From: a virus
Length of the DNA: 45,321 nucleotides
Direction: 5' to 3' (one strand)
IMG/VR virus record: IMGVR_UViG_3300030385_000846
Location: 4,744 to 50,064 of that record
Part shown: piece by piece, positions 1-45,321 of the stretch
How positions within the stretch are numbered: the first letter of the stretch is position 1
How the letters are laid out: the number at the start of each line of letters is the position of its first letter
Position numbers and translations under genes: made by a program
The notes under the pieces: generated by a model
Databases searched by the model: none
What the model was told of the DNA's origin: nothing
What the model saw: the letters and a program-made list of their open reading frames with translations, nothing else

Positions 1-1322
1 GTTCCTAAATCTCCGAAATCTATATCTGGTGATTCATATTCTGCATCAATATTAGTAGCTGTTCCTGCTGGATTAAATTGATCTCCTGTATCGTGATTAT
101 ATACATATCCTGTATAGTCTCCATGATATATTTTTTCTATACTATCTTTGTCAAATCCTGATGTAAAACCTTGGCTTGCTTGTATTCCTAATAGTTCTGC
201 CCATTCAAATCTACTGCCTCCTTCTGGACTCATTCTTAGTGTTCCTACAACTCCTTGAGATACTTTTGTTGATACACCAGAACCACCATAAAATAATCTA
301 TATTGTGATTTTTTTCTGATAACAGCGCTGCTAATATTATATGAATCTATACCAGAAGCGATATCTGTAAATATAGGAACTATTTTTCTACTTAAAGAAC
401 CAAGTTCTACGTCACCGATTCTTTCTGTACCCGCAACTGTTCTTATTCCATCAGGTGCTAAAAATAATAATTGTCCACCTACTTCTTGAATACTTGCGCC
501 GTCTAAGCAACCAATATTCTTAGTAATTGGCTCTATTGCAAGACTTTCTGAAACATTAATATTAGTTAGTTTCCAAATACTATTTCTACAGAAAATTATT
601 AAGTTATTTCTAAAACTTCTTAAACCAACTACTTGATCATCTAATACAGTTTCTACTGAACCAGTCCCTTCAAAATCTGTTAAATCATCTGAATCTACTA
701 GAGTATTACCAATATAAAGACTATTTTCTGATGTTGCTGCTCCTGCTACAACTAAATGCTTATCGTGAATTACGCAGAATTTAGGATATTCTGTACCGGT
801 TACTGTTATTTCTTTTGCATAGTAGGTTCTACTACTTAATGCAGAACCAGTACCTGTCATTTTAAAATAAAAAGGTTTTACACCTGATCCTCTGTCAGTT
901 ATAATTAACTCTCCATAATCAGTAATACCTTCATAAATTGCAAAATCTGCTTGACCTTGTGATGTTCTTGCTGCGGTGCTACGGCCTGTAAAGGCAGTAT
1001 AATTATCTCCACCAGTCGCAACACTGGCTTTATTAATCTGTAACCAGCTATCTCCATCTTGGCTAAAATATATATTTGTTCCTGAACAAGCAATTACTCC
1101 ATCTGCATATACATAAAGTCCTAATATAGGATTTGCACCATTTGGTCTTGTTCCATCTCCAAATTGACTATAACCATTAATACGTCTATAACCACCTGTT
1201 GTAGAAACTTCAAAATTTTGCAAACGAATAGCCTCGCCTGGATTACGAAGTAGCTCCAATTGACTTGAGACTCTATTCAAACCTCCTTGACAAGCCAATG
1301 CAAATGGTTGAGAAGCAGCCAT
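1..1322 (-). CDS. Tail tubular protein B (T7 gp12-like), 3' end cut by window
   Basis: Nozzle protein of the short tail, expected to sit below tail tubular A and form the exit channel for DNA. The minus frame is open from an ATG at 1322-1320 (protein begins MAASQPFALACQGGLNRV) to the left edge, about 440 residues, without a stop. Its content fits the family: an N-terminal GGLNRV segment, a GGYRRINGY motif, many short beta-type stretches and few charged helices. T7 gp12-like proteins are usually 700-900 residues, so much of the C-terminus lies outside. It follows tail tubular A with one base between stop and start, implying translational coupling. The assignment rests on sequence style and on gene order after a gp11-like gene. 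Confidence 0.8.
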   Translation of the reverse strand, partial: MAASQPFALACQGGLNRVSSQLELLRNPGEAIRLQNFEVSTTGGYRRINGYSQFGDGTRPNGANPILGLYVYADGVIACSGTNIYFSQDGDSWLQINKASVATGGDNYTAFTGRSTAARTSQGQADFAIYEGITDYGELIITDRGSGVKPFYFKMTGTGSALSSRTYYAKEITVTGTEYPKFCVIHDKHLVVAGAATSENSLYIGNTLVDSDDLTDFEGTGSVETVLDDQVVGLRSFRNNLIIFCRNSIWKLTNINVSESLAIEPITKNIGCLDGASIQEVGGQLLFLAPDGIRTVAGTERIGDVELGSLSRKIVPIFTDIASGIDSYNISSAVIRKKSQYRLFYGGSGVSTKVSQGVVGTLRMSPEGGSRFEWAELLGIQASQGFTSGFDKDSIEKIYHGDYTGYVYNHDTGDQFNPAGTATNIDAEYESPDIDFGDLG

Positions 1323-1323
1323 T

Positions 1324-2091
1324 TTAAAATTTTATCCTATCATCTTTAACATAACTAGGACCAGGTTCTAAAAGATTTGATCTCATACTTTTAAGTCCCT
1401 TTCTAAAATCTTCAAGAGCAAATGCTGCTGCTTGAGGATTATCTTTAAATTGCCAAATATAATATCTGGCTTTAGCTAGTAATACAGCCGTATACATTTC
1501 AGGAAAAACAATCGTATCTCCATGTGCCGATAAAGCTGTAGGTAAATCCCAAGCAAAATACCAAATACGATAAACTTTTTTCGGTATTGGACTTAATCCA
1601 AATTTACGAGAATCAGGACTTCGTATAACAATATTTGGCTCTCCCCACTGCTGCGTATCTGCATCATCCAGATTTTCAGAAAGCCTTCTAAAGTCTTTCC
1701 ATGCTTCAGTTGTAGCATATCTAATATTACGGGCTACATAAGGAGCAGATTCTCCGCTGACTCCTACTGTAGTTAAATAGAAATTATCCCAATCTATAGA
1801 GCTATAATCCGCTGTAATACTAGAACTTGATGCTTTTAGCTCGTACCAACGTGTTCCTGCTACTGTTTCAACATACACATTACCATACATGGGATCTGTT
1901 GCTCCACTTTCAGCAGTTGCTAAAAAGGGCCATTGGGGTTCTTCAATAACAATATCCCAATAAGCCCTATTAACCGAATCTTGTACGTGTTTTTGTACAC
2001 CGACAGCAGACGAAAAATTACTTGAAGTTAAAATAACCTCATTTAATTCTCTCAGTAGTTCGTTAGTCAGACCTAAATACGTTGTTGCCAT
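1324..2091 (-). CDS. Tail tubular protein A (T7 gp11-like)
   Basis: A 255-residue protein expected to form the gatekeeper ring between portal and nozzle. The N-terminus (LTNELLRELNE, then a helical VQKHVQDSVNRAYWDI segment) and the mid-region YEL, FYL and RYATTEAWKDFRR blocks are typical of the gp11 family, as is the length. The ATG overlaps the stop of the upstream small ORF as TAATG, so it is probably translated by re-initiation. It lies directly before the tail tubular B gene, the order seen in T7-like phages. Confidence 0.85.
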   Translation of the reverse strand: MATTYLGLTNELLRELNEVILTSSNFSSAVGVQKHVQDSVNRAYWDIVIEEPQWPFLATAESGATDPMYGNVYVETVAGTRWYELKASSSSITADYSSIDWDNFYLTTVGVSGESAPYVARNIRYATTEAWKDFRRLSENLDDADTQQWGEPNIVIRSPDSRKFGLSPIPKKVYRIWYFAWDLPTALSAHGDTIVFPEMYTAVLLAKARYYIWQFKDNPQAAAFALEDFRKGLKSMRSNLLEPGPSYVKDDRIKF

Positions 2092-2234
2092 TAGTCTGAT
2101 TCTTTATTTTCAGTCTTAACGCCCTGTTTTTTATCAGCATCACGATTCTGATTATTCTCAGAATTTTCGTAATAGCCTTCCATATCTTCAATATTTTCAT
2201 AGTGTAGTATACTACCATATTTTAATTCAGGCAT
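2091..2234 (-). CDS. Small acidic hypothetical protein (47 aa)
   Basis: A short ORF starting MPELKYGSILHY, rich in E, N and D, with no recognised domain. An AGGAG ribosome-binding site lies a few bases before the ATG at 2234. Its stop overlaps the start of tail tubular A (TAATG), and its start overlaps the end of the preceding 56-aa ORF. The position between head and tail genes suggests a small head-completion or virion accessory protein, but only context supports that. Confidence 0.55.
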   Translation of the reverse strand: MPELKYGSILHYENIEDMEGYYENSENNQNRDADKKQGVKTENKESD

Positions 2235-2397
2235 TTTTCTCTCCTAATTTTTTACCGAATATGCGGTCATAATTTTCAGCAAAGTTCTCTTTACTTTTTC
2301 CAGCATATACCCTACCTAATAGCCCCAAGACTCTGGTACTCTTTTTCCCAGAGCCGTTCATAATGATAGGATTTTTATCACTACCTAACTGTGCCAT
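2227..2397 (-). CDS. Small basic hypothetical protein (56 aa)
   Basis: Starts MAQLGSDKNPIIMNGSGKKS and contains a basic GRVYAGKSKENFAENY segment. No known domain was recognised. The ATG lies four bases after the stop of the 195-aa gene, and its last codons overlap the next small ORF, giving the packed arrangement typical of a morphogenesis operon. A similar small ORF often sits between the capsid and tail genes of marine T7-like phages. Function unknown. Confidence 0.5.
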   Translation of the reverse strand: MAQLGSDKNPIIMNGSGKKSTRVLGLLGRVYAGKSKENFAENYDRIFGKKLGEKNA

Positions 2398-2401
2398 TAG
2401 C

Positions 2402-2989
2402 TTAGTCTGGTAATACGCCTAAGTGTAAGAACTCAACTAAGTAAGTAACCGTTGTAGCAGCAGTAGCTAGATCATTTGCCAAAGGTGTTAATCGTGCATA
2501 AAGTGTACGCGAAGATGCAGCATACAATGTTGCCGCAATCACAATAGCTTCAGAAGTTGCTGGCCCACCTACAACACCCGCTGTAGTTGCTGTACTAACA
2601 AACTGATTAGCTGCATGACCATGTGAATCTTGAATAAGATACAAAGGCGCATTAGCTGTCCAAGTAACCGCCGAACCACCATCATCTAGAATAGCTTCAG
2701 TTGCAACAAGTTGTGCGCCGCCCGAAGATGTCCCTAATGAAAAGTCTACATCATCACCTGAAGCTCCTGCTGTAACAATATTTCCTGCTGGAATAGCGAT
2801 TAGACTACGAATAATAGTATCTGCTGGTTGAGTAAATGAAACATCAGTATTTGCGGCTGCGGTAACTGCAATCGTACCTGTCGTTGTTGAAGTCCAAGAA
2901 GTAACTACATTATCTGCAAGCTCACGAACATCTCCTGTTCTCGCTGAATTACGTCCTGTATCTCTTATCTTAATAACTGGACTTGCCAT
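2402..2989 (-). CDS. Beta-rich virion protein, possible capsid decoration protein
   Basis: A 195-residue protein rich in T, A, V, S and G, with alternating hydrophobic stretches (GTIAVTAAANTDVSF, EAIVIAATLYAASSRTLYARL) that suggest an all-beta fold. It follows the major capsid gene and its terminator, with its own GGAG ribosome-binding site. Capsid decoration and head-fibre proteins often occupy this slot, and the composition fits, but no family signature was recognised. A head-tail joining protein is an alternative. Confidence 0.6.
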   Translation of the reverse strand: MASPVIKIRDTGRNSARTGDVRELADNVVTSWTSTTTGTIAVTAAANTDVSFTQPADTIIRSLIAIPAGNIVTAGASGDDVDFSLGTSSGGAQLVATEAILDDGGSAVTWTANAPLYLIQDSHGHAANQFVSTATTAGVVGGPATSEAIVIAATLYAASSRTLYARLTPLANDLATAATTVTYLVEFLHLGVLPD

Positions 2990-3016
2990 AATTTTTTCTC
3001 CAAAATATAATAATAA

Positions 3017-3051
3017 AATAAAAAGGAAAAGGGAGCCTTTTCAGACTCCCT
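3017..3051 (-). terminator. Intrinsic terminator after major capsid gene
   Basis: On the minus strand, AGGGAGTC and GGCTCCCT form an 8-bp stem (one G-T pair) around the loop TGAAAA, followed by TTTTCCTTTTT. It lies 13 bases past the capsid stop codon. It would end or attenuate transcripts after the capsid, so tail genes would be made at lower level than capsid, as the T7 terminator after gene 10 does. Confidence 0.8.
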
Positions 3052-3063
3052 AATCCACTTAGA

Positions 3064-4053
3064 TTAGTCAATACCATAGAACGCAGAAACCAATGCGTTG
3101 GCACGAAGTACTTTGGCCCCATAAACATGGAGTCCTCGTACAATGTCACCAAACGAATCGGGATCACGCAGAACTTCAGTACTAGTAATCGTCTGGGCCG
3201 TTGCCGTAGACGAAATATGACCAGCAATACATTTACCAGCAGCATTAGATGTGCTTGCAATGTTATTTGACTTGTACATATTGAATCCACGCAACTTACC
3301 AGAAGCGACTAGACCATTTCTAATTGAGCCTTGACCAGCATTGTAATCTACAGATAGCAGTTTCGATGCTGTGCCAGATAGAACCTCATAGAATTCAGGC
3401 GCTGCTAAAAACCAACGTCCTTCTTCTGGAACACTCTGGTCGTCTAAAAGACGGGCCATATGCCCCAAAACATCTATAGGATCATGTTCTGATCCAGCGA
3501 AACCAATATCAAGATTACCTGTGCCATCAAATGTGCCAGCAGCAAGATCAGTCGCACTGTCCGAACCTAAAATATGGTTTGGACTAGATGCGGATACTCC
3601 TGCAAATAGAACAGCGATAACTCCCTCATCAAAAGCATCTTTAAGCGCATAGGCCGCTGAAGACGCGGCAGCTTCCCGCCAGTTCACATGGGACATTGAA
3701 GATTCAATATCATCCACTTTGAACTTAAAGGCGTTAGCTGTATCGACAATCAGAGTTATCTCTGCGTCTGTTAGCTTTGTTTGAGTTACGTCTGCGCCAC
3801 GCTCGTACTGGTATACGGTAATACTTGGCTCTTTAACAATTTTTACTGAATCTCCGAAAGCAGAAATCTCACCAGCATAGTCGGTGTTAGTAATCGCTTC
3901 AGCTACCGAAGCCTTTCTAAAGAAGTTGAGAACCTTTTTAGAGTAGACTGCTGGAAGAAAAAACGAATTAGCTTGTGTGCTTACGGAGTTAGCAAAGTTG
4001 GCATCAGTATCTGTACTCGGTTCAAAATACTGGTCAGATTGATTATATGCCAT
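3064..4053 (-). CDS. Major capsid protein
   Basis: A 329-residue shell protein. It starts MAYNQSDQYFEPSTDTDANF, and the N-terminal helix FLPAVYSKKVLNFFRKASVAEAI, the ISAFGDSVKIVKEP strand region and a YALKDAFDEGVIAVLFAG spine-type helix are typical of HK97-fold capsid proteins of T7-like and P22-like phages. The strongest ribosome-binding site of the late region (AGGAGG) precedes the ATG, and an intrinsic terminator follows the gene. It sits immediately downstream of a scaffold-like gene, the usual order. No protease gene is seen beside it. Confidence 0.9.
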   Translation of the reverse strand: MAYNQSDQYFEPSTDTDANFANSVSTQANSFFLPAVYSKKVLNFFRKASVAEAITNTDYAGEISAFGDSVKIVKEPSITVYQYERGADVTQTKLTDAEITLIVDTANAFKFKVDDIESSMSHVNWREAAASSAAYALKDAFDEGVIAVLFAGVSASSPNHILGSDSATDLAAGTFDGTGNLDIGFAGSEHDPIDVLGHMARLLDDQSVPEEGRWFLAAPEFYEVLSGTASKLLSVDYNAGQGSIRNGLVASGKLRGFNMYKSNNIASTSNAAGKCIAGHISSTATAQTITSTEVLRDPDSFGDIVRGLHVYGAKVLRANALVSAFYGID

Positions 4054-4082
4054 TTTGATATCCTCCTAAATAAAATTAAAAA

Positions 4083-4970
4083 CTATTTTACTACTCTGCC
4101 TTCATTTACAGCTTGATTTATTTCTTCTTCAAGTCTATCAAACTGATCTAAAGACATCGCAGCAATTTCCCGTTCAGTCCAAATTTTCTGAGACTGCGCA
4201 GCATCTACTGTTGTTGTTTTTGTAGAAACTAGATCTGCTGCCGAAGTCTTAGTATTATTAGACTGTTTTTGTTGTGATTGTCTTGATTGTCTATTAGGAG
4301 AAGTTTTAATCCCTCGTTCAAGTTTATATAAAGCAATTGCTTTGCTTGCTAAATCAACATTAATGGAGTTTCTATATACCCAATCCTGAATTTGTTCTGG
4401 TTGATCTTTTGCCCAGTTGTGAAAATTCTCATCTCCTCTAATATCTTCAAAATCAGGATGAGCTTCTCTAAGTCCAGATTCAGCTTCTCTTTTTTCAATA
4501 TCTATTTCACGTTGCTGTATAACAGATAATTGTGATTGAAGATCTTTGACTTGTCGTTCACTTTCTAAATGAGCAACAGTTTCAACTGTTTCATATAGAT
4601 CAGGGTATTCCGTTTTAAACTTTTGTAAATCTTCAGAAGTTTTAGGTGCTTTATATTCAGGTTGTGAAACCCTATTTTCAGCTAGTAACTCCTGTTCTCT
4701 CTGTTTAAATTGTGAAATCTTACCATCATAATGTTTTTTTAGATCATCATAACGCTTTTTATAATTAGTCCTTTTACGAGGTTTTATTTCATTTACTTTA
4801 ACAGGGGCTTCTTGAATTGAGGTGGCCTGTTGTTGTGCTTCAAAAAATAATGAATCTGCTGAATCTTTTTGCATATTATCTGGCGTATGCCAAGATTTTT
4901 TCGCATTATATAGATTCGCTTTTTCCTCTTCTTGTTGCTGTAACTCCTCTTGTTGTTTAATCATAATCAC
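4083..4970 (-). CDS. Scaffolding protein
   Basis: A 295-residue, highly charged, mostly helical protein, very rich in Q, E and K. The middle (roughly residues 85-185) is a long predicted coiled coil (QREQELLAENR, ESERQVKDLQSQL, QQREIDIEKREAES). A conserved-looking segment PDFEDIRGDENFHNWA follows. The C-terminus is helical, where scaffolds usually bind the capsid protein. It would template procapsid assembly and then leave. Located between the portal group and the major capsid gene with an AAAGGAGAG ribosome-binding site. Confidence 0.82.
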   Translation of the reverse strand: MIMIKQQEELQQQEEEKANLYNAKKSWHTPDNMQKDSADSLFFEAQQQATSIQEAPVKVNEIKPRKRTNYKKRYDDLKKHYDGKISQFKQREQELLAENRVSQPEYKAPKTSEDLQKFKTEYPDLYETVETVAHLESERQVKDLQSQLSVIQQREIDIEKREAESGLREAHPDFEDIRGDENFHNWAKDQPEQIQDWVYRNSINVDLASKAIALYKLERGIKTSPNRQSRQSQQKQSNNTKTSAADLVSTKTTTVDAAQSQKIWTEREIAAMSLDQFDRLEEEINQAVNEGRVVK

Positions 4971-5000
4971 TCTCCTTTACGGGGCTTGTCGTTTTTGTAA

Positions 5001-5098
5001 GGTAGCCATACTAATACGTTTTTTAGTATAGGGCTTTATACTCCAAGGTAGCCAAAAGGTTAAAAATACAATAAGGGGCCTTTTATTAAAGGGTAGCC
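5001..5098. repeat. Three GGTAGCC repeats in scaffold upstream region
   Basis: The 131-bp gap between the 194-aa gene and scaffold holds GGTAGCC at 5001-5007, 5047-5053 and 5092-5098, spaced about 45 bp. On the transcribed minus strand they read GGCTACC. A TATACT box also lies here on the minus strand, but no good -35 box accompanies it. It could be a late promoter with activator sites for the scaffold-capsid unit; this is inference. Confidence 0.4.
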
Positions 5099-5101
5099 TT
5101 A

Positions 5102-5686
5102 TTACCTTAAATTTGGTATACGATTTAGGTTTTGGCCGGAAGAAATCATTTGTTTTCTAATTTCTTCGTCAGCTTTAGCATCAACCGTACCACCAAATGC
5201 TTTACTCATTAAACCGCCTTCATAAGCCCGTTCTGCTTCACTCATCATTTTCTGAAGATTATCGGGACCTATTTGTTCAGTGGCTTTATTTGTAAAAACA
5301 AATTCTCCTTCCGATAACCGCGCTGGTATCGAATCAGAGACTGCGGTTCCAGGGCCTTCAACTTCCCCTTCACCTGAAAATTCAGAAGCTGTTCCAATTA
5401 CTTTATCAAAAATTTGACTTAATCTTGGATCAGCTTCTAGTTTACTTGTTAAATATGTATGTTCTTCGTCATCAAGTGCTTCATCTACAATAAAATCTAG
5501 ATAATCACTTTCCATTGCTTCGTCAGGAACTTGAGAAGCTTCTATAGCTTCTTCTGAATCTACTGGTATACTAACATCATCTATAGGAGATATATCTTCT
5601 TGTTCCGGTGGAACCAGTAAAGCTCCTCCTGCTTGTTTTTTAACTCTGGAGCCTTTACTATATGTATATTTTCTTTTTGTTGCCAT
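5102..5686 (-). CDS. Virion-associated protein with SEGEFVFT motif
   Basis: A 194-residue acidic protein. I chose the ATG at 5686 (MATKRKYTYSKGSRV), which follows an AGAGGAAT ribosome-binding site, over a TTG at 5719 that overlaps the portal stop. It has a basic start, an acidic middle, and a C-terminal DSIPARLSEGEFVFTNKA block that recurs in many phage structural proteins near portals and tape measures. A QAGGALLVPP segment near residue 20 resembles GG-containing segments in other virion proteins here. Exact role unknown; head protein is most likely. Confidence 0.6.
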   Translation of the reverse strand: MATKRKYTYSKGSRVKKQAGGALLVPPEQEDISPIDDVSIPVDSEEAIEASQVPDEAMESDYLDFIVDEALDDEEHTYLTSKLEADPRLSQIFDKVIGTASEFSGEGEVEGPGTAVSDSIPARLSEGEFVFTNKATEQIGPDNLQKMMSEAERAYEGGLMSKAFGGTVDAKADEEIRKQMISSGQNLNRIPNLR

Positions 5687-5715
5687 TTTATTATTCCTCT
5701 CTATTTCGGGCCTCT

Positions 5716-7965
5716 TCAACCTCCTCCTTCAACTGCTCTAAGCGTACCAGCAAAGCCACTTTCCCCTGGTAACGGAACATTTCCTGTTCCGATGTTGCCG
5801 CCACCAGTGCCTGTAGCTCCAAGTTCTTGAGGTTGAGGAGGTGTTCCTGTAACGGCTCCCATGCCTCCTGGTTGTTGACCAGCAGGGAGAGCTTCCTCGC
5901 CAATTGTTTGTCCAACATTTTGTTGCATTCCTATAATTTGTGCCATAATAGCGGCTTCTTCTGGATCATTTAAAACTTCATCAGGATCAAGATCCAAACT
6001 ATAAGCAAGTTCACTAATAAGCTTTGATATTTTAACAAAAGGCGCAATAGCAGGATTTTGAACAGATTGTAAGAATGTAGTTAGTCTCTGACTTCTTACT
6101 TCCTTCTGCATAAGACTATTTGTTCCTGTAGCCTTAACTTCCAAATCACCTTTAACGCCCAACTTATTCTCTAGAAATTGCATATTCCATTGAAAATATG
6201 CTTCCCCTAAAGGCTTTAATAAAAAGTCATCAAGATTTTTAACAACTGTTTTTATATTCAAACTAGCTGCACCAAGCAACATTGACATGCCTGATGCAGT
6301 TCGTGTCATACTTTGTACACCTGTTTGTCCATGACTATAACTAGGAATACCTGTTTGTTCATCTGCTAATTGTCTGAACTTATCAAACATCATCATATTT
6401 TCTGTGGAAGTATTTGGAAATTTAACTCCATGAATTGCTTGTCCTGGTCCTCCCGCTTGTCTGCGGAATACTTTTCCAGGATAAATTTCCATATTCTGTC
6501 CACCAACTAAAGCAGACTCATCTACATCAAAAACTAACGAACCTGATAAAGCTAGATTATCTACAGCCATTCTAGCATGTCCATTCATTATTTTCTGAGA
6601 GTCATCCATATTCTCAGCGATTCCAATACCAAAGAAACTATAAGGATTTCGTTCATATGGGAAAGAATGATATGGTATTCTGTAAGGCGTGAAAGGATTA
6701 ATGACAGACCGTAAAAGCTTACCATTACAAATCCACGCGTTAATTTGGACTTCATCCAAATCATCTACATCTTCTCCTAGTTCCATGCCAACTTCTTTAG
6801 CATATTCAGCATCCATAATTCCCCAATATTCCAAGACTTCAAATTGTCCTGATCCGTATTCTTGGGTACGATGATCATCTTTTAATTCATGTTCATAGTC
6901 TTTTTCAACATAATTTGCGCCCATTGTTAAGCATTCACGAATTGCATTATTATCAAAATAAGGCATTTTTGTTAATGCTCTAAGTTGTGAGCGATTTAAT
7001 TTATGTCTATGAAATATGTATTCACATTCTTCTATATTGGTAGAATTAGGATCAGGAAAAAAATCCCAAATGCTAACAAATTCAATTCTTGGAACTCTAA
7101 CTGTTAATGGAGAATAATCTCTAGTTCCTTCTTCATTCTCATCCCATCTATTTAAAGTTTTATTGAAATTAAACGGACCTTTAACAATTCCTGTTCCAAA
7201 TAAGGCCGATTCAAATAAAGCATTTCTTATTTCACTTGATCCATTAGATTCATCAATTTGATCATGGATTAGTTTTTCCATACGTCTTGCAGATTTTTCT
7301 GCTGGATTGAGTTCTAATGCTTGTGGTGATGGTACTAATCCTTCTTTCAATAGCCCTTCTTCTTGGGCTTTTTGTTCAATGAACTCTTCTTCAAATTTTC
7401 CAGTATTAAATGTTGCTCCTGGCTTTAAAACTTTACCGTCTCCTTCATAACCTACGTCATAAGGACTTGTTACTTCCTCTTCTTGTTCTTCTTGTCCTTC
7501 TTGTCCTTCTTGTCCTTCTTGTCCTTTACCTAGTTCAGGCGTTGTTTCTATTCCTGGAACAGGATTATTAATATCTAAATGAGCATGTTCTGTAATTCCT
7601 TCAGGTATTTTAGTTTCACTAATACCAATAGGGAATTTTCCTGCTCCAAAAATCACATCAACTAGTTGTCCAAAAGCTGCTAATACTTTAGTTTTAGTAA
7701 CTTTAACAAAAATTCTAGATTTTTCAGTTTCTCTAAATTTTATATGTTTTGGATATAGTCCTCTATAATTATGATAAGCAGTAATCCATCGCTGTTCATC
7801 TAAATCTCTAGCACTATCAGCAGAATTAAATCTATCTTGCAATAAACCTACAAATTTATTTCTAAGATCTACACTAAGATTTAAATTTTGACCTTCTTCG
7901 CCTTCTACAGGCTCAAAATAAAGAGAGTTTGAGTTTTCACTAAATATTTCGTTGTTTTCTGGCAT
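5716..7965 (-). CDS. Portal (head-tail connector) protein
   Basis: A 749-residue portal that would form the ring at one capsid vertex through which DNA is packaged and ejected. Landmarks include RWITAYHNYRGLYP near residue 60, FVSIWDFFPDPNSTNIEECEYIFHR in the middle, the PFPY-type PYHSFPYERNPYSFFGIGIAENMDDSQKIMNG segment and TGIPSYSHGQTG, all usual for portals of this lineage. An inserted acidic region (about residues 145-165) contains a (GQE)n repeat. The C-terminus is Gly, Pro and Gln rich. It begins one base after the terL stop. Longer than T7 gp8 (536 aa), in line with marine relatives. Confidence 0.88.
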   Translation of the reverse strand: MPENNEIFSENSNSLYFEPVEGEEGQNLNLSVDLRNKFVGLLQDRFNSADSARDLDEQRWITAYHNYRGLYPKHIKFRETEKSRIFVKVTKTKVLAAFGQLVDVIFGAGKFPIGISETKIPEGITEHAHLDINNPVPGIETTPELGKGQEGQEGQEGQEEQEEEVTSPYDVGYEGDGKVLKPGATFNTGKFEEEFIEQKAQEEGLLKEGLVPSPQALELNPAEKSARRMEKLIHDQIDESNGSSEIRNALFESALFGTGIVKGPFNFNKTLNRWDENEEGTRDYSPLTVRVPRIEFVSIWDFFPDPNSTNIEECEYIFHRHKLNRSQLRALTKMPYFDNNAIRECLTMGANYVEKDYEHELKDDHRTQEYGSGQFEVLEYWGIMDAEYAKEVGMELGEDVDDLDEVQINAWICNGKLLRSVINPFTPYRIPYHSFPYERNPYSFFGIGIAENMDDSQKIMNGHARMAVDNLALSGSLVFDVDESALVGGQNMEIYPGKVFRRQAGGPGQAIHGVKFPNTSTENMMMFDKFRQLADEQTGIPSYSHGQTGVQSMTRTASGMSMLLGAASLNIKTVVKNLDDFLLKPLGEAYFQWNMQFLENKLGVKGDLEVKATGTNSLMQKEVRSQRLTTFLQSVQNPAIAPFVKISKLISELAYSLDLDPDEVLNDPEEAAIMAQIIGMQQNVGQTIGEEALPAGQQPGGMGAVTGTPPQPQELGATGTGGGNIGTGNVPLPGESGFAGTLRAVEGGG
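7480..7524 (-). repeat. 9-bp tandem repeat encoding (GQE)n in the portal gene
   Basis: Four exact copies of TTCTTGTCC (7489-7524) follow one degenerate copy (7480-7488). On the minus strand they code for Gly-Gln-Glu repeats inside the portal acidic insert. This looks like replication-slippage expansion in a loop that tolerates length change. Confidence 0.85.
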
Positions 7966-9681
7966 TTAATATCCGAATTCCCTATCTATTGGCTGATATG
8001 CTTGTTCCATTCTGAAGTTTCTAATTCTATTAATTGGATCAATATTTTTTGGTCTAGACATAAGTAAATATCGTAAAGCATCGTAAGCATGATCAGGAGC
8101 ATGAGTATCTACATCTTCAGGTTTTGACCTATCCATTGGAATACTTTGTAATTCTTTTATCAAATTTGGACATGTATTAAATATTTGCAATTTAGGTCTT
8201 CCATTCGGCTGTATTTTTAAGTATTCGTGAATTTGTATTTTACCTTGTATCCTATTTTTATCTGCTTTTCTAAGTTTATGTCCTGCTAATATTAAAGCCT
8301 CTCCAACTGTAGGCCCCGTAGTGCCTGTTCTTGCCCATGCTGATGTATCCAGAACTCCAGCTACAGCAAAAGGATCTTCTAATTCCATCTCTGTAATTAC
8401 CTGTCCTAAATCACGCCCTGTTAAGTTCTTTTTATAGAGTTCTCGATAAACAACTAGTGTTCCATCTGAAGAATCTATAGTTGCCCATATACAGGCACTT
8501 TCAGAAGCATATCCATAGTCAATTCCTTTAACCCTTTCCCATCCTATTGGGATTTGAAATGGAGGAATTATATGAATATCAGGATCAAACTCTGTAAAAG
8601 CTGCCCCTTCTGTTACATCCCAATTTCCTTCTAGTAATTGTTTCCGTTGAACAGGAGGAAGAGCTTTAAGCATTTCTTCATAACGTCCATCTTGAGCAAG
8701 ATATGGATTATCTAGTAAGCTTGCAGGAATAAAACGCCTTGTTAAACCGTCATCTCCCTTAAAAGATTCTCCTGGTTCATATGGATCAACATAACGCTTC
8801 TTTACCCAGTGTGCGCCAACACCTCCAGGGTTTGCAGTACAACGTAAATAAGGTTCAATTTCTGAATCTATTGTACGCAGTCTAGAAGCTAGATAATTCC
8901 AACCGAATTCAGTAGGTAAATGTGTAATTTCATCAAAACCTATCCATGAATACGATTGTCCTTGGTAACGATAGACATCTGCATCCCTTTCTAAGAACCC
9001 AAACTCTACTTTAGCTCCACTAGGAAAGTTCCATATCTTTTCAACTTCTCTAAACTTACATCCAGGAAATGCCTTTGGGTATAATTCTCTGGATTTATCA
9101 ATTAATTCTCTTAATTCTGGCATTGAACGTCTAAGAATCAATGCCCTATGTGCAGAACGATGGCAATATCTCAATGGATCTACCAACATCGCATAAGATT
9201 TTCCTCCTCCTGCTGCACCACCATATAAAACATCCCGTTCTGGTGCTGCTAAAAACTCTGTTTGCGGTCCTTGGTTGGGCGCAAAAATAATATTTTTTTC
9301 ATAAACCTGTTCTCTTGTGGTTTCTGGTAAAAGTCTTTCAATATCTTCTTTGGTAATGATTTTACCTGAAATAGTTTTCTTTGAGTGCGGTTCATCCAGC
9401 TTTTTCTGAATCCTTCTTTGTTTTTTAATTCCTTCTTTTGCACTTTTTAATTGTGTTTCAAGGGTTTTTATCCTTTTCGCTTTATTTTTCAAAGATTTTT
9501 TAGCATTTCGTTTTGCTTTTATCTCTGAATGATAATTATATCCAGCAGATTTACTTCCTTTTTTACGCCCTAATTTCTTTTTTGGTGTTCCATCTAACTT
9601 TAAAATGAAATTACCGTTATTGTCTTTCTGATAAGAGTCTGAATTGATTTTCCAATCGTTCACTAGAGTTTCTTTTCCCAT
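7966..9681 (-). CDS. terL: Terminase large subunit
   Basis: ATP-driven DNA packaging motor and nuclease, 571 residues. The ATPase has a Walker A GGAAGGGKS (about 154-162) and Walker B WIGFDE (about 246-251); an RCTANPGG segment follows. The C-terminal RNase H-like nuclease begins near the KGIDYGY motif (about 390) and includes GVLDTSAWARTG. An unusual N-terminal extension of about 110 residues is very basic and helical (KRNAKKSLKNKAKRIKTL) and contains a GRKKGSK AT-hook-like patch, which might bind DNA or the small subunit. The start overlaps the preceding gene by 65 bp and has no clear ribosome-binding site, so coupling is likely. Confidence 0.92.
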   Translation of the reverse strand: MGKETLVNDWKINSDSYQKDNNGNFILKLDGTPKKKLGRKKGSKSAGYNYHSEIKAKRNAKKSLKNKAKRIKTLETQLKSAKEGIKKQRRIQKKLDEPHSKKTISGKIITKEDIERLLPETTREQVYEKNIIFAPNQGPQTEFLAAPERDVLYGGAAGGGKSYAMLVDPLRYCHRSAHRALILRRSMPELRELIDKSRELYPKAFPGCKFREVEKIWNFPSGAKVEFGFLERDADVYRYQGQSYSWIGFDEITHLPTEFGWNYLASRLRTIDSEIEPYLRCTANPGGVGAHWVKKRYVDPYEPGESFKGDDGLTRRFIPASLLDNPYLAQDGRYEEMLKALPPVQRKQLLEGNWDVTEGAAFTEFDPDIHIIPPFQIPIGWERVKGIDYGYASESACIWATIDSSDGTLVVYRELYKKNLTGRDLGQVITEMELEDPFAVAGVLDTSAWARTGTTGPTVGEALILAGHKLRKADKNRIQGKIQIHEYLKIQPNGRPKLQIFNTCPNLIKELQSIPMDRSKPEDVDTHAPDHAYDALRYLLMSRPKNIDPINRIRNFRMEQAYQPIDREFGY

Positions 9682-9907
9682 AATTTTTATCTATATGTTT
9701 TTGAAGACCTCTAGAAGAAAGATATCTCCCTGTTTTATGTTGTAACCATTCTGATCCTTCTCTTAAATTAATAGAATCAAGGACAACAGAATCAACAACA
9801 TCTTGAAAAGTATTTAAATGTTCCTGATTTGATATTATATAATCAGAATCTTCGGAATCTAAATCATATCCAAAAGGAATAGATCCTGCCTCACGCTTTT
9901 TACGCAT
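9617..9907 (-). CDS. Small HTH-like protein between terminase subunits
   Basis: A 96-residue protein starting MRKKREAGSIPFGYDLDSED. I chose the ATG at 9907, which overlaps the terS stop (ATGCGTAA); an in-frame ATG at 9919 is possible. The GYDLD segment, the following acidic helix, and SEWLQHKTGRYLSSRGLQKH resemble a winged-helix or resolvase-type HTH that I have seen near phage terminases. It may help DNA recognition for packaging. It overlaps terL by 65 bp. Confidence 0.6.
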   Translation of the reverse strand: MRKKREAGSIPFGYDLDSEDSDYIISNQEHLNTFQDVVDSVVLDSINLREGSEWLQHKTGRYLSSRGLQKHIDKNYGKRNSSERLENQFRLLSERQ

Positions 9908-10373
9908 AATTAAGAGCATCAGATTCCATATCTATAATATGGTCTGTGCCTTGTTTTGCTGGCAGTATAAAGATACCTCCATCAGACGTATGGTTTACAT
10001 TAATTCGATCTGCTTTTCCAAGACCTATGCGGTCTAGGATTGTTTGTGCAGCTTGTAAACGCATGTTAGCTTGTGGAATAGGTTCCTCAGAATCCATTAC
10101 ATCTACTAATTTAAGAGCGGCTTTAGGTGCAGACTGAGCTAGAATATGAGAGGCCAGGTCTATCATTTCTTCTCTTAATGATTTGATTACTTGTGGATAG
10201 CTGCCTTCGGCATATCCTGCTAGCTCTGCTGCTTTCTTTGGATCACCTTTTGTATTTAATAGGTTATCCAAGAAACTTTGCTGCTTTTCAGATAGTTTTC
10301 GTTGCTTGTTAGCTTGTATACTACCTGAAAGTTCTGTTAAATATTTGGAAGTTGTTTGAATTTCTTCAGTCAT
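9900..10373 (-). CDS. terS: Terminase small subunit
   Basis: A 157-residue DNA-recognition subunit of the packaging enzyme. The segment from about residue 26 (KLSEKQQSFLDNLLNTKGDPKKAAELAGY) is the classic small-terminase helix-turn-helix: a KQ..F...L pattern followed by a (D/N)..KAA..AGY helix. A central helical oligomerisation region (AQSAPKAALKLVDVMDSEEPIPQANMRLQAAQTILDRIG) follows. First gene of the leftward packaging-head unit; a consensus sigma70 promoter ends only about 9 bases before the start codon, so its mRNA may have almost no leader. Confidence 0.85.
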   Translation of the reverse strand: MTEEIQTTSKYLTELSGSIQANKQRKLSEKQQSFLDNLLNTKGDPKKAAELAGYAEGSYPQVIKSLREEMIDLASHILAQSAPKAALKLVDVMDSEEPIPQANMRLQAAQTILDRIGLGKADRINVNHTSDGGIFILPAKQGTDHIIDMESDALNYA

Positions 10374-10381
10374 AAGTATAT

Positions 10382-10410
10382 AGTATAGGGCTTAATATCG
10401 GATTTGTCAA
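10382..10410 (-). promoter_or_regulatory. Leftward sigma70-type promoter for terS
   Basis: On the minus strand TTGACA (10410-10405), exactly 17 bases, then TATACT (10387-10382). The -35 is perfect and the -10 has one mismatch. The expected transcription start is at about 10375, next to the terS ATG at 10373, so the transcript would be leaderless or nearly so. Confidence 0.8.
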
Positions 10411-10438
10411 GTCTTTTACAATATTTTTTCAAAAAGAC

Positions 10439-10467
10439 TTGACAAACTTGAAATCCAACTGTATACT
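10439..10467 (+). promoter_or_regulatory. Rightward sigma70-type early promoter
   Basis: TTGACA (10439-10444), 17-base spacer, TATACT (10462-10467). It has the same boxes and spacing as the divergent leftward promoter 28 bases away. The first rightward gene starts at 11139, so the transcript would have a leader of about 660 bases that includes the hairpins and Fur-like sites. Confidence 0.8.
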
Positions 10468-10552
10468 TGAGTAACAGGCCCCAAGGTTAACACTCTTTTT
10501 AAGCTTATAAAGTTTAACAAGCTTCTATAGCTTCAAAAGCAATGATTAATAA

Positions 10553-10580
10553 TTTATACCCCCTTTTAAATGTTTGTCAA
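10553..10580 (-). promoter_or_regulatory. Second leftward promoter candidate
   Basis: On the minus strand TTGACA (10580-10575), 16 bases, then TATAAA (10558-10553). It would add a leader of about 170 bases before terS. Spacing is one short of optimal; no further evidence. Confidence 0.5.
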
Positions 10581-10658
10581 GTTTTAAATGGGATGCAGCC
10601 ATTTAGAATGGTTCCGAAGGGAAATGTTGGAAATATACAAGATTGTGTTTTTTAAGGG

Positions 10659-10690
10659 GGGGTAGGGGTGGCTGGCCTCCTGCCTACCCC
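10659..10690. other. G/C-rich hairpin
   Basis: GGGGTAGG at 10659-10666 pairs with CCTACCCC at 10683-10690 around a 16-base loop. It stands out in an AT-rich region. It is not followed by a proper U-run on either strand, so it is more likely a structured leader element, pause site or origin structure than a terminator. Confidence 0.5.
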
Positions 10691-10691
10691 T

Positions 10692-10757
10692 TTATAACCT
10701 GTGGCTATATGCTTATAACTTTGGGAAATATGTCAAACCTTATAGCTACAGGTTATA
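10692..10757. repeat. Long imperfect inverted repeat
   Basis: TATAACCTGTGGCTATA (10692-10708) and TATAGCTACAGGTTATA (10741-10757) are reverse complements at 16 of 17 positions, separated by 32 bases. The loop and the sequence just after the second arm each carry a CTTATAACTTT motif. It could form a cruciform, or a hairpin in the early leader RNA. Confidence 0.7.
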
Positions 10758-10938
10758 TACTTATAACTTTTGGCAATATGATTATCAAATGAGAATGATT
10801 ATCAAATGAGAATGATTCTCATTTTTTAAATATGTCAAAATGGCATAAGCTTATAACCAAAAGTTATTTGACAAACTTGAAAAAGTGTGAATGGGATTTA
10901 GCTTCAAATGGTTCACAAATAGTTATAAGCTTATAACT
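10709..10938. repeat. Iteron-like CTTATAACTTT / AAGCTTAT repeats
   Basis: CTTATAAC occurs in related contexts at about 10711, 10760, 10850 and 10930. The last lies in the perfect 18-bp palindrome AGTTATAAGCTTATAACT (10921-10938). A further related copy (AGTTATAAGCTTATA) lies at 13963-13976, after the GP88-like gene. The repeated AT-rich palindromes resemble binding sites of an initiator or repressor. No matching DNA-binding protein was identified. Confidence 0.55.
10778..10824. promoter_or_regulatory. Two overlapping Fur-box-like palindromes
   Basis: TGAGAATGATTATCA (10790-10804) and TGAGAATGATTCTCA (10807-10821) follow the 7-1-7 pattern of Fur boxes (TGATAATnATTATCA). The second is a perfect 7-1-7 palindrome and extends to a perfect 21-bp palindrome (10804-10824). 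The sites lie 17 bp apart in a 17-bp direct repeat. A weak promoter-like pair, TTGGCA (10770-10775) and AATGAT (10794-10799), overlaps the first box. The resemblance is seen; regulation by host Fur is inference. Confidence 0.6.
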
Positions 10939-11012
10939 TTAAGTTAGTAGACCAGCTTGCAAAAATTTGATACTATTCAACAGTCATAAATTAATTGAGG
11001 ATTTTAACGATA

Positions 11013-11108
11013 GGCTAGATGGGGAATACAAACCGGATTTCCGTTAACCAATTGTCAGTAATATTTACACCTAAGATTAACGCGTTGTTTCCGAATTCCC
11101 CGCTAGCC
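11013..11108 (+). other. Nested inverted repeat, candidate structured leader
   Basis: GGCTAG+GGGGAAT (11013-11018, 11021-11027) pairs with ATTCCCC+CTAGCC (11095-11101, 11103-11108): 13 base pairs with one small internal loop. Inside, AAAC (11030-11033) can pair with GTTT (11087-11090) and CGTTAA (11042-11047) with TTAACG (11077-11082). The block ends 30 bases before the first rightward gene, so it would be the last structure in the early leader RNA. No known riboswitch was recognised. Confidence 0.5.
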
Positions 11109-11138
11109 AATCCAACAAAATCATTAGCAGTTTAAACA

Positions 11139-11804
11139 GTGCAAGACCTAACAAACATCAATAGAGAACAATGGTTAGAAAATGCCAATGCCGAGATGAA
11201 TGCGCTAGTGTTTAAACCGGCAGGGCATCCAATGGATTTAGACAAGATTAAAGTGACATGCGGCTATCCTGACCGGAATGCGCGCCCGTCAAAAAAACAG
11301 ATTGTTGGCGTTTGTCATGCTTCGGAACATTCCGCCATTGGGGTTTCCGAGATATGCATTACCATGCTGTATGGTTACGAGTCTGACACTCCCGAAGATA
11401 TGCGCGATGCATCTCTAAAGGTCTTGTCCGTTCTTGCTCATGAAAATGGGCACGCCATAGATGATTGTAAATCAGGGCACAAGGGACCGTTTGTTACAAT
11501 TCAGAATGCTATAGGCATGGTAGGTAAACCTACTTGTAATAGTGCCGGTCCTGAATTGCTCGAAACACTTAACACTATTTGTGACAAGATTGGCGAGTAT
11601 CCGCATGCGAAGATAACGCTGGCACCACGCAAAAAACAGACTACTCGGAATCTCAAACTAATCTGTAATTCTGGATTGCTTTGTGATGATGCTAGCGAAT
11701 GCCGACCAATTAGATTGTCTAAGGCGGCGGCTAATAACATCAATTTCGAAACCGCTCAATGCATGCAATGTGGCACTGCGGGACATTTGGAACTAACTGA
11801 ATAG
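11139..11804 (+). CDS. SprT-like zinc metalloprotein
   Basis: A 221-residue protein of the SprT-like type found in many phages. The metallopeptidase motif HENGH (HExxH form) lies near residue 106 in LSVLAHENGHAIDD, followed by GHKGPF and a PYPHA segment that is typical of the phage family. Two Cys clusters follow: C-N-S-G-L-L-C near residue 180, and CMQC near the C-terminus, likely a zinc ribbon though with irregular spacing. SprT and Spartan relatives cut proteins on DNA; here the substrate is unknown. First gene of the rightward unit, starting at GTG one base after a GTTTAAAC octamer, with no clear ribosome-binding site. Confidence 0.75.
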   Translation: MQDLTNINREQWLENANAEMNALVFKPAGHPMDLDKIKVTCGYPDRNARPSKKQIVGVCHASEHSAIGVSEICITMLYGYESDTPEDMRDASLKVLSVLAHENGHAIDDCKSGHKGPFVTIQNAIGMVGKPTCNSAGPELLETLNTICDKIGEYPHAKITLAPRKKQTTRNLKLICNSGLLCDDASECRPIRLSKAAANNINFETAQCMQCGTAGHLELTE

Positions 11805-12073
11805 TGGCTGATAGCACGTTTAAACATGGCATGACTAAACGTTACGATGTAGAGATCAACGAACGTTTACCGCTAGGCCGATATTGGGCGATGCATAATA
11901 GCTTTAATACATTTGAAGAGGCGGAACAAAGGATTAAAGATTATCTCGCCAGTTCTGCACGTTGGGGTGGGAGTGATGATAGCTCAGATTACCGGATTAG
12001 TGTTAAAATACTAGATAGCAACGAATCATTATACCGCCGATATGGCGGTCACGCTGATTGGAATTGGGATTAG
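11804..12073 (+). CDS. Hypothetical protein (89 aa)
   Basis: Starts at a GTG that shares one base with the previous stop (TAGTG); an in-frame ATG lies at 11831. The protein has an RYWAMHNSFNTFEEAEQRIKDYL segment that looks like a small alpha-beta domain, and a DSSDYRISVKIL strand. Its start, MADSTFKHG, closely matches MTDSTFKRT of the next gene, and the DNA shares CTGATAGCACGTTTAAAC. No function recognised. Confidence 0.6.
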   Translation: MADSTFKHGMTKRYDVEINERLPLGRYWAMHNSFNTFEEAEQRIKDYLASSARWGGSDDSSDYRISVKILDSNESLYRRYGGHADWNWD

Positions 12074-12076
12074 GCT

Positions 12077-12358
12077 ATGACTGATAGCACGTTTAAACGG
12101 ACATCAGATTATAAGGTCGTCACTGATTACAATGGTCTAAAAGGTACGCTTGTGGAAACAATCACGCGCATACCAGTTTATCGTAGGAAATGGGAAGGCT
12201 CATCCCAGCGTGTACCGGAAGTATTTTACAAGGGTAAAAGGTATAGAGCATTCATACTGCCTTCTACCTACGGAGATATTCAGGGCTGGTGTATTAATAT
12301 TACTTCCGATTGTCAGAAAGAATTATTCTGGCGGGAATGTTTTGGAGATAGGAATTAA
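12077..12358 (+). CDS. Hypothetical protein (93 aa)
   Basis: Starts MTDSTFKRTSDYKVV at an ATG three bases after the previous stop. It carries an aromatic and basic body (VYRRKWEGSSQRVPEVFYKGKRY) and no known motif. The first seven residues duplicate those of the previous gene while the remainder differs, suggesting that a start cassette was copied rather than the whole gene. Function unknown. Confidence 0.6.
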   Translation: MTDSTFKRTSDYKVVTDYNGLKGTLVETITRIPVYRRKWEGSSQRVPEVFYKGKRYRAFILPSTYGDIQGWCINITSDCQKELFWRECFGDRN

Positions 12359-12360
12359 AA

Positions 12361-12651
12361 ATGGTTAGCGAATTTAGTACGCCAGAATTTATCGACTATC
12401 TACGCATGGTAGCCAAAGACAAACACGAGAGCGGTTATAGCTGTACTGCCGAAGACTACGAGATGTCTGCGGATAGGCTCCAAGCTTTGGAAAATGATGC
12501 CAAGCTTGGCAGGATTTTCGCTGATTTACTACTCGATAATTTGGATGCGATGCATGCCAAGATTGACAAACTAGAGCCTAGATCATTACAGATATTAGTT
12601 CTTGATAAGGTCGGCGATAATAATAAATATTCCTACCGAATTAGGTTTTAA
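12361..12651 (+). CDS. Hypothetical helical protein (96 aa)
   Basis: Starts MVSEFSTPEFIDYLRMVAKDK two bases after the previous stop, with AGG(A)-like bases in the overlap region. It is mostly helical and acidic (TAEDYEMSADRLQALENDAK, LLLDNLDAMHAKIDKLE), ending in a basic strand. No family recognised. It would belong to the early host-interaction block. Confidence 0.55.
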   Translation: MVSEFSTPEFIDYLRMVAKDKHESGYSCTAEDYEMSADRLQALENDAKLGRIFADLLLDNLDAMHAKIDKLEPRSLQILVLDKVGDNNKYSYRIRF

Positions 12652-12654
12652 CTA

Positions 12655-12683
12655 TTGACAGCTACCAGTGTATCGACTAATAT
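12655..12683 (+). promoter_or_regulatory. Internal sigma70-type promoter
   Basis: TTGACA (12655-12660), 17 bases, TAATAT (12678-12683). The next gene starts with ATG at 12690, where transcription is expected to begin, and no ribosome-binding site precedes that ATG. This suggests a leaderless mRNA. Confidence 0.6.
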
Positions 12684-12689
12684 AAAATT

Positions 12690-12896
12690 ATGATCTTATT
12701 AAAATATCCCACAAAGAGAGAATTAAAAAGTAGTATCGGTCAAAAACTCCGGTACTCAGAGACGAGTATTTTCGGTCCAGAGTATCAGGCAAACGGCACA
12801 TTCTGTGGATGCAATCGCCCACACTTGACCGGATATAAGCGTGAATTTTTCGCGCAGATTGAGATGGTCAATGGTAAAATTGCGGCAGTATCATAG
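12690..12896 (+). CDS. Conserved small phage protein (68 aa)
   Basis: Recognisable as a common small phage protein of unknown function by the core SIGQKLRYSETSIFGPEYQANGTF, read as two adjacent blocks (a basic SIGQ-LRY strand and an ET-FG-EY-NG loop), with a C-terminal EMVNGKIAAVS strand. It has two Cys (CGC) and probably an all-beta fold. It lies directly downstream of an internal promoter whose expected start point coincides with the ATG. Confidence 0.65.
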   Translation: MILLKYPTKRELKSSIGQKLRYSETSIFGPEYQANGTFCGCNRPHLTGYKREFFAQIEMVNGKIAAVS

Positions 12897-12907
12897 GACG
12901 TTTAAAC

Positions 12908-13216
12908 ATGGCACCAAAAAATTGGCATTTAGACTTTATGGATTATCAACTGAACAATATGAAGAATGAAATCTTTAAACCTACAGAAACAAATCCTGTT
13001 TTTGATGGTGTTCAGAATGTATACTCATTTGATAATGGCTATGGTGCATCAGTTGTAAGGCATTATATGTCCCATGGTGGTGACCGTGGGTTATGGGAAA
13101 TAGCAGTACTGAAGGATGGCGAACTAACCTATGACACACCAATCACTGATGATGTTATTGGTTTTGTACCTACTGAGAAAGTTCAGGACATTCTAGAAAG
13201 TATCAACGCGCTATGA
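12908..13216 (+). CDS. Conserved phage protein with NWHLDFMDYQL start (102 aa)
   Basis: The N-terminus MAPKNWHLDFMDYQLNNMKNE is followed by a body (NVYSFDNGYGASVVRHYMSHGG, RGLWEIAVLKDGEL) found in many phages, with no known function. A weak AGGA lies nine bases before the ATG, and GTTTAAAC sits immediately before the ATG. The first 20 residues are almost the same as those of the unrelated small gene at 29453-29611 on the other strand. The stop overlaps the next start (ATGA). Confidence 0.7.
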   Translation: MAPKNWHLDFMDYQLNNMKNEIFKPTETNPVFDGVQNVYSFDNGYGASVVRHYMSHGGDRGLWEIAVLKDGELTYDTPITDDVIGFVPTEKVQDILESINAL

Positions 13217-13950
13217 GCTATCAATTATTGTCTGAGCCGAAAGCTAATCCTAAAGTAGCTAAAGGTGAGAGATTATATAGCGATTATTTAACAGGCATAC
13301 AGCATCTATTACCTAGCAATTTATCAGGTTATAATGTTTGTCCCTATGCCAAGATTGCCCAATGTGAGATTGGATGTTTAAACACGGCAGGACGTGGTGG
13401 TATCGTGAAGCATGGTGAGACGACTAACAACATACAGCGCGCCAGATTGCGCAGAACATTGTTATTTGCAGAAGATAAAGAGAGATACTTCGAGACATTA
13501 ATCGCAGATATAACACGCTTAGAGAAGTATGCCAAACGTAGGAACAAAACGTTATGCATACGTTTAAACGGTACCTCAGACATTCAATGGGAACACCAGC
13601 GATATAATGGTAAAACAATATTTGAGATGTTCCCGCACGTTATTTTCTACGACTATACAAAAATACCTACGCGTAGCGTAGAGCATATCCCGAACTATCA
13701 CCTTACTTGGAGCTACTCTGGAGCTAATAAAGCTTATGCTAATCTATTTGATAGCGTCATGCAGAATCCTAATTACAACGGTATAGCTGTCGTGTTTCGC
13801 ACTAGTAAACTTCCGCTAACATTCAATGGTGTTCGCGTAATTGATGGCGATAAGTACGACATGAGATTCAAAGACCCGAAGAATGTTATTGTAGGTTTAA
13901 AAGCTAAAGGTAAGGCCAAGCATGATTACTCCGGTTTTGTAGTGGATTAG
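13213..13950 (+). CDS. GP88-like protein
   Basis: A 245-residue protein matching the GP88 family of phage and plasmid proteins. The hallmark is a Cys cluster: C-P-Y-A near residue 45, then CEIGCLNTAGRGG near 55-67. RTLLFAEDKERYFETLI, RLNGTSDIQWE and FYDYTKIP follow, then a VVFRTSKLPLTFNGVRVIDGD block. The spaced Cys residues may hold a metal or iron-sulfur centre; no activity is established to my knowledge. Start overlaps the previous stop as ATGA. Two GTTTAAAC octamers lie inside the gene. Confidence 0.8.
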   Translation: MSYQLLSEPKANPKVAKGERLYSDYLTGIQHLLPSNLSGYNVCPYAKIAQCEIGCLNTAGRGGIVKHGETTNNIQRARLRRTLLFAEDKERYFETLIADITRLEKYAKRRNKTLCIRLNGTSDIQWEHQRYNGKTIFEMFPHVIFYDYTKIPTRSVEHIPNYHLTWSYSGANKAYANLFDSVMQNPNYNGIAVVFRTSKLPLTFNGVRVIDGDKYDMRFKDPKNVIVGLKAKGKAKHDYSGFVVD

Positions 13951-14023
13951 ATATAGCTAAAAGTTATAAGCTTATATCAAAAAGTTATTGGATATTTTTT
14001 ATTTTTTTTAGTAAAGTAGACAG

Positions 14024-14057
14024 ACTTAGACGAGAGAGGAACTTAGACGAGAGAGGA
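14024..14057 (+). repeat. 17-bp perfect tandem repeat
   Basis: ACTTAGACGAGAGAGGA occurs at 14024-14040 and again at 14041-14057, followed by further purine-rich GAGAGA. It forms the leader of the 54-aa gene. AGAGAGGA in each copy resembles a ribosome-binding sequence. Possibly a slippage duplication or a translational enhancer. Confidence 0.8.
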
Positions 14058-14076
14058 CAAAGAGAGAGAACATACA

Positions 14077-14241
14077 ATGTCACATTCAGATATGGATATT
14101 ACACGAGAGAACATCAGGCAAGAAGGCATAGGTGTTGGCGAGTCAAGAGGACTAACGGGCCAAGCCCTAGAAGATTTTGCAGACAAGTACCTTGAGGAAG
14201 CTTGGGAACAGATGCCAGATTTTTCCATATACAAGGATTAA
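14077..14241 (+). CDS. Small acidic hypothetical protein (54 aa)
   Basis: Starts MSHSDMDITRENIRQEG. Contains an acidic helical C-terminus (QALEDFADKYLEEAWEQM). The ITRENI-x-x-x-G segment recurs near the C-terminus of the 71-aa gene at 14536 (ITRENISHQG), hinting at a shared small motif. No known domain. Sits behind the 17-bp tandem repeat. Confidence 0.55.
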   Translation: MSHSDMDITRENIRQEGIGVGESRGLTGQALEDFADKYLEEAWEQMPDFSIYKD

Positions 14242-14244
14242 AGG

Positions 14245-14484
14245 ATGAGCAGTAATTTATTAGAAGACATTGAGTGTGACCCAATTTCAAGCAGACATGA
14301 GCAGGGCTTTGATGGTCACACCGTGATTAAAATAGCTGCTACTTTATATTGTGATAAAAATTACACAGTCAGTGAAGTTGAAGACATAGTGAAGTATATT
14401 GACTCCAATTTTAGTGATACTAGGATAGAGTCTTTCAATGGTTTTGATATCACCTATGCAAATAATGTCAAGAGGAGCGTTTAA
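14245..14484 (+). CDS. Hypothetical protein (79 aa)
   Basis: Starts MSSNLLEDIECDPISS behind an AAAGG ribosome-binding site three bases after the previous stop. It looks like an alpha-beta fold with a YTVSEVEDIVKYIDSNF helix. Its stop codon is built from a GTTTAAAC octamer. No family recognised. Confidence 0.5.
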   Translation: MSSNLLEDIECDPISSRHEQGFDGHTVIKIAATLYCDKNYTVSEVEDIVKYIDSNFSDTRIESFNGFDITYANNVKRSV

Positions 14485-14491
14485 ACATACT

Positions 14492-14539
14492 ATGAATATA
14501 ACTATTTGCATCAAGCAGATTAGGAGTTTTAAAAAATGA
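14492..14539 (+). CDS. Possible 15-aa leader peptide
   Basis: ATG at 14492, six bases after a GTTTAAAC octamer, encodes MNITICIKQIRSFKK and stops at TGA overlapping the next ATG (AATGA). The start context nearly copies that of the DNA polymerase gene. It may only couple translation to the next gene. Could be chance. Confidence 0.25.
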   Translation: MNITICIKQIRSFKK

Positions 14540-14751
14540 ACACTTCAGAAATTCAAAATAGATTCACAGTAAAAGCAGAAGGTTCACCAGAATTCAAAAT
14601 AGCCTTTAATAGATTGCTTAATGATCGCCCAGAATTGAAAAATGATATCTTACAAGATAAAATAATGTACATGTACTCTGATAAATTCTCAGGACGGGAT
14701 TATTTCAAACATGCGATCACACGAGAAAACATTTCGCATCAAGGAGTTTAG
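14536..14751 (+). CDS. Hypothetical protein (71 aa)
   Basis: Starts MNTSEIQNRFTVKAEG behind AGGAG (about ten bases upstream). Charged, helical and with an NRLLNDRPELKNDILQDKI segment. Ends with the ITRENISHQG motif shared with the 54-aa gene. Directly precedes the methyltransferase gene by eight bases. Function unknown. Confidence 0.5.
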   Translation: MNTSEIQNRFTVKAEGSPEFKIAFNRLLNDRPELKNDILQDKIMYMYSDKFSGRDYFKHAITRENISHQGV

Positions 14752-14759
14752 GAAGTTTA

Positions 14760-15482
14760 ATGCTTGAAAATAAAATACATCAAGAGTGCTGCCTAGACAC
14801 ACTACGGAAAATGCCTGATGATCATGTTGATGTTGTCGTAACATCACCGCCGTACAATCTCAATCTGCGCATCCGCAAGGGTAAGTATTGTTCGCGTCAG
14901 ATAGTGCGAGAGATCAGCACTAAGTACTCCGAGTTTGATGACAACTTACCCCTTGAAGATTATTACAAATTTCATTCGGAAGTTTTGAGAGAACTTCTAA
15001 GAGTCAGTCATATAATTTTCTATAACATTCAAATAGTTACAGGCAGTAAACGATCCACATTCAAAATGATTGGTGAGTTTGCCGACAACTTAAAAGACAT
15101 AGTCGTATGGGATAAAGGTTACGCACAACCCGCCATACAAGAGAAAGTTTTGAACCGGAGATCAGAATTAATTTTAATATTTGAAAAAGATTATCCAATC
15201 TCCAGACAATTCAGAAGACAAGGAAAATTTGAGAGAGGAACATTAGACGATGTGTGGCAGATCAACAGAGAGAATAGCAAGAGCCGTTCTCATGCAGCAG
15301 TCATGCCACAAGAACTTGTCCGTACCATTTTGAAAAATTTCAGCAGTGAAAATGATTTGGTATATGATCCATTCATGGGAACAGGAACCACCGCTGTCGT
15401 TGCACAGGAAATGAATCGAAGATTTGTAGGCAGTGAACAAAGTAAAAAATATATTGACATAGCCAACACGAGGTTAAAATAA
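14760..15482 (+). CDS. Site-specific DNA methyltransferase, beta class
   Basis: A 240-residue exocyclic-amino methyltransferase (N6-adenine or N4-cytosine). The catalytic motif TSPPYN lies at about 29-34 and the AdoMet-binding motif DPFMGTGTT near residue 202-210. The order of catalytic motif first and binding motif near the C-terminus is the beta class, as in CcrM and HinfI enzymes. The chain is short, with a small target-recognition part between the motifs. Ribosome-binding AGGA precedes the ATG. No partner endonuclease is nearby, so protection against host restriction or regulation of phage DNA is likelier than a restriction pair. Target sequence unknown. Confidence 0.9.
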   Translation: MLENKIHQECCLDTLRKMPDDHVDVVVTSPPYNLNLRIRKGKYCSRQIVREISTKYSEFDDNLPLEDYYKFHSEVLRELLRVSHIIFYNIQIVTGSKRSTFKMIGEFADNLKDIVVWDKGYAQPAIQEKVLNRRSELILIFEKDYPISRQFRRQGKFERGTLDDVWQINRENSKSRSHAAVMPQELVRTILKNFSSENDLVYDPFMGTGTTAVVAQEMNRRFVGSEQSKKYIDIANTRLK

Positions 15483-15483
15483 A

Positions 15484-15669
15484 ATGTCAGAATTTAAAAA
15501 CACTGACGATTCTGGTCATACTTTGGAGAGTAGTTATTGGACAGGTGACATGCATGATGTTGAATTAGAACTGGAAAATAAAGATAAACTACAAAATAAA
15601 TTCAGTCTTGTTAATTCTAATTATGAAAGTGTTGCAGATTTTTTAGATGATCTTTATAATAATAGTTGA
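15484..15669 (+). CDS. Small acidic hypothetical protein (61 aa)
   Basis: Starts MSEFKNTDDSGHTLESSYW, one base after the methyltransferase stop, suggesting coupling. Rich in D, E and N, with a C-terminal YESVADFLDDLYNNS helix. No function recognised; acidic small proteins in phages often mimic DNA or bind host proteins, but nothing here proves that. Confidence 0.5.
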   Translation: MSEFKNTDDSGHTLESSYWTGDMHDVELELENKDKLQNKFSLVNSNYESVADFLDDLYNNS

Positions 15670-15696
15670 CTTATAATTATAACTATGTCATACTAT
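15666..15696 (+). promoter_or_regulatory. Weak promoter candidate before DUF932 gene
   Basis: TTGACT (15666-15671) and TACTAT (15691-15696) are 19 bases apart, longer than optimal. It lies in the 83-bp gap before the DUF932 gene. Confidence 0.3.
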
Positions 15697-15752
15697 ATGC
15701 ATCTTAAATAGATTAAAATATTTAAAATATTTTAAACAGAGGAAATTATTTT

Positions 15753-16691
15753 ATGACTATATTAGAACTAAATAAAACTAAAAATAATAAAGTGAGAATG
15801 CTTGAAAATTTAGGAGACTATGGTAAGGCTGACTTCAATGTTTTTACCAGACCTGTATTCTTTCAAGCAGATGAAGGGCTTAATAGAATACCTAATAAGC
15901 TGGCGTTAGTCAGGGACGATACTCACGATAGCTTGGGTGTTGTCAGTAACAGCTACCAGATAGCTCAACATCCTGATGCTTTCAAAACAGTAGAGCGTAT
16001 CATCGCTGATTCTGAATTGGATTTAACGGGCGTTGAGAGAACGATTAATGTTAGTCATGGGGGAGCTAGAGCCTATGCTGTTTATAGCCTTCCTGCTCAC
16101 ACCATTGAGTCTGACAAGGGTGATCCTTCAACACTTCAGATATCAGCTAGGAATAGCTTTGATGGTAGCTGGTGTTTCCATGTTGATGTAGGTGCTGTTC
16201 GTATGATCTGCACCAATGGTCAGGTATTCATTGAAGATTTTGCCATGTTCAAATCCAAGCATACTCGCGGTCTTAATATGGCCCATGCAGCGAGGAAATT
16301 ATCGAAAGCTGTTGAAGTGTATGCTAATGAGGTAGAACGCTGGAAGGAATGGAAACATACTGATGTTTCTGATAATAGAGCCTTTCATATTTTTGGTCTG
16401 GTTGCTAACTGTAAGGCTATGCACAGTGACAGTATAAAAAATCCAATAGACTTATTGCGAGAGCCTGAGATATATCGTAACAAGACTTTGGTTAATCTCT
16501 GGAATCAGTATACAACCAATGAAAGGAAAGCTCTTGGCAGTAATTTGTGGGCGGTTTACAATACGGTAACCCATTGGGCTACGCATACTCCAGCCACAAA
16601 ATCTACGGCTCAGATAAACATTGCGGCTATCAAAGTCAAGCGACAAGATACAGTACGCAGTGTGTTTAAAGAGATGGAACTGGCGGCTTAA
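15753..16691 (+). CDS. DUF932 family protein
   Basis: A 312-residue phage/plasmid protein of the DUF932 family. Recognised from the N-terminal half (FNVFTRPVFFQADEG, IPNKLALVRDDTHDSLGVVSNSYQIAQHPDAF) and the core LQISARNSFDGSWCFHVDVGAVRMICTNGQ, where a V-RMICTNG strand-turn is the family's hallmark. Length is normal. Such proteins are widespread on phages and plasmids and are suspected to act in DNA metabolism, but no biochemical role is firmly known to me. Good ribosome-binding site (AGAGGAAAT). Confidence 0.82.
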   Translation: MTILELNKTKNNKVRMLENLGDYGKADFNVFTRPVFFQADEGLNRIPNKLALVRDDTHDSLGVVSNSYQIAQHPDAFKTVERIIADSELDLTGVERTINVSHGGARAYAVYSLPAHTIESDKGDPSTLQISARNSFDGSWCFHVDVGAVRMICTNGQVFIEDFAMFKSKHTRGLNMAHAARKLSKAVEVYANEVERWKEWKHTDVSDNRAFHIFGLVANCKAMHSDSIKNPIDLLREPEIYRNKTLVNLWNQYTTNERKALGSNLWAVYNTVTHWATHTPATKSTAQINIAAIKVKRQDTVRSVFKEMELAA

Positions 16692-16693
16692 AT

Positions 16694-16807
16694 ATGGGAA
16701 GCACTTGCGCTATGCGAAACACTAAGCTTGCGCGAGTTAAGGGGAAATGTTATCAACCGCGTGTAGTCTGGACTGATTCACCTGTTGAAACAACCAGCCT
16801 TATCTAA
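16694..16807 (+). CDS. Possible small protein (37 aa)
   Basis: ATG two bases after the DUF932 stop encodes a short basic peptide (MGSTCAMRNTKLARVKG...). Two Cys, no clear ribosome-binding site. The rest of this 156-bp gap before the next gene holds nothing convincing. Confidence 0.3.
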   Translation: MGSTCAMRNTKLARVKGKCYQPRVVWTDSPVETTSLI

Positions 16808-16847
16808 GGTTAAGTACCTCACTCGGCGTAAGTGCTTTCTTTTTAAC

Positions 16848-17033
16848 ATGAATATTAAAAACAATTCCCGAAAAAGAAAAGTTAAAGAAGTTCTGGAACT
16901 TTTGCAACACACCTACACTTCTGTACTGGAACTAGATTCCATGTTTGACTATGGTAATTCAGATGCTTGGAATCATCAGCTTCAGTTGGAAGAGCAGCAA
17001 CAGCAAGAAGAGGAAGAAGGTGGTAATGAATAG
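16848..17033 (+). CDS. Small hypothetical protein, acidic tail (61 aa)
   Basis: I chose the ATG at 16848 (MNIKNNSRKRKVKEVLELL); an upstream in-frame TTG at 16785 would add 21 residues. The protein has a basic start, a central helix and a very acidic QQQQEEEEGGNE end. Its last eight bases overlap the next gene's start. Function unknown. Confidence 0.5.
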   Translation: MNIKNNSRKRKVKEVLELLQHTYTSVLELDSMFDYGNSDAWNHQLQLEEQQQQEEEEGGNE

Positions 17034-17286
17034 TAAGGCACAGAACAATCACCTGTTTAAACTTGCGAACACATTTGAAAACAGGGAGATCATTGACAGT
17101 CTACGAAAGGCAATGGTAAAATCTGAATCTAAATGGAGGCTTGAATTGAAAGGTCGTAAACCTATTGAAGGTGTCCGATATGGATTTGGAGGCAACGTAA
17201 AATTAGAAGACGCAAAAGAGTTTGCTGTATATGCTCGTGAAAGGAAACAAACCCATGCTCCCCGCGTTGTGTATGTAAGAAGATGA
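17026..17286 (+). CDS. Basic hypothetical protein (86 aa)
   Basis: Starts MNSKAQNNHLFKLANTF, overlapping the previous stop (ATGAATAG) with a purine-rich GAAGGTGG ribosome-binding region. Strongly basic (KSESKWRLELKGRKP, YARERKQTHAPRVVYVRR), suggesting nucleic-acid binding. Contains an internal promoter-like sequence. Family not recognised. Confidence 0.55.
   Translation: MNSKAQNNHLFKLANTFENREIIDSLRKAMVKSESKWRLELKGRKPIEGVRYGFGGNVKLEDAKEFAVYARERKQTHAPRVVYVRR
17093..17122 (+). promoter_or_regulatory. Internal promoter candidate, extended -10
   Basis: TTGACA (17093-17098), 18 bases, TAAAAT (17117-17122) preceded by TGG, giving an extended -10. It shares an ATGGTAAA context with the promoters at 18079 and 19216. 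It lies inside the 86-aa gene and would serve the small genes that follow. Confidence 0.5.
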
Positions 17287-17441
17287 TAAAATGCAGCACA
17301 ACTATATGTAAGAATATCGCAATAGTCTATGAGACAAGGCTTCGGAATGTGAAAATTTATTTCTGTGGTAAGTGCTACATGAAAAAAGAAACGAAGAAAA
17401 CTCTTACTCAAGGAGAATGTAATGCTGCTAGTGTTTCGTAA
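17283..17441 (+). CDS. Small Cys-rich protein (52 aa)
   Basis: ATG overlaps the previous stop as ATGA. The protein starts MIKCSTTICKNIAIVYETRL and has CSTTIC and CGKC pairs, together a C-x4-C...C-x2-C arrangement that suggests a small zinc ribbon. The C-terminal half is basic (MKKETKKT). Its end overlaps the next gene by 20 bp. Function unknown; DNA or host RNA-polymerase binding would fit the class. Confidence 0.5.
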   Translation: MIKCSTTICKNIAIVYETRLRNVKIYFCGKCYMKKETKKTLTQGECNAASVS

Positions 17442-17661
17442 ATCCATGTTCACGGGAGAGGTTCATTCAATGGAACTACCTATCACTCTTCAACAACTGG
17501 AAGGGTGGGAGAGGGGTACTAAAAATATACAGGATGTTTTTCCTAGTTTGACCGCTGATCAACGTGAGTTCATAAAGACTGGAGTAACAAAAGAAGAATG
17601 GGACAATGCTTTCGGAAACATGGATAGGACAGAGGAGGACTATGAAGATGAAGCATCCTAA
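17422..17661 (+). CDS. Conserved small phage protein (79 aa)
   Basis: A type seen in many phages: a MFTG-x-V/x-H segment, LPIT, then IQDVFPSLTADQREFIKTG and TKEEWDNAFG at the end. No function is known to me. AAGGAG lies nine bases before the ATG. It overlaps the genes on both sides, as usual for this block. Confidence 0.7.
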   Translation: MLLVFRKSMFTGEVHSMELPITLQQLEGWERGTKNIQDVFPSLTADQREFIKTGVTKEEWDNAFGNMDRTEEDYEDEAS

Positions 17662-17827
17662 AGTTGGTGACCGTATCAAGCATGATCAAATAGAGCTTGA
17701 CAAAACTTCTGAAGGTGTGGTAACGTGTCTTCTTTCTGGACAGTTTATGTATGTGACTGATGAGAACATAACAAAGTATTGTCTATACAAAGAGATATGG
17801 GAAGTAGTTAATGAAGAAAATAAATAA
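17642..17827 (+). CDS. Hypothetical protein (61 aa)
   Basis: I chose the ATG at 17642 (MKMKHPKVGDRIKHDQIEL), preceded by AGAGGAGG, rather than an upstream in-frame start at 17606. The KVGDRIKHDQ and GVVTCLLSGQFMYV strands suggest a small beta barrel, perhaps SH3-like. Function unknown. Confidence 0.55.
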   Translation: MKMKHPKVGDRIKHDQIELDKTSEGVVTCLLSGQFMYVTDENITKYCLYKEIWEVVNEENK

Positions 17828-17987
17828 CTTTGTGAAGAAGGACATGGATTTAAAACATCGTCCAGCTACTCACGTTGATAAAAAGAAACGAGAGAGTGTT
17901 AAAAAATGTCGTGCTGGAAAGCATGGTAAATTTTGGCAGCGTGTTCTGAAAGCATTGCCAAGGACTAGAGAGGACAAGTATTCATAG
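17811..17987 (+). CDS. Small basic protein (58 aa)
   Basis: Begins MKKINNFVKKDMDLKHRPAT, overlapping the end of the previous gene by 17 bases. Very basic (KKKRESVKKCRAGKHGKFWQRVLK), probably nucleic-acid or membrane-surface binding. No family recognised. Confidence 0.55.
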   Translation: MKKINNFVKKDMDLKHRPATHVDKKKRESVKKCRAGKHGKFWQRVLKALPRTREDKYS

Positions 17988-18082
17988 TGAAGGTAGATTT
18001 TATTTCAATATTGGTAATATTTTTATTTATTTCTTACTTTATATTAACAGCTATCTTAAATAACTTAGGATTTTCCTCTTGA
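17987..18082 (+). CDS. Tiny single-pass membrane protein (31 aa)
   Basis: GTG start shares one base with the previous stop. The peptide is MKVDFISILVIFLFISYFI followed by a short polar tail, almost entirely one hydrophobic helix. Such tiny membrane peptides are common in phage early regions. It may be a real host-membrane effector or chance. Confidence 0.4.
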   Translation: MKVDFISILVIFLFISYFILTAILNNLGFSS

Positions 18083-18107
18083 CATTTTGTAAAATGTATG
18101 GTAAACT
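18079..18107 (+). promoter_or_regulatory. Sigma70-type promoter with extended -10
   Basis: TTGACA (18079-18084), 17 bases, TAAACT (18102-18107) preceded by TGG. The following ACTAGT context is the same as at 19239. Expected start about 18114, followed by TTGGAG and the ATG at 18137. It drives the 83-aa gene and the TonB-like gene. Confidence 0.75.
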
Positions 18108-18136
18108 AGTGAGTTGTAGAAAATTGGAGTGTAAAT

Positions 18137-18388
18137 ATGGATGAAGGATACAAGAACTTCGGCAACCAATGGCAGGATTCTCACTTGTCTGAAGAGGAAC
18201 GTATTGAAGATACTTATGCCAGAGCTTTTGTTCTGAGCATGGGAGTACGCTGCCCTACCAAGAGTAAATTGGTAGAAAGGTTCATAGACTTTTGTACTCA
18301 GGAGCGTTCTGATGACATGTTGAAACTCACTGAGTCTGAGATATACGCTAAAATACCAGACTTCATAGAATATCTTGGAGAGATTTAA
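18137..18388 (+). CDS. Hypothetical protein (83 aa)
   Basis: First gene after the 18079 promoter, with a GGAG ribosome-binding site. An acidic, mostly helical protein (MDEGYKNFGNQWQDSHLSEE..., ARAFVLSMGVRCPTKSKLVE, LTESEIYAKIPDFIEYL). Family not recognised. Ends 22 bases before the TonB-like gene start, so the pair is co-transcribed. Confidence 0.55.
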   Translation: MDEGYKNFGNQWQDSHLSEEERIEDTYARAFVLSMGVRCPTKSKLVERFIDFCTQERSDDMLKLTESEIYAKIPDFIEYLGEI

Positions 18389-18410
18389 ACTATATAGGAG
18401 GAACAGAAAG

Positions 18411-19229
18411 ATGATTAGAATGTTTTTAATCGCAATCACTATGGCTGCTGTTGTTAATGTAGGTACAGGATATTTTATGTTAGGTCATATAAATGACAGT
18501 GTTTTTCTGGCAACAGAACGGGCAGCATCTCACACAAGAAGTGTTGCTGCTGAGTCAGTAGCTGCTGATGCAGAACTCAGTAACGGGATAGGGACTAATA
18601 CTACTCTTGTGGATGAGGCTACAATTAAAATCAATGCGCTAGCAAAAGGAGCGGCACAAGCTAATTCAGAATTCATAAGGGCGTTAGAAAACTTCACCTC
18701 AAAACAAAGCGAGACTGATGAGACTGTCGCTGGAGTAGTTGCTCAAGTGGGGAATGTATCATCAAGAGTTACGCAACTGGAAGAAGAAGCTGTTGCTGTT
18801 TTAGAATTACTAGTGGAATTGAACGATGAAATTCAGACACTAAGATTAAAGCTGGACTCAGTAGTAGGTACACCCGCAACCACAGGCGCAATAATGGATG
18901 ATGTGTATGGCGCAGGATGGGAACAGGCTTCTTTTGTAGATGATGAAGGCTACCTAGAGCCTTGTCCCATGACCGCTCTTAATAAGGGGGAGGTTCTTCC
19001 TTCACTACGCAGGACAATGGAACGATCAAAGGCAATAGGGGTACATAATGTCATTGTAAAATTTGACATAGATCAGAATGGTAGGACAATTATTGACGGC
19101 TTGGAATCAGCAACCGCACCAAATACTTTAATCAATGCAGTGCGTAGATATGTCAACGGGCTGGTCTTTGCTTCCCCTAGTATCACATATGCGGATTGCG
19201 AAATGGTTGTCAAGCTTGACATCAGTTGA
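18411..19229 (+). CDS. Membrane-anchored protein with TonB-like C-terminal domain
   Basis: A 272-residue protein. I chose the ATG at 18411, preceded by AGGAGG; an in-frame earlier start would add 12 residues. Layout: one N-terminal membrane helix (MIRMFLIAITMAAVVNVGTG, residues 1-20); an Ala/Ser/Thr-rich helical linker; a coiled coil (about 108-155, VSSRVTQLEEE, LLVELNDEIQTLRLKL); then a C-terminal domain from about 195. Its VIVKFDIDQNGR strand (about 212-223), followed by NTLINAVRRYVNGLVF and MVVKLDIS, lines up by eye with TonB (VKVKFDVTPDGR, NAMRRWRYEP, VVNILFKI). TonB proteins have the same plan: inner-membrane helix, periplasmic linker and domain that grips outer-membrane receptors. Here the linker is a coiled coil rather than Pro-rich. 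A structural or lysis spacer is the alternative. Confidence 0.55.
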   Translation: MIRMFLIAITMAAVVNVGTGYFMLGHINDSVFLATERAASHTRSVAAESVAADAELSNGIGTNTTLVDEATIKINALAKGAAQANSEFIRALENFTSKQSETDETVAGVVAQVGNVSSRVTQLEEEAVAVLELLVELNDEIQTLRLKLDSVVGTPATTGAIMDDVYGAGWEQASFVDDEGYLEPCPMTALNKGEVLPSLRRTMERSKAIGVHNVIVKFDIDQNGRTIIDGLESATAPNTLINAVRRYVNGLVFASPSITYADCEMVVKLDIS

Positions 19230-19244
19230 TAGGTATGGTACACT
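19216..19244 (+). promoter_or_regulatory. Sigma70-type promoter for SSB gene
   Basis: TTGACA (19216-19221), 17 bases, TACACT (19239-19244) preceded by TGG; same TATGGTA-ACTAGT context as the promoter at 18079. It overlaps the end of the TonB-like gene and lies 30 bases before the SSB ATG, which has a strong AAGAGGAG site. Confidence 0.75.
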
Positions 19245-19273
19245 AGTTAATAATTTTTAAGAGGAGATATTTA

Positions 19274-19735
19274 ATGACTTTACAAAACGGGATTCCATCT
19301 GTTGTGGAAGGAATTGCATTTTACCCTCACATTCTCGTAGCTAACGAGCGTTTCACTCCAGTCTTTTATGAAGTTAGTCTTGCAGTATCTGATGAAACTT
19401 TTGATCAGTTCAAGAGTCGAGGCTACGTTAGCTGTTTTCCCGCAGGAGATAGAATTTTCACGCCTGATCCTGTTATTACTTTCAGAAAATTTGCATATAA
19501 CAAAAACGGTACTCCAAATCCACACCCACAACTCATTGACTTGGAAGGAAAGCCTGTTGATGTGAGCATAGGGAATGGAAGCAAGATGAAAATTCAGTGG
19601 AAACACGTTGAATATAAGGGTGGAGAAAAAGGCATTGTCAAACGACCAGGATTAGTCGCAGCACAACTGGTGGAATTGGTTGAATACAGTGGTGAATCAG
19701 GAACAACATTTGAAGATGCTGCTTTGGAGTTTTAA
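19274..19735 (+). CDS. Single-stranded DNA-binding protein (T7 gp2.5-like)
   Basis: A 153-residue protein that would coat single-stranded DNA at the replication fork and assist annealing. The GKPVDVSIGNGSKMKIQWKHVEY block, then a VAAQLVELVEY strand, match the second half of the gp2.5 OB fold. The tail is acidic and ends in Phe (FEDAALEF), as in gp2.5, where the tail contacts polymerase and helicase. Smaller than T7 gp2.5 (232 aa) with a shorter tail. First gene of the replication unit, with its own promoter. Confidence 0.75.
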   Translation: MTLQNGIPSVVEGIAFYPHILVANERFTPVFYEVSLAVSDETFDQFKSRGYVSCFPAGDRIFTPDPVITFRKFAYNKNGTPNPHPQLIDLEGKPVDVSIGNGSKMKIQWKHVEYKGGEKGIVKRPGLVAAQLVELVEYSGESGTTFEDAALEF

Positions 19736-19737
19736 TT

Positions 19738-19977
19738 ATGGTTGATAAACAAGATAAGAGCGAGCGGAAGTGGGTATACAATAATGATGGCGAGTCGTAT
19801 GATGTTAGTCTATTACCAGAACAGGGGCAACAAGCAATAGGTTTGCTAGTGGAGCTAGACAAAGACAGGCGGGAGATAAACAAACAGAGTGCTATCTTGG
19901 GGGCAGCGGCACAACATCTGGATTCTTTAATCAAGAGCGTACTTACTAAAGATGCTCTTATGGAAAAGGAAAATTAA
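19738..19977 (+). CDS. Small helical phage protein (79 aa)
   Basis: A DUF6447-like small protein: WVYNNDGESYDVSLLPEQGQ followed by an amphipathic coiled-coil segment (IGLLVELDKDRREINKQSAI). Starts two bases after the SSB stop. Similar small proteins occur near replication genes of marine phages. Function unknown. Confidence 0.55.
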   Translation: MVDKQDKSERKWVYNNDGESYDVSLLPEQGQQAIGLLVELDKDRREINKQSAILGAAAQHLDSLIKSVLTKDALMEKEN

Positions 19978-20032
19978 AAGAGATTCTGTTCTCTTATGAC
20001 ATTATTTAATTATTTATAATTTGGAGATAGTG

Positions 20033-21760
20033 GTGGAAACTGCTTTGGATAACAGATTTTTATACACACATTTAAAGTGTCCTTCTTGTGAACATAATGG
20101 ATGTCTTTCTATAAATTCAGATTGGTCCTCGTATTGTTTTTCTTGTAAAAAATATACAAACGATATAAAGGAATCTTATGAGGGAGAAATTGATGAACTA
20201 TTAAAGACATCCACTAAGGATGAGGGCAGTAGCAAAACAGATGTTCAATATTCTGATGATTCAGAAATCGCAGGAATTTATGGCGCGTTAACTGATCGAG
20301 GAATTTCAGAAGCAACTGCCAAGAAGTATGGAGTTAGAATAAGAACAAATTCTCAAGGCAAAGTTATACAACATGCATACCCTTATTTTACTTCTAATGA
20401 GATTACAGCAGTTAAGACACGGCACGTTGATCAAAAGATATTTTCGTGGAAAGGAACCCCATCTAATACAGGTCTTTTTGGAGAGCATATTGCTCCAAAG
20501 AAGGGCAAGTTTCTTACTCTTGTTGAGGGAGAATGTGATGCGCTGGCTGGATATGAGCTTCTGGGTAGCAAGTGGCCTGTAGTATCTATCAAGAATGGGG
20601 CATCAGCAGCCGTCAAAGATGTAAAAGAAAGTTTAGAATTCTTGGAAGGCTTTGATAGTATAGTTATTGCTTTTGACAATGATAAACCAGGACGGGCAGC
20701 AGCCAGAAAAGTTGCGAGGATACTCAAACCAGGAACTGCTAGAATTTTAACTCTCCCAAATGGATTTAAAGACCCAAATGAAATGCTTAGGAAACATGCA
20801 CATGCAGCGTTTGTCAAGGCGTTTTGGGAAGCAAAAATTTATACGCCTTCCGGTGTTTTAAATGTTTCGGAAAATAAGGATAAATTTAGAAACAGAAAAA
20901 AGAAAGCATCTGTTCCCTATCCTTGGCAGGGATTAAATGATAAGCTTTATGGGCTACGCGCTGGAGAACTTGTTACTTTAACAGGAGGGACAGGGCTTGG
21001 TAAGTCTAGTGTTACAAGGGAACTTGAGCATTGGTTAATTAAAACAACTTCAGACAATGTTGGCATTATATCTTTAGAAGAAGATTGGCGCAGGACGGTT
21101 GATGGAATCATATCTATTGAAGCGAATGCCAGAATGTACATTGATCAAGTTAGGGACAAATTTACAACAGAAGAAATTGATAAACTCTTTGATATTTTAT
21201 ATGATGGAGACAACAAGAATAGGGTATGGATTCATGCTCACTTTGGTACAAATGATATAGAAGAAATTTTTTCCAAGCTACGGTTTATGATAGTAGGTTG
21301 CGAATGTCGTTGGATTGTTATAGATCATCTGCATATGTTAGTATCTTCTATTGCTGAAGGGGATGAACGTAGAGCTATAGATAATATAATGACTCGCTTG
21401 CGTTCTTTAGTAGAAGAAACTGGTGCTGGTATTGTACTGGTTTCTCATCTACGGCGAATCGTAGGTAACAAAGGGCATGAGAATGGAGTAGAAACTTCAT
21501 TGAGCCACTTACGAGGTTCTCAAAGTATTGCCCAATTATCTGATTGTGTTATTTCCCTAGAAAGAAACCAACAAAGCAGTGATCCAGTTGAAGCTAACAC
21601 TACCAGAGTCAGGGTTTTAAAAAGTAGATATACAGGAGATGTTGGAGTAGCTTCTCATTTGGTGTACGATAAAAATACTGGTAGATTAAGCGAATTGGAT
21701 ACTGATGATATTACAATTACATCAGAAAACGAGGAAGAAATTTGCACGATCTTTGGCTAA
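20033..21760 (+). CDS. Bifunctional DNA primase-helicase (T7 gp4-like)
   Basis: About 575 residues. Unwinds DNA and makes primers. An N-terminal zinc ribbon CPSC...CFSC (about 15-42), a Toprim primase core with LVEGECDA (about 162) and AFDND (about 212), a linker, and a RecA-like DnaB-type helicase with Walker A GGTGLGKS (about 318-325) and Walker B WIVIDHLH (about 426). VSHLRR and LRGSQSIAQLSD follow as in gp4. I chose the GTG at 20033, six bases after GGAG; GTG at 20030 and TTG at 20021 are also in frame. Length matches T7 gp4 (566 aa). Confidence 0.93.
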   Translation: METALDNRFLYTHLKCPSCEHNGCLSINSDWSSYCFSCKKYTNDIKESYEGEIDELLKTSTKDEGSSKTDVQYSDDSEIAGIYGALTDRGISEATAKKYGVRIRTNSQGKVIQHAYPYFTSNEITAVKTRHVDQKIFSWKGTPSNTGLFGEHIAPKKGKFLTLVEGECDALAGYELLGSKWPVVSIKNGASAAVKDVKESLEFLEGFDSIVIAFDNDKPGRAAARKVARILKPGTARILTLPNGFKDPNEMLRKHAHAAFVKAFWEAKIYTPSGVLNVSENKDKFRNRKKKASVPYPWQGLNDKLYGLRAGELVTLTGGTGLGKSSVTRELEHWLIKTTSDNVGIISLEEDWRRTVDGIISIEANARMYIDQVRDKFTTEEIDKLFDILYDGDNKNRVWIHAHFGTNDIEEIFSKLRFMIVGCECRWIVIDHLHMLVSSIAEGDERRAIDNIMTRLRSLVEETGAGIVLVSHLRRIVGNKGHENGVETSLSHLRGSQSIAQLSDCVISLERNQQSSDPVEANTTRVRVLKSRYTGDVGVASHLVYDKNTGRLSELDTDDITITSENEEEICTIFG

Positions 21761-21782
21761 TGTTGGGATGTTTAAACATATT

Positions 21783-23546
21783 ATGAAACGACTTATATTT
21801 GACATAGAAACAAACTCATTAAACCCATCTAAAATTTGGTGCGTGGTTGCAAAAGATATTGACAACGGGCAACTGTACACCTATGGGCCAGATCAAATTC
21901 TGGAAGGATGTGATCTTTTAGAACAAAGTAACTATCTCGTGGGCCATAATATTTCAGGGTTTGATATTCCAGTGATTGAAAGATTAACAGGAAGACAAGT
22001 AGCTAATGGCGATACTAAAGTAGTGGATACTTTGGTATTATCCAGACTTTTTAATCCTACCAGAAGTGGACCCAATGCTCATGCGCTGGCTACATGGGGT
22101 GCGCCTTCACGATTAAACTTCCCTAAGATATCATTTGATGATTATGAGAATTATTCTTTGGAAATGTTGGAGTACTGTATAAGGGACGTTGAACTTAATC
22201 TAGCTGTATTTAAATATTTACAGCAAGAAGGAAAAGGATTCTCTAAAAAGTCTGTTGTTTTAGAGCATGAGGTTTCCAGAATTCTGGATAAGCAGAGGGA
22301 GGATGGGTTTCTTTTAGACCAACAGAAAGCAGATATTCTTTCTGCTGAACTCAGGGAACGACAGGCAGAAATTGAAGAAGAAGTACGGAAAATATTCAAG
22401 CCTAAGATTGAAGAGATAGTTTTAATTCCCAAGCGTAAAAAAGATGGCGTGATTAGCAGGGTTGCTAAAGGAGGAAGACTTACTAATGCTGAATATGATG
22501 AAGCTGTTTCCAGAAATACTTTGGAACCTATAAAAAGGTACAAAACTATAGAGTTTAATTTAGGTTCTAGGTTACAGATAGGAGAATACTTACAAGGGTT
22601 TGGTTGGAAGCCGAAGAAATTCACAGAACATGGTAGACCAATTGTAGATGAGAGAGTTCTTATAGGAGTGAAGGGGATACCAGAAGCTTCTTTAATCGCT
22701 GAATATCTGCTGGTTCAGAAAAGAATTGCTCAAGTAGCTTCTTGGATTGAAGCTGTGGATGAGGACGATAGCAGAGTACATGGGTTTATTAAAAGTACAG
22801 GAGCTATCACTGGTAGAATGACACACATGAAACCTAACATGGCACAGGTTCCTAATATGAACTCGCCGTATGGTAAAGAATGTCGAGAATGCTGGTCTTC
22901 TGAAGAAGGATATAAATTGGTGGGCATAGACGCAAGCGGATTGGAATTGCGTATGCTTGCTCATTACATGAAAGATGAGGATTACATACATGAAATCATT
23001 AATGGAGATATACACACCTCTAATCAAAAATTTGCAGGACTTAAATCAAGAGATCAGGCTAAAACATTCATCTATGCCCTCATATACGGTGCAGGAGATG
23101 GAAAACTTGGTTCTGTGGTTGGAGGAAGTAGAGAAGATGGGAAAAGACTTAGAAGAAATTTTCTCGCTAGTCTTCCATCATTTACAACTCTCAAAAATCG
23201 TGTGTCAGCAGCGGCTCAAAGAGGCTACCTCAAGGGATTAGATGGGAGAAAGATACTTATTCGTAGTGACCATGCTGCACTGAATACATTATTACAAAGT
23301 GCTGGAGCAATCTCCATGAAGGAAGCTCTGGTTAAGTTTGATAAGATCATTAAGGAAAAGAACTACGATGCTAAGTTTGTTGCTAATGTCCATGATGAAT
23401 GGCAACTGGAAGTAAGAGAAGACCAAGCAGATGATGTTGGAAGATGGGGAGTTGAGTGCATTCGTAATGCAGGAAAAGCTTTCCAACTTTTATGTCCTCT
23501 CGATGGTGAATATAAAATAGGAGACAATTGGAGTGAAACACACTAA
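21783..23546 (+). CDS. DNA polymerase, family A (T7 gp5-like)
   Basis: About 587 residues. Proofreading exonuclease: FDIETN (Exo I, residues 5-10) and VGHNISGFD (Exo II, about 54-62). Polymerase: motif A VGIDASGLELR (about 380), motif B RDQAKTFIYALIYGAG (about 427) and motif C VHDEW (about 536). The position equal to E. coli Phe762 is Tyr (KTFIY), as in T7, a residue common in lytic marine phages. I start at the ATG at 21783, six bases past GTTTAAAC; an in-frame ATG at 21768 would add MFKHI. Smaller than T7 gp5 (704 aa); no clear thioredoxin-binding insert was seen. Confidence 0.93.
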   Translation: MKRLIFDIETNSLNPSKIWCVVAKDIDNGQLYTYGPDQILEGCDLLEQSNYLVGHNISGFDIPVIERLTGRQVANGDTKVVDTLVLSRLFNPTRSGPNAHALATWGAPSRLNFPKISFDDYENYSLEMLEYCIRDVELNLAVFKYLQQEGKGFSKKSVVLEHEVSRILDKQREDGFLLDQQKADILSAELRERQAEIEEEVRKIFKPKIEEIVLIPKRKKDGVISRVAKGGRLTNAEYDEAVSRNTLEPIKRYKTIEFNLGSRLQIGEYLQGFGWKPKKFTEHGRPIVDERVLIGVKGIPEASLIAEYLLVQKRIAQVASWIEAVDEDDSRVHGFIKSTGAITGRMTHMKPNMAQVPNMNSPYGKECRECWSSEEGYKLVGIDASGLELRMLAHYMKDEDYIHEIINGDIHTSNQKFAGLKSRDQAKTFIYALIYGAGDGKLGSVVGGSREDGKRLRRNFLASLPSFTTLKNRVSAAAQRGYLKGLDGRKILIRSDHAALNTLLQSAGAISMKEALVKFDKIIKEKNYDAKFVANVHDEWQLEVREDQADDVGRWGVECIRNAGKAFQLLCPLDGEYKIGDNWSETH

Positions 23547-24099
23547 AGTAAAAAATAAAAAATTTGAAGATGGAGAGTGGTGGTACTATGGGCAAGCAGA
23601 TGGAAGACGTAGAGTAGCTGCTCATGTAAAAAAGAACGAAACACGCATGTTTCTTAATGGAAAATATATTCCAAAAACACATCCTTTACATAAGTCTGGA
23701 CGTTATAAAACTTTTGAAGCTGCCGCCTTTTCTTCTCTTTCTCAGTATGAAACAACGACTGAGGGTTATGTTTATCTTATATCTAATCCAGCTTGGAAAG
23801 GATGGATCAAGGTTGGCATGGCTATTGATGCTGAAGACAGGTGTACTCAGTACCAAACCAGTAGTCCTCACAGGGATTATAAATTAGAATATAAAAAATA
23901 TTTTAAAGATAGAAAAGAGTCTGAATTTGAAGCTCATGCTATCTTGAAAAAACATACGAAAAATCATGTGGGGGAATGGTTTAAAGTTTCTTTGAAAAAA
24001 GTTAAACAGGTATTGGAAAACATTGATAGTCTTTCTTCTATTCAACCTCAACCTATTATACACGAGGAACATTATGTCCAAAAAATACTCGACTTCTAA
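23533..24099 (+). CDS. T5orf172 (GIY-YIG superfamily) nuclease-like protein
   Basis: A 188-residue protein starting at GTG, overlapping the polymerase end. The C-terminal half from about residue 77 (GYVYLISN, then WIKVGMAIDAEDRCTQYQTSS) is the T5orf172 pattern, a GIY-YIG relative in which YVYL and the Arg of the R...Y...S/T helix are catalytic-type. The front half has a WYYGQADGRRRVAAHV segment and an NGKYIPKTHPLH segment, perhaps DNA binding. It might be a free-standing homing-type nuclease between replication genes or a phage DNA-processing enzyme. Confidence 0.75.
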   Translation: MKHTKVKNKKFEDGEWWYYGQADGRRRVAAHVKKNETRMFLNGKYIPKTHPLHKSGRYKTFEAAAFSSLSQYETTTEGYVYLISNPAWKGWIKVGMAIDAEDRCTQYQTSSPHRDYKLEYKKYFKDRKESEFEAHAILKKHTKNHVGEWFKVSLKKVKQVLENIDSLSSIQPQPIIHEEHYVQKILDF

Positions 24100-24970
24100 A
24101 AATCTCAGCACAATTGTTGAAGATATTTACGAAACTTTATCTTGTTTGTGTGAATCTGAAGAGTTACAAATTCCAGATGAAGATATTGAAGAGTTTGGTG
24201 AGCGAATAAAAGCAGCATTAAAAAGCTGGTCTAAGCCTCACAAGGAAAGGACTCATCTCCGTATGTCTATTATTGGTAGACCCATGCGTAGACTGTGGTA
24301 CGATTTAAAGAACGGTAATTTAGCCCACAAACGAAATCATCCTTCTGTTTTTATTAAGTTCCTGTATGGACACATCCTAGAAGAACTTGTACTGCTGTTA
24401 GTAAAGCTGTCAGGACATAAGGTAGAAGACGAGCAAAAGGAAATTTCTGTGGACGGTGTTAAAGGACACATGGATTGTAAAATTGACGGGGAAGTAGTGG
24501 ACATTAAGACCGCTTCTTCTTTTGCCTTTAAGAAATTTTCAGATGGGACTCTACATGACGATGATCCTTTCGGGTACATGGCGCAATTATCTGGTTACGA
24601 AACAGCAGAAGGAACAGAGGACGGCGGTTTCTTAGCCATGAACAAAGAAAGTGGAGAGCTTGCCCTGTACCAACCAGGGCCTTTTGTAAAAATAAATATT
24701 AAAGAGAAGATTAAAAGAGTTCGTGAAGTTGAGCTTCTTGACACGCCGCCAGTAAAGTGTTATAATCCAATACCTGATGGTAAGCGTGGGAACATGAAAT
24801 TACCCAGAGGGTGCGTCTATTGTCCTTATAAGATAGAGTGTCATTCAGATGCTAATAATGGTCAGGGATTGAGGGCATTCCAGTATTCTACAGGATTGAA
24901 ATATTTTACTAGGCTTGTCTCTATGCCTAAAGTTTTAGAGGTTACTTTTCGTGAACGCCAGAAAGTCTAA
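24074..24970 (+). CDS. RecB-like PD-(D/E)XK exonuclease (T7 gp6 role)
   Basis: About 298 residues from the ATG at 24074 (MSKKYSTSKNLSTIVED); preceded by GAGGAAC. The nuclease core is GHMDCKIDGEVVDIKTAS (about 130-150), with D, D and E-V-V-D-I-K in PD-(D/E)XK form. A CVYCPYKIEC cluster (about 247-256) resembles the Fe-S-type Cys set of Cas4 and AddB enzymes. Predicted to degrade host DNA and process recombination ends. A perfect consensus promoter lies inside the gene. Overlaps both neighbours. Confidence 0.82.
   Translation: MSKKYSTSKNLSTIVEDIYETLSCLCESEELQIPDEDIEEFGERIKAALKSWSKPHKERTHLRMSIIGRPMRRLWYDLKNGNLAHKRNHPSVFIKFLYGHILEELVLLLVKLSGHKVEDEQKEISVDGVKGHMDCKIDGEVVDIKTASSFAFKKFSDGTLHDDDPFGYMAQLSGYETAEGTEDGGFLAMNKESGELALYQPGPFVKINIKEKIKRVREVELLDTPPVKCYNPIPDGKRGNMKLPRGCVYCPYKIECHSDANNGQGLRAFQYSTGLKYFTRLVSMPKVLEVTFRERQKV
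24738..24766 (+). promoter_or_regulatory. Perfect consensus sigma70 promoter inside exonuclease gene
   Basis: TTGACA (24738-24743), 17 bases, TATAAT (24761-24766): both boxes exact and spacing optimal. It would drive the 107-aa gene, endonuclease I, DUF3310 and the ribonucleotide reductase. Codon needs of the gene do not obviously force both boxes, so selection is likely. Confidence 0.75.
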
Positions 24971-25274
24971 AAGAATTACTCGTCACATGAAGACACTTCT
25001 TATCGAATGGATAAAGACATTGTTGCCAGAGGAAGAAGCTGCTAAGGTTTCGCTACAAAACATACAACATTTAATGCCAAGAGAGCAGCACTATTTTGCA
25101 GACAACAGAATTTATTTAAATTCTTATTCTCCCAAATGGATTAAAAACGGAATTAAAAGAATACTTAAACAATATCCTGATACGGAAATTGAAATGATAA
25201 CAATGGAAAAAATATTATGGACGATGAAACAGAAGTCAAGATACCAGAAGATCCCTCCTTACAAAGCATTGTAA
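24951..25274 (+). CDS. Conserved phage protein (107 aa)
   Basis: Starts at GTG (MNARKSKRITRHMKTLLIEW), overlapping the exonuclease end by 20 bases; an ATG at 24987 is a lesser option. The body EEEAAKVSLQNIQHLMPREQHYFADNR is recognisable from other T7-like marine phages. Basic and helical; function unknown. Confidence 0.6.
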   Translation: MNARKSKRITRHMKTLLIEWIKTLLPEEEAAKVSLQNIQHLMPREQHYFADNRIYLNSYSPKWIKNGIKRILKQYPDTEIEMITMEKILWTMKQKSRYQKIPPYKAL

Positions 25275-25396
25275 TTGCTTTAGCAGGGTTCTTGATGTCT
25301 GGAGGGAAGCTGACTGCTTTATCAGACGAGGTTTTATTTGATCTTGATAAAGCAGTTTCAATAGAGTTAAAAGACAGACAAGGACATATCCATTAA
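25217..25396 (+). CDS. Small hypothetical protein (59 aa)
   Basis: Starts MDDETEVKIPEDPSLQSIVI inside the end of the previous gene. Contains a short hydrophobic helix (IVIALAGFLM) and a C-terminal LSDEVLFDLDKAVSIELKDR. Its stop lies within the first codons of endonuclease I, which has no normal start. The two could be joined by a +1 frameshift at CAT-TAA. Confidence 0.5.
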   Translation: MDDETEVKIPEDPSLQSIVIALAGFLMSGGKLTALSDEVLFDLDKAVSIELKDRQGHIH

Positions 25397-25793
25397 AAGA
25401 AAACCAAGAAAAATAAGACCTCAATACGATTCCAGATGGGAAGCTAGTCTGCATGAGGATCTTTTAAAATCCTGGCAACATCATGGGGATAAGGTTCATT
25501 ACATTATTGAACATAATTACGAGCCTGACTTTATCAAGTCATTTGATAACGAGACAATACTACTAGAAGCAAAGGGAAGGTTTTGGGATTTTGCAGAATA
25601 CAGTAAGTACAAGTGGATACAGAAGGCGTTACCGGAAAACACTGAACTAGTATTCTTGTTCTCTAATTCTAATGCTCCTATGCCTCAAGCCAAGCGCCGT
25701 AAGGATGGGACTAAACGAAGCCATGCTGAATGGGCAGAGACTAATGGGTTCCGGTGGTTTACCGAACAAACATTACCAAAAGAATGGAGATGA
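25392..25793 (+). CDS. Endonuclease I, Holliday junction resolvase (T7 gp3-like), non-standard start
   Basis: About 133 residues. Resolves branched DNA and helps break down host DNA. SRWEASLHEDLLKSW, then NYEPDF, then LLEAKGRFWD and YSKYKWI correspond to the gp3 catalytic set (E, D, E-x-K); the tail with FRWFTEQTLPKEW also matches gp3. In frame, the last stop upstream is TAA at 25368-25370 and no ATG, GTG or TTG occurs before the catalytic core. I suggest ATT at 25392, seven bases after AAGGA; ATA at 25386 is an alternative, as is a +1 frameshift from the preceding ORF at its stop codon. A base-level error is also possible. Confidence 0.82.
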   Translation: MKRKPRKIRPQYDSRWEASLHEDLLKSWQHHGDKVHYIIEHNYEPDFIKSFDNETILLEAKGRFWDFAEYSKYKWIQKALPENTELVFLFSNSNAPMPQAKRRKDGTKRSHAEWAETNGFRWFTEQTLPKEWR

Positions 25794-25795
25794 TA

Positions 25796-26122
25796 ATGTT
25801 AGATAGTGATTTAATGATTACAAATGATAAACCATATTCATACAAATTTAATGAAGATGAGTGGATAAGAAACATTCAAAAATATATTGATATGACTTAT
25901 ACAGCACACTATGGGAACGGAAGATATCAGGCAACTGATATGATAATTGATGCGGGACATGGTGAAGGTTTTTGTATTGGAAATATTATGAAATATGCCA
26001 TGCGGTATGGGAAGAAAGGAAATCAAAATAAAGATGCGGAATTTAAAAAGAATTCTGAACTATTAAAAATTATCCACTATGCTATCATTGCTTTATATTT
26101 AAACGAGAAAGCTGATGGTTGA
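25796..26122 (+). CDS. DUF3310 family protein
   Basis: About 108 residues from ATG 25796 (six bases after GGAG). Recognised by QATDMIIDAGHGEGFCIGNIMKYAMRYGKKG and the following LLKIIHYAI helix, the family's GFCxGNxxKYxxRYGxK pattern. Known in many phages near nucleotide and replication genes; biochemical role not established. In-frame ATG at 25790 is a minor alternative. Confidence 0.82.
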   Translation: MLDSDLMITNDKPYSYKFNEDEWIRNIQKYIDMTYTAHYGNGRYQATDMIIDAGHGEGFCIGNIMKYAMRYGKKGNQNKDAEFKKNSELLKIIHYAIIALYLNEKADG

Positions 26123-26270
26123 ATGGGATAGAAAAGTTGAAAGAAGGGTGGGATTTTTGAGAAGAAAAAAAGCAAAACAAAGTTCTAAAAACAAGAGACT
26201 AAACAGGCAGAAGAAAGACGAATCGAAATACAAAGATGTGCTAAATTTAGAAGAAGAAGATGAACATTGA
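26115..26270 (+). CDS. Small basic protein (51 aa)
   Basis: ATG overlaps the DUF3310 stop. MVEWDRKVERRVGFLRRKKAK is followed by Lys/Arg-rich repeats and an acidic LEEEDEH end. Its last 11 bases overlap the reductase start. No function recognised. Confidence 0.5.
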   Translation: MVEWDRKVERRVGFLRRKKAKQSSKNKRLNRQKKDESKYKDVLNLEEEDEH

Positions 26271-28167
26271 GTTGCCTACTAATTACCAGCAGTTTATACA
26301 CTTGAGCCGCTATGCCAGATGGAACGAAGAGAAAGGAAGAAGAGAAACATGGGATGAAACGGTTGGCAGATATTTTAACTTCTTTGAAAAGCATTTAAAA
26401 GAAAACCATAGTATCCCTATAAAAAATATACGGACTACTTTAGAAGAAGCTGTCCTTAATCTGGACATTATGCCAAGCATGAGGTCTTTAATGTCAGCAG
26501 GGAAGGCCCTTGAACGTGACCATGTAGCAGGATTCAACTGTAGTTATGTAGCTGTAGATTCACCAAGGGCTTTTGATGAGGCTCTTTATATACTCATGTG
26601 TGGCACTGGCGTTGGATTCAGCGTTGAAAGACAGTACGTTAATAAACTTCCTGATTTACCAGAAGAACTATTTGATACAGATACAATTATAAAAGTAGCT
26701 GATTCTAAAATAGGTTGGGCAAAAGCATACAAAGAACTTCTTTCATTGCTTTACTCAGGGCAAATACCTAAATGGGACGTATCCAATGTTCGCCCTCATG
26801 GAGCCAGATTAAAAACTTTCGGAGGACGAGCCAGCGGTCCCGCCCCTTTAGAAGACTTGTTCAGATTTACAATTAATCTTTTTAAAGATGCCATTTTTAT
26901 AGGGCATCGTAAACTGGTTTCTATTGCTTGTCACGATTTGATGTGTAAAGTAGCAGAAGTTGTGGTTGTTGGCGGTGTAAGAAGGTCTGCACTCATATCC
27001 TTGTCCAACCTCTCAGATGAGCGTATGAGAAACGCTAAGAGTGGTGCATGGTGGGAAGACAACCAGCAACGAGCTTTATCGAATAATTCAGTAGCTTATA
27101 CAGGTTCAATAGAGATGGGCGCATTTATAAAAGAATGGGTATCTCTTTATGAAAGTAAAAGTGGGGAGAGGGGGATCTTCAATAGGCAAGCAGCAGAGAA
27201 ACAAGCTGCCAGAAACGGCAGGAGAGAAGAGTATAAAGATTTTGGAACTAACCCCTGTAGTGAGATTATTCTACGCAACAAGCAGTTCTGTAATTTAACA
27301 GAAGTTGTTGTCAGAGAGAACGATACTTTTGAAACTCTTAGTAACAAGATAAAGCTGGCTACTATTCTTGGTACATTTCAAGCTACGCTCACAAACTTCA
27401 GATACTTGAGCAAGGCTTGGCACAACAATACAAAGGAAGAAGCTTTGCTTGGTGTGTCCCTTACTGGAATACTGGACAATAAAAACATGGTTAATGGTAA
27501 TATAAAAATTGATCAGTTAAAGGATGTTGCCGTATCTGAAAATAAAACATGGGCTAAAAAATTAGGCATTAATCAGGCGGTAGCTATAACTTGTGTTAAA
27601 CCAAGCGGCACTGTAAGTCAATTAGTTAATAGCTCATCAGGGATACACACAAGGCATAGTCCTTATTATTTAAGGACGATCAGGGCTGACAAGAAAGACC
27701 CTTTAGCACAGCTTATGGTGGATGAAGGAGTGTACCATGAAGACGATACAACGAAACCAGACCATACCCTTGTATTTTATTTTCCTATTAAGGCTCCTAA
27801 AAATGCAATTACAAGGGAACATTTATCAGCTATCGAACACTTGGAACTTTGGAAAACATATCAAAATAAGTGGTGCGAACATAAACCTTCTGTAACTATA
27901 TCAGTTAAAGAAGATGAATGGTTGGAAGTAGGGGCATGGGTTTATAAGAATTTTGAAGAGGTATCGGGAATTTCATTTCTTCCTTATGCAGACCATTCAT
28001 ATAAACAAGCACCTTACCAGGAGATAACATATCAAGAATATAAAGAGTGGTTAAAGAAGACTACTACTTTTGTTGATTGGTCTTTGTTACCTAACTATGA
28101 GACAGAAGATATGACAGAGAACACGAAAGAGCTTGCTTGTTCTGTAGGGACATGTGAAATAATATAG
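26260..28167 (+). CDS. Adenosylcobalamin-dependent (class II) ribonucleotide reductase
   Basis: A 635-residue monomeric-type enzyme reducing ribonucleoside triphosphates to deoxy forms for phage DNA synthesis, needing vitamin B12 coenzyme. Landmarks: MPSMRSLMSAGKAL, NCSYVAVD, CGTGVGFS, GGRASGP, HDLMC, VVVGGVRRSALISL, the active-site NPCSEI near residue 330 with a CNL following, KPSGTVSQL, and a C-terminal redox pair CSVGTC (about 628-633). This pattern fits the Lactobacillus-type (RTPR) branch. Slightly shorter than cellular relatives (about 740 aa). The host must make or import cobalamin, which is taken up through TonB-dependent receptors in many Gram-negatives. Confidence 0.92.
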   Translation: MNIELPTNYQQFIHLSRYARWNEEKGRRETWDETVGRYFNFFEKHLKENHSIPIKNIRTTLEEAVLNLDIMPSMRSLMSAGKALERDHVAGFNCSYVAVDSPRAFDEALYILMCGTGVGFSVERQYVNKLPDLPEELFDTDTIIKVADSKIGWAKAYKELLSLLYSGQIPKWDVSNVRPHGARLKTFGGRASGPAPLEDLFRFTINLFKDAIFIGHRKLVSIACHDLMCKVAEVVVVGGVRRSALISLSNLSDERMRNAKSGAWWEDNQQRALSNNSVAYTGSIEMGAFIKEWVSLYESKSGERGIFNRQAAEKQAARNGRREEYKDFGTNPCSEIILRNKQFCNLTEVVVRENDTFETLSNKIKLATILGTFQATLTNFRYLSKAWHNNTKEEALLGVSLTGILDNKNMVNGNIKIDQLKDVAVSENKTWAKKLGINQAVAITCVKPSGTVSQLVNSSSGIHTRHSPYYLRTIRADKKDPLAQLMVDEGVYHEDDTTKPDHTLVFYFPIKAPKNAITREHLSAIEHLELWKTYQNKWCEHKPSVTISVKEDEWLEVGAWVYKNFEEVSGISFLPYADHSYKQAPYQEITYQEYKEWLKKTTTFVDWSLLPNYETEDMTENTKELACSVGTCEII

Positions 28168-28178
28168 GAGATTTTACT

Positions 28179-28352
28179 GTGGAGATACGCGCTAAACTTA
28201 AAGATTTAATAAAAGACTACGAAGAATTACAAGAAGACCGCAGGATAGAACTACGCATGTACAAGGTACGTTGGATATGGTATCACACTATTCTGGCAAT
28301 TGAATTGTTTTTAGTTATACTTTTATTGTTTGGATTATTTATAAAATTATGA
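28179..28352 (+). CDS. Small single-pass membrane protein (57 aa)
   Basis: GTG start with AGGAG eight bases before it. A charged coiled-coil start (MEIRAKLKDLIKDYEELQED) is followed by one membrane helix (AIELFLVILLLFGLFI). Overlaps the next gene as ATGA. Possibly acts with lysis or superinfection functions; not recognised. Confidence 0.5.
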   Translation: MEIRAKLKDLIKDYEELQEDRRIELRMYKVRWIWYHTILAIELFLVILLLFGLFIKL

Positions 28353-28573
28353 ACGAGATGAAAAGTAAAGAAGGAAATATTTTATCGTTCAGAATTTTGA
28401 TTGATTCAAAAGGAAACCTTATCACTGAATTAAGCGGCTTGTTAGAAAAGGACGCTCGTAAAATCTTTAACAAGGATGATCTTCCTATTATGGAAAAGAT
28501 AATAAGAGAAGGAAGAATTAAACTAGAACCGTTACATGTTTTTCTTGAAAACGAATTGGACAGTTTCAAATGA
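28349..28573 (+). CDS. Hypothetical protein (74 aa)
   Basis: MNEMKSKEGNILSFRILIDS with a strand-rich first half and a helical charged second half (LLEKDARKIFNKDDLPIMEKII). ATGA overlaps both ends. Function unknown. Confidence 0.5.
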   Translation: MNEMKSKEGNILSFRILIDSKGNLITELSGLLEKDARKIFNKDDLPIMEKIIREGRIKLEPLHVFLENELDSFK

Positions 28574-28803
28574 TTAGAATAAGAGCCAGATATTTACACG
28601 CGATTGAAAGTGCAACTAATGTCACTATAGGATATTTAATTAATTTAGTATTAGTGCAAATCTTATTACATATGTTAGGCTATGAAATCAGGCTACAGGA
28701 AAACGCCATGATGGGACTAATTTTAGCTTGTGTAGCTTTTGTAAGGGGTTATTGGGTCAGACGAATATTCAACTTTATTGTTTATGAAGTTTATAAAAAA
28801 TGA
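28570..28803 (+). CDS. Two-pass membrane protein (77 aa)
   Basis: Resembles DUF7220-type small phage membrane proteins: a first helix VTIGYLINLVLVQILLHMLGY, a loop, and a second helix MMGLILACVAFVRGYWV ending with a basic tail. ATGA overlaps with both neighbours. Location in the host inner membrane is expected; role unknown. Confidence 0.6.
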   Translation: MIRIRARYLHAIESATNVTIGYLINLVLVQILLHMLGYEIRLQENAMMGLILACVAFVRGYWVRRIFNFIVYEVYKK

Positions 28804-29054
28804 AAGTTGTTGAAGTAAAATGGAATGACGCTTGGATAGATACGGATGATTTCACCAAAGAGAAAGCCAAGAAGCTGACTCCTGTTGTGCGATCAACTAT
28901 TGGTTTTCTGGTTGCTGAAAATTCTAAAGCTCTTGTTTTGTGTACAGACTATTTTGAAAAGGATACAAAAACAATTAATACCCCTATGGTTATTCCGGTT
29001 GAAATGATTTTAGAATATTGGGAATATGAAATAGTTGAGAAAGAGAATCTTTAA
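28800..29054 (+). CDS. Conserved small phage protein (84 aa)
   Basis: Starts MKVVEVKWNDAWIDTDDFTKE, with RSTIGFLVAENSKALVLCTDYF and VIPVEMILEYWEYEI. This style occurs in phage proteins of unknown function from many marine phages. Last gene of the rightward unit. Its stop shares bases with the stop of the convergent leftward gene. Confidence 0.6.
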   Translation: MKVVEVKWNDAWIDTDDFTKEKAKKLTPVVRSTIGFLVAENSKALVLCTDYFEKDTKTINTPMVIPVEMILEYWEYEIVEKENL

Positions 29055-29254
29055 AAGTAAGGCCTCCTATCTTCAATGCCCCACCAAATGTTAGGCTGAC
29101 ATTGCCACTTATCTTTCATTATACGAACATTAATATATCCTTGTGGACAGTCCCAAGGCTGTGAATGAGTTCCCATCCACTCTGGTTTTAATACAAAGCC
29201 AGAAGAACAAGAAAGCTGTGTTAAAGATATTAAAACTATAATATATTTATTCAT
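29051..29254 (-). CDS. Possible small lipoprotein (67 aa), spanin candidate
   Basis: N-terminal signal MNKYIIVLISLTQLSC with a Cys at residue 16 suggests an outer-membrane lipoprotein, though the lipobox (QLSC) is weak. The body has two further Cys (WDCPQGY, WQCQPNIW) that could form a disulfide. Its place at the end of the lysis block makes a small outer spanin (Rz1-like) possible, but the Pro content is low. Overlaps the upstream gene (ATGAATAA). Confidence 0.45.
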   Translation of the reverse strand: MNKYIIVLISLTQLSCSSGFVLKPEWMGTHSQPWDCPQGYINVRIMKDKWQCQPNIWWGIEDRRPYF

Positions 29255-29444
29255 TATCCCACGAGACTTCTCCTTTTAGGCTTACAATTCCAGCCGACTT
29301 TAATCCCCACCAATTTGTATTGCGTTCAGCCTTTACAATCCATACATCCTTTTCAGACACAGAAGTACATATATTGTATCTTCTTTTATTCTTTATGGCT
29401 TTTTTAATGGCTAATTCAATAGCTTGATCCTTGGTCACTATCAT
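29247..29444 (-). CDS. Hypothetical protein (65 aa)
   Basis: MIVTKDQAIELAIKKAIKNK begins with a helix followed by strands (DVWIVKAERN, AGIVSLKGEVSWD). Small alpha-beta protein with no recognised family. In the lysis block, overlapping the lipoprotein-like gene. Confidence 0.5.
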   Translation of the reverse strand: MIVTKDQAIELAIKKAIKNKRRYNICTSVSEKDVWIVKAERNTNWWGLKSAGIVSLKGEVSWDNE

Positions 29445-29452
29445 CTTTTAAG

Positions 29453-29611
29453 TTAAGTCCTAGCCCTGCCCCTCTTTCCACTAGGTCGCAGCTTAGAGAG
29501 CGTCTGAGATAGGTTAGCTTGTCGCTTGGTTCTAGTTGAAGAGTTGCTTTCCTTCATATTAGCTAACTGATAATCCATAAAGTCTAAATGCCAATTCGAT
29601 TTTTTAGCCAT
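29453..29611 (-). CDS. Small basic protein with shared NWHLDFMDYQL start (52 aa)
   Basis: MAKKSNWHLDFMDYQLANMK is nearly identical to the start of the early gene at 12908 (MAPKNWHLDFMDYQLNNMK), including a run of 29 identical bases, while the remainder is unrelated: a basic tail (SSTRTKRQANL...LRPSGKRGRART). ATG overlaps the upstream stop as TAATG. Function unknown; the tail could bind nucleic acid or the membrane surface. Confidence 0.6.
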   Translation of the reverse strand: MAKKSNWHLDFMDYQLANMKESNSSTRTKRQANLSQTLSKLRPSGKRGRART

Positions 29612-29790
29612 TATTTTTTATCCTTACAACATTTTCCTTTAGCCTTACCATTCTTCTGATACCACATCATCCACTTCCTGACTGCCCATGCAGTTGATAC
29701 CCACACAGCAGTCACCACAATAAACACCATCCACAATGAAAGGGCATGGTCTATAATAGTGTTGAACCAGTTGTAAAGCTCTTTTATCAT
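29611..29790 (-). CDS. Single-pass membrane protein, lysis accessory candidate (59 aa)
   Basis: MIKELYNWFNTIIDHALSLW leads into a membrane helix (MVFIVVTAVWVSTAWAV) and a basic tail ending CCKDKK. ATG overlaps the holin stop. Could be an antiholin, a second small holin or a spanin-like part. Confidence 0.5.
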   Translation of the reverse strand: MIKELYNWFNTIIDHALSLWMVFIVVTAVWVSTAWAVRKWMMWYQKNGKAKGKCCKDKK

Positions 29791-30170
29791 TAGCTGGATA
29801 CTCCTTTCATTTTTTCAAACGTCCTAAGTCCTCCAAGACCAAGCATCCCCATAAGAATTGTAGAAAGCTGGCTGAAGTCAAACTCAGGTAGATCCTGTTC
29901 TATACCAGCCAGTGCAAAACTGAACTGTAATAATGGAGCGATTATAAAGTGGTAGCTTAAAGCTACTGCACAGACCCATCCAACACACGGCCTCCACCCA
30001 GAAACGAAAACACTCTTATGCGCTGCCTCTGCTTTATTAACTTCTAACTGAGCAAGGTTAGCACTGTGTATCGCAGTCTCTAATTCATGTTGCAGCTTTA
30101 CTTTTAAATCTTTATCAACTACAAACTTATCCAGAATTTTTGCAACAGGTTTTATTAACTTATCAAGCAT
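29790..30170 (-). CDS. Holin, GTA-type three-TM family
   Basis: A 126-residue protein of the gene-transfer-agent holin class. An N-terminal amphipathic segment (KLIKPVAKILDKFV, then a charged helix LQHELETAIHSANLAQLEVNKAEA) is followed by the family signature FVSGWRPCVGWVCAVAL and two to three membrane helices (SYHFIIAPLLQFSF, LSTILMGMLGLGGL). It would open the inner membrane for release of lysis enzymes. Its start overlaps the end of the next upstream gene. Confidence 0.82.
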   Translation of the reverse strand: MLDKLIKPVAKILDKFVVDKDLKVKLQHELETAIHSANLAQLEVNKAEAAHKSVFVSGWRPCVGWVCAVALSYHFIIAPLLQFSFALAGIEQDLPEFDFSQLSTILMGMLGLGGLRTFEKMKGVSS

Positions 30171-30466
30171 TAGGATATTTCTTCTCCTTGAAAAATGTAT
30201 TCATTTTCTAAGGTTCTATCTACTTCACTTATGACCCACTCTGGTATATCATCCAATGGGCTGTCTACAAAAATATTATCAACTGCGTGTTGTAAATGAA
30301 TATTAAGTAATTCTTCATAGACCTGTCTGAAATCTTCTCGTGCTATCCAAGGCTTATCTTGTTTAGATCGTGTCTTTCGATCTATTGTATAAGCCCTGTC
30401 AAGATCTGTTTCTAGGTAGAGGAGCATCTTATGGACCAACTTGGGAGATCTTGAGAACGAAATCAA
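30170..30466 (-). CDS. Hypothetical protein (98 aa)
   Basis: Starts inside the last codons of the giant gene (MISFSRSPKLVHKMLLYLET) and is acidic and helical (YTIDRKTRSKQDKPWIAREDFRQVYEELLNIH). Overlaps the holin start by one base. No family recognised; between virion and lysis genes. Confidence 0.5.
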   Translation of the reverse strand: MISFSRSPKLVHKMLLYLETDLDRAYTIDRKTRSKQDKPWIAREDFRQVYEELLNIHLQHAVDNIFVDSPLDDIPEWVISEVDRTLENEYIFQGEEIS

Positions 30467-33400
30467 TGTGTTTTATAGCTCTCTCCCAGTTTTGCTTAGT
30501 ATTCGGTTGTCCTTGAGGATTGGTATGGTGAAAGTTATAGTAGTAGTCATCCATAGCATTTCTATCGCCTGTAAGAAGTGGTTGAACTACAAGATCGCTC
30601 CCTTTTCTTTCAAACATATCTCCTTCAAACATAATTTGCTGTTGTATTGGAGTAACTTCAAATGCTCTCGTTTTTCCTGATGATACATCTTGTAACCACA
30701 AAGGAGCATTTCCACTTTTCATATATTCTTGTCTTTCTGCTCCTTGGTTATTTTTATTGTACATTCCTGCCATCCTCGCTAATGTGTTCAAGACCCTATT
30801 AGCAGCAGTCTTAGCCCCTTCATTTGTAAATTGATAGCCTCCAGAAGCTGTACTATTTGGATTTTTAGCATCATACCGATTTGTAGACTCAGCCATTACT
30901 ATATACTTATTAAAAGAATCTAAGGCTTTTCCTGCCTGTTCTTTATCTTGAACCTTGACTCCTAGTCTTTCGAAAACGTTTTCTCTAAGTTGATTTAAAA
31001 GTACAAGACCTCCCTGTCTAAACTTTCGCCTTCCTGCGTCTTGTTCTATATAAGGGCTTTTTAGAGCGTCTAGTATCTCCTGTTCTCTCTGTACATCTTT
31101 TAACTTCTGGTAGCTTGGAAGGTTGTTCAAATCTATTCTTATTTCTGGACCTTCTCCTTCACGCAGTCCTGCTAAATTTCCTATAAAGTTTAAAGGTGCG
31201 CGTGTGTTTCTAGACTGAATAGCCAATGGAAGAGCCTTTATAAAATCTAAAAAACTCGTGTCTGGACCCGCACCGAAATTATACTGATCCGTTATCACTC
31301 CGTTATTTACGGATGCCTGTCCTAATGTAAACTTTACACTTCTGCCAGGGTTACCAAGAAACCGATCTAATTCTTCGGACATACTAGCCGAAGGAAATAG
31401 GGATGGATTGAGTTGCCATCTATATCTGGCGGGAAGTAATGGTTTATCTTCATAGTCCTTATAACGAATAATAGTAGGGTGACCCTTTTTTGATGCATTA
31501 GCTAAGGCCCGTACTATAGCTTCTAATTCTTCTGGACTAAAATCCTTTTCCGTGATGATCTGTTGCTTTCTTCCCAAGAGCGAATTCTTAACGCTTCTCG
31601 CGTAGAGCCTTACTGCGGAAGAATTAAAAATTTCCTTGTATGCTTCACTGGGAGTATATTGATTGAATAGGTTCAATTCATCTGGAGAAATCGTTCTCCT
31701 TTCTGGTACGATTGCGTCTAATTTAGCAGGGACCGAAAGATCATTAAAGGTTGTTTTATTTTTTAAGGGACGAGCTAGGAACTGCTTAGTTAGTAAATCT
31801 GCTCGTTCTTCCCATTCATTCGGAGTCGCGCCTTTCTGCACATGCATGAAGCTAGCAAGCTCTCCCTCTTTAGGAGATTCTTGCATAGACCAAGATTCTC
31901 CAGATGGCCCACTCACTGCCCATAGTGCTTCTGTTTTTGGTCGATCTTTTAAAAACCCTTCCTTGACTTTTTCGTATCTCCTGTTTTCAAAAAAAGTTCT
32001 AACTGGTTTCTTTTTGAAAAAAGTTCTGGCTTTCCCTGCTAGCCCACCCTCTTTATATCCAATCCTATTTAAATCTTCTGACTCTTTTGTAGTACCTGTT
32101 GTAGCTAATAAGCCTCGACCTGAATCATGTTGTGAAGCAACAATGCCACCAACGGCAAAAGATTGGAGTCCTTCTTTAAGTATCTTCTCTTTCATCTCTG
32201 GGGTGATTCTGAGGATGTTGATTTTTGTATCGTCTATGCCTCCTCCTGACCTGAGACCCGGTCCATAAGTATCTGCCCAATCCAATCTACCTTTCTCAAA
32301 CTTACCGCCATACTCATTAGCCAGCTTTTTCATAAATGATGGTATCTTTTTATCGTAGAGCATTTCATAAAACGTGGCATAACGATCTATGTATCTGCTC
32401 TTAATCGCGTGTGAACTGGAAAAGGATAAGGCTGTCTTACCATCTTCTATTGCCTGTAAAAGAAGTTCCTTGATTACCCTCTTGTGGTAGTCGTCTGGGT
32501 AGGGATAGCGGGGAACCGGACCTTCCAAAGCAATCGGTTTTATTATGTCTGCCAGCTCAGTTATTATTTGGTCGTGTCTCGCCTTCTCCTCCGGTCGGCC
32601 CGCTGCCTGTTTTACCATGTCGGCGTAGCGTTTAATATTCCTAAAATCTAAAAAGTTTCTCTTTGGTCCTTGTGGTTCGGAGGTGTAGCGATAATAAGCA
32701 GGTTGGTGAAATTGTGGTAGAGGGTACGACACTCCAGGTGTATTAACCGCTCTAGTAGTTTCAAAATCTATTTTAGTGGTATCCTTCAATTCAAATTTAT
32801 AGTCTTCCTTATCTTTTAAATAATCCCTTATCTTTTTAAAAACTTCTTCTTGTTGTCTGGGTAATGATTTATAACCCTCTTTTGAACCAGCCGTGTGAAA
32901 GTCTGACTGAAGTTCGTCTACGTGCAGACTTTTAGGGCCATCTTTAATTTTTCTGTCTCTGATGAGGGCATGGGCTATTTGGGTATCATCATCAAAGTGA
33001 CTACCGTATGCATGAGTCTCTGGGGCATTTCTCCAGTTAAAAACCACTTCTCTATAATTGGAACCGCCCGGAAGGCTCTCATCAACATATTGTTTGTATA
33101 TAGCAGCATAGCTTTCATCGACTACAACACCTGTTTCATAAAGAGCATTTCTTAGTTGTATCTCGGCTTCTGTAGTACTGTAAGCAATGTTGTCAAGATC
33201 TGTAACTCTTTTGCCATCAGTAAATATCTGGTAACCAACATCATCGTTTCCCATAGCGAAAATGTCGGGCCTACTTAATGCTTCCCTTGAATCGGTCCCC
33301 CTATAAGGTGCGCCCCATGGTTTAATTATTGTATAGGGGTTATCCATATATTGGGATTCTGCAAAATCTTCTATAACATCGTCAATTATGGATTTTGGTA

Positions 33401-36400
33401 TCTTATCCACATCGGCAACCTGGCCCCACCTTGGTGGGTTGAAGGCGCGTGCCCAACGAACCCCCGGCCCTTCACTTGAGCTAGCAGCCAGGCGGGCATT
33501 TAAGTTGTAGAAATTCACTAAGTCTTTTTTTATTGCCGCATCGCCTTGTTCTAGTGAATATCTTATTTCTGTTGCTTGTGGCTCCCACAAATTAGAGCCG
33601 TCCAGCGGATCGATTTTTGCGGTAGTTTGCTCATACCTCAAGTAATCACCGGATTCCCCACTTCTAATGTTCTTGCTGATCCTGACTTTACTGCCACTAA
33701 TGCCCTCGATAGTTTCTCTAAGGGTAGCATTAGGATTAGCAGAGACAAACTCATCCAAACCAAGGAACTCTAATTCTTTCTGCTTGGTGTTTTTCCTCGC
33801 CCACTCGACAATCTGTTTACCCTTGAGTTTGGGTGGAGCCTTTTCTATCAAGGCTTGTATGGTTGGCGAAACGAATCCCTCTTCATCTCTGGCAAACCTA
33901 TCAATGTCTATTTTTATACTAGCTGGAGAAGGAACTTTAGTTTTACTAACTGAAACATCCATTGTTGCACTAGTAGAAATATTTTGTGGTAAATCTTCTA
34001 TAAAAGGAGAAGATATTTTCTTAGTTAACTCTTTAGCTGCTGAAGATTGTTCTCCAAATGTAATAGTAGGAATACGATCAGTTACAGATGCTTTCATATT
34101 ACTGAATTGTCTTGTTAATCTTCCGATATTTGGCAAAGTTTTTCTAGTAAATAAAGAAGAAGCTGCCTTTGCAAGTGCTGGCCCAAGCCCTCCAAATACA
34201 AAGCCTAATCTTTCTAAAGGTTCATTAGTAGAAGGATCTATGAAACCGCCTTTACCTAAGCCTAAGCGTTTTAATGGATCTTCTTCATCTATAAAAGCTA
34301 TTCCTGCTTGTATATTATAAGGAAGCCCTGTCATTTTGTCAATACGTTCATCAGGTTCTTTTGGAACTCTAGGAACATTTTCAACTACTCCTCCTTTTGC
34401 TTTTATTTCTCCTCTTCTTACAATATTTGGAATTTGAGGACGACCTCTTTGTGCTATATAAGGACTTGGCTTATTTTCTATATCGTGTCCAATAGCAGCA
34501 TAAAAATCTTTTAATTCGCTGCCTAAAGGAATTCTTTCTAAAAATTCAGAAAAGGCCCCTTCTGGATCATCTCTAGCTAAGTTTGTCCAAACAGTTCCAT
34601 ATTGTTTCCCAATTGGAATAGGAGAGAATCCAGTTAACATATCCCATGCAAACCCTAAACTTGGTGCTATATTAGATACAGGATTATTTGCATTATTTGT
34701 AGACATTAATGTAGCCCCACGATCAATAAGCCAATGCCCCCAGTTTCCAGAAAATTGGTATGCTCTTGCTGCCTGTTCTAATGTTCTAAATTGTTCAGCA
34801 TAAGTACGAGGGCCTCCTGGTTCTTGTAATCTTTTACCAGTAGGATCATTTAAAAAATCTCTGAACGTCAAAACACCATCATAAAGGACTAATGTTCCTA
34901 ACATTCTAACAGCTAAAGCAGCATCACCAGATTCCATTCTTGAAATTAATTCATTAGTTTGGGTTGTTTTTGCTTGCGCCCAAGATGTAAATTGTCCCAT
35001 TGCCCGTATAGCTGGATTTTGAGATTGAGCAAATCCTAGCCTATTTCCTATTTGTGGAATAAGAGCATCCCTATCTGCATGTTTAACACCTATTGTATTC
35101 AAATATCTTCGGCCTACTTTATCTGCAAAAGCTTCATCTACAGTATCAAACTTATTTAAATGTTTAACTATATCATCCTCAAGACCCATAGAATTTGCTC
35201 TATGCCTCAATGAATCTGAAACTTTCTTTGCCATTCCTACTTTTCGAGAAACTTTAAATCCTTCTTCAACTCCTGTATTATATGCAAATTTTCTAGCAAA
35301 AGAAGTTAATCGTGCTAAACCAATCAATTTAAACCATTTTTGATTAGTCCAATACATGGCAGCTTGAACAGTAGATCCTGGTCTATTATTAATTGTATAA
35401 GCCTGTAATTCATGTCCCATAACATCATTAGCTTCAAAGCCTGTTAATTTAGCAAAATTTGTTTTTTCATTTCGTGACATGGATCTTCCATATCCTCGCA
35501 TAGCAGAGTATATACCACTATTTTGAAGTGGTTGAATTAAATCTCCTAGACTTGAAATTGTAACTTTTGGCAAATAAGTTAAATTTGCTAAGGTAGTCAA
35601 AACTGCAAAAACATTACTAGCTAAATCAGCATCAGCCCAACTATGAGAAGCATGTAATCTTCCAAAATAAGCATCTACTGAATCATGTATAAATTTATAA
35701 TGTTGTTTTTCTAATTTTTCTAAAGCTCTTACTTCAGAAGGTGAATTAGCAGCGGCCTCCTTAGATCGAATAAATCTTCCTTTTAAATCTTGTTTTAACA
35801 TTTGAATACGTTCACCCCTTGCGCCGTAATTTCTTGCAAACATTAAAGTAGGAATTGTTGTATTTCCTGCTAAAGTAAAAACTTCATCAACATCTAATAC
35901 TAAAAAATCTTCTATTATTTTACGAGCCGAAGTATAGGTAAGTTTTCGATCTCTTTCAAAATGGTTTAATAAGTTACGCAACGGAAGATCAGCAGTGCCA
36001 TAAAGAGCTACTCCTTCCTCCCCACTAATATTCCAAGAACTTTTAATTTTTTTAGTAGAACTTCCTGTTTTCACAATCTCATTAATCATATTATTAGCTT
36101 TTTCTTTTGCTTTTTTAATTTGACTTGACGTTAAGTCATCGATTGATTGAAGCCCATATTTCATTTTGCTTTGTTCTATAAAAGCATCTTCATATGTTGT
36201 TCTTGCTACAGACACATTCTTTCTTATTTTTTTATAATTATGCATTTGAGGCATTCCATACCACTGATCTATAGGAAGCCTTTTAAAATCAGGTATGATA
36301 GCCTCTACTTCACGAGTCAAAGATTCCCATAATCCTGCTATATGTTTTGCTGTATCTTTAATTATTACTGATTCTTTTGCAGTATATATATTTTTAGCTA

Positions 36401-38096
36401 CATAATCATCAAGCATAGCATCATCCGTAAACTTATTAATATACCTACCTATTTCTTCTCTTAAACGAATTTGAGTGGGTTTAAATCCAAGTAAGCCTAC
36501 ATTTGATAAATATTCATGTCTTATAAGGTTCCATTCTTGAATTACTAAATCTTTTGTAGTTTCTGTAGAAGTACGAATAGCTCCTTGTGCATCTGCACCA
36601 AGTTGATTAAGTAAACTTTTTGAAAAAAGTTCTACTTCTCCACCAAAAGCATTTCCTTTAGATCCCATTGTACCTGAGAATAAAACATTAGCATGTGCCC
36701 ATAAACTTCTTCTAACCATCTCGTGAGAAGTATCTGTTGCAGCTTGCTTAATACTTGGAGAAAATTTAGATGCATTTATTTTTACAGATGCTGCGCCTAT
36801 ACTAGCTCCAATAAGAGCAAACATTAAAGGACTAAAATCATCTTCATCTCTGAATATATTAGCAGTTACACCAGTAGCATATCCTCCTGCTGCTCCTATT
36901 ACTGGTCTAATCATTGCTCGTCTAAGTGTAGCTGCGGTCAAAAGTCCATCTTTTTCTAAGCCTTTCACTAAACCAACTACTCCGTCAGACATAGCTTCAA
37001 CTTGTTCAGGAAAATATTTGCTCATGCTATTTAAAAATTTTTGACCGGCTTCGCTTGCTGTTTTGAATTCTGCTAATCTAGTAGGATCTGTATAAGCATA
37101 ATATCCAGTAGGACCTTTTCTAGCTGCTTCTGCTACTGCATCTTTATATCGTTTTATGAATTTATTAGCTAAATTTATCTCTTGAGCATGATTTGTAGTA
37201 TTTGATAAAACATTAAAAACTGATTGTGGCAATGCTTCACGAGCTTTCATAAAAGATAAATGAAGAGCTTTTTCTACTTCTTGAGCCAAAGGAGGATCAA
37301 ATTCAGATAAAGGTTTATTCCAAGGTAAAACATTTCCTGTTGGATTTTTTCTTTTAAATTTAAGTTTTGTACGTTCTCCTGGTTGAGGAATTGGCCTTCT
37401 TTTAGGCCATCTTCCTTTTACAGGTTGACGATCTCTTAATTTTTCTCTAATAGATCTTGTATCTTTAGGTTTAGGTTGTGGACGACCTACTTTAGGAGGT
37501 GTTGTAGTACCTCTAAAGCGACTACCAGTAGGAGTAGGCATAGGATCGGGTTTGGGTATTCTTCTACTTGCTCCCCAAGGCCATCTTGCATGTCCTGGAA
37601 ATGCAGCCCCAATACCGCCTCCAATTAAAGAAGCAATTCCAATATCTTTTGGAGTAACTTCTCTTCCTTCAGCAGTTCCTCGTATAGCTTCTCCAGCCCC
37701 CATATAACCAGCCCACCAAGAAGCTGCTTTTCCTCGCTGTGCAAGCTTAGAAGCAGTTGCAACTCCACGAATTCCTTTAACAGGGGCAGCTAGATACATT
37801 GTTGCGAATAAAGCAGGATCTACGAATGATGATATTATTTCTCCTGCTCTTGCCCATCCTTCTGTTTCTGCTTCTTCAGGATCAATATCAGAAAATTTAG
37901 CTTGTAGTGCTTGCTCTCGTTTTAATCTTGCTTCTTCAAGATTTTCTTTGAAATCTCCTGGTTTAGATAAAGCTGCTCCAATACGGAAAAGATCCCCTGC
38001 TATCCAAGTTCCACCCTGCCAGCCATATTGAAAAAGCCTCCCCGGAGAAGGCTCTCGTCTTTTAGTAGTAGTAGTAGACCAACTAGATATTGCCAT
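30429..38096 (-). CDS. Giant internal virion / ejection protein with C-terminal lytic transglycosylase-like domain
   Basis: A 2555-residue protein, the longest in the window. The N-terminal 160 residues have Gly/Ala-rich membrane-like stretches (IGIASLIGGGIGAAF), then a basic Pro-rich segment and a long helical region. Around residues 1640-1900 lie blocks (SHFDDDTQIAHALIRDR near 1702, SLHVDELQSDFHTAG near 1725, KRVIKELLLQAIEDGKTALS near 1868) resembling a domain of large phage/plasmid polyvalent proteins. The last 155 residues have ESTNRYDAKN and ASGGYQFT near 2402, like a soluble lytic transglycosylase with its catalytic Glu. It probably leaves the capsid with DNA, cuts peptidoglycan and helps DNA entry, as T7 gp16 does, but here the wall-cutting domain is at the C-terminus. 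Confidence 0.75.
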   Translation of the reverse strand: MAISSWSTTTTKRREPSPGRLFQYGWQGGTWIAGDLFRIGAALSKPGDFKENLEEARLKREQALQAKFSDIDPEEAETEGWARAGEIISSFVDPALFATMYLAAPVKGIRGVATASKLAQRGKAASWWAGYMGAGEAIRGTAEGREVTPKDIGIASLIGGGIGAAFPGHARWPWGASRRIPKPDPMPTPTGSRFRGTTTPPKVGRPQPKPKDTRSIREKLRDRQPVKGRWPKRRPIPQPGERTKLKFKRKNPTGNVLPWNKPLSEFDPPLAQEVEKALHLSFMKAREALPQSVFNVLSNTTNHAQEINLANKFIKRYKDAVAEAARKGPTGYYAYTDPTRLAEFKTASEAGQKFLNSMSKYFPEQVEAMSDGVVGLVKGLEKDGLLTAATLRRAMIRPVIGAAGGYATGVTANIFRDEDDFSPLMFALIGASIGAASVKINASKFSPSIKQAATDTSHEMVRRSLWAHANVLFSGTMGSKGNAFGGEVELFSKSLLNQLGADAQGAIRTSTETTKDLVIQEWNLIRHEYLSNVGLLGFKPTQIRLREEIGRYINKFTDDAMLDDYVAKNIYTAKESVIIKDTAKHIAGLWESLTREVEAIIPDFKRLPIDQWYGMPQMHNYKKIRKNVSVARTTYEDAFIEQSKMKYGLQSIDDLTSSQIKKAKEKANNMINEIVKTGSSTKKIKSSWNISGEEGVALYGTADLPLRNLLNHFERDRKLTYTSARKIIEDFLVLDVDEVFTLAGNTTIPTLMFARNYGARGERIQMLKQDLKGRFIRSKEAAANSPSEVRALEKLEKQHYKFIHDSVDAYFGRLHASHSWADADLASNVFAVLTTLANLTYLPKVTISSLGDLIQPLQNSGIYSAMRGYGRSMSRNEKTNFAKLTGFEANDVMGHELQAYTINNRPGSTVQAAMYWTNQKWFKLIGLARLTSFARKFAYNTGVEEGFKVSRKVGMAKKVSDSLRHRANSMGLEDDIVKHLNKFDTVDEAFADKVGRRYLNTIGVKHADRDALIPQIGNRLGFAQSQNPAIRAMGQFTSWAQAKTTQTNELISRMESGDAALAVRMLGTLVLYDGVLTFRDFLNDPTGKRLQEPGGPRTYAEQFRTLEQAARAYQFSGNWGHWLIDRGATLMSTNNANNPVSNIAPSLGFAWDMLTGFSPIPIGKQYGTVWTNLARDDPEGAFSEFLERIPLGSELKDFYAAIGHDIENKPSPYIAQRGRPQIPNIVRRGEIKAKGGVVENVPRVPKEPDERIDKMTGLPYNIQAGIAFIDEEDPLKRLGLGKGGFIDPSTNEPLERLGFVFGGLGPALAKAASSLFTRKTLPNIGRLTRQFSNMKASVTDRIPTITFGEQSSAAKELTKKISSPFIEDLPQNISTSATMDVSVSKTKVPSPASIKIDIDRFARDEEGFVSPTIQALIEKAPPKLKGKQIVEWARKNTKQKELEFLGLDEFVSANPNATLRETIEGISGSKVRISKNIRSGESGDYLRYEQTTAKIDPLDGSNLWEPQATEIRYSLEQGDAAIKKDLVNFYNLNARLAASSSEGPGVRWARAFNPPRWGQVADVDKIPKSIIDDVIEDFAESQYMDNPYTIIKPWGAPYRGTDSREALSRPDIFAMGNDDVGYQIFTDGKRVTDLDNIAYSTTEAEIQLRNALYETGVVVDESYAAIYKQYVDESLPGGSNYREVVFNWRNAPETHAYGSHFDDDTQIAHALIRDRKIKDGPKSLHVDELQSDFHTAGSKEGYKSLPRQQEEVFKKIRDYLKDKEDYKFELKDTTKIDFETTRAVNTPGVSYPLPQFHQPAYYRYTSEPQGPKRNFLDFRNIKRYADMVKQAAGRPEEKARHDQIITELADIIKPIALEGPVPRYPYPDDYHKRVIKELLLQAIEDGKTALSFSSSHAIKSRYIDRYATFYEMLYDKKIPSFMKKLANEYGGKFEKGRLDWADTYGPGLRSGGGIDDTKINILRITPEMKEKILKEGLQSFAVGGIVASQHDSGRGLLATTGTTKESEDLNRIGYKEGGLAGKARTFFKKKPVRTFFENRRYEKVKEGFLKDRPKTEALWAVSGPSGESWSMQESPKEGELASFMHVQKGATPNEWEERADLLTKQFLARPLKNKTTFNDLSVPAKLDAIVPERRTISPDELNLFNQYTPSEAYKEIFNSSAVRLYARSVKNSLLGRKQQIITEKDFSPEELEAIVRALANASKKGHPTIIRYKDYEDKPLLPARYRWQLNPSLFPSASMSEELDRFLGNPGRSVKFTLGQASVNNGVITDQYNFGAGPDTSFLDFIKALPLAIQSRNTRAPLNFIGNLAGLREGEGPEIRIDLNNLPSYQKLKDVQREQEILDALKSPYIEQDAGRRKFRQGGLVLLNQLRENVFERLGVKVQDKEQAGKALDSFNKYIVMAESTNRYDAKNPNSTASGGYQFTNEGAKTAANRVLNTLARMAGMYNKNNQGAERQEYMKSGNAPLWLQDVSSGKTRAFEVTPIQQQIMFEGDMFERKGSDLVVQPLLTGDRNAMDDYYYNFHHTNPQGQPNTKQNWERAIKHIDFVLKISQVGP

Positions 38097-38138
38097 TTAA
38101 AAAATCCTTTGTTTAATCATTATATCTTTTCTTTGAAC

Positions 38139-41100
38139 CTATCTTGTAGGCCGCTCCCTTCCTTTTGAAAATAGTCTTTTCCAAGCCTTTCTCGTTTCAG
38201 GCTCTGCCTCAGAACGTTCCTTCAAATTCTCCATATTTTGAATAGTATTTGCTATTTGCTCATCTGTAGTCAGGGCAGCACGCCTTTCAGCTATATCTAT
38301 CGCTGATCCGGGAACCGTTCTTCCTGATATTTTTGCAAGTAAAGACACGAGTTCTTCAGGTGGCCCTTCGGAGAAGGCGTGGGACCCATATATTTTAGTT
38401 ATAGCTTCGTTTTGCGCTTCTCTGAGTATTTCAGCAGTTTCACTACGCTCTCCTTTACCTATTTTTCCTTGTCTTTCTTCAAGCTTTTGCATTATCCACG
38501 GCCCCCATTCATAAGCATTAAAGAAACGTGGAAAAATTGAAATAGGTTCAAAAAACGGTTCTTCAGATTCTGTAGCAGGACCACCCTCTGCAAAAGAAGC
38601 TCTACCTCCATCTGATTCTTCTAGAGGAACAGATGTGAAATCTTCATAAGCTCTTGAAAGAACTTCATGTATTGTTGGTCTATCAAAGCCTGGAATACCT
38701 ATAGAATGTAAAATTATAATTTGACTAGCTAGTAGTTTATTAATTTCTTTTTCTTCGTCAGTCTTTCCCTTCCAATCTGTGAATGAAGCTTCTGTACTAA
38801 AAGATTTGAATAGGCTAGGTCTGCCTAAAATTTTATTTTGCTCTTCTTCATCTACACCAAGCTTTGTTAAGCTGTCAGCATTTTCAAAATAGGATTTACT
38901 TAGAATATAGAAAGAAGCTTTTAGCTCATCTGGGAAATTATCATATCCTTCACTCACAACTTCACGCGCTAATGCTCTAAAAGTTTCTGATTGTCTTTCT
39001 ACTCTTTCTGGAGTAGGGGATAATAAAGCCCTACGCTGTTGTTCTGGTGTTTGCGTAGGTAATGCTTCCTCTACTAAAGGAAGTACACTAATTTGAATAG
39101 GTCCTAAACCACCAGACTCTGTTCCCAAAAAATTATCGATAGTTTCCTCTTCTGCAAATCTTGTTCTAGTTGGCACAAGCCTTAATATAACGGGATTTCC
39201 ATCCTTATCTTCATCTGTCCAACTAATATCTTCATTTTCCTCCGTAACTCGTCTAACAATAGGATCAAAAGTAAAATTAGGCGCAGCAGTGTCAGGGAAA
39301 TTTAAAGTATAATTTTCTCTTATAAATAAAGGACTTTCAGGATTACTTGCTTCTTCTGCATAATGTTTTCTTGCATCGAAAAAGTTTTTAACATAGTCTT
39401 CTTTTGAAAGCTCAGTCTGCTGATCTACTAAAGATTTCATCTCATCTGCTACTAAGCTTGTTATAATTTGTTCAGCTTCTATATAGTTTTCAGCCTCTAC
39501 CAAACTTTTAATATCTTTACTTACTTCATCTGCCCCTTGTAATCTTTGTTCTTCTATACTTGTTGCTGCATCAAAATCTTCTCCTGCTATTGCCATTTCC
39601 AAAGATTCGTCCCAATCTCCTGTTAAATTTAGAGCAGTCATATTCTCGTCTGTTCTTGCTACCATCTCGTTAAAATTCGGTAGCCAAGATTGAATTTCTC
39701 CAGTATATACATTTTCGAGACTCTTTGTAACACTTCTCAAACCGAATATTCCTGCTGGCACTTCTACATCAATATCTCTTCTGACTAATAAATCTTTTAT
39801 TACTGACTGAATACTATCAACAACTAGAGCATTTTTAAATATATCATTATTGTCCTCTATAAAGTTACTTCTCATATCTTCCATTTCTGGATTACTAAAT
39901 ATATCTAATAATCTAAAGTTTGCAAGATCATATCCTGTTTCTACTATATTATTAAAAAATACTTTTAATTGATTATCAAAAGAAATCCGAACCTCTGATG
40001 GAAGGCTAGCATAATCATCATCATAATTATAGCCATCCGTAACATGTGAATATTCAAAAAGACTCCTTGTTATCTCATTTAAGTCTACTCTTACTTCAGG
40101 ATCAGATTGTACAAGTTCAACTATAGTATCTCTCTCTGTTATATTTAGATCTGGAAGTCTACTTTTCTTTCTAATATGTCCTAAAATCAGGTAGGAAGTT
40201 AAATCTTCAGGCTTTGTCCCTGTCTCTCGTAGCTGCTGTGCGCCCATCAGAAAATCTGTTGACATCCAAGCACCTTTTATTTCTCCAGTTTCTTTTCCAT
40301 TTCTATCTACAAGAGGAGTACCATCGTCATATGTTACTAGATCAGTACTAGTTCCGTTTATATTAAACTTCCATAATTGATTCCGAATCTCCAGATTATC
40401 GGACTGTTCTATTGTTTCCAGCCGTTCTATCACAGCAGCTTGATCTGCCAAGCCATACCGATCACGCATTTCAACGGCTTCATTTATATATGCATTTAAT
40501 AATTCTGGAGTCACTGTTTGCGCAGATTTTTGTACTGCTTCTACTAAAGTCTGTCCAGCTAAAAAAGGATATTGTTCTGTTAATTCCTCTCCTGTAATAA
40601 ACTCCTTATTAATACCGTGAGTAAATTTAGCTGTATTAACTCCAAATATATTTATAACTGCTTGGTCATAGACCTCGTCTTTTGTTTGTTTACGCCGCCA
40701 CCTGTTAAATTTTTTCCAGAGAGCATCTCCCGGATTTTTTGGAATAGGTGTATATCGTTCTATATTAGCCGCTAAAGTTGCGTCATCAGGTAAATCAGCA
40801 AAATAGCTTTGCGAATTTAAAAATTCGTTATACTCGTGCTGCCCCAGTCTTTGTGCTGCTGCTTCAAGGCTTTCAATACCAGAATTTCTAAGAAGTGTAC
40901 TGGTTTTCCATTCTGGTACAGCTTCCTCTCTTAAAGCTGAAAGACGAGTTCTATTTATATCTACAAAATATTCTAAGCCTGAAAACTTAGAATTTTTAAT
41001 ATCTTGTTCTGTATTCTCATATTGATCACGCAAAACATCTATCTGATTATAAGCTGTCATCATTTCTCGTCCTTGAGAAGTTTGTAAAAAATCGTAAGCT

Positions 41101-41306
41101 GGCTCTTGGAATGGAGCAGATACCATATTTGAAATAATGTCTGCTCCGACAGGAGCTAACATACTAGCCCAAAAACTTCTTTTTTGATATTTAGCCCGTT
41201 CTTTATAATATTCACTTTCTGCACTGTCTCCACCTGTATCTTGTTTCATTGATAGTAAAGATCCAAATGTTTCCTGCAATTGTTTTTGATCATCATTATA
41301 AGCCAT
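38139..41306 (-). CDS. Large internal virion protein (1055 aa)
   Basis: Starts MAYNDDQKQLQETFGSLLSM. An acidic, mostly helical protein with one possible hydrophobic segment near the start (RSFWASMLAPVGADIISNM). An FAEGGPATES segment near residue 907 resembles GG-type segments in its neighbours. It lies between the giant ejection protein and the smaller virion proteins, the place of inner-core proteins in T7-like phages. No enzymatic motif recognised. Confidence 0.65.
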   Translation of the reverse strand: MAYNDDQKQLQETFGSLLSMKQDTGGDSAESEYYKERAKYQKRSFWASMLAPVGADIISNMVSAPFQEPAYDFLQTSQGREMMTAYNQIDVLRDQYENTEQDIKNSKFSGLEYFVDINRTRLSALREEAVPEWKTSTLLRNSGIESLEAAAQRLGQHEYNEFLNSQSYFADLPDDATLAANIERYTPIPKNPGDALWKKFNRWRRKQTKDEVYDQAVINIFGVNTAKFTHGINKEFITGEELTEQYPFLAGQTLVEAVQKSAQTVTPELLNAYINEAVEMRDRYGLADQAAVIERLETIEQSDNLEIRNQLWKFNINGTSTDLVTYDDGTPLVDRNGKETGEIKGAWMSTDFLMGAQQLRETGTKPEDLTSYLILGHIRKKSRLPDLNITERDTIVELVQSDPEVRVDLNEITRSLFEYSHVTDGYNYDDDYASLPSEVRISFDNQLKVFFNNIVETGYDLANFRLLDIFSNPEMEDMRSNFIEDNNDIFKNALVVDSIQSVIKDLLVRRDIDVEVPAGIFGLRSVTKSLENVYTGEIQSWLPNFNEMVARTDENMTALNLTGDWDESLEMAIAGEDFDAATSIEEQRLQGADEVSKDIKSLVEAENYIEAEQIITSLVADEMKSLVDQQTELSKEDYVKNFFDARKHYAEEASNPESPLFIRENYTLNFPDTAAPNFTFDPIVRRVTEENEDISWTDEDKDGNPVILRLVPTRTRFAEEETIDNFLGTESGGLGPIQISVLPLVEEALPTQTPEQQRRALLSPTPERVERQSETFRALAREVVSEGYDNFPDELKASFYILSKSYFENADSLTKLGVDEEEQNKILGRPSLFKSFSTEASFTDWKGKTDEEKEINKLLASQIIILHSIGIPGFDRPTIHEVLSRAYEDFTSVPLEESDGGRASFAEGGPATESEEPFFEPISIFPRFFNAYEWGPWIMQKLEERQGKIGKGERSETAEILREAQNEAITKIYGSHAFSEGPPEELVSLLAKISGRTVPGSAIDIAERRAALTTDEQIANTIQNMENLKERSEAEPETRKAWKRLFSKGRERPTR

Positions 41307-41320
41307 TTATCTTATACTCC

Positions 41321-41938
41321 TTAAGTAGTTTTCGCCATCAAACTATCTGGCAAAGAAACCTTTTCAATTTTTTCTGAAATTTCTTTTGGTAAAGAAGTTT
41401 TAGAAACTTTTGTATCCATTTCCTTTAATTTAGATTTTTCAAAAGGTACACCAAATAAGTTAAAGTTATAATCATCTTTTTCAGGTTTCCCATATTTTTC
41501 TTCTTCTGTTAAATCTGGATCATCTTCATCTTTAATAATTTTAAAATCTATTCCTGCTCTTTCAGCTAAAGCCATAATCATATAAGCTGTAGGCTCTATT
41601 AAAATAACAAATAAATCAGGATTCCATTTTCCTTCTGAAAATCCTTTATATAAAAGTATTTCTGTTAGATTCATAACAGGAGTACCTAAATAAAGAGCAT
41701 TTAAAATTGCTTTATGAGTTTCTTTTTCTGTTAAAGTTACAAATAAATATTCTAAAGCATCAGTTCTATCCGTATATTCTGGAGGACCTTCAAAGGGATA
41801 AAGATTATCAGGATCATTTGTTAAAGATTCTCCAGGTATAGGCCGATCCATTGAAGAACGATGATTAGCAACTGCTTCTTGAAATGCAGGATCTAATCCT
41901 TTTTCTGGTTTTAGTCCAAGTTTTGCCAAATCAACCAT
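41321..41938 (-). CDS. Virion-associated protein (205 aa)
   Basis: I chose the ATG at 41938 (MVDLAKLGLKPEKGLDPAF), preceded by AGGGGG and overlapping the upstream stop by eight bases, over an in-frame start at 42013. The middle is helical and partly hydrophobic (KAILNALYLGTPVMNLTEILLY, FVILIEPTAYMIMALAERAG); the end is charged. Conserved-looking in the same slot of related phages, role unknown; inner core or membrane contact is plausible. Confidence 0.55.
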   Translation of the reverse strand: MVDLAKLGLKPEKGLDPAFQEAVANHRSSMDRPIPGESLTNDPDNLYPFEGPPEYTDRTDALEYLFVTLTEKETHKAILNALYLGTPVMNLTEILLYKGFSEGKWNPDLFVILIEPTAYMIMALAERAGIDFKIIKDEDDPDLTEEEKYGKPEKDDYNFNLFGVPFEKSKLKEMDTKVSKTSLPKEISEKIEKVSLPDSLMAKTT

Positions 41939-43286
41939 ACGTACCCCCTCTAGCCTGTAATCCTCTTTGCATCCATGTATTATATTGAGGTCTTCCCCAC
42001 ATGCCATCAGCAAATGTATTGTTTCCTGCTAAATAAAACTCTAGACCCGTAGCTTCAATAGTTGGTGAAGGTGCAAAAGCAGCCCTATATGGACTTACAT
42101 ATTCAGAAGGAACTCCTCCTATTACCGGTTCTGGATAATCCGGTGGATCTCCTTGCACCACTCTTTGAAGTCCTACATTAAGTGCCTGTTGAGGTAAACC
42201 TCCTATAAATATTTCTCCTTGCTTTTTTGCATATTTAGATATCTTCGCTCCTGTAGTCAGTTCATACTTTTCTGCGTCTGGGTAAAATTCGGGGCCAATT
42301 TGACTGGAGAGAGCCTCGTAATCAGGCTGGCCCTCCGCTGCTTGCCTGAAATATTCTCCTGAAGCAGGATCATATACTGGAGGATCTAATAAAGAATCTG
42401 TTATCTGAGGAACTGGTGGTTTATCAGAGTCTAAAACAACCCTTGGTATAGGCCCTCTTCTTTGTTCAATATCCCTACGTCTGTCAAGTATCTTTTGGTC
42501 ATACTCTTCCAAACGTTCTTTAAAAGCATCTTTATATGTTATTTCTTCCGCTGCTTCTATTCCCACTCCCTCTGTTATAATTTCTGGTGGTGTAATAGAT
42601 TTATCTCTTCCCCAAAAATCAACCTTACGTTCAACCTCAAAAGATTTATTGCCTATCTTTGTATAAGTAGAAGGAGAAAAATCTGTTAAAGCTTTCCCAC
42701 CTTGTTCTGCCAATCCTTTCATATGATTTACAAGTTCTGGATTTTTAAATTCATATTTTTCTATAAAGTCTTTAGGTGATATTCCAGAAGACTTAGCAAG
42801 ATTTCCTATAGTATCTCTTGGATTAATAGTTATTATTTTTTTGAAAGGATCTGCAATATGTGTAACATTTTTCATTACTTCATTTGTATAAGTTCCCCAA
42901 GCCTGTTTTAAAGTCATTTTTCCTGCTTCTGGCCCGAACTGGCTTCCAATATATTTACCAGCAGTTCCAATAAAATCAGTGACAGCCCCTGTAACAGTTT
43001 TATAAACATTACCTACTGTTGTAGCAAACTTATGTGCAGTATTTAAAACCATTCCCATGCCTCTTACAATAGAACTACTAGCTCCTAGCATTTGTGTTGC
43101 CCATCCACTTACTGTACTCATTAAAGCATTTCCAATGCCAGGCAAAACAAACATTAGTGCAATTTGACCAACAATGCCTATTTTATCCATAAATTTTCCA
43201 ACTGATCTAAAAGCTTTTTTAATGCCTTTACCTATTTTTTTAAATCTGCCTTTAATACCTTTCCAAAGTTTACTTAAAAATCCCAT
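41931..43286 (-). CDS. Internal virion protein with amphipathic N-terminus (451 aa)
   Basis: The N-terminus is a Lys/Arg amphipathic helix (MGFLSKLWKGIKGRFKKIGK) followed by a hydrophobic, Gly-rich segment (GQIALMFVLPGIGNALM), like membrane-active ejection proteins. A central DTIGNLAKSSGISPKDFIEKY segment is LysM-like in style (residues about 155-175), so peptidoglycan contact is possible. The C-terminus is Pro-rich and low in structure. Ejection-core role inferred from composition and context. Confidence 0.6.
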   Translation of the reverse strand: MGFLSKLWKGIKGRFKKIGKGIKKAFRSVGKFMDKIGIVGQIALMFVLPGIGNALMSTVSGWATQMLGASSSIVRGMGMVLNTAHKFATTVGNVYKTVTGAVTDFIGTAGKYIGSQFGPEAGKMTLKQAWGTYTNEVMKNVTHIADPFKKIITINPRDTIGNLAKSSGISPKDFIEKYEFKNPELVNHMKGLAEQGGKALTDFSPSTYTKIGNKSFEVERKVDFWGRDKSITPPEIITEGVGIEAAEEITYKDAFKERLEEYDQKILDRRRDIEQRRGPIPRVVLDSDKPPVPQITDSLLDPPVYDPASGEYFRQAAEGQPDYEALSSQIGPEFYPDAEKYELTTGAKISKYAKKQGEIFIGGLPQQALNVGLQRVVQGDPPDYPEPVIGGVPSEYVSPYRAAFAPSPTIEATGLEFYLAGNNTFADGMWGRPQYNTWMQRGLQARGGTYG

Positions 43287-43303
43287 AATATTTAATCCTT
43301 ATA

Positions 43304-45321
43304 TTAGTAGTCTGAGTCTGATCCACTTGTTATTAAAGTTAGTAAAGCACCAAGTTCTCCATCTGAATAGCCTAAATTTTTATTTCCAGAAATAGCCTCA
43401 TTAGATAAAGCAGTTGTAAGCATACGAGCTATTCTATCTAACTGATTCTGTTTTCCTTGAAAATCAAAAGTTGCACTATCTCTTAATTCTTGCCATAATG
43501 CATTTTGAGCGTCCCTTGTCAAATTAAAAACATTGGCAACATTTTGCTGATTTACAGCGTTTTGGGCTGCTGTATCAACTTCATTTGCTCGTCTTCGCCA
43601 AGCTACATTAGATTGTTCTACGGCTTGCGCATTAGCAGCGTTCCATTGATCTCTTTGATAATCTTGCTGCTTATTAAATTCATCAATCTGTGTACTTAAT
43701 TGTTCATTAAATTTATCAGCCTCTAAGTGTCTTCCTTGATCTATGGCTTTCATTTTATTCTTTTCAGATGAATTAAACTGTTCCATAGCATTACCTTGTT
43801 GAGTATTAAATTGAGACATTTGAGTAGCAATACTTCTCATAAATTGATTTGTCTGATTTTCAGAAGTCGAATTAAATTGTTTTTGTGCATTTAGTGCTGC
43901 CTGATCAGATAAAATTCTTTGTTGTTTAAGTTGAGAATCTAAAACAAGTCCTTGTTGTTCATTGCTTAAATTAGCCAAATCCATTTGTAAAAAGTTTTTA
44001 GCATTTTCTACAGTTAATTTAGTTCTTTGATCAACTGCTGCCATATCTAAAGCTGCTAAAGATGTAGCATTTTGCATCGCTTCCTGTTGGTCTGCATTAA
44101 ATTTTGTTAATGTCATAGTTTGCAAAAACTTACTATTAGCTAATGCTGTTTGCTGGTCTTGGTTAAATTGAGTCATATCAAAATTAGCATTAACTTGAGC
44201 ATTATACATTGCTGTTTGCTGATCATTAGATAATTCTGCTAATCCTAATTGTGATGCCAATTGAGCATTAACTTGAGCAGCTTGCATTTTCTTTTCATAT
44301 TGTGTAAGTTCTGCAATATTTTTAGCAGACATGCTTTCACTATCAGCTTGATTCCTTGCTGACAAGTTTGCAAGGCTTACTTTTTCAGCAGCCGAAAGCT
44401 TAGCTAATTCTGCTTTTTGTAATATTTCTGCATTTTGAGAAAGGAAATTAGCTGTTGTAGTTAGTCTGCTTAACCTGAATTGATTATCTACTGTAAAGTT
44501 TGCAGTATCTGTAGCAGACCTGTCAGCAAGCTCAGCCATTTCCATCTGCTGCTCAGTATTCATGTTTGCTAAATCCATCTGCTGTGCTAAAGCTGCATTA
44601 GTTTTCTTAAAATCCATTAATACATGAAGATTAGCTAACCGAATCTTATTTTCTTCTGACATGCTTGCTCGATCAGTTGCATTCACTTCAGTTAAATTCT
44701 TTAATTCAATCTGAACTGCTGAACTTAAATTAGCAACTTCCATTTCTTGGTCAAGATCTGCTTGCCTCATAACTTTAGCGATATCAGCATTATATTTTGT
44801 TAAACGCATCTGCTGGTCAGCAGTCATATTTTCTTTTGCTGCAATATTTAAATGTTGAAGATCTGCTAAATCTTTTTGAATAGCACCACTAAAAGTAGAA
44901 ATAGCTGCCTGTTGCTTTTGAGCAGAAATCTGAGCTTGTTTTTGTTGCTCGTTTTGCGTATCAAGTAGTCTTGTCTGTTGTTGTTGTTGAGCAGTTGTAA
45001 TTCTTGCTTCGGCTGTAAAAGTCCCTTGTTGAATTTTAATCTGTTGAGCCATTTGAGCAGTTTGAGAAGCTGCTATTTGTCTATTACCAAGATTTTCCAT
45101 ACGAATCTGTTGAATCTGTTGGGCTTCTTGTAAATTAGCTTGCTGATCATTAGAAAGGTTTTGTGTAGCTCTCTGTAGAAATGCTTGTGCATTGCTTTGA
45201 GCCATTGGTAAAGCTGTTTGAATAATCGCATTGAATAGTGCATCCCTACCAACTGTAGATGCTGATAAACCCCTTTGAACCATCATTTGATTTACGGCAT
45301 CTACGGCGGGTCTTGCCCAAG
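43304..45321 (-). CDS. Long coiled-coil virion protein with 22-residue repeats, 5' end cut by window
   Basis: The frame stays open to the right edge (upstream of the ATG at 45286 it reads WARPAVDAVNQ), so the gene begins outside; at least 671 residues are present. Rich in Q, A, N, L, with units of 22 residues such as DQQTAMYNAQVNANFDMTQF plus two, repeated from about residue 135 to 430. A 22-residue period (two 11-residue steps) indicates a long helical rod. The C-terminal third has QFN-rich helices (QFNTQQGNAMEQFN). Likely a core or tail rod protein ejected with DNA. Confidence 0.65.
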   Translation of the reverse strand, partial: WARPAVDAVNQMMVQRGLSASTVGRDALFNAIIQTALPMAQSNAQAFLQRATQNLSNDQQANLQEAQQIQQIRMENLGNRQIAASQTAQMAQQIKIQQGTFTAEARITTAQQQQQTRLLDTQNEQQKQAQISAQKQQAAISTFSGAIQKDLADLQHLNIAAKENMTADQQMRLTKYNADIAKVMRQADLDQEMEVANLSSAVQIELKNLTEVNATDRASMSEENKIRLANLHVLMDFKKTNAALAQQMDLANMNTEQQMEMAELADRSATDTANFTVDNQFRLSRLTTTANFLSQNAEILQKAELAKLSAAEKVSLANLSARNQADSESMSAKNIAELTQYEKKMQAAQVNAQLASQLGLAELSNDQQTAMYNAQVNANFDMTQFNQDQQTALANSKFLQTMTLTKFNADQQEAMQNATSLAALDMAAVDQRTKLTVENAKNFLQMDLANLSNEQQGLVLDSQLKQQRILSDQAALNAQKQFNSTSENQTNQFMRSIATQMSQFNTQQGNAMEQFNSSEKNKMKAIDQGRHLEADKFNEQLSTQIDEFNKQQDYQRDQWNAANAQAVEQSNVAWRRRANEVDTAAQNAVNQQNVANVFNLTRDAQNALWQELRDSATFDFQGKQNQLDRIARMLTTALSNEAISGNKNLGYSDGELGALLTLITSGSDSDY

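Follow-up and report, generated by a model that had tools for sequence, protein, structure and literature searches.

A proposed ATT start codon for endonuclease I in an environmental phage, and the recurrence of ATT and ATC first codons in its gene family

The endonuclease I gene and its start region in the window

The window, i.e. the whole 45,321-nucleotide stretch of viral DNA analysed here, carries a gene for an endonuclease I whose reading frame contains no ATG, GTG or TTG ahead of the catalytic residues. The features of the gene and of its junction with the preceding open reading frame (ORF) are the following, all on the plus strand.

25217..25396, +: upstream 59-aa ORF, the 3' end of which carries the Shine-Dalgarno (SD) sequence and the overlapping start; homologues occupy the corresponding position in the clade of close relatives
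25368..25370, +: in-frame TAA closing the endonuclease frame upstream, read from the sequence
25380..25384, +: Shine-Dalgarno sequence AAGGA, 7 nt before ATT, read from the sequence and kept in the clade
25392..25394, +: proposed start codon ATT, conserved in the distinct close relatives and in the more distant relative L108, with ATT/ATC or ATG at the homologous position in sister lineages
25392..25396, +: ATTAA stop/start overlap, in which the ATT start and the upstream TAA share one T; ATTAA or ATTAG occurs in 19 of 23 dereplicated ATT-start loci
25392..25793, +: coding sequence of endonuclease I (T7 gp3-like, PD-(D/E)XK Holliday-junction resolvase family), assigned from Pfam, PHROG and catalytic-type residues

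The open endonuclease frame extends from 25371 to the TGA at 25791-25793, and reading from ATT 25392 gives a protein of 133 aa. This protein matches the Pfam family Phage_endo_I (PF05367) with 33.3 bits against a cut-off of 29.1 and the endonuclease family PHROG 945 with 3e-33, and its residues E17, D46, E59 and K61 (E...D...ExK) are invariant in an alignment of eight diverse members, including those of the NATL1A-7 cyanophage and HMO-2011. By profile and catalytic-residue criteria the gene classifies as endonuclease I, with cleavage of branched DNA as its putative activity, and the whole gp3-like catalytic domain described in an earlier note on this DNA is indeed present. A sequence search of the PDB with the endonuclease gave no homologue. 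The identity to homologues from cultured phages is 30-56%, and the source phage is uncultured and probably marine.

The upstream stop, the absence of a standard start before the core, the AAGGA and the CAT TAA terminus of the 59-aa ORF had all been pointed out in the earlier note, and were recovered at the same positions. Exactly seven bases (25385-25391) separate AAGGA from ATT, and the earliest canonical start in the endonuclease frame is a TTG at 25656, 3' of the catalytic residues. Searches of Pfam and PHROG with the upstream 59-aa ORF gave no family match, and RNA folding around the start indicated an unstructured region (z between -0.5 and +1.9).

Among the window ORFs of at least 100 codons the endonuclease alone has no canonical start close to its 5' end. 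The ORF at 13926-14195 had been considered as a second startless gene, and was rejected as spurious, since an ordinary ATG-initiated ORF occupies the same positions in a different frame. The neighbouring genes include a DNA polymerase at 21705-23546 (nearest Pelagibacter phage HTVC115P, 52%) and a B12-type ribonucleotide reductase at 26260-28167 (nearest phage HMO-2011, 64%), so that these two genes appear to have mixed affinities. A T5orf172/MUG113 (GIY-YIG-like) ORF with a GTG start is located at 23533-24099, between the DNA polymerase and a Cas4-like exonuclease.

Searches of viral contigs resulted in six further distinct sequences with 80-94% amino acid identity to the window endonuclease. 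ATT is kept in all six as well as in L108 (66% identity), which is the conservation that the earlier note had named as favouring a rare ATT start. All clade members carry the SD as AAGG or AGGG(G) with the same spacing as in the window, 7 nt to ATT (5-8 depending on the SD alignment), and the SD duplex energy at ATT is about -5 to -8 kcal/mol. The overlap of ATT with an upstream TAA or TAG is likewise retained in all six close relatives, and L108, reading AAAAGGAGTCTTTCATTAAAAG at the junction, has the same design. An upstream ORF of 58-61 aa was found in every close relative; its protein has strongly diverged within the clade, but it retains (Q/K)G..H at the C-terminus, where it overlies the SD. 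In L124 an in-frame TGA is placed one codon ahead of ATT (TGA TCC ATT), and only TCC ATT precedes the core. Initiation of translation of the window endonuclease I at ATT 25392 is strongly supported by these sequence comparisons.

ATT and ATC first codons across the endonuclease I family

Start regions were read out for 196 distinct loci at first and for 252 later, and loci were assigned an Ile start by the homologous position of the first codon. Removing upstream regions more than 90% identical reduced the 58 Ile-start loci to 32. ATT is the first codon in 38 loci (23 after dereplication) and ATC in 20 (9 after dereplication), while ATA occurs in 0 of the 58, whereas within the core of these Ile-start genes it is the commonest Ile codon, with 90 out of 195 (Fisher 2e-8, uncorrected for relatedness). 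One clade of 70 rows has ATT 30 times, ATC 21 times, ATG 9 times and ATA 0 times at the homologous first codon. The loci with ATG in this column are L261, L267, L269-L272, L280, L285 and L286, and their proteins are near-identical to those of Ile-start sisters; thus L268 reads CCC ATT AGC ACC AAG where L269 reads CTG ATG AGT ACT AAA. That sister genes have ATG at the same codon argues most strongly for the Ile codon as the start.

The Ile codon lies at or near the best SD register in most of the representatives without a canonical start, and in some of these the SD is strong: AGGAGG 5 nt before ATC in L193 (TAG GAG GCT GAC ATC GCT ACA), GGTGA 3 nt before ATT in L244 (TGA GTC ATT AAG) and L289 (TGA CTC ATT AAA), and AAGGAGG 5 nt before ATT. 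An in-frame stop is found at most 12 codons upstream in 26 of the 32 representatives and exactly one codon before the Ile codon in five; further start regions read TGA GGC ATT AGC (L276) and TAG CAA AGC ATC AGT (L253). ATC starts precede the stop of the upstream gene by 8-22 nt. Not every locus is as clear: one Ile-start group (L155/L156/L167/L203/L204) has a weak SD, and L246, L231, L273 and L108 have an upstream in-frame GTG, TTG or ATG as a possible alternative start. L198 lacks both a canonical start and a well-placed Ile codon; a strong SD (AAGGAGTCTCAAAAGAAAACCC) is located about 90 bases before its core, and the start would there have to be CTC or AAA.

Across the relatives the homologous first codon is ATT, ATC, ATG, GTG or TTG. 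The L020 group, which adjoins the window clade in the tree, has TTG, GTG or ATG starts, mostly directly after an in-frame TAA. The distribution of the Ile-start rows in the tree requires a minimum of about 11 changes, at least 3 of which are forced by well-supported branches; these counts of gain and loss are approximate, because some calls first taken as canonical starts proved, once the codons were read out, to be incidental upstream GTG, TTG or ATG codons. As judged from the sequences, Ile start codons appear to have been gained or lost several times, and ATT/ATC starts to characterise whole lineages of this phage nuclease family. The TTG-start relatives L149, L150, L187 and L171 read CATTGAAAAG, with the TTG overlapping a TGA stop, and positions 25391-25400 of the window (CATTAAAAG) equal this sequence minus a G, which suggests that loss of a single base could turn a TTG start into an ATT start and the stop into TAA.

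The restriction to the endonuclease gene also holds outside the window. Within the first 45 codons 24 of 181 endonuclease ORFs have no canonical start, as against 3 of 745 other ORFs of at least 110 codons in the same loci, all three of the latter lying on the opposite strand and being apparently spurious. The cultured relatives examined start endonuclease I with ATG or TTG, and none of the cultured phages examined had an Ile start. A search of the open literature gave no direct report of ATT or ATC starts in phage endonuclease I. An ATT-start endonuclease I is also carried by a 44.8-kb contig in a Sphingobacteriales metagenome-assembled genome (MAG) (L452, JAAXIF010000071.1), which is probably a phage contig, possibly misbinned.

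Alternative readings of the junction

The earlier note had placed three options side by side, a rare start, a frameshift and a sequence error; the first of these is supported, the frameshift is disfavoured and the sequence error rejected, and the recurrence of ATT and ATC throughout the family was not part of it. The frameshift option implies a programmed +1 shift of the release-factor-2 (RF2) type where the 59-aa ORF ends in CAT-TAA, producing a fusion of this ORF with the endonuclease. The endonuclease frame is indeed +1 relative to the 59-aa ORF, CAT followed by TAA or TAG is conserved in the window clade and in L108, and the SD-like AAGGA precedes CAT-TAA. However, although the relation is constantly +1 inside the window clade, the 32 dereplicated Ile-start loci divide into 23 in which the endonuclease is +1 to the upstream ORF and 9 in which it is -1, so that one frameshift mechanism cannot serve all of them. 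The upstream protein family is not the same across the Ile-start lineages, the last upstream codon varies among the ATTAR lineages (CAT, GAT, AAT or TAT), and in L173 and its relatives the upstream ORF terminates one base short of ATT. In the RF2 site the SD lies 3 nt before CUU and the P-site tRNA must re-pair in the +1 frame, whereas in the window the distance from AAGGA to CAT is 6 nt, and tRNA-His (anticodon GUG) on CAU has no possibility of re-pairing on AUU. The RNA folding mentioned above, with its z values between -0.5 and +1.9, found no stimulatory structure at the junction, and the ATG at the homologous codon in sister genes also speaks against a shift. On these sequence grounds frameshifting at the window junction is unlikely.

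Less probable still is initiation at another non-standard codon. ATA 25386, ATA 25413 and CTG 25449 are all in frame and near-cognate, but L004, L005 and L007 lack ATA 25386 and a stop cuts it off in L124, ATA 25413 shows no conservation (KIR/KAR), and CTG 25449 is 3' of the catalytic E17. That the gene is a decaying pseudogene which has lost its start would agree with the lack of a canonical start codon, but is hard to reconcile with a core of 91% mean column identity among the clade members, invariant catalytic residues, an intact frame in all members and the conservation of the SD and the ATT themselves; we regard it as very improbable. A sequencing or assembly error hiding a normal start, for which a single indel in this metagenomic assembly would suffice, can be practically discounted, because ATT, spacing and overlap recur in relatives, on independent contigs that come from different metagenomes and differ by many substitutions, and the ATT also in the related L452 contig, which was assembled outside IMG/VR.

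A weak start as possible dosage control

AUU and AUC starts are textbook rarities known from very few characterised genes, among them an internal start in T4 gene 26 and the start of E. coli pcnB. Both resemble the window endonuclease in the proposed use of AUU, and T4 is itself a phage; in T4 gene 26, however, the AUU is internal, gives a shorter product and is found in a single phage, whereas here it would be the only start of the gene and occurs in many phage lineages. T7 endonuclease I (gene 3, PF05367) shares with the window gene its domain, its catalytic residues and its position near DNA polymerase and exonuclease genes, but for T7, as for the cultured relatives examined, the start is ATG or TTG, unlike the ATT of the window.

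The closest parallel in the start itself is infC, which begins with ATT in E. coli and with ATC in Streptomyces, and non-canonical starts of this kind are repressed by IF3 (PMC5472188). Like the endonuclease of the window, infC has an SD-supported AUU or AUC start whose codon is conserved across relatives; it differs in encoding IF3 and regulating its own expression, while the endonuclease is a phage nuclease with an ATTAA or ATTAG overlap in most ATT loci. In Streptomyces sigR an IF3-repressed GTC start has been proven experimentally to limit dosage (PMC5472188). The endonuclease may resemble sigR as a dosage-critical gene of a compact operon, its level limited by a non-canonical start, although sigR is a cellular regulator, starts with GTC rather than ATT and has been demonstrated by experiment. 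Taken together, the start in the window appears to be a rare codon with a known precedent in infC, but in a new setting, recurring across lineages and linked to a stop/start overlap.

The explanation that we prefer as a whole, with a probability of roughly 0.87, is an intact endonuclease I translated from an SD-selected AUU start at 25392, coupled to the upstream stop and kept at low dosage. The AAGGA 7 nt upstream would select AUU 25392, which the initiator tRNA would read as fMet, and at the AUUAA overlap ribosomes finishing the 59-aa ORF would be delivered to the endonuclease start. Because host IF3 is proposed to discriminate against AUU and AUC initiation, the level of the endonuclease would be kept very low. 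In this way the level of a toxic nuclease acting on branched DNA is probably kept down by the weak start, through IF3 and termination coupling, and low dosage may be the reason for its selection. Besides the weak SD of one group, the possible alternative starts, L198 and the lack of Ile starts in the cultured phages examined, one more feature counts against this explanation: the base 5' of ATT is a C in every member of the window clade (CATTA), which the initiation model does not require.

A more far-reaching version, which we put forward only tentatively and rather doubt, would see a dedicated weak-start switch in this arrangement, with AUU placed on the upstream stop (AUUAA/AUUAG) or AUC inside the upstream gene. 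Synthesis would then need both termination-reinitiation and IF3 activity, the nuclease would appear late or in trace amounts, and the switch would have evolved repeatedly as a means of limiting the dosage of toxic phage nucleases in general.

The findings would place AUU and AUC starts in many environmental lineages of a single phage enzyme family, and the exchange of ATT or ATC with ATG at one homologous codon offers a natural experiment on the keeping of a start that IF3 rejects. The ATTAA or ATTAG overlap is likewise a junction suited to testing the stringency of reinitiation. Gene finders limited to ATG, GTG and TTG will drop or truncate the endonuclease I gene, which is therefore probably under-reported in viromes.

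Two further candidates were considered as Ile-start cases and rejected. In the Bruynoghevirus endonucleases the start is a TTG that lies within a long stretch shared with the upstream gene, and for this reason many Pseudomonas phage records split endonuclease I or leave it without annotation (phiIBB-PAA2, L138, 1498-1890). The unannotated endonuclease I of cyanophage P-SSP10 (L367, 774-1121) has an ATG start and is missing from the annotation of the RefSeq record.
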